NCBI RefSeq assembly: GCF_008642295.1
Contig: NZ_CP029190.1
Coordinates: 682,001-746,000, forward strand
Length of the DNA stretch: 64,000 bases
From: Streptomyces venezuelae
Lineage (GTDB): Bacteria > Actinomycetota > Actinomycetes > Streptomycetales > Streptomycetaceae
Reading direction: 5' to 3'
Part shown: positions 1 to 64,000 of the stretch, piece after piece
How the letters are laid out: every line of letters starts with the position of its first letter
How positions within the stretch are numbered: position 1 is the first letter of the stretch
The notes under the pieces: generated by a model
The model's input: only the letters and a program-made list of their open reading frames with translations
Told to the model about the DNA's origin: nothing
The model's database searches: none
Program-made: the position numbers and the translations under genes

Positions 1-805
1 GGTCGGCGACCGCGTCATCATCAACCCCACGCAGTCCTGCGGCTCCTGCCGCAACTGCCGGCTGGGCGCCTACTGCTACTGCTTCAAATTCGACGACCAC
101 CAGGTGGGCTTCACGCTCGCCGGCACCTTCGCCGAGTACTACGTGGGCAGCGGCCAGTACCTGTACCCGATCCCCGCAGGAATGAGTTGGCAGGTCGCCA
201 GCCTCATCGAACCGCTGGGCTGCTCGTTGAACAGCGTTCTCAAGTCGAACCTGCAGCCCCACGAGTCCGTCCTGGTGATCGGCTCCGGTGCCATCGGGCT
301 GCTGTGCCAGAGCATCACACGCAGGTTGAGCCGACTCACCGTGGCCACAGAACCCAACGCATTCCGCCGTCAGTTCGCTGCCGGAGTCGCTCACTACGCG
401 CTGCACCCGAACGAATTGACTCCGGAGGCTGTCGCCGATCTCACCGGCGGAAAAAAGTTCGACGTGGTGATCGACGCGGTCGGCAACCAGCTGGGCGCCG
501 CGCTGGAAGCCGTCGCGAAGGGCGGCCGGGTGGTGCCCATGGGCTATGACGACACCTACCGGGTCGAACTGGAGCCCACGCGTCTCATCGACGACGGACT
601 CAGCATCGTCGCGGCAGTCCCCCTGCACGACGCCATCGGCCCGGCCCTCGACTTCGCCGCCGACCTGCCCGAACTCGGCGAACTGGTAACGACCGAGGCG
701 GACATGGACAACTTCCGCGACGCCTTCGAGGCAACGATGGGCGTCGACCTGACGACCGGGCAGAAGGTTGAGGTCAAGGCGGTCAAGGCGGTGATCCGCT
801 CGTGA
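1..805 (+). CDS. Zinc-binding medium-chain dehydrogenase, 5' end outside window
   Basis: The open frame enters from the left edge, so the true start and the catalytic-zinc region are missing. The first visible residues hold the structural-zinc pattern of medium-chain alcohol dehydrogenases, with four cysteines spaced C-x2-C-x2-C-x7-C near bases 38-82. A Rossmann segment with GSGAIG follows near base 280. Members oxidise alcohols or polyols with NAD(P)+; the substrate cannot be told from this part. The stop overlaps the next start by 4 bp (GTGA at 802), so it is translationally coupled to the MFS transporter and HAD phosphatase. That grouping suggests uptake and catabolism of a small polyol or sugar derivative, which is inference. 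Confidence 0.85.
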   Translation, partial: VGDRVIINPTQSCGSCRNCRLGAYCYCFKFDDHQVGFTLAGTFAEYYVGSGQYLYPIPAGMSWQVASLIEPLGCSLNSVLKSNLQPHESVLVIGSGAIGLLCQSITRRLSRLTVATEPNAFRRQFAAGVAHYALHPNELTPEAVADLTGGKKFDVVIDAVGNQLGAALEAVAKGGRVVPMGYDDTYRVELEPTRLIDDGLSIVAAVPLHDAIGPALDFAADLPELGELVTTEADMDNFRDAFEATMGVDLTTGQKVEVKAVKAVIRS

Positions 806-2076
806 AACGACAGCTGTTCGTGACACAGCTGCATCCCAACGCACGGTACTGCATCTACACGGAGCCGTTCTGGGCTGTCTTCGGGACCGCCTCGCTCTTC
901 TACGCGACGCTGTACATGGAGAGCGTCGGCCTGAGCACCGTGGCCATCGGTGCCATCCTCTCGGCCAACCTCTACCTCGCGTTCCTGTTCCAACTGGTGG
1001 CGGGCGGGGTGACAGACCGGATGGGCCGGCGCCGGGCCACGTTCTGGTTCGACGTCACCTCCTGGGTCGTCCCCATGTTCATCTGGGCGTTCAGCGACAA
1101 CTTCTTCATGTTCCTGGTGGGGTATCTGCTGAACGCCTCATCGAAGATCGTCAACGTGTCCTTCTGGTTGCTCGCGACGGAGGACAGCCCAGAAGAGGAC
1201 CGGCCCCGCATCTTCGCCGCGATCAAGGTAGTGATCATGTTCGCGGGGCTGCTGGTGCCGATTGTCGGGGTCCTCATGGACACGTACGGCACGGTGCCGA
1301 CGCTCCGTGTCCTGTTCTTCGTAGGCGGCCTTGCCATGCTGCTGCACAACGCACTGCGGCATCGGTACACCGCCGAGACACAGGCGGGCATCGAAGCGAT
1401 GGAACGACATGCCGGCACGCGCCTGCCGAAGCGCATACTCGACAGCGGCAGGCTGCTGTGGGCGGCGGCGTGCCACGCGGCACTGCGCCGGCTGATTTTC
1501 ATGTACATGCTGAGCTTTGTGGCCTTCCAGCTCAACATTTTCCTGGCCGTATACCTGACGAAAACGCTGGAATACAGCTCCTTGGTGGTCGGCATGGTCC
1601 CGGCCGTCGGCGCGGTGACCGCACTGTTCTCCTACGCCGTCGTCATGCCGTGGGCCGCCGACCGAGTCTCTGCGGGCAGCATGGCCCGATGGTCCCTCGT
1701 CATCAGCTGTGCGGGCTGGCTGCTCTTTCTCGCGCTGGGGCGGAGCGACCTCATCCTGCTCTTCGTGTGCACTGTCCTCACCTCGGCGGGACCGTTCCTG
1801 GTGGAGTCCTATCGCGACGCCATCGTCGTCAGCTGCGTGCACCCCCACGAGCGAGCCACGTTCTTCGCGGCCGTCCAGACCTTCACCGCAGTGGTGTCCA
1901 TCCCCACCGGATACCTGGCAGCCGTGATCTTTGACACCCAACCGCTGCTCCTGTTCGGCGCCATCGCCTTGCTGTACGCGATCGCCGCCGTCTGCGCCTT
2001 CGGCAAGCTGTCCTACCAGGCTGACGTCCGGCTCCTGCCCCGGCACGGCCACCCGGACACGGTGGCAGCCAAGTGA
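802..2076 (+). CDS. MFS transporter
   Basis: A 424-residue polytopic protein with about twelve hydrophobic segments. The loop after the second segment (GGVTDRMGRRRA) is the classic major-facilitator motif A, and the two-lobed layout has a long central loop near residues 190-225. It starts with GTG inside the stop of the dehydrogenase and ends overlapping the HAD gene by 4 bp, so the three are one operon. Substrate unknown; import of the dehydrogenase substrate is a reasonable guess, and efflux cannot be excluded. Confidence 0.85.
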   Translation: MKRQLFVTQLHPNARYCIYTEPFWAVFGTASLFYATLYMESVGLSTVAIGAILSANLYLAFLFQLVAGGVTDRMGRRRATFWFDVTSWVVPMFIWAFSDNFFMFLVGYLLNASSKIVNVSFWLLATEDSPEEDRPRIFAAIKVVIMFAGLLVPIVGVLMDTYGTVPTLRVLFFVGGLAMLLHNALRHRYTAETQAGIEAMERHAGTRLPKRILDSGRLLWAAACHAALRRLIFMYMLSFVAFQLNIFLAVYLTKTLEYSSLVVGMVPAVGAVTALFSYAVVMPWAADRVSAGSMARWSLVISCAGWLLFLALGRSDLILLFVCTVLTSAGPFLVESYRDAIVVSCVHPHERATFFAAVQTFTAVVSIPTGYLAAVIFDTQPLLLFGAIALLYAIAAVCAFGKLSYQADVRLLPRHGHPDTVAAK

Positions 2077-2816
2077 ACGGGCCGGACCGAGCCCTGGTGC
2101 TCGACTTCGACGGACTTGTCGCCGACACCGAGGTGCTCTGGCTGGCGGCTCTCTCGGAGCTCTACCGTACGTTCGGGCACACGCTTCCCGTCGACCGCTA
2201 CGTCGAGTCGATCGGCGGCACACTGGACGACTTCGACCCCTTCGAGCACCTGGCCAGCCGGTGCGGCACCCTCAATGCAAAAGAACTGGAGGAGCGAGGA
2301 GAGGAGCGGTTTCGGACCTGGATGATGTACGAGGATCCGCTACCGGGGGTCCGGCGCTTGGTGGCGGAAGCGACCCGGCGCGGTCTGCCCCTGGGCATCG
2401 CATCGAGTTCCAAGGCCTCCTCGGTGCTGCCACATCTCGAGCAGTTCGGGCTGCTCAACTCATTCAACGTGATCGCCACTGCTGACGATGTCGCTCGGCT
2501 CAAGCCTGCGCCCGACCTCTACCTCACAGCTGCGCGGCAGCTCGGTGTGAAGCCGTCTGCCATCGTGGCCTTCGAGGACTCTGGCCGGGGAGTGCATGCG
2601 GCAACGGCGGCTGGTGCGTTCTGCGTGGCGGTTCCACACGTGCTGACACGATCCCACGACTTCACCGCGGCCCACCACCGGCTCAGCTCGTTGTCCCTCT
2701 GCGACTTGGACGACTTGCTCGAACGGGCTCGAAGTCTTCCTGGTCGCGGCGGGCTTGGCGCCGCCACGATCGCATGCGCGCCGAGCGGCGCCGGGCCGGC
2801 GGTTCCGCCCCCATGA
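2073..2816 (+). CDS. HAD-family sugar-phosphate phosphatase or phosphoglucomutase-like hydrolase
   Basis: A 247-residue haloacid-dehalogenase protein. Motif I is DFDGLVADTE near residues 10-19 (nucleophile Asp and acid/base Asp). Motif II lies in GIASSSK, the motif III lysine in LKPAPDLY, and motif IV in AFEDSGRG. The helical cap between motifs I and II places it with the beta-phosphoglucomutase/GS1-like subfamily. GTG start overlaps the MFS stop. The C-terminal about 30 residues are Pro/Ala-rich and look like run-on beyond the fold. It probably dephosphorylates a sugar or polyol phosphate linked to the upstream dehydrogenase and transporter. Confidence 0.82.
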   Translation: MNGPDRALVLDFDGLVADTEVLWLAALSELYRTFGHTLPVDRYVESIGGTLDDFDPFEHLASRCGTLNAKELEERGEERFRTWMMYEDPLPGVRRLVAEATRRGLPLGIASSSKASSVLPHLEQFGLLNSFNVIATADDVARLKPAPDLYLTAARQLGVKPSAIVAFEDSGRGVHAATAAGAFCVAVPHVLTRSHDFTAAHHRLSSLSLCDLDDLLERARSLPGRGGLGAATIACAPSGAGPAVPPP

Positions 2817-3198
2817 CCTGGGCCGACCGCTGCAGTGGGGGCCCCGCCGACTCATGTTCGGGTCAGCGGCGGGTAGACCCCGGCTACCGGTGCCAGACGT
2901 GCGGGGTGGCCGCGAGCGCCATCGTGGGCAGAGCGCGACAACCGTGCCACCGCTGAGCACCCAGGCCATGGCGGCTACCGCGGCCGTGAGCGGGACAAGG
3001 AGCAGCTTCCACTGCATGGTGCTCACACGTGTCTGTCGCGGCAGTCGGTGTCCGGCGAAGTCGAAGTAAGTCCACCAGGCTCACACGGTCTCACCGAGCA
3101 CGATGATGGGACGACCGCGCAGAGCGCGGTCCCGGTCACGAAAGGCCTGCTGGGGCGTCGGAATCCGGGGCTGTCGCCTCGCATCACTCCGCGCACTC
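2817..3198. other. Intergenic stretch without a supportable gene
   Basis: About 380 bases between the HAD gene and the convergent aldo/keto reductase. Two weak candidates were seen. One is a plus-strand frame of 47 codons from 2813 with a CxxC. The other is a minus-strand frame from 3017 that opens with one hydrophobic segment but then runs antisense into the HAD gene. Neither has a convincing ribosome binding site, and I recognise nothing in either. The minus-strand frame ending at 3081 has a protein-like tail that might be a remnant. Confidence 0.4.
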
Positions 3199-4182
3199 TC
3201 AGCCGTTGAGATTCCCCATGAACTCGGGTGCGTAGCGGTCGCCGGCTGCCACGCCGGGCGGGGCGACGGCCTCGATCGCGGCGATGTCCTCGGCCGTGAG
3301 GGTGACCTCGGTCGCCGCGGCGTTCTCCTCCAGGTAGCGGCGGCGCTTGGTGCCGGGGATGGCCACCGCGCCCTGGTGCTGGACCCAGGCGAGGGCCAGC
3401 TGAGAGGGCGTGACCTCCTTGGCGGTTGCGATGCGGTGGACCTCGTGGACGACGTCGAGGTTGCGTCGGAAGTTCTCGCCCTGGAACCGGGGGTCGGTGC
3501 GGCGCCAGTCGTCCGCGGCGAAGTCATCGGGGCTGGTGATCGCGCCGGAGAGAAAGCCTCGCCCCAGCGGGGAGTAGGCGACCAGGCCGATCCCGAGCTC
3601 GCGCAGGGTGTCCAGCACCCCGTTGTGTTCGATCTCGCGCTCGAAGAGCGAGTACTCGGTCTGTACGGCGGTGAGCGGGTGGACGGCGTGGGCACGCCTG
3701 ATCGTCCGTGCGGACGCCTCGCACACGCCGATGTGTCGCACCTTGCCCTGGTCGACCAGCTCGGCCAGCGCGCCCACGGACTCCTCGACCGGCACCTTGG
3801 GATCGATGCGGTGCAGGTAGTAGAGGTCGACATGGTCGGTGCCCAGATGGCGCAGGGAGCGGTTCAGCGCCCGGCGTACGTATTCGGGTCGGCCGTTGAG
3901 ATCTCGCACCTGGCCGTCGTCGGTGATCTCCACGCCCGTCTTGGTGGCGACAACGGCGGCATCCCGGCGCCCGGCCAGCGCTTTGCCGACCAGTTGCTCG
4001 TTGACGAACGGGCCGTAGCTTTCGGCGGTGTCCAGCAACGTGATGCCGAGCTCCAGCGCACGGTCGATGGTGGCCAGCGACTCCGTCTCGTCCGTGGCCC
4101 CGTAGAACGCGCTCATGCCCATGCAGCCGAGGCCCTGACTGCCCACCCTCAGCCCCTGACCGCCCAGTGTCCGCTGTTCCAT
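3199..4182 (-). CDS. Aldo/keto reductase
   Basis: A 327-residue TIM-barrel NADPH-dependent reductase of normal length. The family signature is visible: LGCMGMSAFYG near the start, catalytic Asp and Tyr in LLDTAESYG, catalytic Lys in VATKTG, and His in YYLHRID. This pattern fits the AKR11/AKR13-like group common in actinomycetes, often linked to detoxifying reactive carbonyls. The ATG at 4182 is preceded by GGAGAC. Just upstream lies a truncated SnoaL-like fragment in the same orientation, so the original operon context may have been lost. Confidence 0.88.
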   Translation of the reverse strand: MEQRTLGGQGLRVGSQGLGCMGMSAFYGATDETESLATIDRALELGITLLDTAESYGPFVNEQLVGKALAGRRDAAVVATKTGVEITDDGQVRDLNGRPEYVRRALNRSLRHLGTDHVDLYYLHRIDPKVPVEESVGALAELVDQGKVRHIGVCEASARTIRRAHAVHPLTAVQTEYSLFEREIEHNGVLDTLRELGIGLVAYSPLGRGFLSGAITSPDDFAADDWRRTDPRFQGENFRRNLDVVHEVHRIATAKEVTPSQLALAWVQHQGAVAIPGTKRRRYLEENAAATEVTLTAEDIAAIEAVAPPGVAAGDRYAPEFMGNLNG

Positions 4183-4240
4183 GACGTCTCCTCGCGTGAC
4201 CAGTCGGCGACGGGTGCGGCCTTTGCCCCTGCGAGGCCGT

Positions 4241-4420
4241 TCAGGGCCGGCGGGGACGGGTTTCCATCCAGTCGACCATCAGGCGGCGCTCGGCGAAGAG
4301 CCACACGCCGCCCTGCTTGACGAATTCGTCGAGGTGGCGGATGGCCGCGATCATGATCGTGCGCTCGTCGTCCATACCGAACGCGATGTGGTGGGCCAGG
4401 CAGTCGGCTCCGCCGGGTAG
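4241..4420 (-). pseudogene. C-terminal fragment of a SnoaL/NTF2-like protein
   Basis: In a frame different from the regulator fragment upstream, about 55 codons ending at a stop at 4241 read as the end of a SnoaL-like (nuclear transport factor 2 fold) protein. Key strings are LAHHIAFGMDDERT, HLDEFVKQGGVWLFAERR and VDWMETRP. Typical members are about 130-160 residues, and the N-terminal half is absent. The fragment begins abruptly around 4410-4420, where similarity to a GlxA-type regulator takes over in another frame, so the junction looks like a deletion scar. Confidence 0.55.
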
Positions 4421-4424
4421 CGCG

Positions 4425-4890
4425 GGCGAGGAGCCTGGAACGTTGCCCGGTAGTCCGCAGGAGACGTACCGACATGGCGGTGGAACGCTGCGCGGAAGGC
4501 GGCGGGGCTGCCCAGGCCACTCAGGCGGGCGACCTGCTCGACGGGGTTGGTGGATGAAGGTGCCGCCGGGACATGTGCGCGGTCCGCCAGCTTGTCCAGG
4601 GTCTGCGGGTGGGCGAGGTGGCCGAGCATCCAGGTACGGATCGCCGCGAGATCACGACCGTGACTGGCCGGCCGGAAGCGTTCGATGAACTGGGCGTGGC
4701 CGCCCGAGCGTTGAGGAGGGGCGACCAGATCCCGGGCGCGGGCGTTGGCGGCTGCGGAGCCGTAGTCGCGCCGGACGATGTGCAGGCAGAGGTCGACGCC
4801 CGCGGTCACTCCCGCGGAGGTGAGGACGTCGCCGTCGTCGACGTAGAGCTCGTTCGGCCGGACGTCGACCTTCGGGGGGAGGAGATCCAC
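4425..4890 (-). pseudogene. Truncated GlxA-type AraC regulator (DJ-1/PfpI plus HTH)
   Basis: The reading frame carries the end of the DJ-1/PfpI domain (YVDDGDVLTSAGVTAGVDLC) and part of an AraC HTH region (VEQVARLSGLGSPAAFRAAF, HVGTSPADYR). The first about 130 residues are missing. Inside the HTH, LADRAHVP jumps to NPVEQVARL, dropping the first recognition helix and linker, about 35-40 residues compared with intact GlxA proteins. Both defects should abolish DNA binding. The left end runs into the SnoaL fragment at about 4420. Confidence 0.6.
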
Positions 4891-5118
4891 ACGGCCTATC
4901 CCCGTCTGGCCATGGTCCGCACGCTCGTCGACGCGATCGTCGAGCGAGCCGCCCGGTCGACCGCGGCAGCCCCGCGCTACTCCCTCGGAGGCGAACTGTT
5001 GCGCGAACGCAGGAGCGACGGGGTGACCGGCATGGAACGGGCCGCCGCATCGTCCCCCTGGGGGAGTAGCACTCCCCCTGCTGGGCCATGGTCCGCTTCC
5101 TTCACAAGCGCCTGTCGC
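4891..5118. other. Remnant region between GlxA fragment and kelch gene
   Basis: No intact gene. On the plus strand, about 20 codons from 4894 (AYPRLAMVRTLVDAIVERAA) resemble the C-terminal helix of LysR-type regulators, but the frame has no stop and is not supported elsewhere. This may be a third gene fragment at the same scar. The rest holds GC-rich sequence with no feature I can name. Confidence 0.25.
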
Positions 5119-6171
5119 TCAGCCCGGATACAGCTCCAGCATGTCCTTCGAGGCGCCGCCACCGCAGGTGGGGGCGCCTGCGGCGAAGTAGGCGCGGCCG
5201 TGCACCGCGCCGGCGGCGAATCCGTGCCGGCTCTGGGGCAGCGGGCTTGTGGCGGACCAGCGGTCGGACTTCGGGTCGTAGACGGTCACGTCGCCGAAGG
5301 TGGTCCCGCCGGGGCCGCATTCGCCGCCGGCGTAGACGATCCGGCCGTCGAGGACGACCGCGGCCCCGGCCGACCGGGGCGCCGGAAGCGGCGCTGCCGT
5401 GCTCCAGCGGCCCGTGCGGGGGTGGTAGATGTCGTGGCGGGCCAGGTTGTCGGTCACGTCGGCCGCCCTGCCGCCGAACACGTGGATATCGCAGCCGAGG
5501 ACGGCGATACCGGCGTGATCGCGAGGCTCGCCGGGCAGCGGCGGCGCGCCGGCCCATTGACGCCGTCGGGGGTCGTACACGAAGTGGCTGTTCACCGTGC
5601 CGAATCCCAGGGAAAGCGGCGGTTCCGGGATCGTGACGACCGACGTGGATTCCCGGCCGCCGATGAGGTGGAGCCTGCCGTCCACGGCGGCGACGGCGAC
5701 CGAGCCGAGTTTCCGGGGCATGTCGGGCAGCCGGCTCCACCGGTCCCTGGCCGGGTGGTAGACGTACGCCACCGGTTGCGGGTGCAGGTGCACCGCGTCG
5801 GTGAACCCGCCGAAGGCGTACAGCCTTCCGTCGAGGGCGGCCACCCCGACGTGGGTGAGCGGGCGTGGCAGGGGTGCGTGGGACGCCCACCGGTCGGTGC
5901 GCGGGTCGTAGCTGGTGACCACGTCCGATGCCCACACCGGTGCGGTGTCGTCCCGTTGGAGGGTGCCGCCGACGACATACAGGAGGCCGTCGAGCGCGGC
6001 GGCCCCGACTTCGGCGCGGGCCTGCGGCATCGGGGTCCCGGCCCGCCACTGGGCATGGCCGTCGGCAGCTGACTCCATGGCCTGGGCGCTGCCGCGGGGC
6101 GTGCCCAGACCGGCGGCGGTGATCGACAGTCCCGTCAGCGCGCCCAGGGCGCTTCGTCGCGTAAGAGGCAT
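5119..6171 (-). CDS. Exported kelch-repeat beta-propeller protein (Tat signal)
   Basis: 350 residues from the ATG at 6171. The protein opens with MPLTRRSALGAL and a hydrophobic stretch ending in an alanine-rich site, a probable twin-arginine signal. Six kelch-like blades follow, each with a double-glycine turn after hydrophobic residues: LYVVGG, LYAFGG, LHLIGG, IHVFGG, IVYAGG and AYFAAG. Such a six-bladed propeller could bind a ligand or carry an enzymatic site as in galactose oxidase, but no oxidase domain is present. An alternative upstream start at 6267 would bury the signal peptide and is unlikely. It lies downstream of a LysR gene in the same direction. Confidence 0.8.
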   Translation of the reverse strand: MPLTRRSALGALTGLSITAAGLGTPRGSAQAMESAADGHAQWRAGTPMPQARAEVGAAALDGLLYVVGGTLQRDDTAPVWASDVVTSYDPRTDRWASHAPLPRPLTHVGVAALDGRLYAFGGFTDAVHLHPQPVAYVYHPARDRWSRLPDMPRKLGSVAVAAVDGRLHLIGGRESTSVVTIPEPPLSLGFGTVNSHFVYDPRRRQWAGAPPLPGEPRDHAGIAVLGCDIHVFGGRAADVTDNLARHDIYHPRTGRWSTAAPLPAPRSAGAAVVLDGRIVYAGGECGPGGTTFGDVTVYDPKSDRWSATSPLPQSRHGFAAGAVHGRAYFAAGAPTCGGGASKDMLELYPG

Positions 6172-6283
6172 GACCCGACTGTGCGGGCGGGGCCCGGTCG
6201 GCGTCCAAGACCGATCGGGGCGATCCGATACCGGATGGGTATCGTGGCAGGCCGCGCGGCCCGCCACGCGGCCTGCCGTCGCC

Positions 6284-7141
6284 TCAGGTGCGGTACGCGG
6301 CCGTGGCGATCTGCACGAACGAGCGGAGTGCAGGGCTGGTGTGGCCCTCGTTCCATGCCACCACGACGCGGCTCGGCGCCATGTCGGTCAGCGGGACGAC
6401 GGCCAGATCTTCGGACAGGTCGTGCCCGAGCGGGGCCATGCCGACCGTGCCGTTCCACAACACGGCCTGCACGCACTCCGCAACGCCCCGGACGACGGGG
6501 CCCTGCCGCGGTTCACCGCCGTTCCAGTACGACTGCCAGTACGGGTCGGTGCCGTCCGGGAACCGAAACCAGCGCCGCGCCGCAAGGTCGGCCAGTTCCA
6601 GATCGTCGCGGCGGGCCAGCGGGTCGTCGGCACGGAGCACCGCGCCCACCGGGTCGGAGCGCAGTTCGTGCACGGTCAGGCCGGTCTCGTCGAACGGTGC
6701 GCGGGTCAGGGCGACATCGACCAGTCCGGCGCGCAGTCCGCAGGTCGGGTCGGTGAGGTCGGTCTCGCGGATGCGGACCTCGACCTCCGGGTGCCGGCGC
6801 CGGTACGCGGCGGCCAGCCGTTGGGCACCCCGGTCAGTGCCGTCGCCCAGGATGCCGACCATGAGAACGGCGGCACCGGTGGCCGCAGCCGCAGCCACCC
6901 GCACCCGCACCAGATCGGCTCGGTCGAGCAGGGTGCGCGCCTCGTTCAGGAGCGTCGCGCCGGGCGCGGTGAGAGTGACTCCTGCGGGGGATCGTTCGAG
7001 CAGAGCGGTACCGAGGTCGGCCTCCAGCTGCTTGATCGCCCGGCTCAGGGGCGGCTGGCTCATGCGCAGCCGGGCGGCAGCCCGGCCGAAGTGGAGTTCC
7101 TCGGCCACGGCCACGAAGTAGCGAAGGGTGCGCAGCTCCAT
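6284..7141 (-). CDS. LysR-family transcriptional regulator
   Basis: 285 residues. The N-terminal winged HTH is clear (MELRTLRYFVAVAEELHFGR, AAARLRMSQPPLSRAIKQLE, DLGTALLERS), followed by a periplasmic-binding-protein-like effector domain of the usual length. It shares strand with the kelch gene 112 bases downstream, whereas LysR proteins more often control a divergent gene. The closest divergent target would be the anti-sigma gene at 7318, but no shared operator is evident. Confidence 0.88.
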   Translation of the reverse strand: MELRTLRYFVAVAEELHFGRAAARLRMSQPPLSRAIKQLEADLGTALLERSPAGVTLTAPGATLLNEARTLLDRADLVRVRVAAAAATGAAVLMVGILGDGTDRGAQRLAAAYRRRHPEVEVRIRETDLTDPTCGLRAGLVDVALTRAPFDETGLTVHELRSDPVGAVLRADDPLARRDDLELADLAARRWFRFPDGTDPYWQSYWNGGEPRQGPVVRGVAECVQAVLWNGTVGMAPLGHDLSEDLAVVPLTDMAPSRVVVAWNEGHTSPALRSFVQIATAAYRT

Positions 7142-7317
7142 GGCCGTTGACGATACCCGCGGGTGCCGACCTCCTCGAGGCCCGGCTCACGGGCGGCGTC
7201 CCACCCGGGTGATTCGGCGCCGGCCGCGACATGAGCATGATAGGAGTTGGCTCATCACCGGGATGCGCCGGTGGGAAGCCGGCCGACCGTCCCCGCCGCA
7301 GGAGAACAGGAGGAGTC

Positions 7318-7551
7318 ATGAACTGTGCCGAGTTCGTGGAGCTGGTGACCGAATTCCTCGATGGCTCCATGAGCGAGTCGGCCGAGTTGAGTTGTGTGGT
7401 GCACCTGGCGCGGTGCGAGGGTTGCGAAACGTACCTCGACCAGTTCCGGCAGACCACCGCGGCCCTCGGCGGTACGCTGCCCGGTCCGGGCATCCCCGCC
7501 GCGGCACGTGAGCAACTCCTCGAGGCGTTCCGCGGGGCGACGCGCCCCTGA
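7318..7551 (+). CDS. Zinc-finger anti-sigma factor, first of two paralogues
   Basis: A 77-residue protein with the ZAS signature of anti-sigma factors, His-x3-Cys-x2-Cys (HLARCEGC), followed by YLDQFRQT. The ATG at 7318 is preceded by AGGAGG. It is clearly a duplicate of the 77-residue protein at 8360: both begin MNC-x2-FVELVTEFLDG and share the block around the zinc motif. Such proteins bind an ECF sigma factor, here very likely the one at 7692, and may sense redox state or zinc through the Cys residues. Confidence 0.8.
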   Translation: MNCAEFVELVTEFLDGSMSESAELSCVVHLARCEGCETYLDQFRQTTAALGGTLPGPGIPAAAREQLLEAFRGATRP

Positions 7552-7691
7552 GACGTGCCCCTGAGGTGAGCGGCGGCCGTCGACCGTCAAGGGGTTCTTA
7601 CGGGTCGATGACGAACTCCCCCCGCCCTCCAAGCGCTCGTACCACTGCCCTAGGCTGGCGCTTCCAGTTGACGTCCGGCAAGGAGAGAACC

Positions 7692-8363
7692 ATGGCAGGC
7701 CCACGCGAACTGCCCCCGGACGAGGTCCTGGTGCAGCGCCTCCGAGACGGTGACGAGGAGACGTTCGCCCTGGTCCTGGACTCCTGGTCGGGCGGGATGG
7801 TCCGGCTCGCCATGTCGTTCGTGTCGACCAAGGACTCGGCCGAGGAGACGGTCCAGGACACCTGGCTGGCGGTCATCAGGGGCATCGACGGTTTCGAGGG
7901 CCGCGCGTCCCTGAAGACGTGGGTGTACCGGATCCTCGTCAACACCGCGAAGGCGCGCGGGGCCAAGGAGAGCAGGACCGTGCCCTTCGCCAGCCTGCTG
8001 CCGGAGGAGGAGGGGCCGACGGTCGACGCCGAGCGCTTCCGCGCCACCGGCGAACCGTACGCCGGGCACTGGGTCGCCGGGCAGGAACCGCGTCCCTGGC
8101 ACATCCCCGAGGACCACGTGCTGCGCGGCGAGGTCCGCGAGGTGATCGCGGAGGCGATCGACGAGCTCCCGCCCCGCCTCCGTACCGTGATCACCCTGCG
8201 CGACGTCGCCGGGTACGGCTCCGAGGAGGTGTGCTCGCTCCTCGAGATCTCGCCGGGGAACCAGCGTGTGCTCCTGCATCGGGGCAGGGCCCTGCTGCGC
8301 CGTAAGCTGGAGTCCTACTTGTCCGGTGCCCATGACATCGCCGGCGGAAGGGGGCGCGCGTGA
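7692..8363 (+). CDS. ECF-type RNA polymerase sigma factor
   Basis: 223 residues from the ATG at 7692, which sits after AAGGAGAG; the longer frame from 7566 lacks a site. Region 2 is visible as AEETVQDTWLAVIRGIDGFEG and SLKTWVYRILVNTAK, and region 4 as ELPPRLRTVITLRDV and EEVCSLLEIS. An unusually long, acidic linker (about 60 residues) separates the regions. The stop overlaps the GTG of the second anti-sigma gene by 4 bp, the usual coupling of sigma and cognate anti-sigma. The following NDH-2-like and membrane genes are probably in its operon and perhaps its regulon. Confidence 0.9.
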   Translation: MAGPRELPPDEVLVQRLRDGDEETFALVLDSWSGGMVRLAMSFVSTKDSAEETVQDTWLAVIRGIDGFEGRASLKTWVYRILVNTAKARGAKESRTVPFASLLPEEEGPTVDAERFRATGEPYAGHWVAGQEPRPWHIPEDHVLRGEVREVIAEAIDELPPRLRTVITLRDVAGYGSEEVCSLLEISPGNQRVLLHRGRALLRRKLESYLSGAHDIAGGRGRA

Positions 8364-8593
8364 ACTGCAACGACTTCGTGGAACTGGTGACCGAGTTCCT
8401 CGACGGCGCCCTCTCCGAGGACACCGAGCAGCGCTTCATCGAGCACCTGGCGCAGTGCTCCGGGTGCGAGAACTATCTCGACCAGTTCCGTCAGACGATC
8501 GCCGCCACGGGCGAACTGACCCCGGAGGGCATCTCGTCGGATGCCAGGCAGCACCTCCTCTCCGCTTTCCGGGACTGGCAGCGGGACGTGTAA
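8360..8593 (+). CDS. Zinc-finger anti-sigma factor, second paralogue
   Basis: 77 residues, translationally coupled to the sigma factor (GTG inside its stop). Contains the ZAS motif HLAQCSGC and the same N-terminal block FVELVTEFLDG as the protein at 7318. Because of the coupling, this copy is the most likely primary anti-sigma factor. The upstream copy may be a second layer of control or a copy with another partner. No membrane segment, so it acts in the cytoplasm. Confidence 0.85.
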   Translation: MNCNDFVELVTEFLDGALSEDTEQRFIEHLAQCSGCENYLDQFRQTIAATGELTPEGISSDARQHLLSAFRDWQRDV

Positions 8594-8624
8594 CGCTCGT
8601 GCGGCGCGCCCGCTCTGAACGTGC

Positions 8625-10304
8625 ATGACTCTGCTCAGAAGACTCTTGTTCGGCGTCCTCGCCGGACTGCCCGGTGGCGCGGTCGTCGCGCTCGCGACGG
8701 ACCCGCCCTGGATCCAGTGGGCCGGACACACGGTGGTGCTGGGGGCCGTGCTCGGCCTCCTCTTCGGCGAGCACCGGCAGAGCGGCGGCTCGGCCTTCTC
8801 CGTCGGCCTGCTCATCGGCCTGCTCGACTGGGTGACCTGGACCCTCACCCTCGCCCCCGTCCTCGAGGGGGACACCCCGTCGTGGTCGATCGCGGTGGCC
8901 GTGGCACGCTTCCCCGAGCTGGTCGGCGCGGCCCTGTCCGGCGCGATCACCGGGCTCGTGTTCCACGCCCTGTCGATCTGGCTCCCACCCCGCCCGGCAC
9001 CGCAGCGGGCCAAACCCCATGTGGTGATCGTCGGTGGTGGCTTCGGCGGGGTCGGAGCCGCGCGTGAACTGGACCGGCGGATCGGCCGCGGCCTCGACGC
9101 CCATGTGACGCTGATCAGCGACTCGAACTTCCTGCTGTTCACCCCGCTCCTCGTCGGCGTCGCCTCCAGCACGGTGGAGGCCAGGCATGTCAGCGCCCCG
9201 GTGCGTGTCGGACTTCACCACGCCTCGTTCCTCCACGGGCGGGTGACCTCCATCGACACACAGGCGCGCAGTGCGTACGTGTCCGCCGGCAAGGAGGGGA
9301 TGCTCCGCGTCCCGTACGACCATCTGGTCCTCGCGGTCGGCGGGGTGCCGCACTTCTTCGACCTGCCGGGAGTCGGCGAGCACGCCTTCCCGATGAAGAC
9401 CGTGGAGGACGCGACGGCACTGCGCAACCAGGTCCTGGGCGCGCTGGAGCGGGCCGATCTGGAGCCCGACCCGGCCGAGCAGGCCCGGTTGCTGACGTTC
9501 GTCGTGGCGGGCGGCGGATTCGCCGGGACGGAGCTGGTGGCCGAACTCTTCGACCTCGTCCATGACGTACTCCACCTCTACCCGCGCCTGCACGGGCTGC
9601 GGCCCAGATTCGTGATCGTGCACGCCGGCGAGCGGCTGCTGCCGGAGCTGTCGCCCGAGCTCGGCGCCTACGCGCAGCACAAACTCGGCGGGCGGGGCAT
9701 CGAGTTCCGTCTCGGCGCGCGGGTGAGCAGCGCCACCGCCGAGGACATCACGCTGACCTCCGGCGAGACCATCCCCACCCGCACCCTGGCCTGGACGGCG
9801 GGCAACCGGCCGAACCCGCTGGTGCGGCAGGTCGCGCAGGGGGCTGCGGGGCCGGTCGCGGTGGAACCCACCTTGCAGGTACCCGGCGCACCCGGGCTGT
9901 GGGCGCTGGGCGACTGCGCGCGGATCCCCGACCCGGCGGGCGGCTTCTACCCGCCGACCGCACAGCACGCGATCCGGGAGGGCAGGGCGGTGGCGCGGAA
10001 CATCGCCGCAGTCCTCGGTGGTCGCCGTCCCGTCCCGTTCCGCTTCGGCGGGCTCGGCGTGCTGGTCTCGCTGGGGCACCGTACGGCGGCCGGCGAGATC
10101 GGCGGGCGGCGGGTCTCCGGGTTCCTCGCCTGGGTCCTGTGGCGAGGGGTCTATCTGAGCAAGTTGCCCGGTGCGGAAAAGCGGCTGCGGGTCCTCGCCG
10201 ACTGGACCCTCGACCTCGTCTTCCCCCGGGACATCGCCCTCTCGACCACCCCGACCACCTTGACCACCCTGACCGATGTGAAGAAGGTGAACCGTCATGC
10301 GTAA
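8625..10304 (+). CDS. Membrane-domain fusion to type II NADH dehydrogenase-like flavoprotein
   Basis: 559 residues. The first about 120 form four predicted membrane helices (GVLAGLPGGAVVAL, VLGAVLGLLFG, FSVGLLIGLLDWVTW, ALSGAITGLVFHALS). From about residue 128 a complete NDH-2/FAD oxidoreductase follows, with the FAD site VVIVGGGFGGVGAA and the NAD site FVVAGGGFAGTE, then the FAD-contacting WALGDCARIPDP. NDH-2 enzymes pass electrons from NADH to quinone without pumping protons. They are usually about 400-450 residues and membrane-associated through the C-terminus, so this N-terminal anchor is unusual. It lies 31 bases after the anti-sigma gene and overlaps the next gene by 8 bp. Confidence 0.82.
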   Translation: MTLLRRLLFGVLAGLPGGAVVALATDPPWIQWAGHTVVLGAVLGLLFGEHRQSGGSAFSVGLLIGLLDWVTWTLTLAPVLEGDTPSWSIAVAVARFPELVGAALSGAITGLVFHALSIWLPPRPAPQRAKPHVVIVGGGFGGVGAARELDRRIGRGLDAHVTLISDSNFLLFTPLLVGVASSTVEARHVSAPVRVGLHHASFLHGRVTSIDTQARSAYVSAGKEGMLRVPYDHLVLAVGGVPHFFDLPGVGEHAFPMKTVEDATALRNQVLGALERADLEPDPAEQARLLTFVVAGGGFAGTELVAELFDLVHDVLHLYPRLHGLRPRFVIVHAGERLLPELSPELGAYAQHKLGGRGIEFRLGARVSSATAEDITLTSGETIPTRTLAWTAGNRPNPLVRQVAQGAAGPVAVEPTLQVPGAPGLWALGDCARIPDPAGGFYPPTAQHAIREGRAVARNIAAVLGGRRPVPFRFGGLGVLVSLGHRTAAGEIGGRRVSGFLAWVLWRGVYLSKLPGAEKRLRVLADWTLDLVFPRDIALSTTPTTLTTLTDVKKVNRHA

Positions 10305-11640
10305 CGCCGGATTCGGCGCCCTGGCCGGCCTCGCGGGAGGAGTGGTCTTCGGCGGGGTGATGGTGCGCATCGGCTTCCTGCCCACCGTCGCGGCCATCGT
10401 CAGAACCGACTCGCCCGTCGTGGGCTTCGCCGTCCACCTGCTGATCGCCGCGATCGTCGGGGGCCTCTTCGGGCTCCTCGTCGCACGCCAGCGCGAGCTG
10501 CTGTTCTGGGGGCTCGCGTACGGGGTGCTGTGGTGGTTCCTCGGTCCGCTGACGCTGCTGCCGCTCCTGCTCGGCAAGCCGGTGGCCTGGGACGTGGCGG
10601 CGGCACAGGCCCTGGTCCCCAGCCTGCTCGGGCACCTGGCGTACGGGGCGGTCACGGCCGCCGTGCTGGCCCTGATGGCACCCGGGGAGCGCCGGATCGG
10701 GCCCGGGATCCTGGTGCGCGCAGTGGTCGCCGGGCTGGTCGTCGCCCCGGTGCTGGGGCTCGGCTGGAACGGGCTGATCGTCGGGGTGCTGCTCGGCGCC
10801 TCGTACGCGGTGGTCTTCGGCGACCCCGGCGAGGGCGGTGGCCCGGCCCTGGTACGCGGCGCCGCCTTCGGCTTCGCGTGGTGGGTGCTCGCGGCGGTGA
10901 CGGTCGCGCCCCTGCTGGCCGGCCGGGGCCTGCAGTGGACGCCGGGCGCGGTGCGTACCGCGGTGGTGTCCCTGCCCGGCTTCCTGCTGGTGGGCGCCGG
11001 TACGGCCCTGCTCACCGGCTGGCTGGGCGGGCTGTCGCGGGCGGTGTTCTCGGACGACGTACGGCATGCGCTGGAAGGGCGCCTGGCCGGTGGGCGGGTG
11101 ATCTCGGTCTGGCACGGTGTCCTCGCCGGCCTGGCCGGAGGCGCGTTCTTCACCGGGGTCATGGTCGCCGTGGGCTTCCTGCCGACGGTCGCCACCCTGG
11201 TCGGCTCGCGGTCCGCGGCCGTGGGTCTCGTCATCCATCTGCTGATCTCGCAGGTCGTGGGCGTCACCTACGCGGTCTTCTTCCGCCGACGCAGCTTCGA
11301 CCCGGCCTCGGGGATCGGCTGGGGGGTGTCGTACGGCTTCCTCTGGTGGGTCCTGGGCAATCTGACCCTGCTTCCCGTACTGCTCGGTGACGCACCCCGG
11401 TGGAGCGCTTCCGCGCTGGCCGGGTCCTTCCCCTCGCTCGTCGGCCACCTCGCCTACGGCGCCGTACTCGGCCTGGTGTACCAGCGGTTGGAGGAGCGGG
11501 TCGGCCCCTGGCACCGGTCCCGCAGCGAGGCTGCCGCGGCGAGGGCGGTGGCGCGTCACGAGCAGACACTGGGAGCGGCGCCCGCGCTGTGGAGCCTGAC
11601 CGCGTGCGTGGCGCTGCTCATTCCGATCCTGGTGTCGTAG
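10297..11640 (+). CDS. Polytopic membrane protein with internal repeats
   Basis: 447 residues, almost entirely hydrophobic, about twelve membrane segments. Two strongly similar halves are visible: LAGLAGGVVFGGVMVRIGFLPTVAAIV near the start and LAGLAGGAFFTGVMVAVGFLPTVATLV near residue 275. Each is followed by HLLI, a glycine-rich helix, YG-x-LWW-x-LG and SLxGHLAYGAV. A more diverged repeat lies between them. The four-helix unit resembles the N-terminal domain of the upstream NDH-2 fusion. Function unknown; a membrane partner of the flavoprotein is likely from the 8-bp overlap. A strong bidirectional terminator follows. Confidence 0.75.
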   Translation: MRNAGFGALAGLAGGVVFGGVMVRIGFLPTVAAIVRTDSPVVGFAVHLLIAAIVGGLFGLLVARQRELLFWGLAYGVLWWFLGPLTLLPLLLGKPVAWDVAAAQALVPSLLGHLAYGAVTAAVLALMAPGERRIGPGILVRAVVAGLVVAPVLGLGWNGLIVGVLLGASYAVVFGDPGEGGGPALVRGAAFGFAWWVLAAVTVAPLLAGRGLQWTPGAVRTAVVSLPGFLLVGAGTALLTGWLGGLSRAVFSDDVRHALEGRLAGGRVISVWHGVLAGLAGGAFFTGVMVAVGFLPTVATLVGSRSAAVGLVIHLLISQVVGVTYAVFFRRRSFDPASGIGWGVSYGFLWWVLGNLTLLPVLLGDAPRWSASALAGSFPSLVGHLAYGAVLGLVYQRLEERVGPWHRSRSEAAAARAVARHEQTLGAAPALWSLTACVALLIPILVS

Positions 11641-11670
11641 CGGCTGTTGGCCCGGCGGGATCCCGGAAAG

Positions 11671-11707
11671 CCGAGGAGCGGGTGGCATGTCGCCACCCGC
11701 TCCTCGG
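11671..11707. terminator. Bidirectional hairpin terminator
   Basis: Perfect 16-bp inverted repeat (left arm 11671-11686, right arm 11692-11707) with a 5-base loop, flanked by AAAG and CCTTT. It lies between the convergent membrane-protein and DM13 genes and should end transcription from both sides. Confidence 0.88.
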
Positions 11708-11730
11708 CCTTTCCGTGCAACCCGACTCGG

Positions 11731-12240
11731 TCAGGCGCGCTGCTTCAGCTCGGCCGCGCCGAAGGAGACGCTGAAGCGCTCGCACCAGATGGTGACCGTG
11801 GAGAACTTGTTCAGGTCGGTGCCGGCGGGGATCGCGTAGTTCTGGTTACCCTCGTTGCCCTTGAGGTCGCCGAGGTCGATGTGCCGGCCGTCGTCGAGGT
11901 TGCCGCCACCGCTCTTGTTGACCGGCTGGTCGCTGAGCCACACGTGCAGGGCCGGGCCGTTGGAGGTGCGCAGGTTCGTCAGGCGCAGGGTCGCCTTCCC
12001 GTCGGCGAGCTGCTGGACCTCGACCGAGCCGCTGGTCTCGTGCTCGTGCGAGATAAACGCCCCGTTCGCCACCTGCCTGACCGTGCCCGCCTGCTGGCCG
12101 GCGGCCACGGGAGCCGCCTCGTCCACGCGGTCCGTGGTGAACAGCTTCCAGGGCTGGAAGAGGTAGAGCCCGATGGCCGCCACGACGACGACGGCTGCGG
12201 TGGTGATCCAGAGGGCGTTGCGGCGCTTGCTACGGCACAT
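11731..12240 (-). CDS. DM13-domain membrane-anchored protein
   Basis: 169 residues from the ATG at 12240. A basic start (MCRSKRRN) and one membrane helix (ALWITTAAVVVVAAIGLYLF) leave about 130 residues outside. That part matches the DM13 fold: SGSVEVQQLADGKATLRLTN, GPALHVWLSD, and near the end TVTIWCERFSVSFGAAELK with the conserved Cys. DM13 domains are proposed to take part in extracellular redox or electron transfer. A longer frame to 12312 includes a low-complexity run made by the heptamer repeat and is unlikely. Confidence 0.8.
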   Translation of the reverse strand: MCRSKRRNALWITTAAVVVVAAIGLYLFQPWKLFTTDRVDEAAPVAAGQQAGTVRQVANGAFISHEHETSGSVEVQQLADGKATLRLTNLRTSNGPALHVWLSDQPVNKSGGGNLDDGRHIDLGDLKGNEGNQNYAIPAGTDLNKFSTVTIWCERFSVSFGAAELKQRA

Positions 12241-12272
12241 GAGGGTTTCCGTCTCTTCTCGGGTGTTTCGTG

Positions 12273-12307
12273 GGTGCTGGGTGCTGGGTGCTGGGTGCTG
12301 GTTGCTG
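12273..12307. repeat. Tandem heptanucleotide repeat
   Basis: Five head-to-tail 7-bp units of GGTGCTG, four perfect and a fifth with one change, just upstream of the DM13 start. Such runs change length by slippage; here the number of units would alter spacing in the 5' region of the gene. Confidence 0.85.
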
Positions 12308-12389
12308 GGCATTCAGAGACGGAAAGAGCGGCGAACGTTACAGATGAACGTCCGCCGCTCCGGTCCGTCTACGGCTACAGCTCCGGCTT

Positions 12390-13325
12390 TCAGCAGGTCT
12401 CGGCCGGGTTTTCCTGACCGGCAGGGGTGGCCGGGGAGCTCGTGGCCGCGGGAGCGGCCACGCGGGCGCGGCGCAGCTCGTCGGCCTCGTCGCGGACGGC
12501 GTCGAGCCGGACTTCGAGCATGCCGACGCGCTCGCGGTAGCGCTCCAGCTCGGCCCGGACGAACTCGGCGTCGGCGACCTTGTGCGCGGCCTCCTCGCGG
12601 ATCGCGGTGGTCTCCTCGGCGAACTTCTGGATCGCGGTGTCGAGCGCGGCGACGGCCATGTCGGCCGCCTCCTCGGCGAGCGTGGCACGCTCCTCGGCCG
12701 CGAGGATGCGCTGCGCTGAGGCGCGGGTGACCGTCTCGATGCGCGCCTCGGCCGCCGCGGAGTCGGTGATGATCGCCAACTCCTCGATGTAGGCGGGGAG
12801 ATCGGCGGAGAGCTGCCTGATGAGCGCGACGACGGTGTCGCGGGAGTGGGCGCCGTCGCCACAATCGGCCATCGCCATGGAGGCCATCACATCCATCGAG
12901 CCGATCTCATCGTGCACCGCTTCGTCCGCGGCCGGGACCGGGGCCGGAACCGGGACCGGGACCGGGGTGGCCTCAGGCGCCTCGGCGGCGGGGGTGTGCC
13001 CGGGCGCCTGGGACACGATCTCGGCCCCGGGTACGGAGGAAGTGGGCCACGGCTGCCCGGCGACGGGCGCGGGCTGAGCGGCCCCCTTCGTCTCCTCCTC
13101 CGTCTCCTCCTTGGCCGCCTTCTTGGCCTTGGCCGCCGCGCGCTTGTCCTCCTTGCGCTGCTGCCGCTTGGCACGGAACTTCCGGAACGCGCCGAGCGCG
13201 TTGTGGTCGGGGTGGTCGCAGTAGCGGGAGGCCGGTCCCTCCGCGCCGGGCGCCTTCGGCTCGGGCGCGTGGGTGCAGCCCGGGTAGGCGCAGGTGGGAA
13301 CGGTCTCAACGGTCTCGACAGTCAT
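12390..13325 (-). CDS. Coiled-coil protein with N-terminal Cys/His cluster
   Basis: 311 residues. Residues 11-41 hold [10 protein letters not shown] and [12 protein letters not shown], spacing that could bind zinc. A Lys/Glu-rich stretch follows, then a Pro/Val linker, and from about residue 150 a long helical coiled coil ([37 protein letters not shown]). The layout is like the KfrA-type or SMC-like accessory proteins seen on actinomycete plasmids and islands, but I cannot name the family. An identical 11-base sequence, CGAACGTTACA, lies on both sides (12332-12342 and 13494-13504). Confidence 0.6.
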
Positions 13326-13666
13326 GGTTCTCAGCCCTTCGTTGCCGGTGTCAGTGGTGGTGCGGAGCTCGAAGCCGAAACGGCACCCGGCGTTTCGCCA
13401 CAGAGCTCTGCTCCGGGCTGGTCCTCAGCGCGTGGATCAGGCACAGCGCACGCGGGTCGTCATGGCTCATACCCGTCAGTGCCGCCGAACGGCCGAACGT
13501 TACAAACGACTTCGGCACGAAGACGACCTGGGACGCCACCAGCACGCGTAAGGGTTCCGTAACCGGACGACCGACCGGTGCAGAGGATGGTGCGTGGTCA
13601 ACTGGACGCGGCCGGGAACACCGGGACTGACCAGCCTTCCCTTGACCACACGATGAGAGGCGATCC
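13326..13666. other. Intergenic region with divergent control sequences
   Basis: About 340 bases between divergent genes. Contains one copy of CGAACGTTACA at 13494-13504 and a moderately AT-richer stretch up to the ribosome binding site GAGAGGCG before 13667. No small gene is evident. Confidence 0.4.
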
Positions 13667-14053
13667 ATGAACAGCGACCGCGCATACCTCGGACGGCTGG
13701 GCCGCATGGCCACGGCCGGAGCATTCAGCGCCGCCCTTGCCATGGCCGCCGCCGGCCCCGCGTTCGCCGCCGACGGCGGTGGCAACCAGATGCCCGCGTC
13801 GCCCAGGACAAACAGCGTCGCGACCGCTTACGCCTCCATCGGTACCGTGCCGAAGACCCGTATGGGCACCATCTGGGCGAACACCAAGGTGGATATGCAG
13901 TGCTGGGCGGACGGCGCCTGGTCCAACGGCACCAACCGCTGGTTCTTCGTCCACGCTCCCGGAATACACCCCCAGAACGGCTCGTCCGTCCGCGTGTCCG
14001 GGTGGATCTCCGCCAACAAGGTCTCCAACCAGCGCGTCGTCCCCCACTGCTGA
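13667..14053 (+). CDS. Small secreted protein with SH3-like domain
   Basis: 128 residues. A Sec signal peptide covers about residues 1-34 (GAFSAALAMAAAGPAFA followed by AD). The mature part has the pattern of bacterial SH3 domains: MGTIWANTKVDMQCW, then NRWFFVHAPG and SGWISANKVSNQRVVPHC, with two Cys that probably form a disulfide outside the cell. Streptomycetes encode many such small exported SH3 proteins of unknown role. A hairpin terminator follows. Confidence 0.75.
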   Translation: MNSDRAYLGRLGRMATAGAFSAALAMAAAGPAFAADGGGNQMPASPRTNSVATAYASIGTVPKTRMGTIWANTKVDMQCWADGAWSNGTNRWFFVHAPGIHPQNGSSVRVSGWISANKVSNQRVVPHC

Positions 14054-14065
14054 GACGTAACCGGA

Positions 14066-14094
14066 GGGCCGGGCGCGAACACCGCGCCCGGCCC
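14066..14094 (+). terminator. Hairpin terminator
   Basis: Perfect 12-bp inverted repeat (14066-14077 and 14083-14094, GGGCCGGGCGCG arms) with a 5-base loop, 12 bases after the SH3 gene stop. Confidence 0.8.
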
Positions 14095-14225
14095 CCATCC
14101 GTACGAAACCAGGCCCGCCCCCCGGCGATCCTTCCGCGAATCGTGGCTGAAGCACGGCTGGTACCCGCAGACGTCCCCATGCCATGTTCGGCTCGAGGGC
14201 ACTGAGGGAATGAGGGGGCCGGGAC

Positions 14226-15197
14226 ATGCTGGTGACCGAGTTCAGCACCGAAGGCGTGGCCGCACCAGAACGGTTCCCGTTATGGGCCGAGGCAGCCGCT
14301 ACCTCGCACATGCGTAACCGCCTGCGCAGCAATGCCCGGGACGACTTCCGCGCGCGGCTGCGGACTGTGGCCCTGGCCGAGGCCCAGTTGTCGGCGCTGG
14401 CATTTCCCCACTTGGAGATCGCACGGACGAACAGGCTGATCCGGCAGGCCGACCCGGAAGTATGGCAGGTCAGTTACCTGGCGGCTGCCCACGGGACGGT
14501 ATCGCTGCTCAGAAGCGAGACGACGCTACGTCCGGGTGACCTCCTGGTCCTGGACAGCAGCAGGCCCTACCACGGCAACATCCATACCCCCGGCGGCGAA
14601 TGGTCGCAGCTCACCCTGCAGATCCCGCGTGCACTGCTGCCGCTGCCGGAGAAGCTGATGCAGAGCATGCTCGCCGTTCCGATCGGCACCGGCAGCGGTA
14701 TGGGAGCACTCCTCGCACGCTGGCTGACGGACCTCAACACGCGCGCCCACGAGTTCACCCCGGCCGACGTCTCCGCTCTCACCACGATGACTCTCGACCT
14801 CCTGTCGTCCGTGGTCGCCCGCTGCCGGGACGCCGAGGACGCAATGGACCCGGAATCCCGCCGCCGCGCCCTGCAGGTACGCATCCTCGACTTCACCCGC
14901 CGGCAGCTCGCCGACCCCCGTCTCACGCCGGAATCGATCGCCGCCGCACACGGCATCTCCACTCGCCTGCTCTACACGCTCTTCCGTGAGCAAGGCCTGA
15001 CGGTCGCCGCATGGATCCGCACATGCCGCCTTGAGCGCTGCCGCCGCGACCTCGCCGACCCTCGCGCACGCGCGCACACCGTCCATGCCGTCGCCGCCCG
15101 CTGGGGTTTCACCGACCCGGCCCACTTCAGCAGGGCCTTCCGTACCGCCTATGGGATGACCCCCACCGACTACCGCCACCAGCACGTGCAGAAATGA
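14226..15197 (+). CDS. AraC-family regulator with early TTA codon
   Basis: 323 residues. The N-terminal about 190 residues resemble the AraC-binding-like domain (RLIRQADPEVWQVSYLAAAH, LRPGDLLVLDSSRPYH). The C-terminal two-HTH domain includes PESIAAAHGISTRLLYTLFR and WGFTDPAHFSRAFRTAYGMT. Codon 19, at 14280-14282, is TTA. In Streptomyces TTA is read by the bldA tRNA, which becomes abundant late in growth, so expression is probably tied to development. The target may be the divergent or neighbouring exported proteins, which is inference. Confidence 0.85.
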   Translation: MLVTEFSTEGVAAPERFPLWAEAAATSHMRNRLRSNARDDFRARLRTVALAEAQLSALAFPHLEIARTNRLIRQADPEVWQVSYLAAAHGTVSLLRSETTLRPGDLLVLDSSRPYHGNIHTPGGEWSQLTLQIPRALLPLPEKLMQSMLAVPIGTGSGMGALLARWLTDLNTRAHEFTPADVSALTTMTLDLLSSVVARCRDAEDAMDPESRRRALQVRILDFTRRQLADPRLTPESIAAAHGISTRLLYTLFREQGLTVAAWIRTCRLERCRRDLADPRARAHTVHAVAARWGFTDPAHFSRAFRTAYGMTPTDYRHQHVQK

Positions 15198-15284
15198 ACA
15201 AGCGACGTGCGGAGGAGGCCAGGGAGGCCGGCCCACGGGACCGTACGGCACGGGGGTCCGTACGGCCCCGCCCGGGCGGGGCGA

Positions 15285-15704
15285 TCAGAACGCGAAGACT
15301 GCGTTTCCATTGAGGGTCGCGGACATGGCACACGCGTTGGAGAAGGTGTGCTTCCAGGAGATGCGGCTGCCCTGCCACACGCCCTGGGCGGTGACGGTGA
15401 CCGGGTCGTAGTGCATCGGACAGGCGCGGTTCAGGTCCGGGGCGGCCAGGAGTGCGTCGAGCGTGCCGGCGGTGGCGGCAAGTGCGGCGCAGGCGGCCTG
15501 CGGGTCGGGGTGCGTTCCCTGCGCGGTCGGTGCGCAGCTGAGAGTGGACGCCCGTATGACGGTGGCCTCGTCCTCGCCTTGGGCCACGGTGAGGACCACC
15601 GCGGAGGGTGCGTACAGACTGGTCGGCTGGGCCTGCGCGATGCCGGTGGCGCCGGCCAGGGTCAGGAGGGTGGCGGCGGAGACGGCAGCGATGCGGTAAC
15701 GCAC
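15285..15704 (-). CDS. Subtilisin inhibitor-like (SSI family) secreted protease inhibitor
   Basis: 139 residues from the GTG at 15704, placed after GAAAGAGAG; the longer frame to 15830 is unlikely. Signal peptide (AAVSAATLLTLAGATGIAQA), then the SSI domain: SLYAPSAVVLTVAQGE, THPDPQAACAALAAT, and CPMHYDPVTVTAQGVWQG, ending in VFAF. The reactive site lies in CPMHYD, with Met as P1 as in the archetype SSI and His rather than Val as P1'. SSI proteins are small extracellular dimers that block subtilisin-type proteases and delay aerial growth. Confidence 0.9.
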   Translation of the reverse strand: MRYRIAAVSAATLLTLAGATGIAQAQPTSLYAPSAVVLTVAQGEDEATVIRASTLSCAPTAQGTHPDPQAACAALAATAGTLDALLAAPDLNRACPMHYDPVTVTAQGVWQGSRISWKHTFSNACAMSATLNGNAVFAF

Positions 15705-16028
15705 GACAGAACTCTCTTTCAATTCAAAGGAAACACACGACACTTGACTGCGCTTCATCGATCGAACGCGGGCCGAGTCTGTCGGATGTGAAGGTTGCGC
15801 GCACATCGATGACCTATTTACGGACACCACGTTCGATTATCGGAGATCAACTGATCGTTCCAGCAGCTCAGGCGGCGTGCAGCCCTACGCGATCACGCAC
15901 CGAACAAGAGCCCACACCCCGCGTGACGGCCACAGAGGGCCCGTTGACCTGCTGCCGGTCGCGCGCGGTTCACCGAACGGCCACGCAGGCTGACCGGATT
16001 CCGCCGCCTGCGGTGCACGAAGATTGAA

Positions 16029-16057
16029 TTGAACGCGTTCAGCCCGGCTGGCAGAAT
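16029..16057 (+). promoter_or_regulatory. Sigma-70-like promoter
   Basis: TTGAAC at 16029-16034, a 17-base spacer and CAGAAT at 16052-16057, about 76 bases before the GTG at 16134. It stands out in a 428-base gene-free stretch (15705-16133) in which I see no other gene. Confidence 0.5.
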
Positions 16058-16133
16058 GGATCCAAGCCGTCGGCCGGCCGGGCCGGACGCTCGAGGACGC
16101 GTTCATTTCGCCGTACCGCAAGGGGGGTTGGCC

Positions 16134-17012
16134 GTGCATCAGAAGCGGTCGTACGGCCGGGTGCTGTCGGTCTCGACACTGGTGGGCTGCCTGGAGGTCG
16201 CCCTCGCCATCGTGGTGGTCCTCCTGTACGTCCGGACGCAGCCGCCTCCGGACACCCCGGTTGACCCCACCGCCCTGCTGGCGGGCCTGCTCTCCTTCGG
16301 CCTGCTCATCGGGGTGATCGCGTTCGTACTGTCCCTGGTGTTCGTGCTGCCGGCGGTGGCCCTGGCCGACCTGCTCGGCCGACGGATCGGCCGCCGCGAG
16401 GCGTGGTGGTGGGTACCGCTGATGACGGCGGTCCTGGTGGCACCGCCGATCGCGACCTTCGCGGCGTACAACCGCGTGGAGGCGCGACCCACGCTCGTCT
16501 TCTGGGCGGCGGCCATGGCCGCACTCTCGGTGGGCGGCCTCGTGGCCCGGCCCCGGCACCCGGGACTGGTACGTCAAGTGGCGCTGTGGGGCACGGCGGT
16601 GGTGGCGGGGACGGGCCTGCTCGGCGCACTCGGGCTCACCGTCGGCCTGCTGCCCGCGTACGAGCCGCCGGCGATCGGTCCGGCGACCATGGCCGGCACC
16701 TGGGTCGACCACACGAGCGGAACGCTGGTCTTCACATCGGACGGCCGGGTCACGGCCTCCAGCGTCGGCGAGCACAACTCCGACGACCACCCCAGCGGCC
16801 CGTCACGGCGCTGCTCGGGCTCCGGCACCTGGTCGTACGAGCCCGGGCGGGACGTCTGGACCCAGGAAGTCCGCATCCGCGTCCCGGGGTGTTCCTGGCC
16901 GGCGTGGCGCGTGGGCGGCACCGACCACAAGCCCTCGATCCATCAGATCATCGGTCACCAGGATTCCGGAAAGCGGTACACGCTGCGGCGCAAGGCCGCC
17001 GAGGCCCCCTGA
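16134..17012 (+). CDS. Membrane protein with C-terminal lipocalin-like domain
   Basis: 292 residues from the GTG at 16134, chosen because AAGGGGGG precedes it; an earlier GTG/ATG in frame lacks a site. Five hydrophobic segments fill residues 10-185. About 110 residues follow that are probably outside the cell: MAGTWVDHTSGTLVFTSDGR, a disulfide-capable pair (RRCSGSGTW and VPGCSW), and YTLRRKAAEAP at the end. The outer part looks like a small beta-barrel of the lipocalin-like type found in streptomycete surface proteins. No function can be assigned. Confidence 0.7.
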   Translation: MHQKRSYGRVLSVSTLVGCLEVALAIVVVLLYVRTQPPPDTPVDPTALLAGLLSFGLLIGVIAFVLSLVFVLPAVALADLLGRRIGRREAWWWVPLMTAVLVAPPIATFAAYNRVEARPTLVFWAAAMAALSVGGLVARPRHPGLVRQVALWGTAVVAGTGLLGALGLTVGLLPAYEPPAIGPATMAGTWVDHTSGTLVFTSDGRVTASSVGEHNSDDHPSGPSRRCSGSGTWSYEPGRDVWTQEVRIRVPGCSWPAWRVGGTDHKPSIHQIIGHQDSGKRYTLRRKAAEAP

Positions 17013-17350
17013 GACGCGAGGTGAAACTGATTCGGCGGGCAACGCGGAGCGGCTGCGGGCCTGCCGGCGCGGCGAGCTGTCAGGCGTCCTGGTGACCGTA
17101 GGTGTCAAGGATCTGTTCCTTCTCGACCCGCCCGCCCTCGGTCCGCGCACGGAACGAAGTCGCTGTCGGCGTTTCGGCCAACGCCGCTGCTCTGCACTTC
17201 CGTTATGGGAGACGGGTCGATGCATTCTCCATGCTCCGCCACGCCCGCTATCTCGGGGTTTCAGGACCGACCAAAACACATGTGTTCGATATCCCGGCCG
17301 GATCGTTGAGCCTCACGACCACGCCGGACGACCGTGTTGGGGGACCCGAA

Positions 17351-17703
17351 ATGACCTCGGCCGCCACGACCGAACAGCTGGACACAGCGCCGCCCCCGCC
17401 CCGCCCCCGCCGGCGGAGATCACGTACATCGGGCTTGCTCACCTCACCGCAGCCGACCCGCGCTTCCAGGGCCGGATGCAGGCGGCCGGCACCACGGTGA
17501 CTGCCGGAGGCCGCCCCCTGGCCGCCGCGACCGCCGGCGCCCTTGCGGTCCTCCTGGACGTCCGGACGGTCCTCGCCGTCGGCGCGCTGCTCCAGACCGT
17601 CCCGGTGGTCCTGCTGTTTACCTCCTCCGTCCGCACCCTGCGCTACATGCCCGCCCCGCCCGACACCGCTGCGGTGCCGCCCGCCCGGAAAGGATCACCG
17701 TGA
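17351..17703 (+). pseudogene. MFS transporter remnant with internal deletion
   Basis: An ATG at 17351 after TTGGGGGA begins MTSAATTEQLDTAPPPP in one frame. From about 17430 a different frame reads as the end of an MFS exporter: DPRFQGRMQAAGTTVTAGGR, PLAAATAGALAVLLDVRTVL and a final hydrophobic helix. About 350 residues that should lie between are missing, and the frames do not match. The last codon overlaps the GTG of the methyltransferase at 17700, so this was the first gene of the following operon. 17013-17350 before it holds no gene I can see. Confidence 0.55.
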
Positions 17704-18299
17704 ACACCACCGCGTCCACCGCGAGCGCCGCGAGCGCCGAATACTGGGAACCGCTCTGGGTCGAAGGCCGCCGGTATCGGCAGCTGTGCGAAGCCGAGCA
17801 GCGGCTGATGGACCAGCACCTGGGCCCCGGCCATGGCCGCCCCGCCCTCGACATCGGATGCGGCGCCGGCACCGTGGCCCGCCACCTCCACCACGAGCTC
17901 GGGTACCGCACGACTGGCGTCGACTGTTCCCCCAGCGCCATCACCCTCGCCGCCACCCTGGACCCCCGCTCCGGCCCGGGGCCGGTATGGCGGTGTCTGG
18001 ACATCACCACCGCCGACCTCGCCGCCCTGCCGGAGGCTGCGTTCGCGCTCATCACCTGCCGCCTGGTCTACCGGTGGATGGGCAACAAGCCGGCCTTCCT
18101 CGACCGTGTCCGCAAGCTCCTCCCGCCGGGCGGCACCTTCTGGGTCGTCACCGAGATCACCGGCCGCCGCACGACCACGGACCCGGCCATCCAAGGGCTC
18201 GGGATCAGCCCCGCGGATGCCGAGCTCCTCACGGAGGGCTGGTCCGTCGTCCGCACCGCCGACCTCGACGTCCTTCGCTGCTACGCCCTGCGCCCCTGA
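17700..18299 (+). CDS. Class I SAM-dependent methyltransferase
   Basis: 199 residues. Motif I, ALDIGCGAGTVARHL, binds S-adenosylmethionine, followed by the acidic end of strand 2 (TTGVDCSPSA) and the post-motif FALITCRLVYRWMGNK. The fold is complete. GTG start overlaps the MFS remnant. It precedes a methyltransferase-Nudix fusion and a PIG-L deacetylase, which suggests modification of a sugar-containing or nucleoside-like small molecule. Confidence 0.82.
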   Translation: MNTTASTASAASAEYWEPLWVEGRRYRQLCEAEQRLMDQHLGPGHGRPALDIGCGAGTVARHLHHELGYRTTGVDCSPSAITLAATLDPRSGPGPVWRCLDITTADLAALPEAAFALITCRLVYRWMGNKPAFLDRVRKLLPPGGTFWVVTEITGRRTTTDPAIQGLGISPADAELLTEGWSVVRTADLDVLRCYALRP

Positions 18300-18325
18300 C
18301 CACCCCCTACTGAAGGAGCCCCCCC

Positions 18326-19486
18326 TTGACGGACATGGAGACACACAATCAGGGCGTTTGGACGACGTACGGAGCCCACCAGATCGCCCGAGGGATCGAG
18401 CTGCCCGAGCTGGACCGCTGGGACTGGGACATCCCCGCGGCCGGCCCCGGCACCGAATTGTTCGGCGACGTGAAGGGGCTGCGCGTGCTCGACCTCGGCA
18501 GCGGGCTGGGGCGGCACGCCGCCCGAATGGCCGCCCTCGGCGCGCAGGTCAGCGCCGTGGACTCCTCCCCCACCCAGCACCAGCGCGCCGCCGCCCGCTA
18601 CCCGGACACCCCGGGGCTGCGCCTGGAGTGCGCCGACGCTGTGGCCCACCTGCACACCGCCGACCCGTACGACCTGGTCTACTCGGTCAGCGGAGTACCG
18701 TTCACGGACCCGCGCCGGCTCCTGCCCGCGCTGGCCAACGGCATCCGGCCGGGCGGGCGCCTCCTCTTCTCCGCGCTGCACACCAACTCCCATGGCGATG
18801 GCCCCGCCACCGAGGTGACCGCACGGTCGGAGGTCCTGCGGCTGCCCGGTACGAACGAAGAGCACCCCGTGCACATGTGGGTCCTCACGCCGACCCTGTG
18901 GGAGGACCTCCTCGGCGAGCACGGCTTCATCCTGGAGTCGGTCACCGCCATCGACTCCCCGCAACCGGGGAACTCGGTCTCCTACCGGCTGTATGCGGCC
19001 CGCCGCCCGGAGCGCGTGCCCAGCCGTCCCCGCACCGGCACACCGCCGGCGCCGAACTGCGCAATCGGGGTCGGCGTGATCGTGCCCGGCGCCGATGGTG
19101 TCCTGCTCGGTCAACACCGACGCGGAACCTGGGAGTTGCCCGGCGGGACCGTGGAGCCCGGCGAGACCTTCGCCGAGGCCGCGGTCCGCGAACTCTACGA
19201 GGAGGCGGGCCTGGTGGCCGAGCCGGGCGACGCGCTGGAGCTGGGCACGCTGCTGGACCGGGTGGGCGACGTAGTCCGGTTGACGGTACCCGTCCTGGTC
19301 CGCCGCTGGTCCGGCGTCCCGCAGCAGCGCGAGGAGGCCATCGGGTCCTGGCGGTTCTGGCCCCGCAGTGCGCTGCCCCAGCCGCTGTTCGTACCGAGCG
19401 CCCAGTGCCTGACCGCATGGGACCACCGCCTCCCACTCGACCATCCGCCCGCCCGCTTCCAGCCGTACAGCCCTGGGCATGCCTAG
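18326..19486 (+). CDS. Methyltransferase-Nudix hydrolase fusion
   Basis: 386 residues in two domains. Residues 1-225 are a class I methyltransferase (GLRVLDLGSGLGRHAARMA, SAVDSSP). Residues 245-386 are a Nudix hydrolase with a perfect Nudix box: GGTVEPGETFAEAAVRELYE followed by EAGL. Nudix domains cleave X-linked nucleoside diphosphates. The TTG at 18326 sits 7 bases after AAGGAG and is preferred over the ATG at 18335. It acts in the cytoplasm and is probably cotranscribed with the PIG-L gene 47 bases downstream. Confidence 0.85.
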   Translation: MTDMETHNQGVWTTYGAHQIARGIELPELDRWDWDIPAAGPGTELFGDVKGLRVLDLGSGLGRHAARMAALGAQVSAVDSSPTQHQRAAARYPDTPGLRLECADAVAHLHTADPYDLVYSVSGVPFTDPRRLLPALANGIRPGGRLLFSALHTNSHGDGPATEVTARSEVLRLPGTNEEHPVHMWVLTPTLWEDLLGEHGFILESVTAIDSPQPGNSVSYRLYAARRPERVPSRPRTGTPPAPNCAIGVGVIVPGADGVLLGQHRRGTWELPGGTVEPGETFAEAAVRELYEEAGLVAEPGDALELGTLLDRVGDVVRLTVPVLVRRWSGVPQQREEAIGSWRFWPRSALPQPLFVPSAQCLTAWDHRLPLDHPPARFQPYSPGHA

Positions 19487-19533
19487 CCCGAGGACGTCCG
19501 TCCGCCCGCTCTGCAAAGGAAGGCACCACGCAC

Positions 19534-20313
19534 ATGGCTCCACCACCAGTACCGGCCCGGCCGTCCCTCCTGGGAGTGTTCGCCCACCCGGACGACGAAT
19601 CGCTCCTGGCCGGCGGCGTGCTCGCACAGCACGCCGCCTCAGGCGCCAACACGGCCGTCGTCACCGCGACCTGGGCGCCGGGCAGCCACCGGGCCGCCGA
19701 GCTCGCCGACGCCCTCACGATCCTGGGCGCCGGGGAACCACGGATGCTCGGCTACGCCGACGCCCGCATCCCCGACTCTGCCCCGGGCCGGCCCAGGCTG
19801 TGCGACGCCCCGGTCGACGAGGTGGTGGAACTCCTCGTCGGACACATCCGCACTGTTCGGCCACAGATCGTCATCACCCACGACGCGTACGGCCAGCTGA
19901 CCGGGCACCCCGATCACGTCCGCACCCATCAGGTCACCGTCCTCGCGTTCCACTCCGCAGGCCTGGAACACCTCTACCCGGACACCGGAGCGCCATGGCA
20001 GCCCGCCGCCCTCTTCGCGGCCACGCACCCGCACTCGGGGGCGGGCGAGCTGGGCGAGCTGTTGACGCGGGTCGGGAAGAAGGTTCTGTCCGTCCCGGAC
20101 GAGCACATCACGGCGACGGTCGACGTACACGGCCATCTCGAGCAGAAGTGGGCGGCGATCCTCTCCCACCACAGCCAGGCAGCCCGGGAACGGCCCCTGC
20201 CGGGGATCCTCGCCCGTCTCCCGGCACAAGCACGGGAGTCGATCATCGCGACCGAGCACTACACGCGCCTGGACATCCCCCTGCCGGGCGCCCTGCGCGA
20301 GCTGACCGTCTGA
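19534..20313 (+). CDS. PIG-L family (LmbE-like) N-acetylglucosamine deacetylase
   Basis: 259 residues from the ATG at 19534, after AAAGGAAGG. The zinc-binding motif AHPDDE lies at residues 17-22 and the second His motif in GHPDHVRTHQ. Family members remove acetyl groups from GlcNAc-linked small molecules, as in mycothiol, GPI anchors and some antibiotics. With the two methyltransferases and the Nudix domain upstream it forms a small tailoring cassette; the product is unknown. Confidence 0.85.
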   Translation: MAPPPVPARPSLLGVFAHPDDESLLAGGVLAQHAASGANTAVVTATWAPGSHRAAELADALTILGAGEPRMLGYADARIPDSAPGRPRLCDAPVDEVVELLVGHIRTVRPQIVITHDAYGQLTGHPDHVRTHQVTVLAFHSAGLEHLYPDTGAPWQPAALFAATHPHSGAGELGELLTRVGKKVLSVPDEHITATVDVHGHLEQKWAAILSHHSQAARERPLPGILARLPAQARESIIATEHYTRLDIPLPGALRELTV

Positions 20314-20436
20314 GCGGCAGCAGAGCTTCGCCGCCGAGTGCGGACTGACCGTCGCTTCAGAATGCTGTCCTCCTGCGGAGACGCCGGCGGCCCGTGGCAC
20401 AATCCCTTGAGCCACAGGCTCAGGGGGTGACGCCGT

Positions 20437-20841
20437 ATGGAACGGGTATGGACTGCACGGGACCTCGTGCTTGGTTACGTCCACGCTCTGAACGCGATTG
20501 ACGAGGCCATGAGCACGGCGATCCCCTCGCTTGAGCGACTGGCAGATGTCCTCGGCCTGGTCCGTTCGCGCCGGATCATCAGCCGGAGTGGGCACGTCGG
20601 CGCCTACTCCTACACGGTTCATGGGGCAGGGTGCCGCTTCATCAGCGACAACGGCACGGAGGTCGATGTGGACTTCGCAGCCGACGGGAGGAAGGTCTTC
20701 GACCTCTGGCGGCTGCGTTCGTATGGGCTGAGCCTGCCGAAGCCTCTTGACGTCACGGATGAGGACCTGCGGGACGCAGTTCGGTCGCTGCAACCGCTTC
20801 TGACCGAGGTGCGGCCGGGGTGGTTCAGCGTAGTCGGCTGA
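20437..20841 (+). CDS. Conserved hypothetical protein (DUF6896-like)
   Basis: 134 residues with no signal peptide or membrane helix. An amphipathic helical start (ARDLVLGYVHALNAIDEA) is followed by a beta-rich middle (YSYTVHGAGCRFISDNGTEV) and a helical end with WRLRSYGLSL. I recall a DUF of this shape (DUF6896) in streptomycetes, possibly linked to polymorphic toxin immunity, but I cannot confirm it. It stands alone. Confidence 0.6.
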   Translation: MERVWTARDLVLGYVHALNAIDEAMSTAIPSLERLADVLGLVRSRRIISRSGHVGAYSYTVHGAGCRFISDNGTEVDVDFAADGRKVFDLWRLRSYGLSLPKPLDVTDEDLRDAVRSLQPLLTEVRPGWFSVVG

Positions 20842-20929
20842 TCGCTTCAGGACGAGGTTCGCAGGCGGCGCAGGCAATCAGGCTGCAGGCCAGTTCAAGC
20901 AAGCCCTGGTGGAGATCAGCTCGTCACGC

Positions 20930-21526
20930 TCAGGCGCGGGACGGGCACAGCGCCCCGAACGCCTCTTCGACCAGGTCGGGCAGTTCGCGTGCGCCGTCGC
21001 TTTCGACCCAGGTGGCCAGGGCCGTGGTCACCGCCGCGAGGGCGGCAGCGGCGATGACGCGCCGGGAGAGTTCGCTCTGGCCGGGCGCGCGGGCTTGCAG
21101 AGCCTCCGCGAACAGCCGCTGTGTCGCGTACTGGTTGTCCCAGGTGCGGGCCCGAAGGGCGGGGGTTTCGAGGATGAGCCGCGTACGGGCGAGCAGGGCT
21201 TCCCTCCCCACTGCGTACACCTCGCCCAGTCCTTGGAGGAGGGCTTCACGGAGGGCGGTGAGGTCGGACTCGTGGGGCGGGCGTTCCCGGATCAGCCGGG
21301 CGATGAGCGGGTCGTAGTCGTCGGACTCGACCACGGATTCCTTGGTGGGGAAGTGGCGGAAGAAGGTCATGTGGGAGACGCCGGCCGCAGCGGCGATCTC
21401 CTCGACGGTGGTGTTCTGGTAGCCCTGGGCGAGGAAGAGGCGCAGGGCGTGTTCCTGGATCGTCCGGCGGGTCAGGGCCTTCTTGCGCTCGCGCAGTCCG
21501 GGAGCCGGTGTCGGTGGTGTGCTCAT
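20930..21526 (-). CDS. TetR-family repressor
   Basis: 198 residues from the ATG at 21526; the longer frame to 21727 overlaps the monooxygenase and is rejected. The N-terminal HTH is typical: TRRTIQEHALRLFLAQGYQN, TTVEEIAAAAGVSHMTFFRH, FPTKESV. It lies 49 bases after the monooxygenase stop in the same direction, so the repressor is the second gene of the operon it probably controls, through the palindrome at 23121-23135. Confidence 0.88.
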   Translation of the reverse strand: MSTPPTPAPGLRERKKALTRRTIQEHALRLFLAQGYQNTTVEEIAAAAGVSHMTFFRHFPTKESVVESDDYDPLIARLIRERPPHESDLTALREALLQGLGEVYAVGREALLARTRLILETPALRARTWDNQYATQRLFAEALQARAPGQSELSRRVIAAAALAAVTTALATWVESDGARELPDLVEEAFGALCPSRA

Positions 21527-21575
21527 GGGACCTGCTGCCTCTGCCTCTACCGCTTCTCCTGCTTCTTCTTCGCGC

Positions 21576-23087
21576 TCAACGCAGCGCGCCGTCCACGAGT
21601 ATCCGCGACAGCGCCCTGCCCATGGCCGCCGGTGAGGTGCCGCGCCAGGCCAGGTGTCCGTCGGGGCGTACGAGGAAGGTGTGCTGCGGACCGTCCGGAG
21701 CGAAGAGCCGGGAGAAGCGGCCCGCACCGAGGTGGCGGCGGGCGACCGCGTCCCAGTCCGGTTCCGGTGTGCCGCCCCCGAGGGTGAGCAGCGCCCAGCA
21801 CCCGCCCAGTTCGTCGTGGAGGCGTGTCGCGGTGCCGTCCGCGCGCGTGCACGTGCGGTCCGGGATACGGTCGCCGGCCCGGGGGCCGGCCGAGGGCAGG
21901 CGTCGGCCGGCGCCGAGCGGCCCTCGACGGTAGGTGAGGGCCAGCTGGGAGGATTTCACCCAGATCCGGCGCTGGACCACGGGCTGGTTCAGCAGGGGGA
22001 CGAAGACACGGTCGCGCAGGAGGCGGGCCCACCAGGTGCCGCCGAGGACGAGGCCCGTCATGGCACTGGTGGAGGACAGCACCTCCCGGGCGACGGGCCG
22101 GCGTTCCGCCTCATAGGTGTCGAGCAGCCCGGCGCTCGCGCGGCCGGCCGCGACCAGGGCGAGCTTCCAGGCCAGGTTTTCGGCGTCGCCCAGGCCGGTG
22201 TTCATGCCCTGCCCACCGAACGGACTGTGGATGTGCGCCGCGTCTCCGGCGAGGAAGACGCGGCCCTTGCGGTAGGACGCGGCCAGGCGCCGGTGGATCC
22301 GGAACACCGATTCCCAGTGGACTGCGTCGACGAGTCCGGCCGGCATGCCCGCCTCCGCAGTGAGCAGATCCGCGAGCAGGTCTGCCGGCCGAAGGGGCAG
22401 GGTGTCCTCCGCATCCGCCGGCGCCGGGGCCATCAGCCGCCAGACGTCCTCCCCTGGCAGGGGGAACGCTCCGAGCATGGTGTCACCGCGCAGCCAGACC
22501 GCGACGGTGTCCCGGGGCAGTGACAGGCGGGCGGTTACGTCGGCGAGGAGGAAGCGTTCAACGAGTGGGACACCGGGGAAGGCGATTCCCGCGGCCTTGC
22601 GGACCCGGCTGTGCGCCCCGTCGCACCCCACCAGCCACCCGGCCCGCACCTCGCCATCCCCGCACCTCAGCAGGATTTCGTCCGCCTCCTGGCGCAGGTC
22701 AACGGCCTCGCACTGCCACTCGACCTCCACTCCGAGTCCCGACAGGCGGGACCGCAGACATGCCTCGACTTCGGCCTGGGAGACGAGCAGGCCGGGCCTC
22801 GTCACCCGCTTCGTGGGCCGACCCACCGGAAGCCGGGCCAGGAGCCTGCCGTCGACATGGGTCGCCACCTGGCCGATCCGAACGGACCTCGCGGGGATGT
22901 CACCGAGGGCGCCCAGCCGGGCGAGCACCTCGGCACCCCGCGGCTGGAGCCCCAGGGCACGCGACGTATCCGCCGGCCCGGTCGCCCGGTCGAGGACCCG
23001 GACATCCCTCCCCGCGGCGCGCAGAGCACACGCCGTCGCCAGACCGGTGGGTCCGGCGCCGACCACGACGACCGTCTCGGAGCGCAT
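21576..23087 (-). CDS. FAD-dependent aromatic monooxygenase (PheA/TfdB type)
   Basis: 503 residues. The ATG at 23087 is chosen because GGAGG lies 5 bases before it; GTG at 23093 overlaps that site. FAD-binding GXGXXG is in TVVVVGAGPTGLATACAL, the DG motif in WLVGCDGAHSRVR, and the GD motif in VFLAGDAAHIHSPFGGQGMN. A thioredoxin-like C-terminal domain follows. Such enzymes hydroxylate phenolic or polyketide rings using NAD(P)H and oxygen. Coupled with a TetR gene, it is probably induced by its substrate, for example to inactivate an aromatic drug. Confidence 0.9.
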   Translation of the reverse strand: MRSETVVVVGAGPTGLATACALRAAGRDVRVLDRATGPADTSRALGLQPRGAEVLARLGALGDIPARSVRIGQVATHVDGRLLARLPVGRPTKRVTRPGLLVSQAEVEACLRSRLSGLGVEVEWQCEAVDLRQEADEILLRCGDGEVRAGWLVGCDGAHSRVRKAAGIAFPGVPLVERFLLADVTARLSLPRDTVAVWLRGDTMLGAFPLPGEDVWRLMAPAPADAEDTLPLRPADLLADLLTAEAGMPAGLVDAVHWESVFRIHRRLAASYRKGRVFLAGDAAHIHSPFGGQGMNTGLGDAENLAWKLALVAAGRASAGLLDTYEAERRPVAREVLSSTSAMTGLVLGGTWWARLLRDRVFVPLLNQPVVQRRIWVKSSQLALTYRRGPLGAGRRLPSAGPRAGDRIPDRTCTRADGTATRLHDELGGCWALLTLGGGTPEPDWDAVARRHLGAGRFSRLFAPDGPQHTFLVRPDGHLAWRGTSPAAMGRALSRILVDGALR

Positions 23088-23120
23088 GGCCACCTCCCAC
23101 CTACGTCATTTCCCAAGAGG

Positions 23121-23135
23121 TGTTAGTCCCTAACA
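23121..23135. promoter_or_regulatory. Candidate TetR operator
   Basis: Perfect 6-3-6 inverted repeat, TGTTAG then TCC then CTAACA, 34 bases upstream of the monooxygenase start. It is AT-rich in a GC-rich setting, with a size and position typical of a TetR dimer site. Confidence 0.6.
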
Positions 23136-23160
23136 TTTAGGCGGTCACGCCCTGCCGCGT

Positions 23161-23176
23161 TAAAGAGGCGTAAAGA
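23161..23176 (+). promoter_or_regulatory. TAAAGA direct repeat upstream of flotillin gene
   Basis: Two copies of TAAAGA with 10-base period, in the form TAAAGA-GGCG-TAAAGA. The same pair, with one extra base between, occurs at 30456-30472 ahead of the symporter, and GTGTAAAGA occurs at 32409-32416 ahead of nhaA. One helical turn of spacing suggests a protein site. Confidence 0.35.
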
Positions 23177-23344
23177 CTGCCGGTCGTCGGCAATGACCGA
23201 GTTTCAACTCGCCGGGCAGGATGGAGACATCAAGGCGCCGCAAGGCTCTGCCTGCCGAGCGTCGGAATCGCACGGCGAAGGGCGGGGGCCATGCCGGACG
23301 GGGCCCGCGCCGCACCTGCACTCACTTTCAAGGGGGGATCCCTC

Positions 23345-25408
23345 GTGGATGCCATCACGACGGGCTTCGGTCTGCTCGTCCTCAGTCTTCTGGTCGTCGC
23401 ACTCGTCGTGGTGATCGTCCTGACGCGGTTGTTCCGCAAGGTGGAGCAGGGCAAGGCCCTGATCGTGTCGAAGATGCGGAAGGTGGACGTCACCTTCACC
23501 GGCCAGGTGGTGCTGCCCGTCCTGCACAAGGCCGAGGTCATGGACATCTCGGTGAAGGCCATCGAGATCTCCCGTACCGGCCGCGACGGCCTGATCTGCA
23601 AGGACAACATCCGCGCGGACATCCGGATCTCGTTCTTCGTCCGGGTGAACAAGACCGCCGAGGACGTCATCAGGGTCGCCCAGGCCATCGGCACCGCTCG
23701 GGCCAGCGACAAGGCCACCCTCCAGGAACTGTTCAACGCCAAGTTCTCCGAGGCGCTCAAGACCGTCGGCAAGCAGATGGAGTTCACCGACCTCTACACC
23801 AAGCGTGACGAACTCCGCTTCAAGATCATCGAGATCATCGGCATCGACCTCAACGGCTACAGCCTGGAGGACGCGGCCATCGACTACCTGGAGCAGACCC
23901 CGCTGGCCCAGCTCGACGCCGGCAACATCCTCGACGCCCAGGGCATCCGCAAGATCACCGAGCTGACCGCCATCGAGAACGTCCGCACCAACGAGTACCG
24001 GCAGCACGAACAGAAGGAGATCACCCGGCAGAACGTCGACGCCCGCGAGGCCATCCTGGAGCTGGAGCGGCGGCAGGCCGACGCCGAGATCAAGCAGCGG
24101 CGCGAGATCGAGACGACCCGGGCCCGCGAGGAGGCGGAGACCGCCCGGGTGGTGGAGGAGGAGCGGCTGCGCGCCCAGACCGCGTTCCTCAAGACGGAGG
24201 AACACCTCGGCGTCCAGCGGGAGAACCAGGCCCGCGAGGTGGCGGTCGCCGCCAAGAACCGCGAGCGGGTCATCGCGATCGAGAACGAGCGGATCGAGAA
24301 GGACCGCCTGCTGGAGGTCATCGCGCGGGAGCGGGAGACCGAGCTCACCCGGATCGCGGCCGACAAGGAGGTGGAGACCGAGAGGCGGGAAATCGCCGAG
24401 GTCGTGCGCGAGCGGGTGGCGGTGGACCGGACGGTCGCCGAGCAGGAGGAGTCCATCAAGCGGCTGCGCGCGGTGGAGGAGGCCGAGCGCACCCGGCAGG
24501 CGGTCGTCATCGCCGCGGAGGCTGAGGCGCAAGAGAAGCTGGTCAAGGACATCAAGGCGGCGGAGGCCGCCGAGCAGGCGGCGGTGCACCGGGCAGCGGA
24601 GGAACTCACCCTCGCAGAGGCCCGCAACAAGGCCGCCGACCTCGACGCCCGCGCCAAGATCCGCCTCGCCGAGGGCGTCCAGGCGGAGGCTGCGGCCGAG
24701 GGACTGGCCGCCGTCGCCGTACGGGAGAAGGAGGCGGACGTCATCGAGAAGACCGGGCGGGCCGAGGCCGGAGCCACGACGGCCCGGCTGAAGGCGGAAG
24801 CGGAGGGCGCCCGCGAGATGGCCATGGCCGAGGCCGTGGCGATCGGCGAGAAGCTGAAGGCGGAGGCGGCCGGTCTGACCGAGAAGGCGGCGGCGATGGC
24901 CGCGCTGGACGAGGCCTCGCGGACCCACGAGGAGTACCGGCTTCGGCTGGAGGCCGAGAAGGAGGTCCGGCTCGCCGGGCTCGACGCCCAGCGACAGGTG
25001 GCCGAGGCCCAGGCCACGGTGCTCGCCACCGGCCTGGAGAGCGCCGACATCAGCATCGTCGGCGGGGAGTCCGCCTTCTTCGACCGCATCGTCGGAGCGA
25101 TGTCGATGGGCCGTGCCGTCGACGGGTTCATGGACAACTCGCGGACGGCGCAGGCCCTGACCGGCGACTGGCTGGACGGCAGCGGCTCATTCACCGAGGA
25201 CCTCACCCGCGCCCTGGGCGCCGTGTCCACCGCTGACGTGCGCAACCTGACCGTCTCCGCCCTCCTCATGAAGCTCATGCCGGCGGGTTCGGGGCAGCTG
25301 GACGAGCTCATGGCAAGGGCGAAGGACCTCGGACTGGCCGACCTGCCGGTCGGTGAACTCACCGGCAAGGCCACGGCGTCGGCCGTGAACGGCGCCGCCA
25401 AGAGCTGA
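23345..25408 (+). CDS. Flotillin-like SPFH-domain protein
   Basis: 687 residues from the GTG at 23345, after AAGGGGGG. One N-terminal membrane helix (GLLVLSLLVVALVVVIVLTR) and an SPFH/band-7 domain to about residue 190 are followed by a very long charged coiled coil with Ala-Glu repeats, about residues 210-570. The C-terminal part matches the flotillin end (LATGLESADISIVGGESAFF). Flotillins form oligomeric platforms on the inner face of the membrane. It is 200 residues longer than typical flotillins. The giant ATPase begins 97 bases downstream, so the two probably work together. Confidence 0.85.
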   Translation: MDAITTGFGLLVLSLLVVALVVVIVLTRLFRKVEQGKALIVSKMRKVDVTFTGQVVLPVLHKAEVMDISVKAIEISRTGRDGLICKDNIRADIRISFFVRVNKTAEDVIRVAQAIGTARASDKATLQELFNAKFSEALKTVGKQMEFTDLYTKRDELRFKIIEIIGIDLNGYSLEDAAIDYLEQTPLAQLDAGNILDAQGIRKITELTAIENVRTNEYRQHEQKEITRQNVDAREAILELERRQADAEIKQRREIETTRAREEAETARVVEEERLRAQTAFLKTEEHLGVQRENQAREVAVAAKNRERVIAIENERIEKDRLLEVIARERETELTRIAADKEVETERREIAEVVRERVAVDRTVAEQEESIKRLRAVEEAERTRQAVVIAAEAEAQEKLVKDIKAAEAAEQAAVHRAAEELTLAEARNKAADLDARAKIRLAEGVQAEAAAEGLAAVAVREKEADVIEKTGRAEAGATTARLKAEAEGAREMAMAEAVAIGEKLKAEAAGLTEKAAAMAALDEASRTHEEYRLRLEAEKEVRLAGLDAQRQVAEAQATVLATGLESADISIVGGESAFFDRIVGAMSMGRAVDGFMDNSRTAQALTGDWLDGSGSFTEDLTRALGAVSTADVRNLTVSALLMKLMPAGSGQLDELMARAKDLGLADLPVGELTGKATASAVNGAAKS

Positions 25409-25430
25409 CCGCCACGGGGGTGCGGTCACC

Positions 25431-25471
25431 GGCCGGGAAGCCGCCGAGCAGGGGGTGGCGGCCTCCCGGCC
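25431..25471 (+). terminator. Hairpin between flotillin and ATPase genes
   Basis: Inverted repeat with 15-base arms (25431-25445 and 25457-25471, one mismatch) and an 11-base loop. Because the next gene is in the same direction, it may be a partial terminator that lowers expression of the ATPase, or an mRNA-stabilising structure. Confidence 0.45.
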
Positions 25472-25505
25472 ACATCACGATCTTGTACGCGAGGGAGCAG
25501 AACGG

Positions 25506-28500
25506 ATGACGACGGGTAGCGACACCGGGACGTACGGCATGCTGAGCGACCGGCTCCTGGCCCAGGCCGCAGAGCTCGCCCAGGGCGCCGAGGCGCTCAA
25601 CGAGGCCCGGATCGCCGCGTTCGGCTCGTCGGAACTGAAGCTGACCGGCTCCGGGCACCTTCCGACGGCCGAGAACCGGATCCCCGTGGACCTGGTGGGC
25701 GTCGGGAACCTACTGCTCCTCGGCTACCACGGGTCCGGCGATCAGCGGGGCGAGAAGGCCGTCGGGGATGTCCTCGCCCTGTACGACCGCGACCTGAACC
25801 GGCTCCCCGAGGAGGCCGCGCCCGGCCTCCTGGACGACCCGGCCTTCCGGCGGGAGTTCGAAACCCTCCACCGCTACTACCACGCCGCCCGGCTACAGCG
25901 GCTGCGGCAGCTGGGCGGCACACTGCTCGCCGTGTTCCAGGTCGGCGACCTGGCGGAGGACATCCGTGTCCTGCGCTGGTCGCTCACGCCCGCCGGCACG
26001 GCCCGCTTCCTGGATGCCCGGGGCGAACGCGACCACACCGTCCCTTCCCCCGATGACATCCGCTGGCAGGAGACCACTCGGGACGACCACGTCCTGAGCG
26101 GGCACCCCCATGTCTCCGTCGACGGACGAATCCTGGTCTCCACCATCGGTGGCGCGCTCATCCTCAAGGCCGCGAACGACACCGGGACGGACGAGGTCCT
26201 GCACCGCGAACCGGTGGACGAGCCCCTCCAGTCCCTCGCGGACGCGGAGATCTCGTACGCCGTCGTCGGACCGCTGATCCTGCTCCGCGTCCTGCCGTAC
26301 AAGGAGCAGACCCGGCGTCACCTCGTCCACCACTCGGTCACCGGCACGGTGGTCCGGCTGGACGGCATCGGACGGTCCTGCCGCCGGCTCCCGGACGACG
26401 AGGGCATCGTCTTCCCCGGCGGCTACTGCCTCTCCTCCGGCACGGTCAAGACCTTTGACACGGACACCTCCGACCTGGAGTTCGACCACTCCGTGCCCTC
26501 CCCGACCGGCGAGGACCTGCTGTTCGTCTTCCGGCCCCGCGCCGGCGGCCGTAGCCTGCTCCTCCCCTACAACACGATCCGCAAGGAGATCTCTGCGCCG
26601 CTCCCCTGCCACGGCCACGCCCGGTTCGACGACGGCACCCTGGTCGCCCTGCGCCCGGACACCGACCGGCCGGGCCGGGCCCACCCGGTGCAGGTCTGGC
26701 GCACCCCCTTCACCTCCGACGCCCTCCCCGTCACCGCGGTGGACGGTCCGCTCGGCCGCATCGGGAACGCCGAGCTGGTCCGAGCGGTCGCCGACACCCT
26801 GGCCATCGCCCGGCAGGCCACCGACACCCGGACCGCGTCCACCGGCACCGCCGCCGCCCGGTACGAGACGCTGCTCGCCGCCTGCGTCCGTACCGCCGAC
26901 CGTTTTCCCTGGCTCGGAGAGGCCGCGGACACCGAGACCGGCAGGCGGGACCTTGCCGGTCTGCTGGAGGCCGTGCGGACGACCACGGCGCAGATCCTGG
27001 AGGAGTTCGAAACCGTCCGGATCCTGATCGCGCAGGCCGCCGACGCATTGGCCGAAGCCCATCGGACCGCCACCGGCCTCATCCGGCGGATCCGCGGCGA
27101 ATCACCGGCCGGAGCCGACGAGTGGATCGCCCGCATCACCGAACTGCGCAAGGCACAGGGTCACTTGGTGACCCTCAAGGAGATGCGGTACGCCGACACC
27201 GCCGGCATCGACACCCTGGCCGGGGAGGTGGCCGCCGCCCTTGACTCCACCGCACACCGGGCCGTCGCCCACCTCCGGCGCGAGGACGCCTTCGCCGGGT
27301 ACGGCACCGAAGCCGAGCGGCTCGTCAACGAGGCCGGGGCGATCACCACGGTCGCCGAGGCCGAGCCGCTGCGCGGGCAGTTGGACGGGCACACCGCCGG
27401 CCTCCAGCAGCTCACCGAGGTCGTGTCCGGCCTGGAGGTCGGTGACGCGACCGTCCGTATCTCCCTCCTGGAACGCATCGCCGAGGCGACGGCGGGCCTG
27501 AACCGGGCCCGCGCCACGCTCGACACCCGCCGGCAGCATCTTCTCCGCCAGGAGGACAGTGCCGAGTTCGCGGCCGAGTTCGCCCTGCTGGGCCAGACCG
27601 TCACCAGCGCCCTGGCCGCTGCCGACACGCCTGAGGACTGCGACGGCCGGCTCTCCGGCCTGCTGCTCCGGCTGGAGAACCTGGAAACCCGCTTCGCCGA
27701 GCACGAGGACTTCCTCGCCCAGGTCTCCGAGAAGCGCGCCGAGTTGCACGACGCCTTCGCAGCCCGTCGCCAGAGCCTCCAGGACGCCCGGACCCGGCGC
27801 GCCGAGAGCCTCGCCGGGTCCGCCCACCGCGCGCTGGAGTCCGTGGTTCGCCGGGCCTCCGCCCTCACCGACGAGGACAAGGTCAACACCTACTTCGCCT
27901 CGGACCCCTTGGTGGCCGGCCTGCGCCGCAACATCGACCGGCTGCGGGATCTCGGCGACACCGTGCGCGCGGAGGAGCTGACGGGCCGGCTGGCGGCGGC
28001 CCGCCAGGAAGCCGGCCGCGCGCTGCGCGACCGCACGGACCTGTTCACGGACGGCGGGGACACGATCCGCCTGGGCCGGCACCTCTTCGCCGTCACCCGG
28101 CACCCCACCGAACTCACCCTGGTGCCGGGCCAGGACGGCATGGCGCTCGCGCTGACCGGCACCGACTACCGGCGCCCGGTCACCGATCCCTCGTTCGCGG
28201 CCACCCGCGCGTACTGGGACCGCACAGTGCCCAGTGAGTCGGCCGAGGTGTACCGGGCCGAGTACCTGGCGGCCCGGCTGCTGGCCGAGCACGGCACCGC
28301 GGTCCTCACCCAGGCAGGCGACGCACTCGACGTCCTGGTCCGGCGGGCCGCCGAGGCTGCGTACGACGAGGGCTATGAGCGTGGCGTCCACGACCACGAC
28401 GCCACCGCGATCCTGCGCGTCCTCCTCCGGCTGCACGAGGGTGCCGACGTGGTGTCCCACTCGGCCCGGGACCGGGCCGCCGCTGTTCTGTTCTGGGTCC

Positions 28501-30347
28501 ACGGCCTGACCGAAGACGAACGCGGGTCGCTCCACCGCCGCGCGGCATCCCTGGGGCGAGCCCGCTCCCTCTTCGGAACCGTTCCGGCTCTCGACGCCCT
28601 CCGCGCTGAACTCTCCCACGCCATCGAGGCTTTCTCGCCCGGACCCGCCCACCCCGAGCCGGCAGCCGCGTACCTCCTCGAAGAGCTGACGTCAGGGCCG
28701 AAGGGATTCGCGGTCTCGGCCGCCGCCCGTACGCTGCTCGACGCGTTCCGCAAGGGCGTCGGCACGCCCGGCACCGCTCCCTATGCCGAGGACCTCGCCG
28801 CCCTCCCCGGCCTGGCCGAACGTCGCCAGCTCGTGGAGGGCTGGCTCGGCGCCTACGCGGCAGCGGCCGACCACCCCGTCGACGAGGGCGACATCGCCGA
28901 GGCGACCGCCGTGGAGCTGTGCCCCTCCCTGACCCGCTACGCCGTCGAGGGCGACACGACGGCCACCGTCACAGGCCTGCTCGGAACCCACCCGCGTCTG
29001 CACGAGGGCGCCCTCGCCCTGCGCCTGGACGAGTTCCTGGCCCGCACCTCGGAGTTCGCCGCCGTGGACGTGCCGGGCTTCCGCTCGTACCAGCGACAGC
29101 GCGCCGCTCTGGTCGCAGCCGAACACGTCCGGCTACGGCTCGACGCGCACCGGCCGCGCGTCATGTCCTCCTTCGTCCGCAACCGCCTGATCGACGAGGT
29201 CTACCTCCCCCTCGTCGGCGACAGCCTCGCCAAGCAGCTGGGAGCCGCCGGCGGCGCCAAGCGCACCGATTCCCATGGCCTGCTGCTGCTCCTCTCCCCT
29301 CCGGGCTACGGCAAGACCACCCTCATGGAGTACGTCGCCCAGCGGCTCGGACTGCTCCTGGTCAAGGTCGACGGCCCCGCCCTCGGCCCGGCCACCACCT
29401 CGCTCGACCCGGCCGCCGCTCCGGACGAGGCTGCTCGCCGCGAACTGGAGAAGATCGCTTTCGCCCTGGAGGCCGGGAACAACGTCCTCCTCCACCTCGA
29501 CGACATCCAGCACACCTCCCCCGAGCTGCTGCAGAGGTTCATCCCGCTGTGCGATACCACCCGCACCTTGAACGGGCGCGACCTGCGCGGAAAGCGGTTC
29601 GCCGTCTGCATGGCCGGCAACCCGTACACCGAGTCCGGGCAGCGCTTCCAGGTGCCCGACATGCTCGCCAACCGGGCCGACGTATGGAACCTCGGGGACG
29701 TCCTGACCGGCAAGGAGGACGCCTTCGCGTTCAGCTTCGTCGAGAACGCACTCACCTCGAACCCGGTCCTCGCCCCCCTCGCCGGACGCGACCGCGCCGA
29801 CCTCGAACTCCTCGTCCGGCTCGCCGAAGGCGACCCCACGGCCCGCACCGACCGGCTGACCCACCCCTATGCCCCGGCCGAACTCGAAGAGGTGCTCGCC
29901 GTACTGCGCCGGCTCGTGGCCGCGCGCACCACCGTCCTCGCCGTCAACGCCGCCTACATCGCCTCGGCCGCACAGAGCGAGGACAGCCGTACCGAGCCGC
30001 CGTTCCTGCTCCAGGGCTCCTACCGGTCCATGAACCGGATCGCCGCCCGGCTCTCGCCCGCCATGAACGACGACGAGCTGGCCGCCGCCATCCAGGACCA
30101 CTACACCGCCGAGGCCCAGACCCTCACCACCGGCGCCGAGGCCAATCTCCTCAAGCTCGCCGCCCTGCGCGGCAGCCTCACCCCCCGGCAGGCCGCCCGC
30201 TGGTCGGAGATCACCGCCTCGTACGTCCGCGCACGGACGGTCGGCGGCCCCGACGGGGACCCGCTGGACCGGGCCGTGGCCGCCCTCGGCCTCCTCGCCG
30301 ACCGGCTCGCCGCCGTTGAAAGCGCCATCCGGGGCGAGCCGATGTGA
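25506..30347 (+). CDS. Giant AAA ATPase with coiled coil (annotated in relatives as DNA repair ATPase)
   Basis: 1613 residues from the ATG at 25506, after GGGAGCAGAA. A beta-rich N-terminal part (about 1-450) contains repeated segments like a propeller. Predicted coiled coil follows at about 490-840, then a mixed region. The ATPase core has Walker A PPGYGKTTL near residue 1265 and Walker B VLLHLDDIQ near 1328, then AVCMAGNPY as sensor 1. I recall DUF3686 and the name DNA repair ATPase for such proteins, but the evidence for DNA repair is weak. The flotillin neighbour points instead to a membrane-associated machine. Confidence 0.8.
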   Translation: MTTGSDTGTYGMLSDRLLAQAAELAQGAEALNEARIAAFGSSELKLTGSGHLPTAENRIPVDLVGVGNLLLLGYHGSGDQRGEKAVGDVLALYDRDLNRLPEEAAPGLLDDPAFRREFETLHRYYHAARLQRLRQLGGTLLAVFQVGDLAEDIRVLRWSLTPAGTARFLDARGERDHTVPSPDDIRWQETTRDDHVLSGHPHVSVDGRILVSTIGGALILKAANDTGTDEVLHREPVDEPLQSLADAEISYAVVGPLILLRVLPYKEQTRRHLVHHSVTGTVVRLDGIGRSCRRLPDDEGIVFPGGYCLSSGTVKTFDTDTSDLEFDHSVPSPTGEDLLFVFRPRAGGRSLLLPYNTIRKEISAPLPCHGHARFDDGTLVALRPDTDRPGRAHPVQVWRTPFTSDALPVTAVDGPLGRIGNAELVRAVADTLAIARQATDTRTASTGTAAARYETLLAACVRTADRFPWLGEAADTETGRRDLAGLLEAVRTTTAQILEEFETVRILIAQAADALAEAHRTATGLIRRIRGESPAGADEWIARITELRKAQGHLVTLKEMRYADTAGIDTLAGEVAAALDSTAHRAVAHLRREDAFAGYGTEAERLVNEAGAITTVAEAEPLRGQLDGHTAGLQQLTEVVSGLEVGDATVRISLLERIAEATAGLNRARATLDTRRQHLLRQEDSAEFAAEFALLGQTVTSALAAADTPEDCDGRLSGLLLRLENLETRFAEHEDFLAQVSEKRAELHDAFAARRQSLQDARTRRAESLAGSAHRALESVVRRASALTDEDKVNTYFASDPLVAGLRRNIDRLRDLGDTVRAEELTGRLAAARQEAGRALRDRTDLFTDGGDTIRLGRHLFAVTRHPTELTLVPGQDGMALALTGTDYRRPVTDPSFAATRAYWDRTVPSESAEVYRAEYLAARLLAEHGTAVLTQAGDALDVLVRRAAEAAYDEGYERGVHDHDATAILRVLLRLHEGADVVSHSARDRAAAVLFWVHGLTEDERGSLHRRAASLGRARSLFGTVPALDALRAELSHAIEAFSPGPAHPEPAAAYLLEELTSGPKGFAVSAAARTLLDAFRKGVGTPGTAPYAEDLAALPGLAERRQLVEGWLGAYAAAADHPVDEGDIAEATAVELCPSLTRYAVEGDTTATVTGLLGTHPRLHEGALALRLDEFLARTSEFAAVDVPGFRSYQRQRAALVAAEHVRLRLDAHRPRVMSSFVRNRLIDEVYLPLVGDSLAKQLGAAGGAKRTDSHGLLLLLSPPGYGKTTLMEYVAQRLGLLLVKVDGPALGPATTSLDPAAAPDEAARRELEKIAFALEAGNNVLLHLDDIQHTSPELLQRFIPLCDTTRTLNGRDLRGKRFAVCMAGNPYTESGQRFQVPDMLANRADVWNLGDVLTGKEDAFAFSFVENALTSNPVLAPLAGRDRADLELLVRLAEGDPTARTDRLTHPYAPAELEEVLAVLRRLVAARTTVLAVNAAYIASAAQSEDSRTEPPFLLQGSYRSMNRIAARLSPAMNDDELAAAIQDHYTAEAQTLTTGAEANLLKLAALRGSLTPRQAARWSEITASYVRARTVGGPDGDPLDRAVAALGLLADRLAAVESAIRGEPM

Positions 30348-30723
30348 GTCCGCTCGGCCAGCTGTTCGCTCAGGAGAACCTCAGATCCGGATAACGATCG
30401 CATCACCAGACCTGGGCAAACACCGCATAAATCCAGCCACTGTGAACCTGGTCACTAAAGACGGCGTAAAGAGCGTGCTAGGAATACGCAACTCCGCTTC
30501 GGCCCACCCCTCGCCGGAAGTCCGGAGTGGCGGCCGTCACCAGGCCGCGGCACCACCTGCAGTGCTTGCTTCACCTGCACGACCAAGGCGCTTTCACACC
30601 CGTCCGTGTCCGCGGACCGGTGGCGCCACGGGTCGCCGATCGGACAACGGCGTTCGCTCACAGCCCGCCTTCTCACACCGGCCCTCCGCACGAGGCCGGT
30701 CTGCGCCATCGAGGTTTTGCCAC
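30348..30723. other. Long untranslated leader of the symporter gene
   Basis: 376 bases with no gene. Includes the TAAAGA pair at 30456-30472 and a possible minus-ten TAGGAAT just after it, so a long 5' leader of about 240 bases is likely. I looked for a glycine riboswitch, because this transporter family often has one, and found no convincing core. Confidence 0.4.
30456..30472 (+). promoter_or_regulatory. TAAAGA direct repeat upstream of symporter
   Basis: TAAAGA, CGGCG, TAAAGA: second instance of the motif pair found before the flotillin gene, here with 11-base period, followed closely by TAGGAAT. Confidence 0.35.
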
Positions 30724-32268
30724 ATGTCACTCGACTCCTTCACCGACTCCGTCGACGAGGCCGTCAGCGGATTCTTCGAGCCCATCGCGAAATGGCTCGG
30801 TGATGTCGTCTTCTACTCGGTGCCGGTCAACGGCACCGAGCTCCCGCTGATCGTCGCCTGGCTGGTGATCGCGGGTCTGGTCTTCTCCGCCGGGTTCGGC
30901 CTGATCCAGATACGCAAATTCCCGCTCGCGCTGAAAGTGGTCCGCGGCAAGTACGACGAGAAGGGGTCGGCCGGTGAGGTCAACCACTTCCAGGCGCTGA
31001 CCGCCGCCGTCTCCGGCACCGTCGGACTCGGCAACATCGCCGGTGTGGCCGTCGCCGTCTCCATCGGTGGCCCCGGTGCCACGTTCTGGATGATCCTCTG
31101 CGGTCTGCTGGGCATGGCGACGAAGTTCGTCGAGGTGACCCTCGGCGTGAAGTACCGCGAGGTGCACGCCGACGGGTCCGTCTCCGGCGGCCCGATGCAC
31201 TACCTGCCCAAGGGCCTCGCCGAGCGCTTCGGTGCCCGCGGCAAGACCCTCGGCAAGGTCCTGGCCGTCCTCGCCTCCGCCTTCGTGCTGTTCTTCGGCC
31301 TCTTCGGCGGCAACCTCTTCCAGGTCAACCAGTCCTACGCCCAGCTGGTCTCCGTCACCGGCGGCGAGGACGGCGTCATCGGCGGCTCCGCCGGCGCCCT
31401 GTTCTTCGGCATCCTCGTCGCCGCGCTCGTCGGCATCGTCCTGCTCGGCGGCATCCGCTCGATCGCCTCGGTCACCAGCAAGCTGGTTCCCGCGATGGCC
31501 GGCATCTACATCGTGGCCTGCCTGGTCGTGATCCTGGTGAACGTCTCCGCCGTCCCGTCCGCGATCTCCACGATCATCGAGGGCGCGTTCAACCCGCAGG
31601 GCGTCGCCGGCGGTGTCCTCGGCGCTCTGATCATCGGCTTCAAGCGGGCCGCCTTCTCCAACGAGGCCGGCCTCGGCTCCGCCCCGATCGCGCACTCCGC
31701 GGTCAAGACCAAGCACCCCGCCAGCGAGGGCCTGGTCGCCCTGCTGGAGCCGTTCATCGACACGGTCATCATCTGCACCATGACCGCGCTGACCATCGTC
31801 ATCGCCAACCCGGCCAGCTACGTCGAGCTCCGCAACGGCGGTGAGTCCATCGGCGGCGTCACCATCACCTCCGACGCCTTCGCCACCGTCCTGCCCTGGT
31901 TCCCCTACATCCTGACCATCGCGGTCATGCTGTTCGCCATCTCCACGGTGCTGACCTGGGGCTACTACTGCATGAAGGCCTGGACCCACCTGTTCGGCCG
32001 CAGCAAGGCCAGCGAGATCACCTTCAAGGTCATGTACACCCTCGTCGCCGTGGCCGGATCGCTGCTCACCCTGCAGACGCTGATCGACATGGCCGACGCG
32101 GTGCTCTTCATGCTCGCCGTCATCAACATCATCGGCCTGTACCTGCTCGCCCCCGTCGTCAAGCGCGAGCTGAACAACTTCCTCGACTTCGTCCGCCGCC
32201 GCGACGCCGGCCAGGACACCGAAGCCGACGAGGACGAAGACCAGGAGCCGGTGAAGACCACCGTCTGA
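30724..32268 (+). CDS. Alanine/glycine:cation symporter (AGCS family)
   Basis: 514 residues, about ten or eleven membrane helices. Family signatures: HFQALTAAVSGTVGLGNIAG, GPGATFWMILCGLLGMATKF, GGPMHYL and AFSNEAGLGSAPIAH. The protein imports alanine or glycine with sodium or protons in the cell membrane. An acidic C-terminal tail (DTEADEDEDQE) is cytoplasmic. A strong hairpin terminator follows, so it is a single-gene unit. Confidence 0.93.
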   Translation: MSLDSFTDSVDEAVSGFFEPIAKWLGDVVFYSVPVNGTELPLIVAWLVIAGLVFSAGFGLIQIRKFPLALKVVRGKYDEKGSAGEVNHFQALTAAVSGTVGLGNIAGVAVAVSIGGPGATFWMILCGLLGMATKFVEVTLGVKYREVHADGSVSGGPMHYLPKGLAERFGARGKTLGKVLAVLASAFVLFFGLFGGNLFQVNQSYAQLVSVTGGEDGVIGGSAGALFFGILVAALVGIVLLGGIRSIASVTSKLVPAMAGIYIVACLVVILVNVSAVPSAISTIIEGAFNPQGVAGGVLGALIIGFKRAAFSNEAGLGSAPIAHSAVKTKHPASEGLVALLEPFIDTVIICTMTALTIVIANPASYVELRNGGESIGGVTITSDAFATVLPWFPYILTIAVMLFAISTVLTWGYYCMKAWTHLFGRSKASEITFKVMYTLVAVAGSLLTLQTLIDMADAVLFMLAVINIIGLYLLAPVVKRELNNFLDFVRRRDAGQDTEADEDEDQEPVKTTV

Positions 32269-32292
32269 CCGCCCCCGCGGCCCGGCTCCTCA

Positions 32293-32341
32293 GAGAGGGC
32301 CCGTGCCCACCCTCGCGCCTTGGGTGGGTACGGGCCCTCTC
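32293..32341 (+). terminator. Hairpin terminator after the symporter gene
   Basis: Inverted repeat with 20-base arms (32293-32312 and 32322-32341, one wobble pair) and a 9-base loop, 24 bases after the stop. Confidence 0.88.
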
Positions 32342-32532
32342 CCCTGTCCCGAACACCATCACCGCACGTCAAAGACTCTCTGGCGGCATCCCGGACCTCC
32401 CGATAGGGTGTAAAGAACGCGTCAATGCGCTCATCACACCAAGGAGCGGACGCGGGGTGTGCCGGGAAGTCTGGTCGGCGTCCTTGGGGCTGTGTGCCCG
32501 AATGCTGCCGACGCCCCGGAGGTATCCCCGCC

Positions 32533-33834
32533 ATGACCGCTACCCCGCCGCCCCAGCACTCCTTCCTCGGCGTCCTGCCCTGGCCCGAGCGCCGTGCCAT
32601 CGCCGACGCCCTGCGCACCGAAACCATCGGCGGCCTGGTCCTCCTCGCCGCCGCCGTCGTCGCACTCATCTGGGCCAACAGCCCCCTCGGCGACGTCTAC
32701 CAGCAGATACGCGACTTCCACTTCGGCATACCCGCCCTCGGCCTCGACCTCTCCGTCGGCCACTGGACCGCGGACGGGCTTCTCGCCGTCTTCTTCCTCG
32801 TCGCGGGCATCGAACTCAAGCGGGAACTCGTGGTGGGCGAGCTCCGCACCCCGGCCACGGCCGCCCTTCCCGTCATCGCCGCGGTGTGCGGCATGGCCGT
32901 CCCCGCCGCCCTCTACGCGCTGACCGCGGGCCTCGGCGGCGGAAGCCTGGACGGCTGGGCCGTGCCCATGGCCACCGACATCGCCTTCGCCCTCGCCGTC
33001 CTCGCCGTCATCTCCACGCACCTCCCCGCCGCCCTGCGGGCCTTCCTCCTCACCCTGGCCGTGGTCGACGACCTCGGCGCCATCCTCATCATCGCGATCT
33101 TCTTCACCAGCGATCTGAACTTCCTCGCGCTCGGCGGTGCCTTCGCCGGCCTGGTCCTCTTCTACGCCCTCCAGCGCCTCCGCGTCCGCGGCTGGTGGTG
33201 GTACGTCCCGCTCGGCATCACCATCTGGGCCCTGATGTACAACAGCGGCGTCCACGCCACCGTCGCCGGCGTCGCCATGGGCCTCATCCTGCGCACCACC
33301 CTCGACAAGGGCGAGACGGCCTCCCCCGGCGCCCGCGTCTCCCACCTTGTCCACCCGTTCTCTGCCGGTGTGGCCGTGCCCCTCTTCGCCCTGTTCGCTG
33401 CCGGCGTCACCCTCTCCAGTGCCGCCCTGGCGGAGGTGTTCACCCGGCCCGAGCCCCTCGGCGTCGTGATCGGCCTCGTCGTCGGCAAGATCCTCGGCGT
33501 GTTCGGCGGCACCTACCTGGCGGCCCGGTTCACCCGCGCCCGGCTCAACCCCGACCTCGACTGGGCCGACGTCTTCGGCCTCTCCGTCCTCGCGGGCATC
33601 GGCTTCACCGTCGCTCTGCTGATCGGCGAACTGGCCTTCCCCGGCCAGGCCCTCACCGAACAGATCAAGGCCGCCGTGCTCATCGCCTCCGTCACCGCCG
33701 CCGGCCTCGCCGCCCTCCTCCTGCTGCGCCGCAACAAGGTGTACAAGCGCCTCTACGAGGAAGAGAACGTCGACGCCGACGCGGACGGAATCCCCGACAT
33801 CTACCAGCGCGAAGCCACCGCCGCAGAACGCTGA
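32533..33834 (+). CDS. nhaA: Na+/H+ antiporter NhaA
   Basis: 433 residues from the ATG at 32533, preceded by GGAGG. The sodium/proton site is clear: ATDIAFALAVLAV followed by LAVVDDLGAILIIAIFF with the paired aspartates, and GIELKRELVVGEL before them. About twelve membrane helices, cell membrane. It pumps Na+ out in exchange for H+ and supports growth at alkaline pH. GTGTAAAGA lies about 120 bases upstream. A small membrane protein gene begins 11 bases after its stop. Confidence 0.95.
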   Translation: MTATPPPQHSFLGVLPWPERRAIADALRTETIGGLVLLAAAVVALIWANSPLGDVYQQIRDFHFGIPALGLDLSVGHWTADGLLAVFFLVAGIELKRELVVGELRTPATAALPVIAAVCGMAVPAALYALTAGLGGGSLDGWAVPMATDIAFALAVLAVISTHLPAALRAFLLTLAVVDDLGAILIIAIFFTSDLNFLALGGAFAGLVLFYALQRLRVRGWWWYVPLGITIWALMYNSGVHATVAGVAMGLILRTTLDKGETASPGARVSHLVHPFSAGVAVPLFALFAAGVTLSSAALAEVFTRPEPLGVVIGLVVGKILGVFGGTYLAARFTRARLNPDLDWADVFGLSVLAGIGFTVALLIGELAFPGQALTEQIKAAVLIASVTAAGLAALLLLRRNKVYKRLYEEENVDADADGIPDIYQREATAAER

Positions 33835-33845
33835 TCGGAGCGACC

Positions 33846-34106
33846 ATGGGTCCGGCCCTGCTCACCGCGGCCATCATCATCGCAGTCTGGATCATCAGGA
33901 CGGCTGTGAGGGAACTGCGGCGCCCGGGCAGCGCAAGCGCGGAATGGGCGTTCCTGCGGGATCCCCGTGCGCTGGGCACCGGTGCGGCGGCGGCCTGCCC
34001 GCTCGGGGTGCTCGGCTGGCTGCAGGCCGGGGCGGAGGGGCTCGTCTGGGCGCTGCTCGCCGCTGCCCTCGTCACCTACGCCGTATCGAAACTCCGGTCG
34101 GAGTAG
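33846..34106 (+). CDS. Small membrane protein downstream of nhaA
   Basis: 86 residues with two or three hydrophobic segments (ALLTAAIIIAVWIIRTAV near the start, and LGVLGWLQAG and LVWALLAAALVTYAV near the end). ATG at 33846 after GGAGCG, 11 bases from the nhaA stop, so probably cotranscribed. The 3' end overlaps the convergent PucR gene by 31 bases. No family recognised. Confidence 0.6.
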   Translation: MGPALLTAAIIIAVWIIRTAVRELRRPGSASAEWAFLRDPRALGTGAAAACPLGVLGWLQAGAEGLVWALLAAALVTYAVSKLRSE

Positions 34107-35191
34107 GCCGGCCTCGGCCCTTCCGGCCAGTCCAGCAGCCGGGCACCGATGACGGCCGTCTGCAGGGTGTAGCGGTGGCGCGGGTCGCCGGGGTCGGCTC
34201 CGGTGAGCTTGTGGATGCGCTCCAGGCGGTAGGTGAAGGCGCGGACGCTCAAGGACAGCAGGCGGGCCGCGTCGGTGGCCACGCAGCCGGTGTCGAAGTA
34301 GGCGTGGAGGGTGTCGATCAGCGGCCTGGCGCCGCCCCGGGCCTGCTCCAACGGACCGAGAACGGTGTCGACCAGATCGGCCATGGCCTGCCGGTCCCGC
34401 CCGAGCACCGGGTAGACGAGCAGGTCCGCCGCGTGCAGGACCGGACCCTCCAGGTCCATGCGCCGGGCCAGGTCGAGCGCGTTGAGGGCTTCCTCGTAGG
34501 AGTGCACCACTCCACCGGCACCGGGATGGGGCCTGCCGATCGCGACCAGTCCCCCGTCGGTGGCCGCGTACGCCTGCTTGGCAAAATAGGCGAGGACCTC
34601 CGGCCGGTCACCGGGGGCCACGCAGATCAGCCGGCCGTCCTTGGTGGTCAGCAGGATGTTGCGGTTGCCGAACCGGGCCAGCACGGCCGTCTCTATGCCC
34701 CGCACCATGCTGTAGCCGTCGCCGTACGGTTCCGGGCCCTGGGCCACCGCCACCGCGTGGGCCTGGGACAGCCGCAGCCCGAACCGCTCGGCCCGCTCCG
34801 CGAGCCGCCCCAGATCGCTGCCCCCGTACAGCAGGTCGTCGATAAACTCCCGCCGTGCCGCTTCCTGCTGTCGCACCGCCTGCCGCTGAGCCCTCTCGTA
34901 CCCCTCCGCAAAGGCATCCACCGCCTGCTCCAGCGCACCCAGGAGGTAGGGCAGCTCCCGCACCGCCAGCTCCGGCTGGATCTCCCGGGCAACGGTCAGA
35001 TGGGCCCGCACCAGAGCACGCAGCCCGATGCCGGCCTCGGCGGCCCGCTCACCCGCATCGCGGCGGGCTTCCAGTTCGGTGCGGGTGAAGCGGCGCCCGG
35101 TGGCGCAGACCTCGCGCAGGATGCCGGCGCTGCCCGCCAGGTACTCGTCCGCCGTCCGCTGCTCGTCGCTCAACCTTCGCCCCGCCCCCAT
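34076..35191 (-). CDS. PucR-family helix-turn-helix regulator
   Basis: 371 residues from the ATG at 35191; a longer frame to 35293 exists but overlaps the next gene. The middle has a GGDEF-like/CdaR fold (RNILLTTKDGRLICVAPGDR). The C-terminal HTH_30 domain (LIDTLHAYFDTGCVATDAAR, then LSVRAFTYRLERIHKLTG) is the DNA-binding part typical of PucR/CdaR proteins. It is convergent with nhaA and its partner, and its target is unknown. Confidence 0.82.
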   Translation of the reverse strand: MGAGRRLSDEQRTADEYLAGSAGILREVCATGRRFTRTELEARRDAGERAAEAGIGLRALVRAHLTVAREIQPELAVRELPYLLGALEQAVDAFAEGYERAQRQAVRQQEAARREFIDDLLYGGSDLGRLAERAERFGLRLSQAHAVAVAQGPEPYGDGYSMVRGIETAVLARFGNRNILLTTKDGRLICVAPGDRPEVLAYFAKQAYAATDGGLVAIGRPHPGAGGVVHSYEEALNALDLARRMDLEGPVLHAADLLVYPVLGRDRQAMADLVDTVLGPLEQARGGARPLIDTLHAYFDTGCVATDAARLLSLSVRAFTYRLERIHKLTGADPGDPRHRYTLQTAVIGARLLDWPEGPRPAYSDRSFDTA

Positions 35192-35261
35192 CACACCCGT
35201 CACCGGCCGAGGGTCAGCCTGCCATGCCCTGAGCGGGGACGGCCGCGCAGGTCGGGCTGTC

Positions 35262-37217
35262 TCACGTGCGCTCGCCCGGGGCACGAGTGCCATGACGGCC
35301 GAGCAGTTCCGCCAAGCCCCGGCGAGTGGCGGCGAGGACGACCCGGTCCTGGGCCTTGAGGACGTACCCGGGGTGGAGGTCCCACACGAGCCCGGCCGTG
35401 GCCGCGGGAGACTCGTCCGGGGTGGATGCCAGGTCGGGGCGCCGGTCCTCCGGAGCGGCCGTGTCCAGGGCGACCACCCGCCAGGCCCCGGGCCGGAAGG
35501 ACTCCGCGATGGTCCGGCCCTCCAGTTGCGGATGGCCGGCGACCTCGAGGGCGGCGAAGAGCAGCACCCGGCGCTCCACGGGTACGGCTCCGAGCACCTG
35601 GCGGCCCATCATCGCCCCGGCGAACGCCGGAGCCGCCAGGTGCGTGACGCTGCGACTGCGGGTCAGGGCGGCGGGGTGGGCGGCGCGCAGGGTGCGGTAC
35701 ACGGCGGTGGCGAAGTCGTCCTCGTACAGGCGCATGACGACGCGGAGGTCCGGCCGCACCGCCCTGGCGTACAGGGCCGTCTCCAGGTTGGTGGTATCGC
35801 TGCTGGTGAGGGCGAGCAGGGAGTGCGCACGGTGGACACGTGCCGATTCCAGGACTCCCTCCTCCGTGACGTCGCCGAGGACGACGGGTACCCGCAGCCG
35901 GCGGGCGAGGGCCAGACCCCGCGCCTCGGGGTCGGACTCCACGCACACCACCGGGATGTCCAGCTCCCGGAGGCGGCCCAGCACCCGGGTGCCGATCTTG
36001 CCCAGGCCCAGGAGCACCACGTGGCCGGAGAGCCCGCGCGGCGGGCGGCGCAGGGCTGTTGCCGTCCTGAAGTCCCCGAGCCCTTCCAGGGCCGCCGCGA
36101 CGAGCACGGGAAGCAGGAGCAGACCCATGGTGCCCGCCAGGATCTGGAGCGTCTTGCGTTCGGTGGACTCCTCGACGGCCGGGTCGTTGATGGCGAAGAT
36201 GTCCAGCAGGGTCATATAGGCGGCGTGGATCGGGTGGTCGCCCGTGGTCAGCCAGGCCGCCACCGCAAGGGCGGCCACGGCCGCGCCGATGCCGACCAGT
36301 GCCCAGCGGAGCCTGCGCGAGAAGAGCGAGCCGACCGGGAACGTGGCCGCCGCGAGGCGAGTCCCGGCCCCCGCCTGGACCGGCCCCGTGTGCGACACGG
36401 CTTCCAACGCGACGATGCCGCGTCCGGTGGCGGCGGCCACGGCCCGGTCGTCGGGCAGGAGTTGTGGGCCGTTGTCGCCGCTGGCGTCGGATCCCTCGGC
36501 CCCGGCCGGGTCCCGGGTGGTCGCCGACAGCAGGGCCAGTGTGCACAGACCGGGGTCGGCGACCTCGCCGCGCCCGGGTGGGGTCCGTTCCACGGCTCGC
36601 AGGAGGAGGCCGTCGGCCTGAACCACCTTGCTGGTTCCGGCGATCGCCGAAGCTGCCAGGGCGGGCGCGGCGGTGTCCGCGTCCGAGAGGACGGTGGTCG
36701 AGGCGTCCAGCCCCCGCAGGTCGATTCCGGGCTCGGCGACAATGGCCGCCTGGTCCAGCAGCTCTTCCAGGTGCTGGCCGAGGCGGCGGTTGTAGAGCCG
36801 GATGACCAGGCGGAGCCGGGGGTTCAGCCGTCTGGCCACGAGTGCGGCCCGCACGTTCGTCTCGTCGTCCTCGTAGACCAGCGCCAGGGCTGCGGCATGC
36901 GCTGCTCCCGCAGCCGCCAGCACGGCTTCGTCGGGCTCCGCGGTTTCGACGACGCGCAGGTCCCGGACGGGCCCCTGCTCCGTGGTCCGGGCCCGTCGCG
37001 TCCCCGCCACCGGGACCCTGGCGAGCAGACCGGGGACGCGTCCCGGACGCCGCCCCACGGCGGGCTGCGGCTCACGGGCCTCGGGGACCACCAGGGTCAC
37101 CGGTTCGCGGTAGACGTCCCGGAGTTCCGCTGCCAGCCTCCGGGCCAGGCCGTCATCGCCGCAGACGATCATCCGACCTGCGGAGTCCGGGAGTTGACGT
37201 GTCGACTGATCGATCAT
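35262..37217 (-). CDS. RCK/TrkA-N double-domain membrane protein
   Basis: 651 residues. A first NAD-binding RCK domain (MIVCGDDGLARRLAAELRD) and its companion region fill residues 15-290. Two membrane helices follow around 305-375 (LRWALVGIGAAVAALAVAAW and ILAGTMGLLLLPVLVAAAL), then a second RCK domain with VVLLGLGKIGTRVLG. The order RCK-TM-TM-RCK recalls ion channels gated by RCK domains. The stretch between the helices, however, has no TVGYG-like filter (LLDIFAINDPA), so potassium conduction cannot be assumed. The PucR start lies 70 bases downstream. Confidence 0.75.
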   Translation of the reverse strand: MIDQSTRQLPDSAGRMIVCGDDGLARRLAAELRDVYREPVTLVVPEAREPQPAVGRRPGRVPGLLARVPVAGTRRARTTEQGPVRDLRVVETAEPDEAVLAAAGAAHAAALALVYEDDETNVRAALVARRLNPRLRLVIRLYNRRLGQHLEELLDQAAIVAEPGIDLRGLDASTTVLSDADTAAPALAASAIAGTSKVVQADGLLLRAVERTPPGRGEVADPGLCTLALLSATTRDPAGAEGSDASGDNGPQLLPDDRAVAAATGRGIVALEAVSHTGPVQAGAGTRLAAATFPVGSLFSRRLRWALVGIGAAVAALAVAAWLTTGDHPIHAAYMTLLDIFAINDPAVEESTERKTLQILAGTMGLLLLPVLVAAALEGLGDFRTATALRRPPRGLSGHVVLLGLGKIGTRVLGRLRELDIPVVCVESDPEARGLALARRLRVPVVLGDVTEEGVLESARVHRAHSLLALTSSDTTNLETALYARAVRPDLRVVMRLYEDDFATAVYRTLRAAHPAALTRSRSVTHLAAPAFAGAMMGRQVLGAVPVERRVLLFAALEVAGHPQLEGRTIAESFRPGAWRVVALDTAAPEDRRPDLASTPDESPAATAGLVWDLHPGYVLKAQDRVVLAATRRGLAELLGRHGTRAPGERT

Positions 37218-37246
37218 CAGCTAAGCATGCCGGGCCTGCTCGCCGG

Positions 37247-38713
37247 TCAGTCAACCGGGGCGGCGAGGGCGCCGGGGCCTGGGTGGGCGCGGCGTGTGCG
37301 GAACGCGTGGCCCACGAGGACGGCCACGAACGCGGCCCCGTACATCACGGTCCCGGCACCGGGCAGCGCGCGCGAGGTGAGGTAGGCCGCGGCGCCCGCG
37401 ACGGCGACGGCGAGCCATTCCCAGCGGCCGTCGAGGGCCACGAGCGCGACCAGGAGCAGGGCGTACCAGGAGTAGCCGGGGGTGGTCAGGAGGAAGGCGG
37501 TTCCGGTGCCGAGGAGGGCTCCGGACCAGGGGTGTTCAGGGTCGCCGCGGCGGATCACGTACAGGCTGATGGCGACCATGCCGACGAGCACGGCCGGCAG
37601 TGCCCAGGAGTCGGGCAGGACGAGGCGCAGCAGGGCGTAGCGGTTGCCGGAGGCGGCGTCCTGGTAGCCCTCTTCTTCGGCGTAGCCGCCGAGGTATCCC
37701 AGGACTGAGGAGTCGGAGAGCAGGACGTACGGCAGGTAGAGGGCGACGAGGACGCCGGCGGCGGGCAGCAGGGTGGAGGCGAAGTCGCGGGGCCGCCGTA
37801 CGCCGGACAGCGCGCCGGGGAGCAGGACGGCGGGCAGCAGTTTGGTTGCCGTGGCCAGCCCCAGCACCGCGCCTCCGACAGCGCGGTGGCGGACCGTCAG
37901 GGCGAGAGCGACGACGGACAGCAGCACGGCGAGCACGTCGGCGTGGGCGTTGTTGACCGCTTCGACGGCCACCGCCGGACACCAGGCCCACCAGGCGACA
38001 TTGCGCGGATCGCCGCGGCGCCGCAACACCCGCAGCAGCACCAGAGCGGTCGCCACGGCCAGCACCGCGCCGCCGGCCTGGAACGCCTCGTGGCGGACCC
38101 CGTCCGGGGAGAGGCCGTGGACGATGAGGAAGTACGCCTCGCCGGCGGGCGGATAGATGGTGTGGACCTGGGGGCGGTTGATGCGGGTGCAGCCGCCGTC
38201 CGGCAGTGCCGAGAGATCCGGCCGGTCGCAGTGCTCTCGGGGTGGGAAGAGCCAGTCGTCCCGGAGCGCGGTGAGCGCGGGGTCTGCCGGGGCGTGGTCG
38301 TACGGGGAGATTCCGGCGCCCTGTACCCGGCCGTCCCAGGCGTAGCGGAAGGAGTCGGTGCTGGTCCGGGGCGCGGCCACCAGGCCGGCGGCGGCCACGG
38401 CGATGCCGCCTGCGAGGACCAGGGCGGTGACGTGCCGGGCAGGGGCGCGGCGCAGCGACCACACCGCCGCTCCGAACAGCGCCCAGCAGGCCGCGTACCG
38501 CCAGGAGAGCCCGGCCGGGTCGGCGAAGTAGCCGTCGTGGTGGACGGTGAGCACCAGTGCCGTGGTGAGCGCCGTCAGTAGGGCCGCGGTCGCCACGGTG
38601 GAACCGAACGTGCGGCAACCACCCCGGCGGCCGGGACGGGCCTCGCGGATGGCAGGGCCGGGGGCCGGGGGTTCGAGGGGCGGATCGGTGGGATCGGGGC
38701 AGGGACGGCTCAC
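37247..38713 (-). CDS. Polyprenyl-phosphate mannosyltransferase-like membrane glycosyltransferase (GT87/DUF2029)
   Basis: 488 residues from the GTG at 38713; the frame is open far upstream but antisense to the molybdopterin gene. About eleven membrane helices. The first loop carries DSFRYAWDGRVQGAGISPYD, with the Asp needed by GT-C transferases, and INRPQVHTIYPPAGEAYFL. Such enzymes move mannose from polyprenyl phosphate onto lipids or glycans outside the membrane. The neighbouring GT2-like enzyme at 42004 could make the donor. Confidence 0.8.
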   Translation of the reverse strand: MSRPCPDPTDPPLEPPAPGPAIREARPGRRGGCRTFGSTVATAALLTALTTALVLTVHHDGYFADPAGLSWRYAACWALFGAAVWSLRRAPARHVTALVLAGGIAVAAAGLVAAPRTSTDSFRYAWDGRVQGAGISPYDHAPADPALTALRDDWLFPPREHCDRPDLSALPDGGCTRINRPQVHTIYPPAGEAYFLIVHGLSPDGVRHEAFQAGGAVLAVATALVLLRVLRRRGDPRNVAWWAWCPAVAVEAVNNAHADVLAVLLSVVALALTVRHRAVGGAVLGLATATKLLPAVLLPGALSGVRRPRDFASTLLPAAGVLVALYLPYVLLSDSSVLGYLGGYAEEEGYQDAASGNRYALLRLVLPDSWALPAVLVGMVAISLYVIRRGDPEHPWSGALLGTGTAFLLTTPGYSWYALLLVALVALDGRWEWLAVAVAGAAAYLTSRALPGAGTVMYGAAFVAVLVGHAFRTRRAHPGPGALAAPVD

Positions 38714-38827
38714 GGGGCCCACCCTGGCAGGGGCCCGGCCCTGTGACGGACCGGCACGACAGGCCGTTCGTGTTCCGTAAGGTGTCGGAGACGCCTCCCG
38801 ACCCGGTCGAGGCGGTTGCATGAGGGC

Positions 38828-40012
38828 ATGGACACTCCCCCCGCCCGACGGCGCCCCCACCTCCCGCCGCTCCGGCCGCCGGTCCTGCGCCCGCCTTCGT
38901 TCTCCGGCCGACTGCACGACCCGCGCACGGCCACCGCGATCGGGCGGTGGCTGGGGGTGGCCTTGGCGCTCTGCTTCCTGACCGGGCTGTTCAGTCACGT
39001 CCTCCAGCAGCCGCCGCCCTGGCTCGCCGGCTACCTGCCGTCGCGGCCGGTCTGGGGCTACCGGCTGACACAGGGCCTGCACGTCGCCGCCGGACTGGCG
39101 GCGATCGTCCTGCTGTTCGCCAAGCTCTGGGCGGTCTACCCGCGGTTGTTCGTGTGGCCGACGGTCCGCTCGGTGCGGCACGCGCTGGAGCGGCTGTCGG
39201 TGGCGGTGCTGGTGGCGACCGCCCTGTTCCAGGTCCTGACCGGGCTGTTGAACATCGCCGAGTGGTATCCGTGGCCGTTCTCCTTCGTTCCGGTGCACTA
39301 CGCCGTGGCGTGGGTGGTGGCCGGGTCGGTCCTGCTGCACCTCGCGGTCAAGGCCCCCGAGATCCGCGCCCACTGGGGCCGGAAGTCCGTCGGGACGCTC
39401 GCCCTGCCGGACGAGGAGCGCGACGGACGGGACCGGCGGGCGCTGTTGCTCGGTGTGGGCGCGGCCGTGGGAGTGGTCACGGTCACCACGGTGGGGCAGT
39501 CGTTCACGCCGCTGGCGCCGCTGGACCTGCTGGCTCCCCGCCATCCCGGGTACGGGCCGCAGGGGCTTCCGGTGAACCGGACGGCGGCGGCGGCCGGGGT
39601 GACGGAGGCGGCCGTACGGGAGTGGCGGCTGGAGGTGCTGGGTCCGAACCCGTTCCGGCTGACGCTCCCGCAGTTGGCCGCTCTGCCGCAGCGCCGGGTC
39701 CGGCTGCCGATCGCATGCGTGGAGGGCTGGAGCATGGACGCCCGGTGGGAGGGAGTGCCGGTCCGCGACCTGATCCGGCTGGCCGGGGGGCGGCCTGGCG
39801 CCATGCTGCGGGTGGTGTCGCTGGAGGTGGCCGGCGCGTATCGGGTGATGCACATGGGACGGGAGTACGCCGAGGACCCGCTGACGTTGCTCGCGCTGCG
39901 GCTGAACGGCGAGGTGCTGTCGGCCGACCACGGGTACCCGGCCCGGATCATCGCGCCGAACCGGCCGGGTGTGCTGCAGACCAAGTGGGTCACCCGACTG
40001 GAGGTGCTGTGA
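38828..40012 (+). CDS. Cytochrome-b-like membrane domain fused to sulfite-oxidase-type molybdopterin domain
   Basis: 394 residues from the ATG at 38828 (a TTG 12 bases earlier is possible). Four or five membrane helices with histidines in YRLTQGLHVAAGLAA, VPVHYAVAW and LLHLAVKAPEIRAHWG may bind heme. A loop and membrane segment lead to an outside domain of the sulfite oxidase fold from residue 260, with molybdenum-ligand Cys in LPIACVEGWS. Electrons would pass between the quinone pool and the molybdenum site. The next gene starts within its stop codon. Confidence 0.82.
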   Translation: MDTPPARRRPHLPPLRPPVLRPPSFSGRLHDPRTATAIGRWLGVALALCFLTGLFSHVLQQPPPWLAGYLPSRPVWGYRLTQGLHVAAGLAAIVLLFAKLWAVYPRLFVWPTVRSVRHALERLSVAVLVATALFQVLTGLLNIAEWYPWPFSFVPVHYAVAWVVAGSVLLHLAVKAPEIRAHWGRKSVGTLALPDEERDGRDRRALLLGVGAAVGVVTVTTVGQSFTPLAPLDLLAPRHPGYGPQGLPVNRTAAAAGVTEAAVREWRLEVLGPNPFRLTLPQLAALPQRRVRLPIACVEGWSMDARWEGVPVRDLIRLAGGRPGAMLRVVSLEVAGAYRVMHMGREYAEDPLTLLALRLNGEVLSADHGYPARIIAPNRPGVLQTKWVTRLEVL

Positions 40013-40659
40013 TGTCCACGTCCGAGCCGGAGCCGGGGCGCGAGCCGGAGCCGGAACACGAACCGGAAGCGGGTGCGCGGGCTGAGCAGGGGGCCGATAC
40101 GGGACCCGGGCCCGAGGCGGCGGGCCGGTCCGCACCGGCGCCCGGACCGGCGTCCGGACCTGCGGCCGGCAGGGGCACCGCGGCCGGGCCCACACACGGG
40201 GCCTTGGACGGGGCCGCCGACGCCCGCGCCTCCGTGTCCCTGACCCGCTGGGTGCTCGGGGCCTTCGGGCTGCTGCTGATCGGGGTCGGCGGGTGGCACG
40301 TGGCCGCGCAGCCGGACCCGTACGACGTACTGGTGTGGCTGGGCGGGGCGTTGGTCCTGCACGACGTCCTGGTGGCGCCGCTGGTGCTGGCCGTCGGGCT
40401 GCTGGTGGCGGCCGTACCGGCGCGGCCCGTGGTGCGCGGGGCTCTGATCACGGCGGGGTCGCTCGTGCTGATCACGTTGCCGCTGCTGCTGCGTCCGGGA
40501 GCACCGCCGAACCCATCGGCACTTCCCCTGCCCTATGCCCGCAACCTGCTGCTGGTGCTCGCGGTGACAGCCTTGGTCGCGAGTACGGCGGCTTGGCTGG
40601 CCCGACGGCGACGCGCCGGGCCTCAGCTCCGGGACGGTACCCGGCCTGCGGATGACTGA
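40012..40659 (+). CDS. Proline/glutamate-rich membrane protein coupled to molybdopterin oxidoreductase
   Basis: 215 residues. The ATG overlaps the preceding stop by one base. About 75 residues of Glu/Pro/Ala-rich disordered sequence (EPEPGREPEPEHEPEAG) are followed by four membrane helices with short loops. No cofactor motif is seen. It is likely to be a small partner of the molybdopterin protein. Confidence 0.7.
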   Translation: MSTSEPEPGREPEPEHEPEAGARAEQGADTGPGPEAAGRSAPAPGPASGPAAGRGTAAGPTHGALDGAADARASVSLTRWVLGAFGLLLIGVGGWHVAAQPDPYDVLVWLGGALVLHDVLVAPLVLAVGLLVAAVPARPVVRGALITAGSLVLITLPLLLRPGAPPNPSALPLPYARNLLLVLAVTALVASTAAWLARRRRAGPQLRDGTRPADD

Positions 40660-40706
40660 TCACGGGCCGGGGCGGCGCAGTCGGCCGCCCTGCCCGGCGG
40701 CCGGGC

Positions 40707-41378
40707 TCAGGGCGCGAGTTCGGTGAAGCTCCTGCCGGACACCCGCCAGCTGTCCACCGTCGTCCACCCCGCCCGGCCGGCATGGCGGTGCAGCGCCTGC
40801 GGTCCCACCCGTGCCCAGGGAAAGGGGACCCCGAGGGTGCCCCGTCCGTCGTCGAGGCGGACCCGGCACCGCTCGTCCACCTCTACCGGGGCGGCCTCCA
40901 CGATCACCCGGCCGTCGCTGCCCAGGAGTTCGGCGGCCCGGAGGAGCAGGGCGGTCGGGTCGCCGCCGATGCCTATGTTGCCGTCGATGAACAGGACCGT
41001 GGTCCAGCGGCCCTCGCCGGGCAGCGGTCCGAAGACCGACCGGCACAGGGCCGTTCCCCCGCGCCGTACGGTCCGGGCCACCGCGGCCGGACTGACGTCC
41101 ACGCCCAGGGCCGGGTGTCCGCGCCCGGCCAGGGCGGCGACCAGCCGGCCCGGACCGCACCCGACGTCGAGCACGGCGCCCCGGCACCGGGCGAGCACGC
41201 TCTCGTCGCCGGCGTCCGCGTCGGCGAGCCACCGTTCCACCTCCAGCGGCAGCAGCCATCCGTCCGCCCGGCGGAGGAAGAGTGGGCCCTGCCCGTCGCT
41301 CAGGGCCCTGGCGTACGGGTCGTCCCGCCAGGGCGCCGGTGCCAGGGGCGGACGGGTGGTCTTGCCTGGTCTCGTCAC
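40707..41378 (-). CDS. Class I SAM-dependent methyltransferase
   Basis: 223 residues from the GTG at 41378, which overlaps the stop of the DUF2064 gene by 4 bp. Motif I, VLDVGCGPGRLVAALAGRG, is followed by the acidic HPALGVDVSP and the segment VLFIDGNIGIGGD. It is the last gene of a four-gene minus-strand set of sugar-related enzymes; its target may be a glycosylated metabolite or lipid. Confidence 0.82.
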   Translation of the reverse strand: MTRPGKTTRPPLAPAPWRDDPYARALSDGQGPLFLRRADGWLLPLEVERWLADADAGDESVLARCRGAVLDVGCGPGRLVAALAGRGHPALGVDVSPAAVARTVRRGGTALCRSVFGPLPGEGRWTTVLFIDGNIGIGGDPTALLLRAAELLGSDGRVIVEAAPVEVDERCRVRLDDGRGTLGVPFPWARVGPQALHRHAGRAGWTTVDSWRVSGRSFTELAP

Positions 41379-42007
41379 CGGACCGCCTCCGGCGACGCGG
41401 TCAGCCGGGCGTGCAGGGCCGCAAACCGGCCGCACGGTGCCACGGCGGCCACCTCGCGGGCGTCGGCCGCCGTGTCCACGTCCCGGAGCACCGGCAGCAG
41501 CCCGACCCGCAGCCCCGCCGCGCGCAGCCGCTCGTACTGCACTGCACCGGTCTGGGGCGTCGACATCGGTACGCCGAGCAGCAGGGCCGGATCGGGGGCG
41601 GCCAGCGCCAGAGCCCAGAACCCGCCGTCGGCCGCCGGTCCGAACCAGGCGTCGTGCCGCTCGAAGTCGAGGGCGGGGGCGAGGAGGCCGGGCGTGATCT
41701 GCGGGGTGTCCATGCCGATGAGCAGGGCCGCATCACCGGCGCAGTCGGCGAAGGCCGCGGCGAGGCGAGCGTCCAGTTCACCGGGGCACTGTGGCCGGAC
41801 CTCGAAGCCGGGCGGCAACCACGGTCCCGGGGAGCCGTCGAGGACCAGGACATGCCGGCCTGCCGGGACGGCCGCCGCCGTCTCAAGGGTGTCCGCCAGT
41901 GCCGCCTCGGCCAGCGCCGCCGCCTCGCCGCGCGTGAACGGCGGGGTCAGGCGGGTCTTGACCCGGCCGGGGACGGGCTCCTTCGCGATCACCAGCAGGG
42001 CGGTCAC
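41375..42007 (-). CDS. DUF2064 nucleotidyl/glycosyltransferase-like protein
   Basis: 210 residues. The start (LLVIAKEPVPGRVKTRLTPP) and LLIGMDTPQITPG match the DUF2064/TIGR04282 family (GT-A fold). Members often sit beside a second glycosyltransferase and an SAM enzyme. It overlaps the neighbouring genes on both sides by 4 bp. Substrate unknown. Confidence 0.8.
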   Translation of the reverse strand: MTALLVIAKEPVPGRVKTRLTPPFTRGEAAALAEAALADTLETAAAVPAGRHVLVLDGSPGPWLPPGFEVRPQCPGELDARLAAAFADCAGDAALLIGMDTPQITPGLLAPALDFERHDAWFGPAADGGFWALALAAPDPALLLGVPMSTPQTGAVQYERLRAAGLRVGLLPVLRDVDTAADAREVAAVAPCGRFAALHARLTASPEAVR

Positions 42008-42717
42008 CGGGCACCCCCGGCGGAGGTCGGCCGGACGGCGCGGGGCGGCTCGGCGAGCACGGCGCGCATGTCGCGGACGGCCTGCCAGGTGCCCCGCCAG
42101 GTGCCGGTGACCTTGGATTTCCCCGCCCGTGGCAGGTACGGGACGTCCTCCTCGCGGACCCGCCAGCCGGCGTCCGCGGCCCGGACGACCATCTGGAGCG
42201 GGTACCCGCTGCGCCGGTCCGTCAGGTCCAGGGAGAGCAGAGACTCCCGCCGGGCTGCGCGCAGCGGCCCCAGGTCGTACAGGCGCAGGCCGGTACGGCG
42301 GCGCAGCATCCGGGACAGGGCCAGGTTTCCGGCGCGTGCGTGCACCGGCCAGGCGCCCCGGCCCTGGGGGCGTCGCCGGCCCAGCACCAGATCGGCCTCG
42401 CCGTCGGCGATCGTGCGGACGAAGCCGGTCAGCAGCCCGGGATCGAGGGAGGCGTCGCAGTCACAGAAGCAGACGAACTCGGCCTTCGCGGCGAGGAGTC
42501 CGGCGTGGCAGGCGGCTCCGAACCCGCGTCGGGCCTCGGTCACGACGACGGCGCCGAGGGAGCGGGCGATCTCCGCGGATCCGTCGGTGGAGCCGTTGTC
42601 CACGACCAGTGCCCGCCAGCCGGCGGGGATGCGGGCGAGGACCCAGGGCAGCGCCTCGGCCTCGTTCAGGCAGGGAAGGACGACGTCCACGGCCGTGTCC
42701 AGTGGGTGTTCGCTCAC
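42004..42717 (-). CDS. Family 2 glycosyltransferase (dolichyl/polyprenyl-phosphate sugar synthase-like)
   Basis: 237 residues from the GTG at 42717. The GT-A signature is visible: DVVLPCLNEAEALPWVLARI, VVDNGSTDGSAEI, FCDCDASLDP and LVLGRRRPQGRG. No membrane anchor, so it is soluble at the inner membrane face. It could supply polyprenyl-phosphate sugar to the GT87-like transferase at 37247. The DUF2064 gene is coupled to its stop. Confidence 0.85.
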   Translation of the reverse strand: MSEHPLDTAVDVVLPCLNEAEALPWVLARIPAGWRALVVDNGSTDGSAEIARSLGAVVVTEARRGFGAACHAGLLAAKAEFVCFCDCDASLDPGLLTGFVRTIADGEADLVLGRRRPQGRGAWPVHARAGNLALSRMLRRRTGLRLYDLGPLRAARRESLLSLDLTDRRSGYPLQMVVRAADAGWRVREEDVPYLPRAGKSKVTGTWRGTWQAVRDMRAVLAEPPRAVRPTSAGGAR

Positions 42718-42838
42718 GCCTGTCACCGTAGGGAGCCGAGTCCGGAAACGGGGCGATCGACTCCTTACGAAACGCGGACGGCGACGGACCGCGGCCCCCC
42801 GTATGAGGCTGGGGCGCATGCGCACGCCCGGAGACACG

Positions 42839-43903
42839 TCAAGGGGTCCTGGTTGACGCCCGCTGTTCCGTGACGGCGAACTCCGCCATCCCCTCGGCGA
42901 AGCCGACCTCCGGCCGCCAGCCCAGTTCCCGTTGCAGCCGTGCGGAGTCGGCCGTGATGTGCCGGACGTCCCCGAGCCGGAACTCCCCGGTCACCACGGG
43001 CTCCGGCCCGCCGTGGGCCCGCGCGAGTGTCTCGGCCATCTCCCCGACGGTGTGCGGTTCCCCGCTGCCCACGTTGTAGGCGGTGTGCCGGCCGGTACCG
43101 CGTTCCGGGGCCAGCGCTGCCAGGGCCGCCGCGTTGGCCCTGGCCACGTCCCGTACGTGGACGAAGTCCCGTCGCTGTCCCCCGTCCTCGAAGACCCGGG
43201 GCGCCTCGCCCCGGGCGAGGGCCGAGCGGAAGAACGAGGCGACGCCCGCGTACGGGGTGTCCCGGGGCATCCCCGGGCCGTACACGTTGTGGTAGCGCAG
43301 CGACACCGCCGAGCCGCCGGTGGTCCGGGCCCAGGCCGCCGCCAGGTGCTCCTGCGCGAGCTTGGTCGTCGCGTAGACGTTGCGGGGGTCGGCCGGGGCG
43401 TCCTCCGTCACCAGTCCGGGCAGCAGTGCGGCCCCGCAACGCGGGCAGCGCGGCTCGAACCGCCCCTCCCGCAGGTCCTCGACCGCACGCGGGCCCGGTC
43501 GGACCACGCCGTGCCCGGGGCACTCGTACCGGCCCTCCCCGTACACCACCATCGACCCGGCCTGCACCAGCGTCCGTACCCCGGTTTCCGCCATGCCCGC
43601 CAGCAGCACCGCCGTCCCGAGGTCGTTGCACGACACATAGGCCGGCGCGTCCGCGAAGTCCTTCCCCAGCCCGACCATGGCCGCCTGGTGGCACACGGCA
43701 TCCACACCCCGCAGGGCACCCCGCACCACGTCGGGGTCCCGCACGTCACCGCGCAGGAACTCGGCATCGGAGAGCACGGGCCCGACCGGATGCGCGGCCG
43801 GCAGCAACGCGTCGAGCACCACCGGCTCGTGCCCCTGGTCCCGCAGGACGTCCGCCACCTGCGCGCCGATGAACCCGGCGCCTCCCGTTACGAGTACGCG
43901 CAT
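42839..43903 (-). CDS. NAD-dependent sugar epimerase/dehydratase with zinc-ribbon-like insert
   Basis: 354 residues of extended SDR type: nucleotide site VTGGAGFIGAQVADVL, catalytic YATTK near residue 181, and DFVHVRDVARANAAAL. A short insert before the catalytic Tyr holds CPGHG and CPRCGAA, spaced like a zinc ribbon. I recall such inserts in dTDP-L-rhamnose 4-epimerase relatives. It probably makes an unusual nucleotide sugar for the glycosyltransferases downstream. Confidence 0.83.
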   Translation of the reverse strand: MRVLVTGGAGFIGAQVADVLRDQGHEPVVLDALLPAAHPVGPVLSDAEFLRGDVRDPDVVRGALRGVDAVCHQAAMVGLGKDFADAPAYVSCNDLGTAVLLAGMAETGVRTLVQAGSMVVYGEGRYECPGHGVVRPGPRAVEDLREGRFEPRCPRCGAALLPGLVTEDAPADPRNVYATTKLAQEHLAAAWARTTGGSAVSLRYHNVYGPGMPRDTPYAGVASFFRSALARGEAPRVFEDGGQRRDFVHVRDVARANAAALAALAPERGTGRHTAYNVGSGEPHTVGEMAETLARAHGGPEPVVTGEFRLGDVRHITADSARLQRELGWRPEVGFAEGMAEFAVTEQRASTRTP

Positions 43904-43972
43904 GGCCGCACGCTACGCATCCGAGGACCGCACGCGGGGCTCCCACACCGCCCCGTAAGACTTCCGTCATCG

Positions 43973-44788
43973 TCACTGGGGATCGAGTTGCAGCTCCTTT
44001 GTGGTCGTTGCTCGCGTGGCGGTTGAGGCCAGGTAGGTGATCCGGAGGGTGCCGGTGGTGGGTTCGCGGTCCACGAGCACGTTGACGCCGTAGACCGACT
44101 CGATGAGGTCCGGGGTCAGTACGGACTCCGGTGCGCCGGCGACGGCCACCTGCCCGTGGTCGAGGACGACGACGTGGTCGCAGTACCGGGCGGCGAGGTT
44201 GAGGTCGTGCAGGGCGACCACGCAGGTGACGTCCAGGGTTGTCAGGAGGTCGAGGAGTTCGAGCTGGTGGCGGATGTCGAGGTGATTGGTGGGTTCGTCG
44301 AGGAGGATCTCCCGGGGTTCCTGGGCGAGCGCGCGGGCGAGTTGGGCGCGCTGTTTCTCTCCGCCGGAGAGGGTGTGCCAGCTCCGGTGCTGCTTGTCGG
44401 TGAGGTCGGTCCGTTCCAGTGCTGCGTCGACGACCCGTCGATCGTGCTCGGTCAGCGCGTCGAACCGGCCGCGGAACGGTGTGCGGCCGAGTTCCACGAC
44501 CTGGCGGACGGTGACGCGGTGGTGGGCTGAGACGTCCTGTTCGACGACGGCGAGCCGTCGGGCGAGCGCGCGGCGGCCGAGGTCGTCCAGGCTGGTGTCG
44601 TCGTAGCGGACGGTTCCGGTGTCGGGGCGGCGCAGTCCGGCGAGCAGGCGCAGCAAGGTCGATTTGCCGGAGCCGTTGGGGCCGAGCAGGCCAATGATCT
44701 TTCCGTCGTGAGCCGCCATTTCGATGTTGTCGAGCAGCCGGTGGCCCTTGACCGACCAGGAGAGCTGGGTGGTGGTGATGCGGCCCAT
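43973..44788 (-). CDS. Metal-chelate ABC importer, ATPase subunit (FecE/FhuC type)
   Basis: 271 residues. Walker A GLLGPNGSGKSTLLRLLAG, the signature LSGGEKQRAQLARALA, and Walker B ILLDEPTNHLD followed by the switch His in VVALHDLN. It powers the FecCD-type permease encoded just upstream, whose stop overlaps its start by one base. It is the eighth and last gene of the Zur-controlled operon that begins at 53007. Confidence 0.92.
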   Translation of the reverse strand: MGRITTTQLSWSVKGHRLLDNIEMAAHDGKIIGLLGPNGSGKSTLLRLLAGLRRPDTGTVRYDDTSLDDLGRRALARRLAVVEQDVSAHHRVTVRQVVELGRTPFRGRFDALTEHDRRVVDAALERTDLTDKQHRSWHTLSGGEKQRAQLARALAQEPREILLDEPTNHLDIRHQLELLDLLTTLDVTCVVALHDLNLAARYCDHVVVLDHGQVAVAGAPESVLTPDLIESVYGVNVLVDREPTTGTLRITYLASTATRATTTKELQLDPQ

Positions 44789-45885
44789 CAGGACTCCAGA
44801 CGCTTCAGGACCAGGGCGAAGGCGGGCGCGCCGAGGAGCGCGGTGATGACGCCGGCGGGCAGTTCGTGGGGGGAGAACGCCGTCCGCGCGAACACGTCCA
44901 CCCAGATGAGGAAGACGGCTCCGGTGATCGCGGACAAGGGCAGCAGCGAGCGGTGCGTGGGTCCCGCCAGGATGCGGACGGCGTGTGGGACGAGCAGCCC
45001 GATGAAGCCGATCGCGCCCGAGGCCGCCACGGCTGCCGCCGTGACGACGGAGGTCAGCACCATCAGCCAGACGCGGGCCGCGGTGACGTTGATCCCCAGT
45101 GCCGCCGCGGAGTCCCAGCCGAACGTGAAGGCGTCGAGGGCGGGCGCAAAGAACTGGATGGCGACCACCCCGACCAGGATGATCACGACGGTGACGGTCA
45201 CCCCCTCCCAGCGGGCGCCGCCGAGGGTCCCGAGCAGCCAGTAGGTGAAGCCGCGGGTGGAGTTCGCGTCCCCGCTGACCATGAGGATGACCGAGGTGAC
45301 CGCGGCGAAGAACTGGGAGACGAGTACGCCGGTGAGCACCACGCGGGAGGGGCTGGCAACGCGCCCCCCGCCGAGCAGGGCCAGCAGCAGGCCGAAGGAG
45401 ACCAGGCCGCCGACGAAAGCGCCGGTCGAGAGGGAGACGCTGCCGCCGATGCCCAGCAGGAGCACGGCGACCGCGCCGGTCGAGGCGCCGGAGGAGACTC
45501 CCAGCAGGTAGGGGTCGGCCAAGGGGTTCCTGGTGACCGCTTGCAGGACCGCGCCCGAGACCGCCAGGGCCATACCGACGACTGCGGCCAGCAACACCCG
45601 AGGGAAGCGCGACTCCCAGATCAGGGCGTCCAGCAGTCCCGGCAGCGGCGGGGTGGGCGCGATATCGCCCAGACCGACATGGCGGAGGATCGTGGAGACG
45701 ACATCCAAGGGCCGGATGTCGGCGCTCCCGAAGAGCGATGCGGCGACGACCGACACCAGCAGCGCGGCCACGGCCGCGGAGAAGAGCAAGGTCGTCGAGG
45801 CGCGCCGCCGGCGCATCGGAACCCTCTCACGGCTGGTGAGCGGGGTTCCGGTGCGCGCGGCGGTCTTGTGAGAACTCGTCGTCAT
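44788..45885 (-). CDS. Metal-chelate ABC importer, permease (FecCD type)
   Basis: 365 residues, about ten membrane helices, with the BtuC/FecCD landmarks VSGAVLQAVTRNPLADPYLLG, GVSSGASTGAVAVL and GFIGLLVPHAVRILAGPTHR. One permease gene only, so it likely forms a homodimer. The ATPase gene follows with a 1-base overlap. Uptake of a metal-chelate is the family role. In this operon the cargo would be the complex of the compound made by the five preceding genes. Confidence 0.92.
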   Translation of the reverse strand: MTTSSHKTAARTGTPLTSRERVPMRRRRASTTLLFSAAVAALLVSVVAASLFGSADIRPLDVVSTILRHVGLGDIAPTPPLPGLLDALIWESRFPRVLLAAVVGMALAVSGAVLQAVTRNPLADPYLLGVSSGASTGAVAVLLLGIGGSVSLSTGAFVGGLVSFGLLLALLGGGRVASPSRVVLTGVLVSQFFAAVTSVILMVSGDANSTRGFTYWLLGTLGGARWEGVTVTVVIILVGVVAIQFFAPALDAFTFGWDSAAALGINVTAARVWLMVLTSVVTAAAVAASGAIGFIGLLVPHAVRILAGPTHRSLLPLSAITGAVFLIWVDVFARTAFSPHELPAGVITALLGAPAFALVLKRLES

Positions 45886-45897
45886 GGTGTTTCCAGG

Positions 45898-46929
45898 TCA
45901 CCCGAGTTTGTTGAGGCCGTCGACCAGCGTCGGCACGGCCGACGCGCTGCCGTAGCCGGGATCCATGTGCGATCCGGGAATGGTGATGAACCGGTCGCCC
46001 TTCACGGCGGCGAGCTTGCTGGTGAGGGGGTCCTTCTTGAGGAGGTCGATCTTCTCCTTGGCGGTGTCGTTGGGTTCGCCTCGGGTCAGGTCGGCCAGGA
46101 TGATGACGTCGGGGTTGCGGGCGGCGACCTCGTCCCAGCTGACCTCGGCCCACTTGGTCTTCGCGTCGGCGAAGACGTTCTGGACGCCGACGAGTTCCGA
46201 GATGTGCTGCGGCAGGCCGCCGGGGCCCGCGGCCCACGGAGTGCCCTCGTAGGTGGAGTAGAACCACATCACCTTCAGCGGCTTGTCCCGCTTCTTGACG
46301 GTGCCCAGCGCCTTGTCCACCACGGCCCGCTGTTCGGTGGCCAGCTTGTCACCGGCGGCGGGCACGCCCATGATCTTGCCCAGCCTGCGGTATTCCTCGT
46401 ACAGCATGTCGAAGTTCGCGCCGGCCACGCTCTCGTGGAACGCGCAGTCGAACTCGGTGAGGTAGGTCGGCACGCCCAGGTCGTGCAGCTGCTTGCGGTC
46501 ACCGGACTGCTCCGCGGTGAACATGCTCGCGAAGGAGCCGTAGACGAAGTCCGGCTGCGCTGCGAGCAGTTTCTCGTGCTTGATCTCCTGGCCGGGCGCG
46601 GAGAGCTGCGGGATCTTCTTGTACTGCCCGGCGATCGCGTCCGGCGTCTTCTCGACCTCGTAGCCCGATCCGACGATCCGGTCACCCACCCCCAGGTGGA
46701 TGAGGATCTCGGCGGCGGTCTGGTTCAGCGTGACGACCTTCTGAGGCGCGGCCTTGTACGTGACGTCGGTGCCGCAGTTCTTGAGGGTGAACGGGTAGGC
46801 CGTCGCACTCGTCGCCGTCCCCTTCGCCTTCGGCTTCGCGCCTGCATCGGAGGGTCCGTCGCCGGCACACCCGGCGACCGCGGACACCGCCAGCACCGTA
46901 AGGACTGCGGTAATCATTTTCGTTTTCAT
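45898..46929 (-). CDS. Metal-chelate-binding lipoprotein (FecB/TroA-like)
   Basis: 343 residues. A lipoprotein signal with the lipobox VAGC ends near residue 22. The rest is a class III solute-binding protein (YPFTLKNCGTDVTYKAAPQK, VVTLNQTAAEILIHLGVGDR, LAAQPDFVYGSF). The first codons are unusually AT-rich and overlap a Zur-like box on the same strand, so the transporter genes may also have their own zinc-controlled start. It lies 48 bases after the SbnA-like gene. Binds the metal complex outside the membrane. Confidence 0.9.
   Translation of the reverse strand: MKTKMITAVLTVLAVSAVAGCAGDGPSDAGAKPKAKGTATSATAYPFTLKNCGTDVTYKAAPQKVVTLNQTAAEILIHLGVGDRIVGSGYEVEKTPDAIAGQYKKIPQLSAPGQEIKHEKLLAAQPDFVYGSFASMFTAEQSGDRKQLHDLGVPTYLTEFDCAFHESVAGANFDMLYEEYRRLGKIMGVPAAGDKLATEQRAVVDKALGTVKKRDKPLKVMWFYSTYEGTPWAAGPGGLPQHISELVGVQNVFADAKTKWAEVSWDEVAARNPDVIILADLTRGEPNDTAKEKIDLLKKDPLTSKLAAVKGDRFITIPGSHMDPGYGSASAVPTLVDGLNKLG
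46908..46922 (-). promoter_or_regulatory. Zur-like box at the start of the binding-protein gene
   Basis: Minus strand CGAAAATGATTACCG differs at only the two outer positions from TGAAAATGATTACCA, the pattern I derive from the other sites here. It covers codons 3-8 of the binding protein. An internal roadblock or a second promoter is possible, though the match may partly be due to coding needs. Confidence 0.35.
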
Positions 46930-46977
46930 TGGCTGAGATATCGCTTTCGAAGGAGATGTACAGAAGGGTGCAGGCGG

Positions 46978-47967
46978 TTACCGCAGCATCGCGGCCAGTC
47001 GGTGGACGACCTGCTCGTCGTACAGGCCGTTGGCGGCCATCCAGTCGTCGTTGAACACGGTGTCCAGGTACTTGTCACCGCCGTCGCAGACCAGCACGAC
47101 GATGGTGGCCCCGGGTCCGGAGCGCTGCGCCTGCTCCAGGGCCTTGTACACCACGCCGCCGGCCGAACCGCCGATCAGGATGCCGAAGTTCCTGGCCAGG
47201 TAGCGGCAGGTCTCGAAGGCCTCCGAGTCACTGGCCCGGACCCCCTCGTCGAACAGCTCGTAGTCGACGACGCCGCCGATCTCCGAGCCCTCGGGCGTAC
47301 CGGTACCGGACTGGTGGTACGGGGCGCCGGGCCCGCCGAAGACGACGGAGCCCACCGGCTCGACGCCGATGATCTTCAGGTCGGGGATGCGCTCCCGCAG
47401 GGCGCGGCCGGTGCCGCAGAGCGAGCCGCCGGTGCCGACGGCCCCGTACAGGTAGTGGATGTCGTCGCCCAGGTCGTCGTGGAGTTCGCGGGCCAGGGGA
47501 CGGTAGCCGTTGGGGTTGCCCTGGTTGCGGTGTTGCGCGGTCCAGTAGGCGCCCTGTTCGGTTGCGAGCCGCTCGGCCACGGTGTCACGTTCGGCGGTGG
47601 CCAGGCCTTCGGCGTCCCCGGCGACGTTGAGGATGTCGGCGCCGTAGGCGAGCATGCCGCGCAGCTTGTCCGTACTGGAGTGGTTGTCCACCACGGCGGT
47701 GAACTTGTACCCGCGTTCGGCGGCGATGAGCGCCAGGCCGAGCCCGGTGTTGCCGGAGGTGGACTCGACCAGCCACCCGCCGGGGGCCAGCAGCCCCGCG
47801 GCCTCCGCCTCGTCCACCATGTTCCGGGCCATCCGGATCTTGGCGGTGCCGGTGGGGTTGTACTGCTCCATCTTCAGCAGGACGGTCGCCGAACCGTCCG
47901 GAACCGCCAGCTTGAGCAGGGGCGTTCGCCCAATCAGGTCGGATACCTTGGTCTTGATCGTGCTCAT
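46978..47967 (-). CDS. SbnA-like PLP enzyme for 2,3-diaminopropionate synthesis
   Basis: 329 residues from the ATG at 47967, overlapping the aminotransferase stop by 4 bp. Cysteine-synthase fold (type II PLP): the Lys in NPTGTAKIRMARNM and the phosphate loop in STSGNTGLGLAL. The string VVDNHSSTDKLRGMLAYGAD fits the SbnA group rather than housekeeping CysK, which has SxERR-like residues there. SbnA joins O-phosphoserine and glutamate to ACEGA, which SbnB splits to 2,3-diaminopropionate and 2-oxoglutarate. The SbnB-like partner is in the same operon. Confidence 0.82.
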   Translation of the reverse strand: MSTIKTKVSDLIGRTPLLKLAVPDGSATVLLKMEQYNPTGTAKIRMARNMVDEAEAAGLLAPGGWLVESTSGNTGLGLALIAAERGYKFTAVVDNHSSTDKLRGMLAYGADILNVAGDAEGLATAERDTVAERLATEQGAYWTAQHRNQGNPNGYRPLARELHDDLGDDIHYLYGAVGTGGSLCGTGRALRERIPDLKIIGVEPVGSVVFGGPGAPYHQSGTGTPEGSEIGGVVDYELFDEGVRASDSEAFETCRYLARNFGILIGGSAGGVVYKALEQAQRSGPGATIVVLVCDGGDKYLDTVFNDDWMAANGLYDEQVVHRLAAMLR

Positions 47968-49106
47968 GATCTGTCCTTCGCGCAGATTTCCGTCAGGCAC
48001 CGCACAAAGACGTCGTTGTCCTCGGGGGTCGACAGGGAGGCTCGGATGTGGTTCTCGTATCCCGGTTCGCGCCACGCCTTGACGATGATTCCGGCACGGT
48101 GCAGCTCCCAGGCGACCCGGTCGGAGGGGTGGCCGGTGTCGATGAAGAGGAAATTGGTCGAGGACGGGACCACACGCAGTCCCGCGGCGCGCAACCGGTC
48201 GGTGACCCTGGCGATCTCCAGGCCGGTCCGGCGTACCGTGTCGGCCAGGTGCGCATGGTCGCCCAGGGCGGCGACGGCGGCGTCCTGGGCCGGCCGGTTG
48301 ACGTTGTACGGAGTGCGGACCCGGTCCAGGGCCCGGACCAGGGCGGCGTCGGAGGCGATGCCGTATCCGATCCGCAGGCCCGCCAGACCATAGGCCTTGG
48401 AGAAGGTGCGCAGCACGATCCACGGCCGGTCGAGAGTGCGCAGGGCCTCCAGCCCGTCGGGGTACTCCGGGTCGGGGCGGGCGAACTCGCCGTACGCCTC
48501 GTCGAGCACGAGCAGGGCCGACTCCGGGGTACCGGCGACGACCCGGTCCAGCTCGCCGGCGCCGAGCATCGCACCGGTGGGGTTGCACGGGTTGGCGAGG
48601 AAGACGAGCTTCGGACCTGCGGCCAGCGCGTCACGCCAGGCAGCCGCGTCGAATCCGAACTCGGCGGTGACCGGGACCTTCTCGACCCGGGCGCCCATGA
48701 CGCGGGGGAAGATCTCGTGCAGGCTGAAACCGGGTGCCTGGGTGATGACGAGGTCACCGGGATCGAGTACGGCCTGGCACAGCAACTCCAGGATGTTCTC
48801 TGAGCCGTTGCCGAGCACGATCCGGTCGGCCGGCACGTCCAGGCTCTTCCCGATGGCGTCGGTCAGGCGCTTGCCGGTGGGATCGGGGTAGCGGGCAAAG
48901 CCGTCGGCGATTCCGAGGCGTACGGCTTCGGCGACCGCCGGCGAAACGCCGTACGGGATCTCGCTGTTGGAGAGCTTGATCACGCGGCGGGAGCCGCTGA
49001 GGACGGCCACCTCGTCCGGGTCGGCGCCGGGGTCGTAGCCGGGCAGGCCCGCCACTTCCCGGCGGATCAGCGGGGCGGAAGCGGTAGGTGCGAGAACGCG
49101 GTTCAT
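47964..49106 (-). CDS. HisC-like PLP aminotransferase
   Basis: 380 residues of the fold-type I, histidinol-phosphate-aminotransferase-like group. Landmarks: KLSNSEIPYGVSPAVAEAVR, VLGNGSENILELLCQAV, FLANPCNPTGAML, and the PLP lysine in LRTFSKAYGLAGLRIGYG. It overlaps neighbours on both sides by 4 bp, so it belongs to the metallophore operon and not to histidine synthesis. A transamination of a diaminopropionate or aspartate-like intermediate would fit; the reaction is not known. Confidence 0.85.
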   Translation of the reverse strand: MNRVLAPTASAPLIRREVAGLPGYDPGADPDEVAVLSGSRRVIKLSNSEIPYGVSPAVAEAVRLGIADGFARYPDPTGKRLTDAIGKSLDVPADRIVLGNGSENILELLCQAVLDPGDLVITQAPGFSLHEIFPRVMGARVEKVPVTAEFGFDAAAWRDALAAGPKLVFLANPCNPTGAMLGAGELDRVVAGTPESALLVLDEAYGEFARPDPEYPDGLEALRTLDRPWIVLRTFSKAYGLAGLRIGYGIASDAALVRALDRVRTPYNVNRPAQDAAVAALGDHAHLADTVRRTGLEIARVTDRLRAAGLRVVPSSTNFLFIDTGHPSDRVAWELHRAGIIVKAWREPGYENHIRASLSTPEDNDVFVRCLTEICAKDRS

Positions 49107-50572
49107 GACGTCTCCGATTCCGGGACGGGTGTGCCGGCTGCCGTTCTGCGCAGCCGTTCGACGCGGCGCAGGAAGGCGACCAGCAGGAGGGCGGCGGTGG
49201 CCGCGAGGCCGATGGTCTGGCCGATCCAGACGCCCTCGACATCGAGGCCGGCGGTCACCCCGAGCAGGTAACCCGCGGGCAGTCCGATCAGCCAGTACCC
49301 GACGAGGGAGATCCGGAAGGGGCCCGCGGTGTCGCCGATGCCGCGCAGGATGCCGTTGCCGATGTTCTGCATCGCGTCGAAGACCTGCATCAGCGCGGCG
49401 ATCAGCAGTCCGGTCACGGTGAGCGCGATGATGTCCGCGTTCCCGGCGTGCTCGTCCGAGATGAACAGGGACACGATCGGGTTCGGGACCGCCAGGTACA
49501 CGACGGCGACCACCAGCGTCGCGATCACGCCCCACCCCGTGCCGAGGAGCCCCATCCTGCGCGCGGTGGTGTGATCGTCACGGCCGTGGGCCTCGCTGAT
49601 GTGGATGGACGCCGCGTGCGAGAGACCGGCGGAGATCATGAAGACGATGTAGACGATCTGGTTCAGCACCGTCTGCGCGGCCAGGGCGTCGGCCCCCAGG
49701 GAGCCGATGACCAGGGTGAGGACACTGAAGAACCCGGCCTCCGAGGCGTAGGTGCCCGAGATCGGCAGACCGAGGCGCCAGACGGACCGGACCGCGTCTC
49801 CGTTCCACCGCCGCGCGGCGGGCGACATGAGGTACGGGCGCAGGACGCCGTCGCGCAGGATCACTGCGGCGAACGCCAGGAAGGACAGCAGGAACACCGT
49901 GACGGTGGCGATCGCGACGCCGACGAACCCGAAGGCGGGCAGCCCGAACTCGCCGTGGATCAATGCATGGTTCAGGGCGATGGTCGCACCGACCGAGGCA
50001 AGGGTGATGGCCAGCAGCGGACCGGGCCGCCTGAGACCGGTGGTGAAGTGCCGCAGGGTCTGGAACCACAGGCAGGGCAGCATCCCCGGCGCCAGCACCG
50101 TCAGGAAATCGCCCGCCTTGTCGACCACGGTCGGGTCCTGGCCGAGCAGGACGAGCAGCGGTCCGATCAGCAGCAGGGCGGCACAGAACACCACACCGCA
50201 CACCGTGGACCAGAACAGCCCGGCGAACAGCAGCGCGCCGATCCGCTCTCGGTCGTCCCGCACATGGGCTTCGGCCACCAGGTTGCCGACCCCGGTGACC
50301 AGGCCCGTCCCGGTGGTGCGCAACTGGTTGAACAGCGCGAGGGCCAGACCGGCGGCGGCGATGTCGACCGCGCCGAGTCGGCCCAGCATCACGATGTCCA
50401 CCGTGGTCAGCGCGACATAGGCGAAGTTGGTGAGGATCAGCGGAAACGCGAGCTTGAGCAGCGCCCGCGAGTTCTTGATCCACCACCCGGTGCCGGTCTG
50501 CTCCGCGCGGGTCGGGCCGGTTGTGCCGGTCGTGCCGGTCGTGTCAGTCGTGTCCGTCGTGTCGGTGCTCAC
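49103..50572 (-). CDS. MATE-family multidrug/metabolite exporter
   Basis: 489 residues from the GTG at 50572. After a Thr/Asp-rich start (TDTTDTTGTTGTT) come twelve membrane helices in two similar bundles: LAFPLILTNFAYVALTTVDI, VMLGRLGAVDIAAAGLALAL, and VWRLGLPISGTYASEAGFFS in the second. MATE proteins expel small cationic compounds using sodium or protons. It overlaps SbnB upstream and the aminotransferase downstream by 4 bp, a strong hint that it exports the operon's product. Confidence 0.9.
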   Translation of the reverse strand: MSTDTTDTTDTTGTTGTTGPTRAEQTGTGWWIKNSRALLKLAFPLILTNFAYVALTTVDIVMLGRLGAVDIAAAGLALALFNQLRTTGTGLVTGVGNLVAEAHVRDDRERIGALLFAGLFWSTVCGVVFCAALLLIGPLLVLLGQDPTVVDKAGDFLTVLAPGMLPCLWFQTLRHFTTGLRRPGPLLAITLASVGATIALNHALIHGEFGLPAFGFVGVAIATVTVFLLSFLAFAAVILRDGVLRPYLMSPAARRWNGDAVRSVWRLGLPISGTYASEAGFFSVLTLVIGSLGADALAAQTVLNQIVYIVFMISAGLSHAASIHISEAHGRDDHTTARRMGLLGTGWGVIATLVVAVVYLAVPNPIVSLFISDEHAGNADIIALTVTGLLIAALMQVFDAMQNIGNGILRGIGDTAGPFRISLVGYWLIGLPAGYLLGVTAGLDVEGVWIGQTIGLAATAALLLVAFLRRVERLRRTAAGTPVPESETS

Positions 50573-51549
50573 CAGAAGTTGACCTTTTCCCCGCGTCCGC
50601 CCGCCAGCGCGAGGTCGGCCATGTACCGGCCCAGCGCGGCGTCGGTGACCGCCATGCCGCTGTTGTAGGCGAACACCACGTCGTCGCGATGGCGGCGGGC
50701 GGGTGCCCGGCCGAGCAGGATGTCCGGCAGCTGGGCGTCCACCGATGGCAGGCTGCCGTCCGCGCCCCGCAGGTCCTCGCAGGTGGCGTGCATCTGGGCG
50801 GTGTCGGTGGCGATCCGGTAGTCCGCGCCGTGGCACACGTCGGCGTGCACGCCGTACCCGAGCAGTACGGCGACCGAGCCCGGCTTCATCCAGTCGCGCC
50901 TCACCTCCTGCGTGGCGGACAGGCCGGCAGCGCCGATCACGATGTCCGCCTGGCCGGCGGCCTGACGCAGATCCGTGACGATCTCGACATGGCGTCCGTC
51001 GACACTGTCCTGGACGGCCCGCAGCCCTTCGGGGTAGGTGCCGAACACCTGCAGCCGCTCCAGCCCGGGCATGGCCGCGACCAGCATCGGCAGTGCCATC
51101 TGCCCCTGGACTCCGGTGCCCACGACCAGCGCAGTGCGCGCGTCGGGGCAGGCCGCGCGGGCGAACAGCGCGGTGGTGGCCGAGGACCGCAGGGGTCCGA
51201 GCTTCACCACGTCCATCAGCGCGATGGGGGCCCCGGTGGTGTCGTCGACGAGGAAGACGAACGAGTGGAAGCGGTAGCTGTCGCGGGTGCGGCGCGGGTC
51301 GAACTCGTAGACGGCCTTGAAGCAGACGGTGCCGCTGCCGCCGTCCCTGGCCACCATCGAATAGCTGAGTGAGCGGTGTCCGGGGTCATCGATGATCGTC
51401 TTGACCGGGTTGTCCGAGCCGCCTTCGCGCAGCGCGCGGTAGGCCTGCTCGACGACCGCGATCACCTGTCGGTGGTCGACGTCCAGTCCTTCCTGCTGCG
51501 CTTGTGGCAACAGCCACAACTGCCCTGGTGGGGCGTAGTTCTGTGACAT
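50569..51549 (-). CDS. SbnB-like dehydrogenase for 2,3-diaminopropionate synthesis (ornithine cyclodeaminase family)
   Basis: 326 residues. The mu-crystallin/ornithine cyclodeaminase fold is clear: substrate Lys in TVCFKAVYEF, catalytic strand LMDVVKLGPLRSSATTALFA, and NAD site ALVVGTGVQGQMALPML. SbnB oxidises ACEGA with NAD+ to give 2,3-diaminopropionate. The pair with the SbnA-like protein in one operon makes this role more likely than ornithine cyclodeamination. It lies 63 bases after the decarboxylase-like gene. Confidence 0.82.
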   Translation of the reverse strand: MSQNYAPPGQLWLLPQAQQEGLDVDHRQVIAVVEQAYRALREGGSDNPVKTIIDDPGHRSLSYSMVARDGGSGTVCFKAVYEFDPRRTRDSYRFHSFVFLVDDTTGAPIALMDVVKLGPLRSSATTALFARAACPDARTALVVGTGVQGQMALPMLVAAMPGLERLQVFGTYPEGLRAVQDSVDGRHVEIVTDLRQAAGQADIVIGAAGLSATQEVRRDWMKPGSVAVLLGYGVHADVCHGADYRIATDTAQMHATCEDLRGADGSLPSVDAQLPDILLGRAPARRHRDDVVFAYNSGMAVTDAALGRYMADLALAGGRGEKVNFW

Positions 51550-51612
51550 GCGGGGGTTCTCCTTCGTTCGAGGTCGTGCTCGGGGCGTGCGCGGGGCGTA
51601 CGCGAGGTCGCG

Positions 51613-53007
51613 TCAGATTCCGTCCAGTCGCCAGCGCGGCGGGCCGTCGCCGTCACCGAGCCACAGGGCTGCTTTCAGCGGCAGTGCGGCGTCGTGGAAG
51701 GGTGATTCGTTGGAGTCCATCTGGTAGCCGGCGGTGTTGAGGTAGACCAGGTGGTCACCGCGCCGTACGGGCCGGGGGAAGCCGATCTTCCGCCAGGTCA
51801 CCAGGTCGCTCTCCAGACACGTCGAGCCCGCGACACAGGCCGGGAACACCTCGTCGGCAGCCGGTCCCGGGGAGAGGAGCAGCGGATCGGGCAGGTAGTC
51901 GCTGTTGAACCACTGCTCGGAGAGGCAGAAGCTGCTGCCCGCGACGGTGAGGATCGCGTACCCGTCGGTGGCCCGCCGGTCGTCGACCTGCTGCACACGG
52001 AACAGGGTGAATCCGGTCTGGTCCAACAGCGCTCGGCCGGGCTCGACGAGGAACCGGATGCCGGTGCGTGCCGCTTTCGCCGACAGGCTCTCGGCACCGT
52101 CGACCGGGTGCGCCATGATCGCGCGCACCGCCTCGACGGCAGTCTGCCCACCGTACGGATAGAAGTCCTTGAAGTGCTTGTCCGCGTGGTAGTGGGCCGG
52201 TTCGTTCTGCGCGAGGAACTCCGACCACAGCCGCGGATCGACGTAGCGAACCGGCAACCCGCCTCCGATGTCGACCAGTTCGGCCGTGGGGCAGCCGCGC
52301 CGCCGGGCGTCGAGACAGTGCTCGATCATCTCGTTCGCCGCCGCCGCGCGTTCCGCTGCGGAGTAGCCGCCCAGATGGAAGGAGAAGCCGCGCAGGCGGA
52401 CGTGGTCGGCGAGTTCCCCGCACAGCCCGACGGCCGCCGTTCGCTCGGCGGGCGACAGCCCGAAGCGGCTCCCCGACTGGCCGGCAGTCCGGGCCCGCAG
52501 CAGCACACTGGCCTGACGCCCGGCGGTCCGCGCGGTTGCCGCGAGCCGGCGGAGTTCGCTGACCGAGGCGACGGCGACCAGGCAGCCGTGCTGCACGGCG
52601 AGGGCGAGCAGCGCGTCGTCCTTCTCCGGGCCGGAGATCCCGATCCGGTGCCCGGGCACTCCCCCGGCCAGGGCCTTGACCAATTCGGGGGCACTGGCGA
52701 CGTCGACCCCGATACCGAGGGCGGCGGCGGACCGGACGTAACAACCGGCCTTGTTCGCCTTCTTGGCGAACAGGATGTCGGCGGTGGCTCCCGATTCGGC
52801 GAACGCCTGACGGAGCCGGGCGACGTTCTCCTCGAAAACCTCGGGCAGCACGACGTGCAACGGGGATCCCAGGCCGTCCAGAAGATCGGCCAGCAGGACG
52901 CGATGATCCGCCAGGAGCGTGGAGACCTTGGGATGCCGGAGTGCGGTGAGCGCGAAGGGCCGGACTCCGGCCACCGGGCGCTCGAGCACCTGTTGTGAGA
53001 TAAGCAC
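51613..53007 (-). CDS. Type III PLP decarboxylase-like protein (Y4yA/SbnH-like), first gene of operon
   Basis: 464 residues, alanine-racemase/ornithine-decarboxylase fold. PLP lysine in ILFAKKANKAGCYVRSAAAL, His in RLRGFSFHLGGYSAAE, glycine-rich VDIGGGLPVRYVD, EPGRALLDQTG, and the second-subunit Cys in STCLESDLVTW. It matches best the Y4yA-like group. SbnH in staphyloferrin B removes a carboxyl from a diaminopropionyl unit to give ethylenediamine, so a similar step is proposed. The GTG at 53007 lies 8 bases after the minus-ten box, so the transcript is probably leaderless. Confidence 0.8.
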   Translation of the reverse strand: MLISQQVLERPVAGVRPFALTALRHPKVSTLLADHRVLLADLLDGLGSPLHVVLPEVFEENVARLRQAFAESGATADILFAKKANKAGCYVRSAAALGIGVDVASAPELVKALAGGVPGHRIGISGPEKDDALLALAVQHGCLVAVASVSELRRLAATARTAGRQASVLLRARTAGQSGSRFGLSPAERTAAVGLCGELADHVRLRGFSFHLGGYSAAERAAAANEMIEHCLDARRRGCPTAELVDIGGGLPVRYVDPRLWSEFLAQNEPAHYHADKHFKDFYPYGGQTAVEAVRAIMAHPVDGAESLSAKAARTGIRFLVEPGRALLDQTGFTLFRVQQVDDRRATDGYAILTVAGSSFCLSEQWFNSDYLPDPLLLSPGPAADEVFPACVAGSTCLESDLVTWRKIGFPRPVRRGDHLVYLNTAGYQMDSNESPFHDAALPLKAALWLGDGDGPPRWRLDGI

Positions 53008-53015
53008 CCCGTACT

Positions 53016-53043
53016 TCTATATGAAGATGGTACTCATTTTCAA
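53016..53043 (-). promoter_or_regulatory. Zur-like box over the metallophore operon promoter
   Basis: On the minus strand, TTGAAA (53038-53043), 16 bases and TATAGA (53016-53021) form a good sigma-70-like promoter. The Zur-like box TGAAAATGAGTACCA (53028-53042) covers the minus-35 and spacer, so Zn-Zur would block RNA polymerase. It differs at one position from the pattern shared by other sites in this window. Confidence 0.7.
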
Positions 53044-53127
53044 TAGCGGCCTGTTCTGGCCTCCGCTGAACTGCGGTCGAATCGGCAGAATGAAGGCGAA
53101 CCGGACAGTCTGTGTGGCGAATAGTCC

Positions 53128-55314
53128 TCAGTGGACCCGGCGGTCTTCCAGAGGGGCTGCCCGCAGGATGTCGTCGCCGACGCGGGGCAGGTGCGGAGTG
53201 TGGTTGACCAGCCGGGCGGAGTTGGCGACCACTGCGATGCTGCTGGTGTTGTGCAGCAGGGCGGCGAGAACCGGGTTCATCGAGCCGCCGGCGCCGGCCA
53301 CCAGGCCGAGCAGGTTGACGCCGATGGCGAGTCCGTAGTTCTGCCGTACGACGCGCAGCGTGTGGCGGCTGAGTTCGACAACGGCTGCGACCTGGCGGAG
53401 GTCGTTGCCCGCGAGCGCGATGTCGGCGGTTTCCAGGGCGACGTGGGAGGAGTGTTCGCCCATGGTGATGCCGACGTCGGCCAGAGCGAGGGCGGGCGCG
53501 TCGTTGGTGCCGTCCCCGACCATGGCGACCGTGTGTCCCTCCGCCTGGAGGTCGCGGATCAGCTGGAGCTTGGCCTCCGGGAGTGCGTGTGCGTGCACCT
53601 CGGTGATGCCGAGGGTTTCGGCGACGACCTGTGCGGTCTCCGGTGCGTCGCCCGTGAGCAGGATCAGGCGGTCCACGCCGAGTTCGCGGAGCTGCTGGAT
53701 GACGGTCTCGGCACCGGCGCGTACGGCGTCGGAGACGCCGAGCATGCCGATCAGGTCGGCGTCGTGGGCGATGCAGATGACCGTCTCGCCACCGCCCCGC
53801 AGGCGGTCGGTCCAGCCCCGCGCCCGGTCGGTCAGTGCGATGCCGTGCCGGCGCAACAGGGCGGGGCTGCCGACGAGGAGGCGGGTACCGTCGAGTTCGG
53901 CGCGCATGCCCATGCCCAGGACGACCTCGCACGCCTGGTGGATGGGGACGTGCAGGTGCTGTTCCTCGGTCCGGGCGACGATGGCCTGGGCGAGGGGGTG
54001 GCGGGCGTGCAGCTCGCCGGAGGCTGCCAGGCCGAGGACCTCGTCCGCGGTGAACTGCTCGCTGAGGGTGACCACACTGGTGACCAGCGGCTTGCCGAAG
54101 GTGAGGGTGCCCGTCTTGTCGAAGACCACGGCGGTGACCCTGCCGATGCCTTCGAGGTGGGTGCCGCCCTTGATGAGGGTCCCGCGGCGCGCGCCGTTGC
54201 CGATGGCGGCGCTGATGGCCGTGGGTGTGGCGAGTCCGGCGGCGCAGGGACAGGCGACCAGCAGCATGGTCATCGCCCGGCGGGCGTCGCGGGTGACGAC
54301 GTAGGTCAGCGCCGCCAGCGCGAAGGAGACGGGCACGAAGCGCCGGGTGAAGCGTGTGGCCACCGTCTGGATCGGGGCGCGGTCGGACTGCGCTTCCTCG
54401 ACCCGGCTGATGATCCGCCCGACCGTGGTGTCCCTTCCGACGGAACCGGCGCGGACGGTGAGCGACCCGGAGGTGACGATGGTGCCGGCGTACACGTGTA
54501 CGCCTTCGCGGGCGTATACGGGCAGTGCCTCGCCGGTGACGGCCGCCTGGTCGACCAGGGCCTCGCCGGAGAGTACGTGTCCGTCGACGGGAATGCGGTG
54601 GTGCTCGTACACCGCGACGACATCGCCGGCTTCCAGCTCGTCCAGCGCCACCTCGACCTCGACGTCGTCGCGTACGAGCCACACCCGTTCTTCGCCGATG
54701 GTGAGCAGGTCCTCGATGGCCCGGCGGGTCCGGCGCAGGGTGAGGGTCTGGAGGAACTCGCCGATGTTCAGCAGCCACAGCACGGTCAGAGCGACCACGT
54801 TCTCGCGCAGCACCAGTGAGATGACGGTGGCGGCGGTGACCAGGGTGTCCGTGCCAGGGCTGCTGCGTCCGCGCAGCGTGCGCAAGGCACCCCGGAAGAA
54901 GGGAAGCCCTGTGAAGACCGTGATCACGCCAAGGAATCCGGAGGAGCCGAGGGTGATCGGTGGCCGGGCGAGCAGGCGGCGCACGGCCACGAGCGCCAGG
55001 ACGGCTCCGCCGACCACCAGCCGAGCGACTTCCCCGGTGGAGGAGTCGGGCAGTGACCGGGAAGGCTTGGCTGCCACCAGGGAGGGGGGCGGCGCCTCCT
55101 CGAGGGCTGCGACCAGTGTGTCCACGTCGAGCTGGTCCGGGGACACCCAGATCACGACGCTCCCGGTGCGCGGGAAGATCCGCAGCGCCCGGAAGCCGGC
55201 CATGCCGCTCAGGCGGTCGTCCACGAGTCCGGCACAGCCGGGCCGGTCGCGCAGCCACGGGACGGTCAGCCGGGCACGTCCCGAGGCCACGGAGCGCACG
55301 ATCACGGTCTGCAT
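53128..55314 (-). CDS. P1B-type metal-transporting ATPase (CtpC-like)
   Basis: 728 residues from the ATG at 55314. Metal-site CPCAAG in VACPCAAGLATPTAI, phosphorylation motif FDKTGTLTFGKP, TGEALP, and hinge MVGDGTNDAPALALAD. The sixth-helix CPC and lack of a CxxC domain at the N-terminus fit the Mycobacterium CtpC group, reported to move Mn or Zn. The DUF1490 gene is 2 bases upstream, an arrangement I know from the CtpC locus. An exporter inside a zinc-starvation island is surprising. Confidence 0.9.
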   Translation of the reverse strand: MQTVIVRSVASGRARLTVPWLRDRPGCAGLVDDRLSGMAGFRALRIFPRTGSVVIWVSPDQLDVDTLVAALEEAPPPSLVAAKPSRSLPDSSTGEVARLVVGGAVLALVAVRRLLARPPITLGSSGFLGVITVFTGLPFFRGALRTLRGRSSPGTDTLVTAATVISLVLRENVVALTVLWLLNIGEFLQTLTLRRTRRAIEDLLTIGEERVWLVRDDVEVEVALDELEAGDVVAVYEHHRIPVDGHVLSGEALVDQAAVTGEALPVYAREGVHVYAGTIVTSGSLTVRAGSVGRDTTVGRIISRVEEAQSDRAPIQTVATRFTRRFVPVSFALAALTYVVTRDARRAMTMLLVACPCAAGLATPTAISAAIGNGARRGTLIKGGTHLEGIGRVTAVVFDKTGTLTFGKPLVTSVVTLSEQFTADEVLGLAASGELHARHPLAQAIVARTEEQHLHVPIHQACEVVLGMGMRAELDGTRLLVGSPALLRRHGIALTDRARGWTDRLRGGGETVICIAHDADLIGMLGVSDAVRAGAETVIQQLRELGVDRLILLTGDAPETAQVVAETLGITEVHAHALPEAKLQLIRDLQAEGHTVAMVGDGTNDAPALALADVGITMGEHSSHVALETADIALAGNDLRQVAAVVELSRHTLRVVRQNYGLAIGVNLLGLVAGAGGSMNPVLAALLHNTSSIAVVANSARLVNHTPHLPRVGDDILRAAPLEDRRVH

Positions 55315-55316
55315 GG

Positions 55317-55616
55317 TCAGTGCTCGTGGCCGTGGTCGGCGCTGTCGACCTTGACAGCGGAGGGCGGTGGCGCCTCCTCGCCGAGCGAGGTGCGGGCCTC
55401 GGCCAGTACATCGCCGGCCTTGAGCCTGGCTTCCTCCGCGGCTTCGGCCAGCCACCGGCTCGCGACGATGCCACCGGCGACGCCCTGGACGAGTGCCTTG
55501 CGCGCAGCCGGTGCGGCGACCGGAAGGTTCTTGACGATCAGGGCGCCCACAACGCCGGACACGGCGTAGTGCGCCACCTTGCCGATGGTGGCACCAATGA
55601 TGGTGAGGGGGTGCAC
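55317..55616 (-). CDS. DUF1490 protein, partner of the P-type ATPase
   Basis: 99 residues from the GTG at 55616, after GGAAGGAG. A glycine/alanine-rich hydrophobic start (IIGATIGKVAHYAVSGVVGA) and a His-rich end (HGHEH) fit the DUF1490 family found upstream of ctpC in mycobacteria, where it is thought to act as a membrane chaperone or regulator of the pump. The end is 2 bases from the ATPase start. Confidence 0.8.
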   Translation of the reverse strand: MHPLTIIGATIGKVAHYAVSGVVGALIVKNLPVAAPAARKALVQGVAGGIVASRWLAEAAEEARLKAGDVLAEARTSLGEEAPPPSAVKVDSADHGHEH

Positions 55617-55715
55617 GGGCAGCTCCTTCCGTCCGCGCCGGCCGGGCGCAACGGTGCCTCGCCTCCAGTGTCGCGCCGGGCGGTGATGTGGTCGACCGCA
55701 GGTCGGCGGGCCCGC

Positions 55716-56172
55716 TCAGATACCTGCCGCGGGCCGTGCACGGGCTGGTACAACGGTCCCGGTCTCCCTGGCGACGCGCCGGGAAGCGGCCAGTCGGCAA
55801 CCGAGGTAGATCAGGAACGAGAGGGTGGTGACGTAGGGGCTGATGGGGACGGTGCCGCCGAGCGTGAGCAGGATCCCGCCCTCCATGGACACGAGGGCGA
55901 AAACGACGCTCAGCACCGGCAGCAGCACGGGGGACGCCGTGATCCGGGCAGCTGCCGCCGCTGGCGTGACGAGAAGGGACAGGACCAGCAGGGCGCCGAC
56001 GATCTGTACGCAGAGGGCGACGGCCAGCCCGAGGACGAGCATGAAGGACAGGGACAGCGCGCGGACGGGCACCCCTCTGGCTTCGGCTGCCTCCGGGTCG
56101 GCACTCGCAAAGGCCAGCGGCCTCCAGAGCACCGCGAGGGCGATGAGCACCACTCCGGCCAGCAGCGCGCAC
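55716..56172 (-). pseudogene. Truncated ZnuB-like zinc ABC permease
   Basis: About 150 residues match the second half of a ZnuB/AztB-type permease: LAGVVLIALAVLWRPLAFAS, DPEAAEARGVPVRALSLSF, VQIVGALLVLSLLVTPAAAA, and a final helix. Full permeases are about 280-300 residues, so the first four to five helices are missing. The frame continues upstream to 56828 with low-complexity sequence that does not look like a protein. The ABC ATPase and binding-protein genes that normally accompany znuB are also absent. Confidence 0.6.
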
Positions 56173-56771
56173 ACACGATGCTCCGCGCCCGGGACCTCGT
56201 CCGCTTCGGCGTGGACGGGGACCGCTGGGGGCTCCCCCTCACGCGCGGTGCGATCCGCCGACGCGTGGTCCCCGTCACCACGACCGAGGAAACGATGACC
56301 GCGCTCGGAGCACGAGCAGGTGCCAACCGCATACCGTCCTCCCTGCAAGGGGAAACCGAAACGGTAATCAGTTGAATTATCGCCCTCCGGCGGCGAGCCC
56401 TCTGGGCGGGTGGCACCCTTGGCCATCAGTTGAAAACGATTACCATGGCGACTTAGAGTGGGGGCGCTGCGTGCGACGACCGGCCGGCGCCAAGGGGGGC
56501 TCCAACGGGCGTCGCACGTAGCTCGGTTGATGTCCGACTCGACCGCGGCGGCCCCAGCGGCCCACTCCGGAGGCCGCTGCCCCGGCAAGCACGGCGGCAG
56601 CCGGGCCGCACCCTGACCGCAGCGCCCCAGCGGCCGTCCGTTCACGGTCGGGGCACTGCTCGGGCCGGCGCCGGACCCCTCCCCCGGCGTCGGCCTGCAC
56701 CCCGCCCCACCTCGACTGCACCGCCGCCCCTGCGGTCCAAGCACCCGTCGGCCGTGGCATCGAAGCTCTAA
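56173..56771. other. Gene-free region between ZnuB remnant and L32 gene
   Basis: About 600 bases. Holds a Zur-like box at 56431-56445 and a weaker one at 56362-56376, and then about 300 GC-rich bases with no gene I can support. A promoter reading right from the 56431 box ends in nothing recognisable, so a ribosomal-protein or zinc-uptake gene may have been lost here. Confidence 0.45.
56431..56445 (+). promoter_or_regulatory. Zur-like box upstream of the ZnuB remnant
   Basis: TGAAAACGATTACCA, one base different from the pattern TGAAAATGATTACCA. It overlaps a possible rightward promoter (TTGAAA, 18 bases, TAGAGT at 56454-56459). It probably once controlled znu genes, or a lost gene to the right. 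Confidence 0.55.
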
Positions 56772-56800
56772 TTGAAAATGGATGCCATTACCAATAGGGT
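56772..56800 (+). promoter_or_regulatory. Zur-like box over the L32/CobW promoter
   Basis: TTGAAA (56772-56777), 17 bases, TAGGGT (56795-56800), 40 bases before the L32 start. The box TGAAAATGGATGCCA (56773-56787) covers minus-35 and spacer, with three differences from the shared pattern. Its placement is the same as at 53016. Confidence 0.5.
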
Positions 56801-56840
56801 GTCGCGGGTACCGCACACCTCGACGCATTCAGGAGTTCCC

Positions 56841-57011
56841 ATGGCCGTCCCCAAGCGGAAGATGTCCCGGAGCAATACCCGTCACCGCCGCGCCCAGTGG
56901 AAGGCCACCACCCCGCAGCTGGTGCCGATCACGGTCGACGGCTCCGTCTACCAGGTACCGCAGCGCCTTGTGAAGGCGTACGAGCGCGGCCTGCTCCGCC
57001 CCGAAGGCTGA
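56841..57011 (+). CDS. rpmF: Ribosomal protein L32, zinc-independent (C-) form
   Basis: 56 residues from the ATG at 56841, after AGGAG. The start [20 protein letters not shown] is diagnostic for L32. There is no cysteine at all, so it lacks the zinc-ribbon of the C+ form. C- paralogues replace zinc-binding ones when zinc is scarce, freeing the metal, and are usually controlled by Zur. It is joined to the CobW gene by 4 bases. Confidence 0.93.
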
Positions 57012-57015
57012 TCCC

Positions 57016-58197
57016 GTGGCCCCGTTCGACCGCCTTCCGGTGACGGTTCTGTCCGGTTTCCTCGGCGCGGGAAAGACCACCCTGCTCAACCACGTGCTCA
57101 GCAACCGCGAGGGCCTCCGGGTCGCGGTGATCGTGAACGACATGAGCGAGGTCAACATCGACGCCGCGCTCGTGCGCGGTGGCGAGGCGGCGCTCTCGCG
57201 CACCGAGGAGCGGCTGGTCGAGATGACCAACGGCTGCATCTGCTGCACCCTGCGCGACGACCTGCTGGAGGAGGTCGACCGGCTCGCCCGCGAAGGCCGC
57301 TTCGACTACCTGCTCATCGAGTCCAGCGGCATCTCCGAGCCCATGCCGGTCGCCGCCACCTTCTCCTTCCCCCGGGACGACGGCGCCACCCTCGGCGACC
57401 TGGCCCGACTCGACACCATGGTCACCGTCGTCGACGCCTCGGACTTCCTGCGGGAACTCGCCGGCGGGGACGAACTCGCAGCACGCGGCCTCGACCAGTA
57501 CGAGGACGACGAGCGGACCGTCAGCGATCTCCTCATGGACCAGGTCGAATTCGCGGACGTCATCGTCCTCAACAAGCTCGACCTGGTCGGGCCGGGCGAC
57601 GCCGCACGGCTGCGCGCCACCCTCGCCCGGCTCAATCCCGAGGCCCGGATCGTGCCCGCCGTACGCGGCCACGTCGCACTCGAACAGGTCCTGGGCACCG
57701 GACTGTTCGACGTGGAGCGCGCCCAGCAGGCCCCCGGCTGGGTCAAGGAGCTCAACGGGGACCACGTCCCCGAAACCGAGGAGTACGGCATCTCCTCACT
57801 GGTGTTCCGCGCCGATGCGGCCTTCCACCCCGGCAGGCTCTGGACGTTCGTCACCAAGGGCCTCGACAGCGGCACCTTCGGCAGGATCCTGCGCTCCAAG
57901 GGGTTCTTCTGGCTCGCCAGCCGCCCCCGGGTGACCGGCCTGTGGTCCCAGGCCGGCGCGGTGGCCCGCTTCGAGCCCTCGGGAGCCCGTGGCACGGACA
58001 CCACCCAGGGCCAGGAACTGGTCTTCATCGGCATCGGGCTGCGCACCGAGGCGCTCCGGGCGGCGCTCGAGGCCTGCCTGCTCACGCCTGACGAGCCCGT
58101 CCCGGCCGAGGACGATTTCCCGGCATGGGAGACGTACGGCATCGACGACGCCTGCGAGCACGAGCCCGCCGCCACACCTGTGACGGCGGCGGCCTGA
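57016..58197 (+). CDS. CobW/ZNG1-family GTP-dependent zinc chaperone
   Basis: 393 residues from the GTG at 57016. Walker [16 protein letters not shown], the metal-binding [23 protein letters not shown] and NKLDLVG identify the GTPase domain. A CobW C-terminal domain follows, with [18 protein letters not shown]. Such proteins deliver zinc to essential enzymes when zinc is low. Coupled to C- L32 behind a Zur-like promoter, the zinc role is the natural one. A strong terminator follows. Confidence 0.92.
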
Positions 58198-58201
58198 GAC
58201 T

Positions 58202-58242
58202 CGGGCTGGGCGGTGGTCGCAGCCACGGCACCGCCCAGCCCG
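58202..58242 (+). terminator. Hairpin terminator after the L32-CobW operon
   Basis: Perfect 14-base inverted repeat (58202-58215 and 58229-58242) with a 13-base loop, 5 bases after the stop. Confidence 0.85.
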
Positions 58243-58306
58243 GCCCGCCTCCGGACCGGATTCCCGCCTCTGCCACGGTCGCGGGGATCGGCAGCTCCGG
58301 GCGTTG

Positions 58307-58972
58307 TCACACCTGGCCTGTCGGACGCAGCTCGCGTTCGAGGGCGGACAGGGCGAAGGCGTGCGGGGAGGCGTGCTGCCAGCGTGAGCGGCCGAGCATC
58401 ACGTCCTCGGAGAGCCCGCTGAGCATGGCCACGGCGCGGATGGTGAACTCGGGAAGGTCCACCTCGGCGAATTGTCCCGAATCCCGGCCCTCGCACAGGA
58501 TGGCTTCCAGGCGCTCGTCCCAGCCGTCCAGCAACTCGGTCAGGACACGTCGGCCTGCTTCGTCCTGGCGCTGGGCCAGTACCTGCGTCCACAGCGCGTA
58601 GCGCTCGTCGCCCTGGTGGCGGGGCAGGTAGAAGCGGACGAACAGGTCCAGCTTCTCTGCAGGGGACGCGGCCTGGTCGGCGGCCTGCTGGAAGCGGGCC
58701 CAGAGGTCCGCCTGGCTCCATGCGAGGACTTCGAGCAGGAGCCGGTCCTTCTTGCCGAAGTGGTAGAGGATGTGCCCGGTGCTCATGCCGGCCCGCGCGG
58801 CAATGTCCGACATCCGCAGGGCCGCCGTGCCCTTCTCGGCTATGACGGCGATGGCGGCCCGCATGGCACGCCCGCGCGCCTCGTCCCCGCTGGGCTGACG
58901 CTTCCTGTCGACCGGGGCCCGGGTCGCGGACCGGGAGGCCGCGCCGGGCCCGGCAGTTTCTGACGTCGGCAT
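58307..58972 (-). CDS. TetR-family regulator
   Basis: 221 residues. The HTH (KGTAALRMSDIAARAGMSTG, HILYHFGKKDRLLLEVLAWS) and a C-terminal effector domain of TetR_C type are clear. It is divergent from the amidase at 59132, with several TCTAG repeats between them, so it probably represses both. Confidence 0.88.
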   Translation of the reverse strand: MPTSETAGPGAASRSATRAPVDRKRQPSGDEARGRAMRAAIAVIAEKGTAALRMSDIAARAGMSTGHILYHFGKKDRLLLEVLAWSQADLWARFQQAADQAASPAEKLDLFVRFYLPRHQGDERYALWTQVLAQRQDEAGRRVLTELLDGWDERLEAILCEGRDSGQFAEVDLPEFTIRAVAMLSGLSEDVMLGRSRWQHASPHAFALSALERELRPTGQV

Positions 58973-59010
58973 GAGCTCTCTTTCGGTTCCGGAGATCCAG
59001 GCCCCAAGTC

Positions 59011-59058
59011 TAGGTTCCTAAAATCTAGATTTTCAATCTAGACTGAATATCTAGTCAG
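59011..59058. promoter_or_regulatory. TCTAGA-rich operator region between TetR and amidase genes
   Basis: An AT-rich patch in a GC-rich setting. It has a perfect 14-base palindrome AAAATCTAGATTTT (59020-59033), and further TCTAG copies at 59037-59041 and 59050-59054. A likely binding region for the adjacent TetR protein. Confidence 0.6.
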
Positions 59059-59131
59059 AGCGAGGGACCGGTCGGCTGTGCGTGGCCGCCCCGGCCGCCC
59101 TGTCCTACTCATCCACCCGGGAGACACCCTC

Positions 59132-60871
59132 ATGACGCGCGGATTCGATGTCGTGGAGACCTGTATCGCCGACTTGCGCACAGCGCTGGAGAAGGGCGAG
59201 ACAACCGCGGTCGGGCTGCTCGACGCCTACCTGGCGCGGATCGAGGCGTACGACGGGCCCGGCACGGACACCGCTCTGAACGCGATGGTCGTGATGAACC
59301 CGCGGGCCCGCGCGGAAGCGGAGGCCTCCGACGCGCGCCGCGCACGCGGCGAGACGCTCGGCCCCCTGGACGGCATCCCGTACACCGCGAAGGACAGCTA
59401 CCTCGCCGAGGGGCTGACGGCCGCGTCCGGCTCCCCCGCCTTCGAGCACCTCGTCGCCCAGCGCGACGCCTTCGCCATCGAGCGGCTGCGCGCGGGCGGG
59501 GCCGTCCTCATCGGCCTGACCAACATGCCGCCGATGGCGAACGGCGGCATGCAGCGCGGCGTGTACGGCCGCGCGGAGAGCCCGTACAGCGCCGACTGGC
59601 TCACCAGCGCCTACGGCTCCGGCTCCTCCAACGGTTCGGGCACGGCGACGGCGGCGTCCTTCGGCGCGTTCGGCCTCGGCGAGGAGACCTGGTCCTCGGG
59701 CCGGGCCCCCGCATCGAACAATGCGCTGTGCGCCTACACGCCCAGCCGCGGCGTGATCTCGGTCCGCGGCAACTGGCCGCTGGTGCCGACCATGGACGTC
59801 GTGGTGCCGCACACCCGCACCATGGCCGACCTGCTCGAACTGCTCGACGTCGTCGTCGCCGACGACCCGAACCCGCGCGGGGACCTGTGGCGCGCGCAGC
59901 CCTGGGTGGCGCTGCCCTCCGCCTCGCAGGTACGGCCCGCCTCCTACCCCGCTCTCGCCCCCGCCGACGCGCCGGCCGCGGCCGAGGTGCTGGCCGGCCG
60001 GCGCGTCGGCGTGCCCCGGATGTACATCAACGCCGACCCCGATGCCGGAACGAACCCCGACGGGGGCATCGGCGGCCAGACCGGGCAGCGCATCGACACG
60101 CGCCCCTCGGTGATCGCCCTGTGGGAAGCCGCCCGCCGGGATCTGGAGGCGGCCGGCGCCGAGGTGGTCGAGGTCGACTTCCCCGCGGTGACCAACTACG
60201 AGTCCGACCGCCCCGGAGCGCCCTCGCTGCTCACCCGTGGACTGGTCAGCCGCGAGTACCTCACCTTCGAGATCGAAGACCTGTCCGCCTGGGCCTGGGA
60301 CGACTTCCTCCGCGCCAACGGCGACCCGGAGCTGTCCACGCTGGCCGAGGTGGACGGCACCCTCATCTGGCCCAAGCAGGAGGGCGAGCTGCCCGACCGC
60401 TACGACGGCTTCGACGACACGATCGGCGACTACCCGCGTTTCGTGCGCGAGCGCCCGTATGCCTCCCTCACCGACATGCCGCACCTCGAGCAGGGGCTGC
60501 GCGGTCTGGAGGAGACGCGCCGGGTGGACCTCGAGCAGTGGATGGACGGCCTGGGCCTGGACGCGGTGGTCTTCCCCGCGGTCGCCGACGTGGGCCCCGC
60601 GGACATGGACGTGTCCGTGGAGTCCGCCGACCTCGGCTGGCGCAACGGCGTCTGGGTCGCCAACGGCAACCTGGTCCCCCGCCACCTCGGCATCCCGACC
60701 GTGACCGTGCCCATGGGAACCATGGCCGACACCGGCATGCCCGTCGGGCTGACCTTCGCAGGCCGTGCCTACGACGACAACGCCCTGCTGGCCCTCGCCG
60801 CAGCCTTCGAGAAGACCGGCAGCCGGCGCACGGTGCCGCCGCGTACGCCGCGCCTGCCGGCTTCGCAGTGA
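59132..60871 (+). CDS. Amidase-signature family hydrolase
   Basis: 579 residues from the ATG at 59132. The catalytic lysine is K87 in YTAKDSYL. The Gly/Ser loop is YGSGSSNGSGTATAA, and the nucleophile by alignment is S189 in EETWSSGRAPAS, where the usual GGS reads WSS. Members hydrolyse amides to acids and ammonia. The change near the nucleophile may alter the substrate. Divergent from the TetR gene and followed by a terminator. Confidence 0.85.
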   Translation: MTRGFDVVETCIADLRTALEKGETTAVGLLDAYLARIEAYDGPGTDTALNAMVVMNPRARAEAEASDARRARGETLGPLDGIPYTAKDSYLAEGLTAASGSPAFEHLVAQRDAFAIERLRAGGAVLIGLTNMPPMANGGMQRGVYGRAESPYSADWLTSAYGSGSSNGSGTATAASFGAFGLGEETWSSGRAPASNNALCAYTPSRGVISVRGNWPLVPTMDVVVPHTRTMADLLELLDVVVADDPNPRGDLWRAQPWVALPSASQVRPASYPALAPADAPAAAEVLAGRRVGVPRMYINADPDAGTNPDGGIGGQTGQRIDTRPSVIALWEAARRDLEAAGAEVVEVDFPAVTNYESDRPGAPSLLTRGLVSREYLTFEIEDLSAWAWDDFLRANGDPELSTLAEVDGTLIWPKQEGELPDRYDGFDDTIGDYPRFVRERPYASLTDMPHLEQGLRGLEETRRVDLEQWMDGLGLDAVVFPAVADVGPADMDVSVESADLGWRNGVWVANGNLVPRHLGIPTVTVPMGTMADTGMPVGLTFAGRAYDDNALLALAAAFEKTGSRRTVPPRTPRLPASQ

Positions 60872-60892
60872 CCGAAGGCCGGCCCGCAGCGG

Positions 60893-60922
60893 GGAGGGCG
60901 TGACCATCCGGTCACGCCCTCC
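60893..60922. terminator. Bidirectional hairpin terminator
   Basis: Perfect 13-base inverted repeat (60893-60905 and 60910-60922), 4-base loop, between the convergent amidase and prpC remnant. Confidence 0.85.
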
Positions 60923-60989
60923 GGGCGAGGGGCGGCTGTGCGGGCCGGGTGCAGGGGGCCGGCGCTCACACGACGACTCGGCTCTCTCG

Positions 60990-61939
60990 TCACGGCAGGG
61001 AGCGCTGTTGGCGGCCGTTGTAGGCGCCGAGGGGGCGGATCAGGGCGTTGTGTTCGAGCTGTTCGGTGATGTGGGCGGTCCAGCCGGTGATGCGGCTCAT
61101 CACGAAGATGGGTGTGAACGTGGGGATGTCGAAGCCCATGAGCTGGTAGGCGAGACCGGCGGGGTAGTCGAGGTTCGGGTGGATGCCCTTGCGGCTGATC
61201 ATGGCGTGGCGCAGGGCGGCGTGCAGGGTGGCGAGCCGGGTGACGTCCGGGTCCGCGGCGCGGGCGACGAGGCGGTCGGTGGCCTCCTGCATGATCGGGA
61301 CGCGGGAGTCGCCGTTCTTGTAGACGCGGTGCCCGAAGCCCATGATCTTGCGCTTGGAGGCCAGGGCCTCCTCCAGCCACTCCCCGGCCCGGTCCGGGTC
61401 GCCGATCTCGTTCAGCATGTGCATCACGGCCTCGTTGGCGCCGCCGTGGAGCGGAAGTTCTCGGCGTAGCCGAGTGACGGGTCGGGCTGGACGGGGGCGA
61501 GTCCGTGCCGGCGGCGGTGGTCGGCGGCGACGACGACCGGGAGTTTCGCGAGCAGGGAAAGGGACTTGGCCCGGTTGGCGGCGGTGCTGCCGTCGTCCTC
61601 GGTGGGGTCCTCGGAGCCGAAGAAGCTGACGGCGGTGCGCAGTACGTCCATCGGGTGGCAGGTCTCGGGCAGCCGCGCCAGGACCTCGGTGGTGGTGCGG
61701 TCCAGGGGACGCAGGGCCCTTTCCTGTGCCCGGAACTCGCGCAGCCGGTCCGCGTCGGGCAGTTCTCCGTGCCACAGGAGGTGCGCGACTTCCTCGAAGG
61801 TGCAGCGGGCAGCCAGGTCCTGGACGGGGTAGCCGCGGTAGATGAGGGAGTTGGTCTCCGCGATGACGGTGGAGATGGCGGTGGTGTCGACGACGACACC
61901 GGAGAGACCTCGGTGGATCTCGGGTGCGGTGGCGGTCAT
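60990..61939 (-). pseudogene. prpC: 2-methylcitrate synthase (prpC) with internal deletion
   Basis: Two halves in different frames. The first (start 61939) reads VVDTTAISTVIAETNSLIYR through PDPSLGYAENF. Right after it, at about 61453, the second frame begins with PLHGGANEAVMHMLNEIGDP and continues through KIMGFGHRVYKNGDSRVPIM to a normal end at 60990. Intact enzymes have about 55 more residues between these points, including one catalytic His region. The gene cannot give a full protein. Next to prpB and prpD, it would have made methylcitrate from propionyl-CoA and oxaloacetate. Confidence 0.82.
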
Positions 61940-61957
61940 GGTGGCCTCCGGTGCGGG

Positions 61958-62863
61958 TCAGTTGCCGGGCGGAAGGGTGAAGTCGAAGACGGCCGAGTCG
62001 AAGGTGTTGTAGTCCTCGTAGCCGAGTACCTCGTACAGGCGGGAGCGGGTCTGCATGCGGGGCAGCAGGGACTCCTGGGTGCCCTCCTCGGCGAGGGTGC
62101 GCAGACCGTCCTCGACGGCTCCCATGGCGAGACGGAAGAAGGTGACGGGGTAGAGCGCGATGTTGTAGCCGAGGTTCTCCAGGGTGGCCGTGCCGAGCAG
62201 CCGGCTCTTGCCGAATTCGGTCATATTGGCGAGCAGCGGCACGTCGACGGCCTTGCGGAAGGCCTCGAACTCGGCCTCGTCGGCGAGGGCTTCCGGAAAG
62301 ATCGCGTCGGCTCCGGCGTCCACGTAGGCCCTGGCGCGGTCGATGGCGGCGTCGAGGCCCTCCACGGCGCGGGCGTCGGTGCGGGCCATGAGGAGGAAGT
62401 CAGGGTCACGGCGGGAACCGGCGGCGGAGCGGATCCGGCGGGCCATCTCTTCGCGCGGAACGACGGTCTTGCCGTCGAGGTGCCCGCAGCGCTTGGGGTT
62501 GACCTGGTCCTCGAGGTGGAGGCCGGCCAGGCCGGCGTCCTCGATGAGCTGGAGGGTGCGGGCAGCGTTCATGGGCTCGCCGAAGCCGGTGTCGGCGTCG
62601 ATGAGGACGGGCAGGTCGGTGACACGGGTGACCTGCTGGGCGCGGGCGGCGATCTCGGTGGAGGTGGTCAGGCCGATGTCCGGCAGGCCGAGGTCGGCGG
62701 CGAGGACGGCTCCGGAGAGGTAGGCGGCTTCGAAGCCGGCCTCCTGGATGAGCTTGGCCGAGTACGGGTTGATCGCGCCCGGCATCCTCAGGAGCCGCCC
62801 GGTGGCGAGCTGTTCGCGGAAGCGGCGGCGACGAAACGCGGGCGTGGTGTGGGTGTGCAGCAT
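61958..62863 (-). CDS. prpB: 2-methylisocitrate lyase PrpB
   Basis: 301 residues from the ATG at 62863, which overlaps the prpD stop by one base. ICL/PEP-mutase fold with GAINPYSAKLIQEAGFEAAY, the metal site VLIDADTGFGEP, and catalytic PKRCGHLDGK. It splits methylisocitrate to pyruvate and succinate, the last step of the methylcitrate cycle. The gene is complete even though the next gene, prpC, is broken. Confidence 0.92.
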   Translation of the reverse strand: MLHTHTTPAFRRRRFREQLATGRLLRMPGAINPYSAKLIQEAGFEAAYLSGAVLAADLGLPDIGLTTSTEIAARAQQVTRVTDLPVLIDADTGFGEPMNAARTLQLIEDAGLAGLHLEDQVNPKRCGHLDGKTVVPREEMARRIRSAAGSRRDPDFLLMARTDARAVEGLDAAIDRARAYVDAGADAIFPEALADEAEFEAFRKAVDVPLLANMTEFGKSRLLGTATLENLGYNIALYPVTFFRLAMGAVEDGLRTLAEEGTQESLLPRMQTRSRLYEVLGYEDYNTFDSAVFDFTLPPGN

Positions 62864-64000
62864 CAGAACAGGCCCTTCGGGAGGGCCGCGTCGTACGCGG
62901 CAACGGCATCGGTGTCGACGGCCGGGAAGAGGTCCGTGAGTCCGGCGGTGTCGAGCTCCGCGAGCCGGGCGGCGGTCTCCAGGAAGGCGTCCTGGTCGGC
63001 GGTCGTGACGATGCCGTCGGTGAGGGTGCGGAACTTGGCGGTGTAGCCGGCCCGGTCGAAGGGGCGTGCCCCGGCAGGGTGCGCGTCGGCGACGGCGAGT
63101 TCGTCCTCGATCACCGTGCCGTCGAAGAGGGTGATCACGGCGCGGCCACCGAAGGCCCGGCGGGCCGGGTCGGGGTCGTGGTAGCGGCGGGTCCACTCCG
63201 GGTCCTCGACCGTGGTGATCTTCTGCCACAGCTCGACGGTGGCGGGGCGCCGGGCGCGGCCGGGGGCGTAGGAGCGCTCGTGGTGCCAGCCGCCGTCCTC
63301 CAGGGCGACGGCGAAGATGTAGGGCACCGAGTGGTCGAGGGTCTCGCGGCTGGCGGCCGGATCGTACTTCTGCGGGTCGCCGGAGCCGGAGCCGATCACG
63401 TGGTGCGTGTGGTGGCTGGTGTGCAGGACGATCGAACGGACCTTCTCCAGCGGGCCGGTCTTCTCCCGCAGCCCGCGGGCGAGGTCGATGACGGCCTGCG
63501 CCTGGTACTCGGCAGAGTGCTCCTTGGTGTACGTGTCGAGGATCGCCCGGCGGGCCTCACCCGGCCCGGGCAGCGACACTGTGTACGACGCCTCGGGGCC
63601 GTCGAGCATCCAGGCGAGGAACCCGTCCTCGCCCTCGTAGATCGGCGAGGGGGCGCCCTCGCCGCGCATGGCACGGTCCACGGCCTCGATCGCGGCCTTG
63701 CCGGCGAAGGCGGGGGCGAACGCCTTCCAGCTGGAGATCTCGCCCTTGCGGGACTGACGGGTCGCGGTCGTGGTGTGCACGGCCTGCTGGACGGCCTGGT
63801 ACACGGTCTCGGTGTCGAGCCGCAGCAGGGCGCCGATGCCGGCGGCGGTCGCGGCGCTGAGGTGGGCGACGTGGTCGATGCGGTGGGCGTGCAGGCAGAT
63901 GCCCTTGACGAGGGCGACGTGGATCTCGTAGGCGGCGGTGATGCCGCGCAGCAGGTCGGCGCCGGAGCGGCCGGTGTGCTGGGCGACGGCCAGCAGCGGG
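62863..64000 (-). CDS. prpD: 2-methylcitrate dehydratase PrpD, 5' end outside window
   Basis: At least 378 residues. MmgE/PrpD family: [20 protein letters not shown] near the edge, [20 protein letters not shown], and [20 protein letters not shown]. It dehydrates methylcitrate in the methylcitrate cycle and is the first gene here of the prpDBC operon. The start lies beyond the right edge of the window. Confidence 0.9.

Follow-up and report, generated by a model that had tools for sequence, protein, structure and literature searches.

Few zincophores of known structure have been described. The small opine zincophores staphylopine and pseudopaline, the latter Zur-controlled, are formed without non-ribosomal peptide synthetases (NRPSs), by coupling an amine reductively to a 2-oxo acid. 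Rhizobactin and rhizobactin B are composed of ethylenediamine-bridged amino acids, with the malyl amide of rhizobactin expected to require a synthetase. The biodegradable chelator ethylenediamine-disuccinate (EDDS; aes operon) of Amycolatopsis japonicum is reported to be under Zur control (PMC9252823, PMC4993170). Clusters for ethylenediaminesuccinic acid hydroxyarginine (EDHA), a related molecule reported to be iron-responsive (PMC10702961), have been reported from Streptomyces, Nocardia, Corynebacterium and Burkholderia anthina (PMC8914351, PMC10702961, PMC11888242).

Eight intact, consecutive open reading frames, with translations free of internal stops, occupy positions 43973-53007 of the minus strand in a 64 kb stretch of the Streptomyces venezuelae genome, the whole of which is referred to as the window. 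All eight products could be assigned to the expected families by Pfam, bearing out the sequence-only reading of eight genes on one strand. Its description of most genes as overlapping by 1-4 bp holds as a bare majority, with four of the seven junctions overlapping by 1-4 nt (in transcription order, a gap of 63 nt, overlaps of 4, 4 and 4 nt, gaps of 48 and 12 nt and an overlap of 1 nt). The operon and a neighbouring promoter comprise the following features:

53016..53043, minus strand: promoter with Zur box (-35 TTGAAA, 53038-53043; -10 TATAGA, 53016-53021; box TGAAAATGAGTACCATCTTCA, 53022-53042)
51613..53007, minus strand: PLP-dependent decarboxylase of the Orn/DAP/Arg type (DC), 464 aa; PF02784; GTG start 8 nt past the -10
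50569..51549, minus strand: ornithine cyclodeaminase/mu-crystallin family enzyme (OCD, SbnB-like), 326 aa; PF02423
49103..50572, minus strand: MATE exporter, 489 aa; PF01554; TIGR00797 at 214.6 bits against 147.4
47964..49106, minus strand: HisC-like class I/II aminotransferase, 380 aa; PF00155; TIGR01141 at 286.6 bits against 276.55
46978..47967, minus strand: PLP beta-substitution enzyme (PALP; CysK/CBS/SbnA family), 329 aa; PF00291
45898..46929, minus strand: FecB/EitA-type substrate-binding lipoprotein, 343 aa; PF01497
44788..45885, minus strand: FecCD-type permease, 365 aa; PF01032
43973..44788, minus strand: FecE-type ATPase, 271 aa; PF00005
56772..56793, plus strand: second Zur-type promoter, preceding an L32-family gene (56841-57011) and a CobW/G3E GTPase gene (57016-58197)

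The sequence-only reading had SbnA and SbnB together producing 2,3-diaminopropionate. Against the equivalog models, PALP scored 243 bits with a cut-off of 349.95 for SbnA (TIGR03945), OCD scored 74.2 bits with a cut-off of 326.9 for SbnB (TIGR03944), and DC fits no equivalog. As the SbnA and SbnB cut-offs are missed by far, free diaminopropionate is unsupported as written, and enzymes of the PALP and OCD types might equally make N-substituted diaminopropionates directly. DC is not LysA, given its 114 bits against the lysA cut-off of 297.9, and the motifs FAKKANK, HLGG, EPGR and CLESD are visible in its sequence. PALP reached 245.8 bits against the CBS model (cut-off 510.25), and its Lys43 and TSGNTG are invariant across nine aligned sequences, that of the window included. 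The top structural matches of the OCD AlphaFold model (pLDDT 91.2) are pyrroline-2-carboxylate reductase, an archaeal alanine dehydrogenase, SbnB, iminosuccinate reductase and CmnK, with Z values of 35.7 for 6t3e, 34.2 for SbnB, 33.6 for iminosuccinate reductase and 32.1 for CmnK. The modelled OCD is closest to imine reductases and SbnB, which would fit the chemistry proposed below, and is probably an NAD(P)-dependent imine reductase or dehydrogenase; with the matches only a few Z units apart, the fold is silent on the reductive or oxidative direction. The aminotransferase shares 37 % and 30 % identity with the two proteins of this genome that score better against the HisC model.

The proposal of a small zinc metallophore, served by a MATE exporter and by FecB/D/E as importer, is well supported, with no peptide synthetase detected in the operon by Pfam. 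Counting against metallophore import, the top-scoring model for the FecB/D/E set is the 'F420-0' ABC transporter, yet under its cut-offs; the FecB-type lipoprotein scored 204 bits against 392.4 for this model and 141.1 bits against 640 for EitA. Neither an NRPS nor an NIS gene occurs among the eight genes. The operon therefore differs from the sbnA/sbnB/sbnH system of staphyloferrin B in the absence of an NIS synthetase as well as in the SbnA and SbnB scores, and IucA/IucC synthetase matches are found at 0.40 and 2.00 Mb in the genome, with none at the operon (0.73 Mb). It likewise lacks the synthetase expected for rhizobactin, and differs from the opine zincophore systems in having no nicotianamine-synthase-like family in its Pfam assignments.

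Read on the minus strand, the promoter consists of TTGAAA, 16 nt, TATAGA and 8 nt before the GTG start, a geometry which suggests a leaderless or nearly leaderless transcript; it was not among the promoters listed by a generic sigma-70 scan. The 21-nt box TGAAAATGAGTACCATCTTCA spans the 16-nt spacer together with most of the -35 element. A poor match to TGAAAATGATTTTCA, a 7-1-7 Zur consensus from which the box differs at three positions (the genome holds only one site with at most two mismatches), speaks against Zur. Counting a 21-mer consensus, a weak test, gave 17 in the window and a shuffled maximum of 17. The Zur reading was kept because the same arrangement occurs at ribosomal-protein paralogues and because the published S. 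coelicolor motif, tGaNNatSatNNtCa (PMC5472717), is matched at ten of its eleven specified positions (53022-53036). This is the sole match with at most one mismatch in the 64 kb window, where 0.08 would be expected, and a match appeared in 8/100 shuffled sequences; the suggestion that a Zur-like box covers the promoter has thus stood, the published-motif match being rarer than chance in the window. The promoter element is conserved upstream of Streptomyces orthologues. Furthermore, TTGNAAAYGRNTNYCA, of the pattern formed by the 16 leftmost nucleotides of the box and shared by the L33 and L32 paralogue promoters, is found four times in the whole 7.5 Mb genome, at the operon promoter, at the L33-paralogue promoter and at window positions 56430 and 56772; having been drawn up after some of the sites were known, this pattern is support rather than an independent test. 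The promoter at 56772 is that of a neighbouring regulon, 3.7 kb upstream of the operon and outside it, and precedes genes with the Pfam domains Ribosomal_L32p and cobW plus CobW_C, respectively. Both rpmF and rpmG/B are reported as Zur targets in S. coelicolor (PMC5472717). Zur-type control is accordingly supported by the published motif and the box shared with the L33/L32 paralogue promoters, and the operon is probably switched off by zinc via Zur.

A comparison set of 66 loci could be divided into 38 of type I and 28 of type II, labels assigned by gene order and content and afterwards tested on enzyme trees. Type I loci, including the window operon, have the order decarboxylase, SbnB-like enzyme, exporter, aminotransferase and SbnA-like enzyme, while the order in type II is SbnB-like enzyme, decarboxylase, SbnA-like enzyme and MATE exporter; the inferred EDDS operons and the EDHA-like loci belong to type II. 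The HisC-like aminotransferase is present in 37/38 type I and 0/28 type II loci, the type I exception being that of Xylophilus (L059), which also lacks the box and the TonB gene. One branch divides the two types in two of the three enzyme trees, those of OCD and PALP, and in the DC tree the split is broken by a Cellvibrio locus alone. Though given no role in the sequence-only reading, the aminotransferase is the feature that most clearly marks what is apparently a separate, unstudied branch. MATE exporters are found in 32/38 and FecB proteins in 22/38 type I loci, the genes are found together as a set in two phyla, and, as is general for metallophore clusters, exporter and uptake genes adjoin the biosynthetic genes across phyla. 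Two Streptomyces genomes (G186 and G274) each carry a type I as well as a type II OCD gene, so that the types are not simple substitutes there; among 80 Amycolatopsis genomes, type I occurs in four, type II in 20 others and both in none. An upstream P-type ATPase was dropped as an operon partner, with an adjoining partial match in just 1/38 type I loci.

Zur-box OCD-DC-PALP-MATE operons in Amycolatopsis genomes, here termed inferred aes loci, stand in for the aes sequences. Of 21 Amycolatopsis type II matches, eleven have raw Zur-box scores of 18-19/21 within 1.5 kb upstream, two have iron boxes and eight have neither. One of these eight (L116, = L139) has a site of 18/21 further upstream, and another (L119/L143) has none above 14 within 17 kb. 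The window operon resembles the inferred aes loci in Zur control and in the PALP, OCD and decarboxylase core within one Zur-box operon. In contrast, the inferred aes loci have a different gene order and lack the aminotransferase, and in L139 a SBP_bac_5 gene, rather than FecB, lies just behind the Zur-type site and before the OCD gene. Their OCD proteins are 41-42 % identical to that of the window, and a single branch parts these loci from the window operon in both the OCD tree and the PALP tree, placing the window operon outside their clade as far as their identity as aes is correctly inferred. On gene order, the missing aminotransferase and these trees, the identification of the window operon as an (inferred) EDDS operon was rejected; of the earlier parallel, EDDS stands as the nearest described kind, but the closeness to aes does not. 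The putative EDHA loci of Streptomyces and Burkholderia, all of type II, share the OCD, DC, PALP and MATE families but differ in gene order, in lacking the aminotransferase and in the iron boxes found at 27/27 Streptomyces loci (14-17/19). No iron box was found at 20 type I promoters (best 9-12/19 against shuffled maxima of 11-13), nor at the window operon, which scores 10/19 (shuffled maximum 12).

Judged from protein families, gene layout, the box, conservation and the branch, from which the metal, product, transport direction and zinc response are inferred, the operon likely encodes a full zinc-scavenging cycle, in which a small aminopolycarboxylate would be made, exported and taken up again under repression by zinc-loaded Zur. 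The best reading of the product is a ligase-free, ethylenediamine-bridged zincophore from a separate branch. In one possible order of steps, PALP would link the nitrogen of an amino acid X to three carbons coming from serine in the form of O-phospho- or O-acetylserine, OCD would form an imine between the free amine and a 2-oxo acid Y and reduce it, and DC would strip the serine carboxylate to give X-NH-CH2-CH2-NH-Y. The HisC-like aminotransferase may supply Y (alternatively phosphoserine), and the ligand would leave via MATE and return as the zinc complex via FecB/D/E, without need of a ligase or NRPS. In favour of this chemistry, type II loci have the same core enzymes; among them are B. anthina L072 and relatives of an S. 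scabiei protein, EDHA clusters being reported from both species. It is tentatively suggested, as a joint proposal, that type I loci represent a third class of ethylenediamine-bridged zincophores, chemically new and different from both EDDS and EDHA, with the dedicated aminotransferase making the 2-oxo acid of one arm (possibly an imidazole- or aryl-pyruvate, as in a succinyl/histidine hybrid, C12H18N4O6, 314.123 Da), and that the cluster is common to Gram-positives and Gram-negatives, both of which have a Zur box and an importer of their own, with probable transfer from Proteobacteria to Actinobacteria. If the zincophore reading is right, the branch would open a short enzymatic path, free of ligases, to new EDTA-like chelators that are biodegradable. 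It would also suggest that some branches have coupled one shared enzyme core to zinc and another has coupled it to iron, the regulator box and extra aminotransferase being readable markers directly usable for genome mining.

Production of [S,S]-EDDS itself (or EDHA) by a rearranged aes operon, with the aminotransferase merely topping up oxaloacetate or aspartate, is a somewhat unlikely alternative: the three core enzyme families and the metal control are those of A. japonicum EDDS (PMC9252823, PMC4993170) and the aminotransferase, absent from one type I locus, may be dispensable, but its distribution (37/38 against 0/28 loci), the separation of OCD and PALP, and of DC save for the Cellvibrio sequence, from the inferred aes and EDHA-like loci, the SBP_bac_5 gene of L139 and the retention of both OCD types in G186 and G274 (never in the 80 Amycolatopsis genomes, four against 20) argue otherwise. 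It is rather doubtful that the aminotransferase instead makes O-phosphoserine from 3-phosphohydroxypyruvate for the PALP step, leaving the product shape unaffected, since the same PALP family is at work in type II clusters that have no such aminotransferase. In favour of such a role, HisC-family enzymes act on phosphorylated substrates and staphyloferrin B biosynthesis draws phosphoserine from a dedicated source, SbnI.

Another Fur-family regulator, with a ligand for iron, nickel or copper, would be conceivable given that the genome has four Fur-family genes as candidate regulators, that Fur-family boxes look alike and that EDHA is reported to respond to iron (PMC10702961). This is nevertheless very unlikely in light of the recurrence of the box at ribosomal-protein paralogue promoters, a Zur signature (PMC5472717), and the 20 type I promoters without iron boxes, unlike the 27/27 Streptomyces type II loci. 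Most improbable is the supply of free 2,3-diaminopropionate or ethylenediamine to a peptide encoded elsewhere, as for viomycin or zwittermicin; SbnA/SbnB homologues often serve NRPS clusters (PMC9248904), and the OCD model is also near SbnB and CmnK, both diaminopropionate-forming, but the exporter and importer share the operon, the set turns up as one unit in each of two phyla, and the eight genes include neither NRPS nor NIS, the IucA/IucC matches lying elsewhere in the genome.

Other type I loci also count in favour of Zur control and of a metallophore. Among 24 actinobacterial type I promoters, fifteen match the published motif at 10/11 and five at 9/11 positions (20/24 good), scores of at least 10 and at least 9 being reached by 1 % and 4.5 % of random 160-bp pieces, respectively. 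The remainder (L046, L047, L048 and L078) score 7-8/11, with the box located further upstream in L046 and a variant box visible in L047. In the Proteobacteria, a TonB-receptor gene lies immediately upstream of DC in 13/15 type I loci (six confirmed by Pfam), and a Zur-type site precedes the aligned receptor gene start by 47-195 nt in 13 of the 14 loci examined (of 15). The 23-nt Zur scores of 16-18 exceed the best of ten shuffles in nine of these 14 loci, equal it in four and fall below it in one, and the proteobacterial case rests on site position and two perfect cores (GTTATANNATAAC, matched 13/13 in two loci). TonB-receptor homologues are present in 13 type II loci too, and are thus a marker of metallophore uptake generally rather than of type I.

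Translation and Pfam analysis recognise eight minus-strand genes between 53007 and 43973, which encode, in order of transcription, a PLP decarboxylase (DC), an SbnB-like OCD/mu-crystallin enzyme (OCD), a MATE exporter, a HisC-like aminotransferase, a CysK/CBS/SbnA-family enzyme (PALP), a FecB lipoprotein, a FecCD permease and a FecE ATPase. Four of the seven junctions overlap by 1–4 nt, the remaining gaps being 63, 48 and 12 nt. The promoter, on the same strand, reads TTGAAA - 16 nt - TATAGA - 8 nt - GTG, with the 21-nt box TGAAAATGAGTACCATCTTCA overlying the spacer as well as the greater part of the -35 element. Gene calls and promoter sequence bear out the eight-gene operon with a Zur-like box at its promoter observed in the sequence-only reading. 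Allowing up to one mismatch, the Zur motif derived by ChIP in S. coelicolor (tGaNNatSatNNtCa; PMC5472717) matches once in the window, at this promoter (0.08 expected). Two patterns, both composed after the sites had been seen, were compared with the organism's own genome. TTGNAAAYGRNTNYCA gave four matches, two at the promoters of an L33 paralogue and of the operon and two more in the window at 56430 and 56772, while TGRWAAYGRNNNCCAT gave six exact rows at five places, the extra place being another L33 promoter, and 55 rows at up to one mismatch versus eight for a reversed control. The surroundings of the operon include:

53128–55314, minus strand: gene for a P1B-type heavy-metal ATPase, immediately upstream of the operon, an adjacency not conserved among the operon's relatives
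55716–56171, minus strand: ABC-3 (ZnuB-type) metal permease, C-terminal half only (Pfam positions 130–253/258), apparently a zinc importer gene in truncated form next to the zinc genes
56430–56446, plus strand: further Zur-type site, TTGAAAACGATTACCAT, near the ABC-3 fragment and roughly 400 bp upstream of the L32-family gene
56772: Zur-type site upstream of the L32-family gene and a CobW/G3E GTPase gene
56841–57011: L32-family gene; S. coelicolor Zur targets include rpmF and rpmG/B (PMC5472717)

An OCD-alignment scan of species genomes yielded 51 loci and, with fifteen longer whole-genome stretches, 66 loci were compared, among which two types could be distinguished by gene order and content. 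The 38 type I loci, most of which run DC-OCD-exporter-HisC-PALP, come from Streptomyces, Amycolatopsis, Micromonospora, Verrucosispora, Actinoplanes, Pilimelia, Herbihabitans, Pseudomonas, Pollutimonas, Microbulbifer, Xylophilus, Acinetobacter and one Cellvibrio bin; the 28 type II loci, most with the order OCD-DC-PALP-MATE, come from Streptomyces, Amycolatopsis, Rhodococcus, Arthrobacter, Microvirga, Burkholderia and other Betaproteobacteria. Counted at 30 % identity and 60 % length, a HisC-like match is present in 37/38 type I and 0/28 type II loci, FecB in 22/38 type I loci and MATE in 32/38; the six without MATE belong to Amycolatopsis, Micromonospora and Verrucosispora, and ABC-type genes adjoin PALP in the five of these that were listed. 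A TonB-receptor gene directly precedes DC in 13/15 proteobacterial type I loci (59–74 % identical to that of L080, itself included; six checked by Pfam) and lies elsewhere in the Cellvibrio bin, while Xylophilus has none; homologues also occur in thirteen type II loci. The Xylophilus ampelinus cluster (L059, 8588–13729) lacks the aminotransferase, an upstream TonB gene and a Zur-type site, and provides a natural test of a possible HisC requirement.

Regulatory boxes were compared across both types. The published Zur motif scored 10 in fifteen, 9 in five and 7–8 in four of 24 actinobacterial type I promoters (random 160-bp pieces: 10 or more in 1 %, 9 or more in 4.5 %), starting approximately 26–37 nt before the decarboxylase match in 18/24. 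With an iron-box consensus, the best matches in twenty actinobacterial type I promoters were 9–12/19 versus shuffled maxima of 11–13, while all 27 Streptomyces type II loci examined carry a 14–17/19 match upstream of OCD (maxima of 20 shuffles per locus, 11–13). Among 14/15 proteobacterial type I loci (Cellvibrio left out), thirteen, all except Xylophilus, have a best 23-nt Zur-type match of 16–18, with a perfect 13-nt core in two, 47–195 nt before the aligned TonB gene start. By themselves these scores are weak, as the shuffles (best of ten, 14–17) were exceeded in nine loci and equalled in four. No clear Zur (11–15/23 versus 13–16 in shuffles) or Fur box (10–12/19 versus 10–13) was found over 1 kb in 14 of 15 proteobacterial type II loci.

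The sequence-only reading had proposed a zinc chelator that is made, exported and re-imported, with the EDDS (aes) operon of Amycolatopsis japonicum as closest parallel. This was right in kind, but its details need correction. An OCD match was found in 24 of 80 Amycolatopsis genomes, of type I in four (79–81 % identical) and of type II in twenty others (21 matches, 40–44 %). Within 1.5 kb upstream of the latter, eleven have a Zur-type site (18–19/21), two an iron box and eight neither; one of these eight, L139, has an 18/21 site beyond that distance, immediately in front of an SBP_bac_5 gene that lies upstream of OCD. This locus and the three of the eleven that were read at length (L137, L138, L142) are all OCD-DC-PALP-MATE. 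Zur controls the production of EDDS in A. japonicum (PMC4993170, PMC9252823), and a set of four genes, AesA-D, is described for the EDHA operon, a related one (PMC10702961); on these grounds, such Zur-site loci are probably the EDDS operons. If so, the window operon, with DC-OCD-MATE-HisC-PALP in place of OCD-DC-PALP-MATE, represents a branch separate from aes. Both OCD gene types occur in each of two Streptomyces genomes (G186, G274).

A single branch divides off type I in the OCD (67 rows, SH-aLRT 91) and PALP (66 rows, SH-aLRT 99) trees, while in the DC tree the Cellvibrio row, on a long branch, groups with Microvirga, so that two changes are required. The 24 actinobacterial type I rows of the OCD tree form one group (100) nested within the proteobacterial rows of that type, which suggests transfer from Proteobacteria, although the rooting is uncertain. 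The PALPs of four betaproteobacterial type II loci (L074, L075, L073, L081) are nearer to type I than are other type II PALPs, and are possible intermediates in its origin.

EDDS consists of two aspartates linked via a serine-derived two-carbon bridge. By analogy, PALP, OCD and DC would suffice for X-NH-CH2CH2-NH-Y; the aminotransferase would be the added element. Its simplest role would be to provide arm Y with its 2-oxo acid; alternatively, it may supply phosphoserine. The zinc response of the window operon, its ligand and the uptake of that ligand are predicted properties. Among the titles and abstract openings searched, none described an aminotransferase-containing, Zur-controlled cluster of the type I kind. 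An aminopolycarboxylic-acid metallophore class exists in antiSMASH 7 (PMC10320115), which may already flag the operon.

Two type I clusters are found on separate contigs of one record set in Streptomyces bikiniensis (L035, L036), and likewise in Pilimelia terevasa (L046, L078), reflecting either duplication or mixed assembly. Two Amycolatopsis type I clusters contain an extra gene behind two ABC-type genes (L045, 16893–17672; L141, 5837–6601). That of L045 is a methyltransferase by Pfam and that of L141 has a similar end, suggesting a methylated product.
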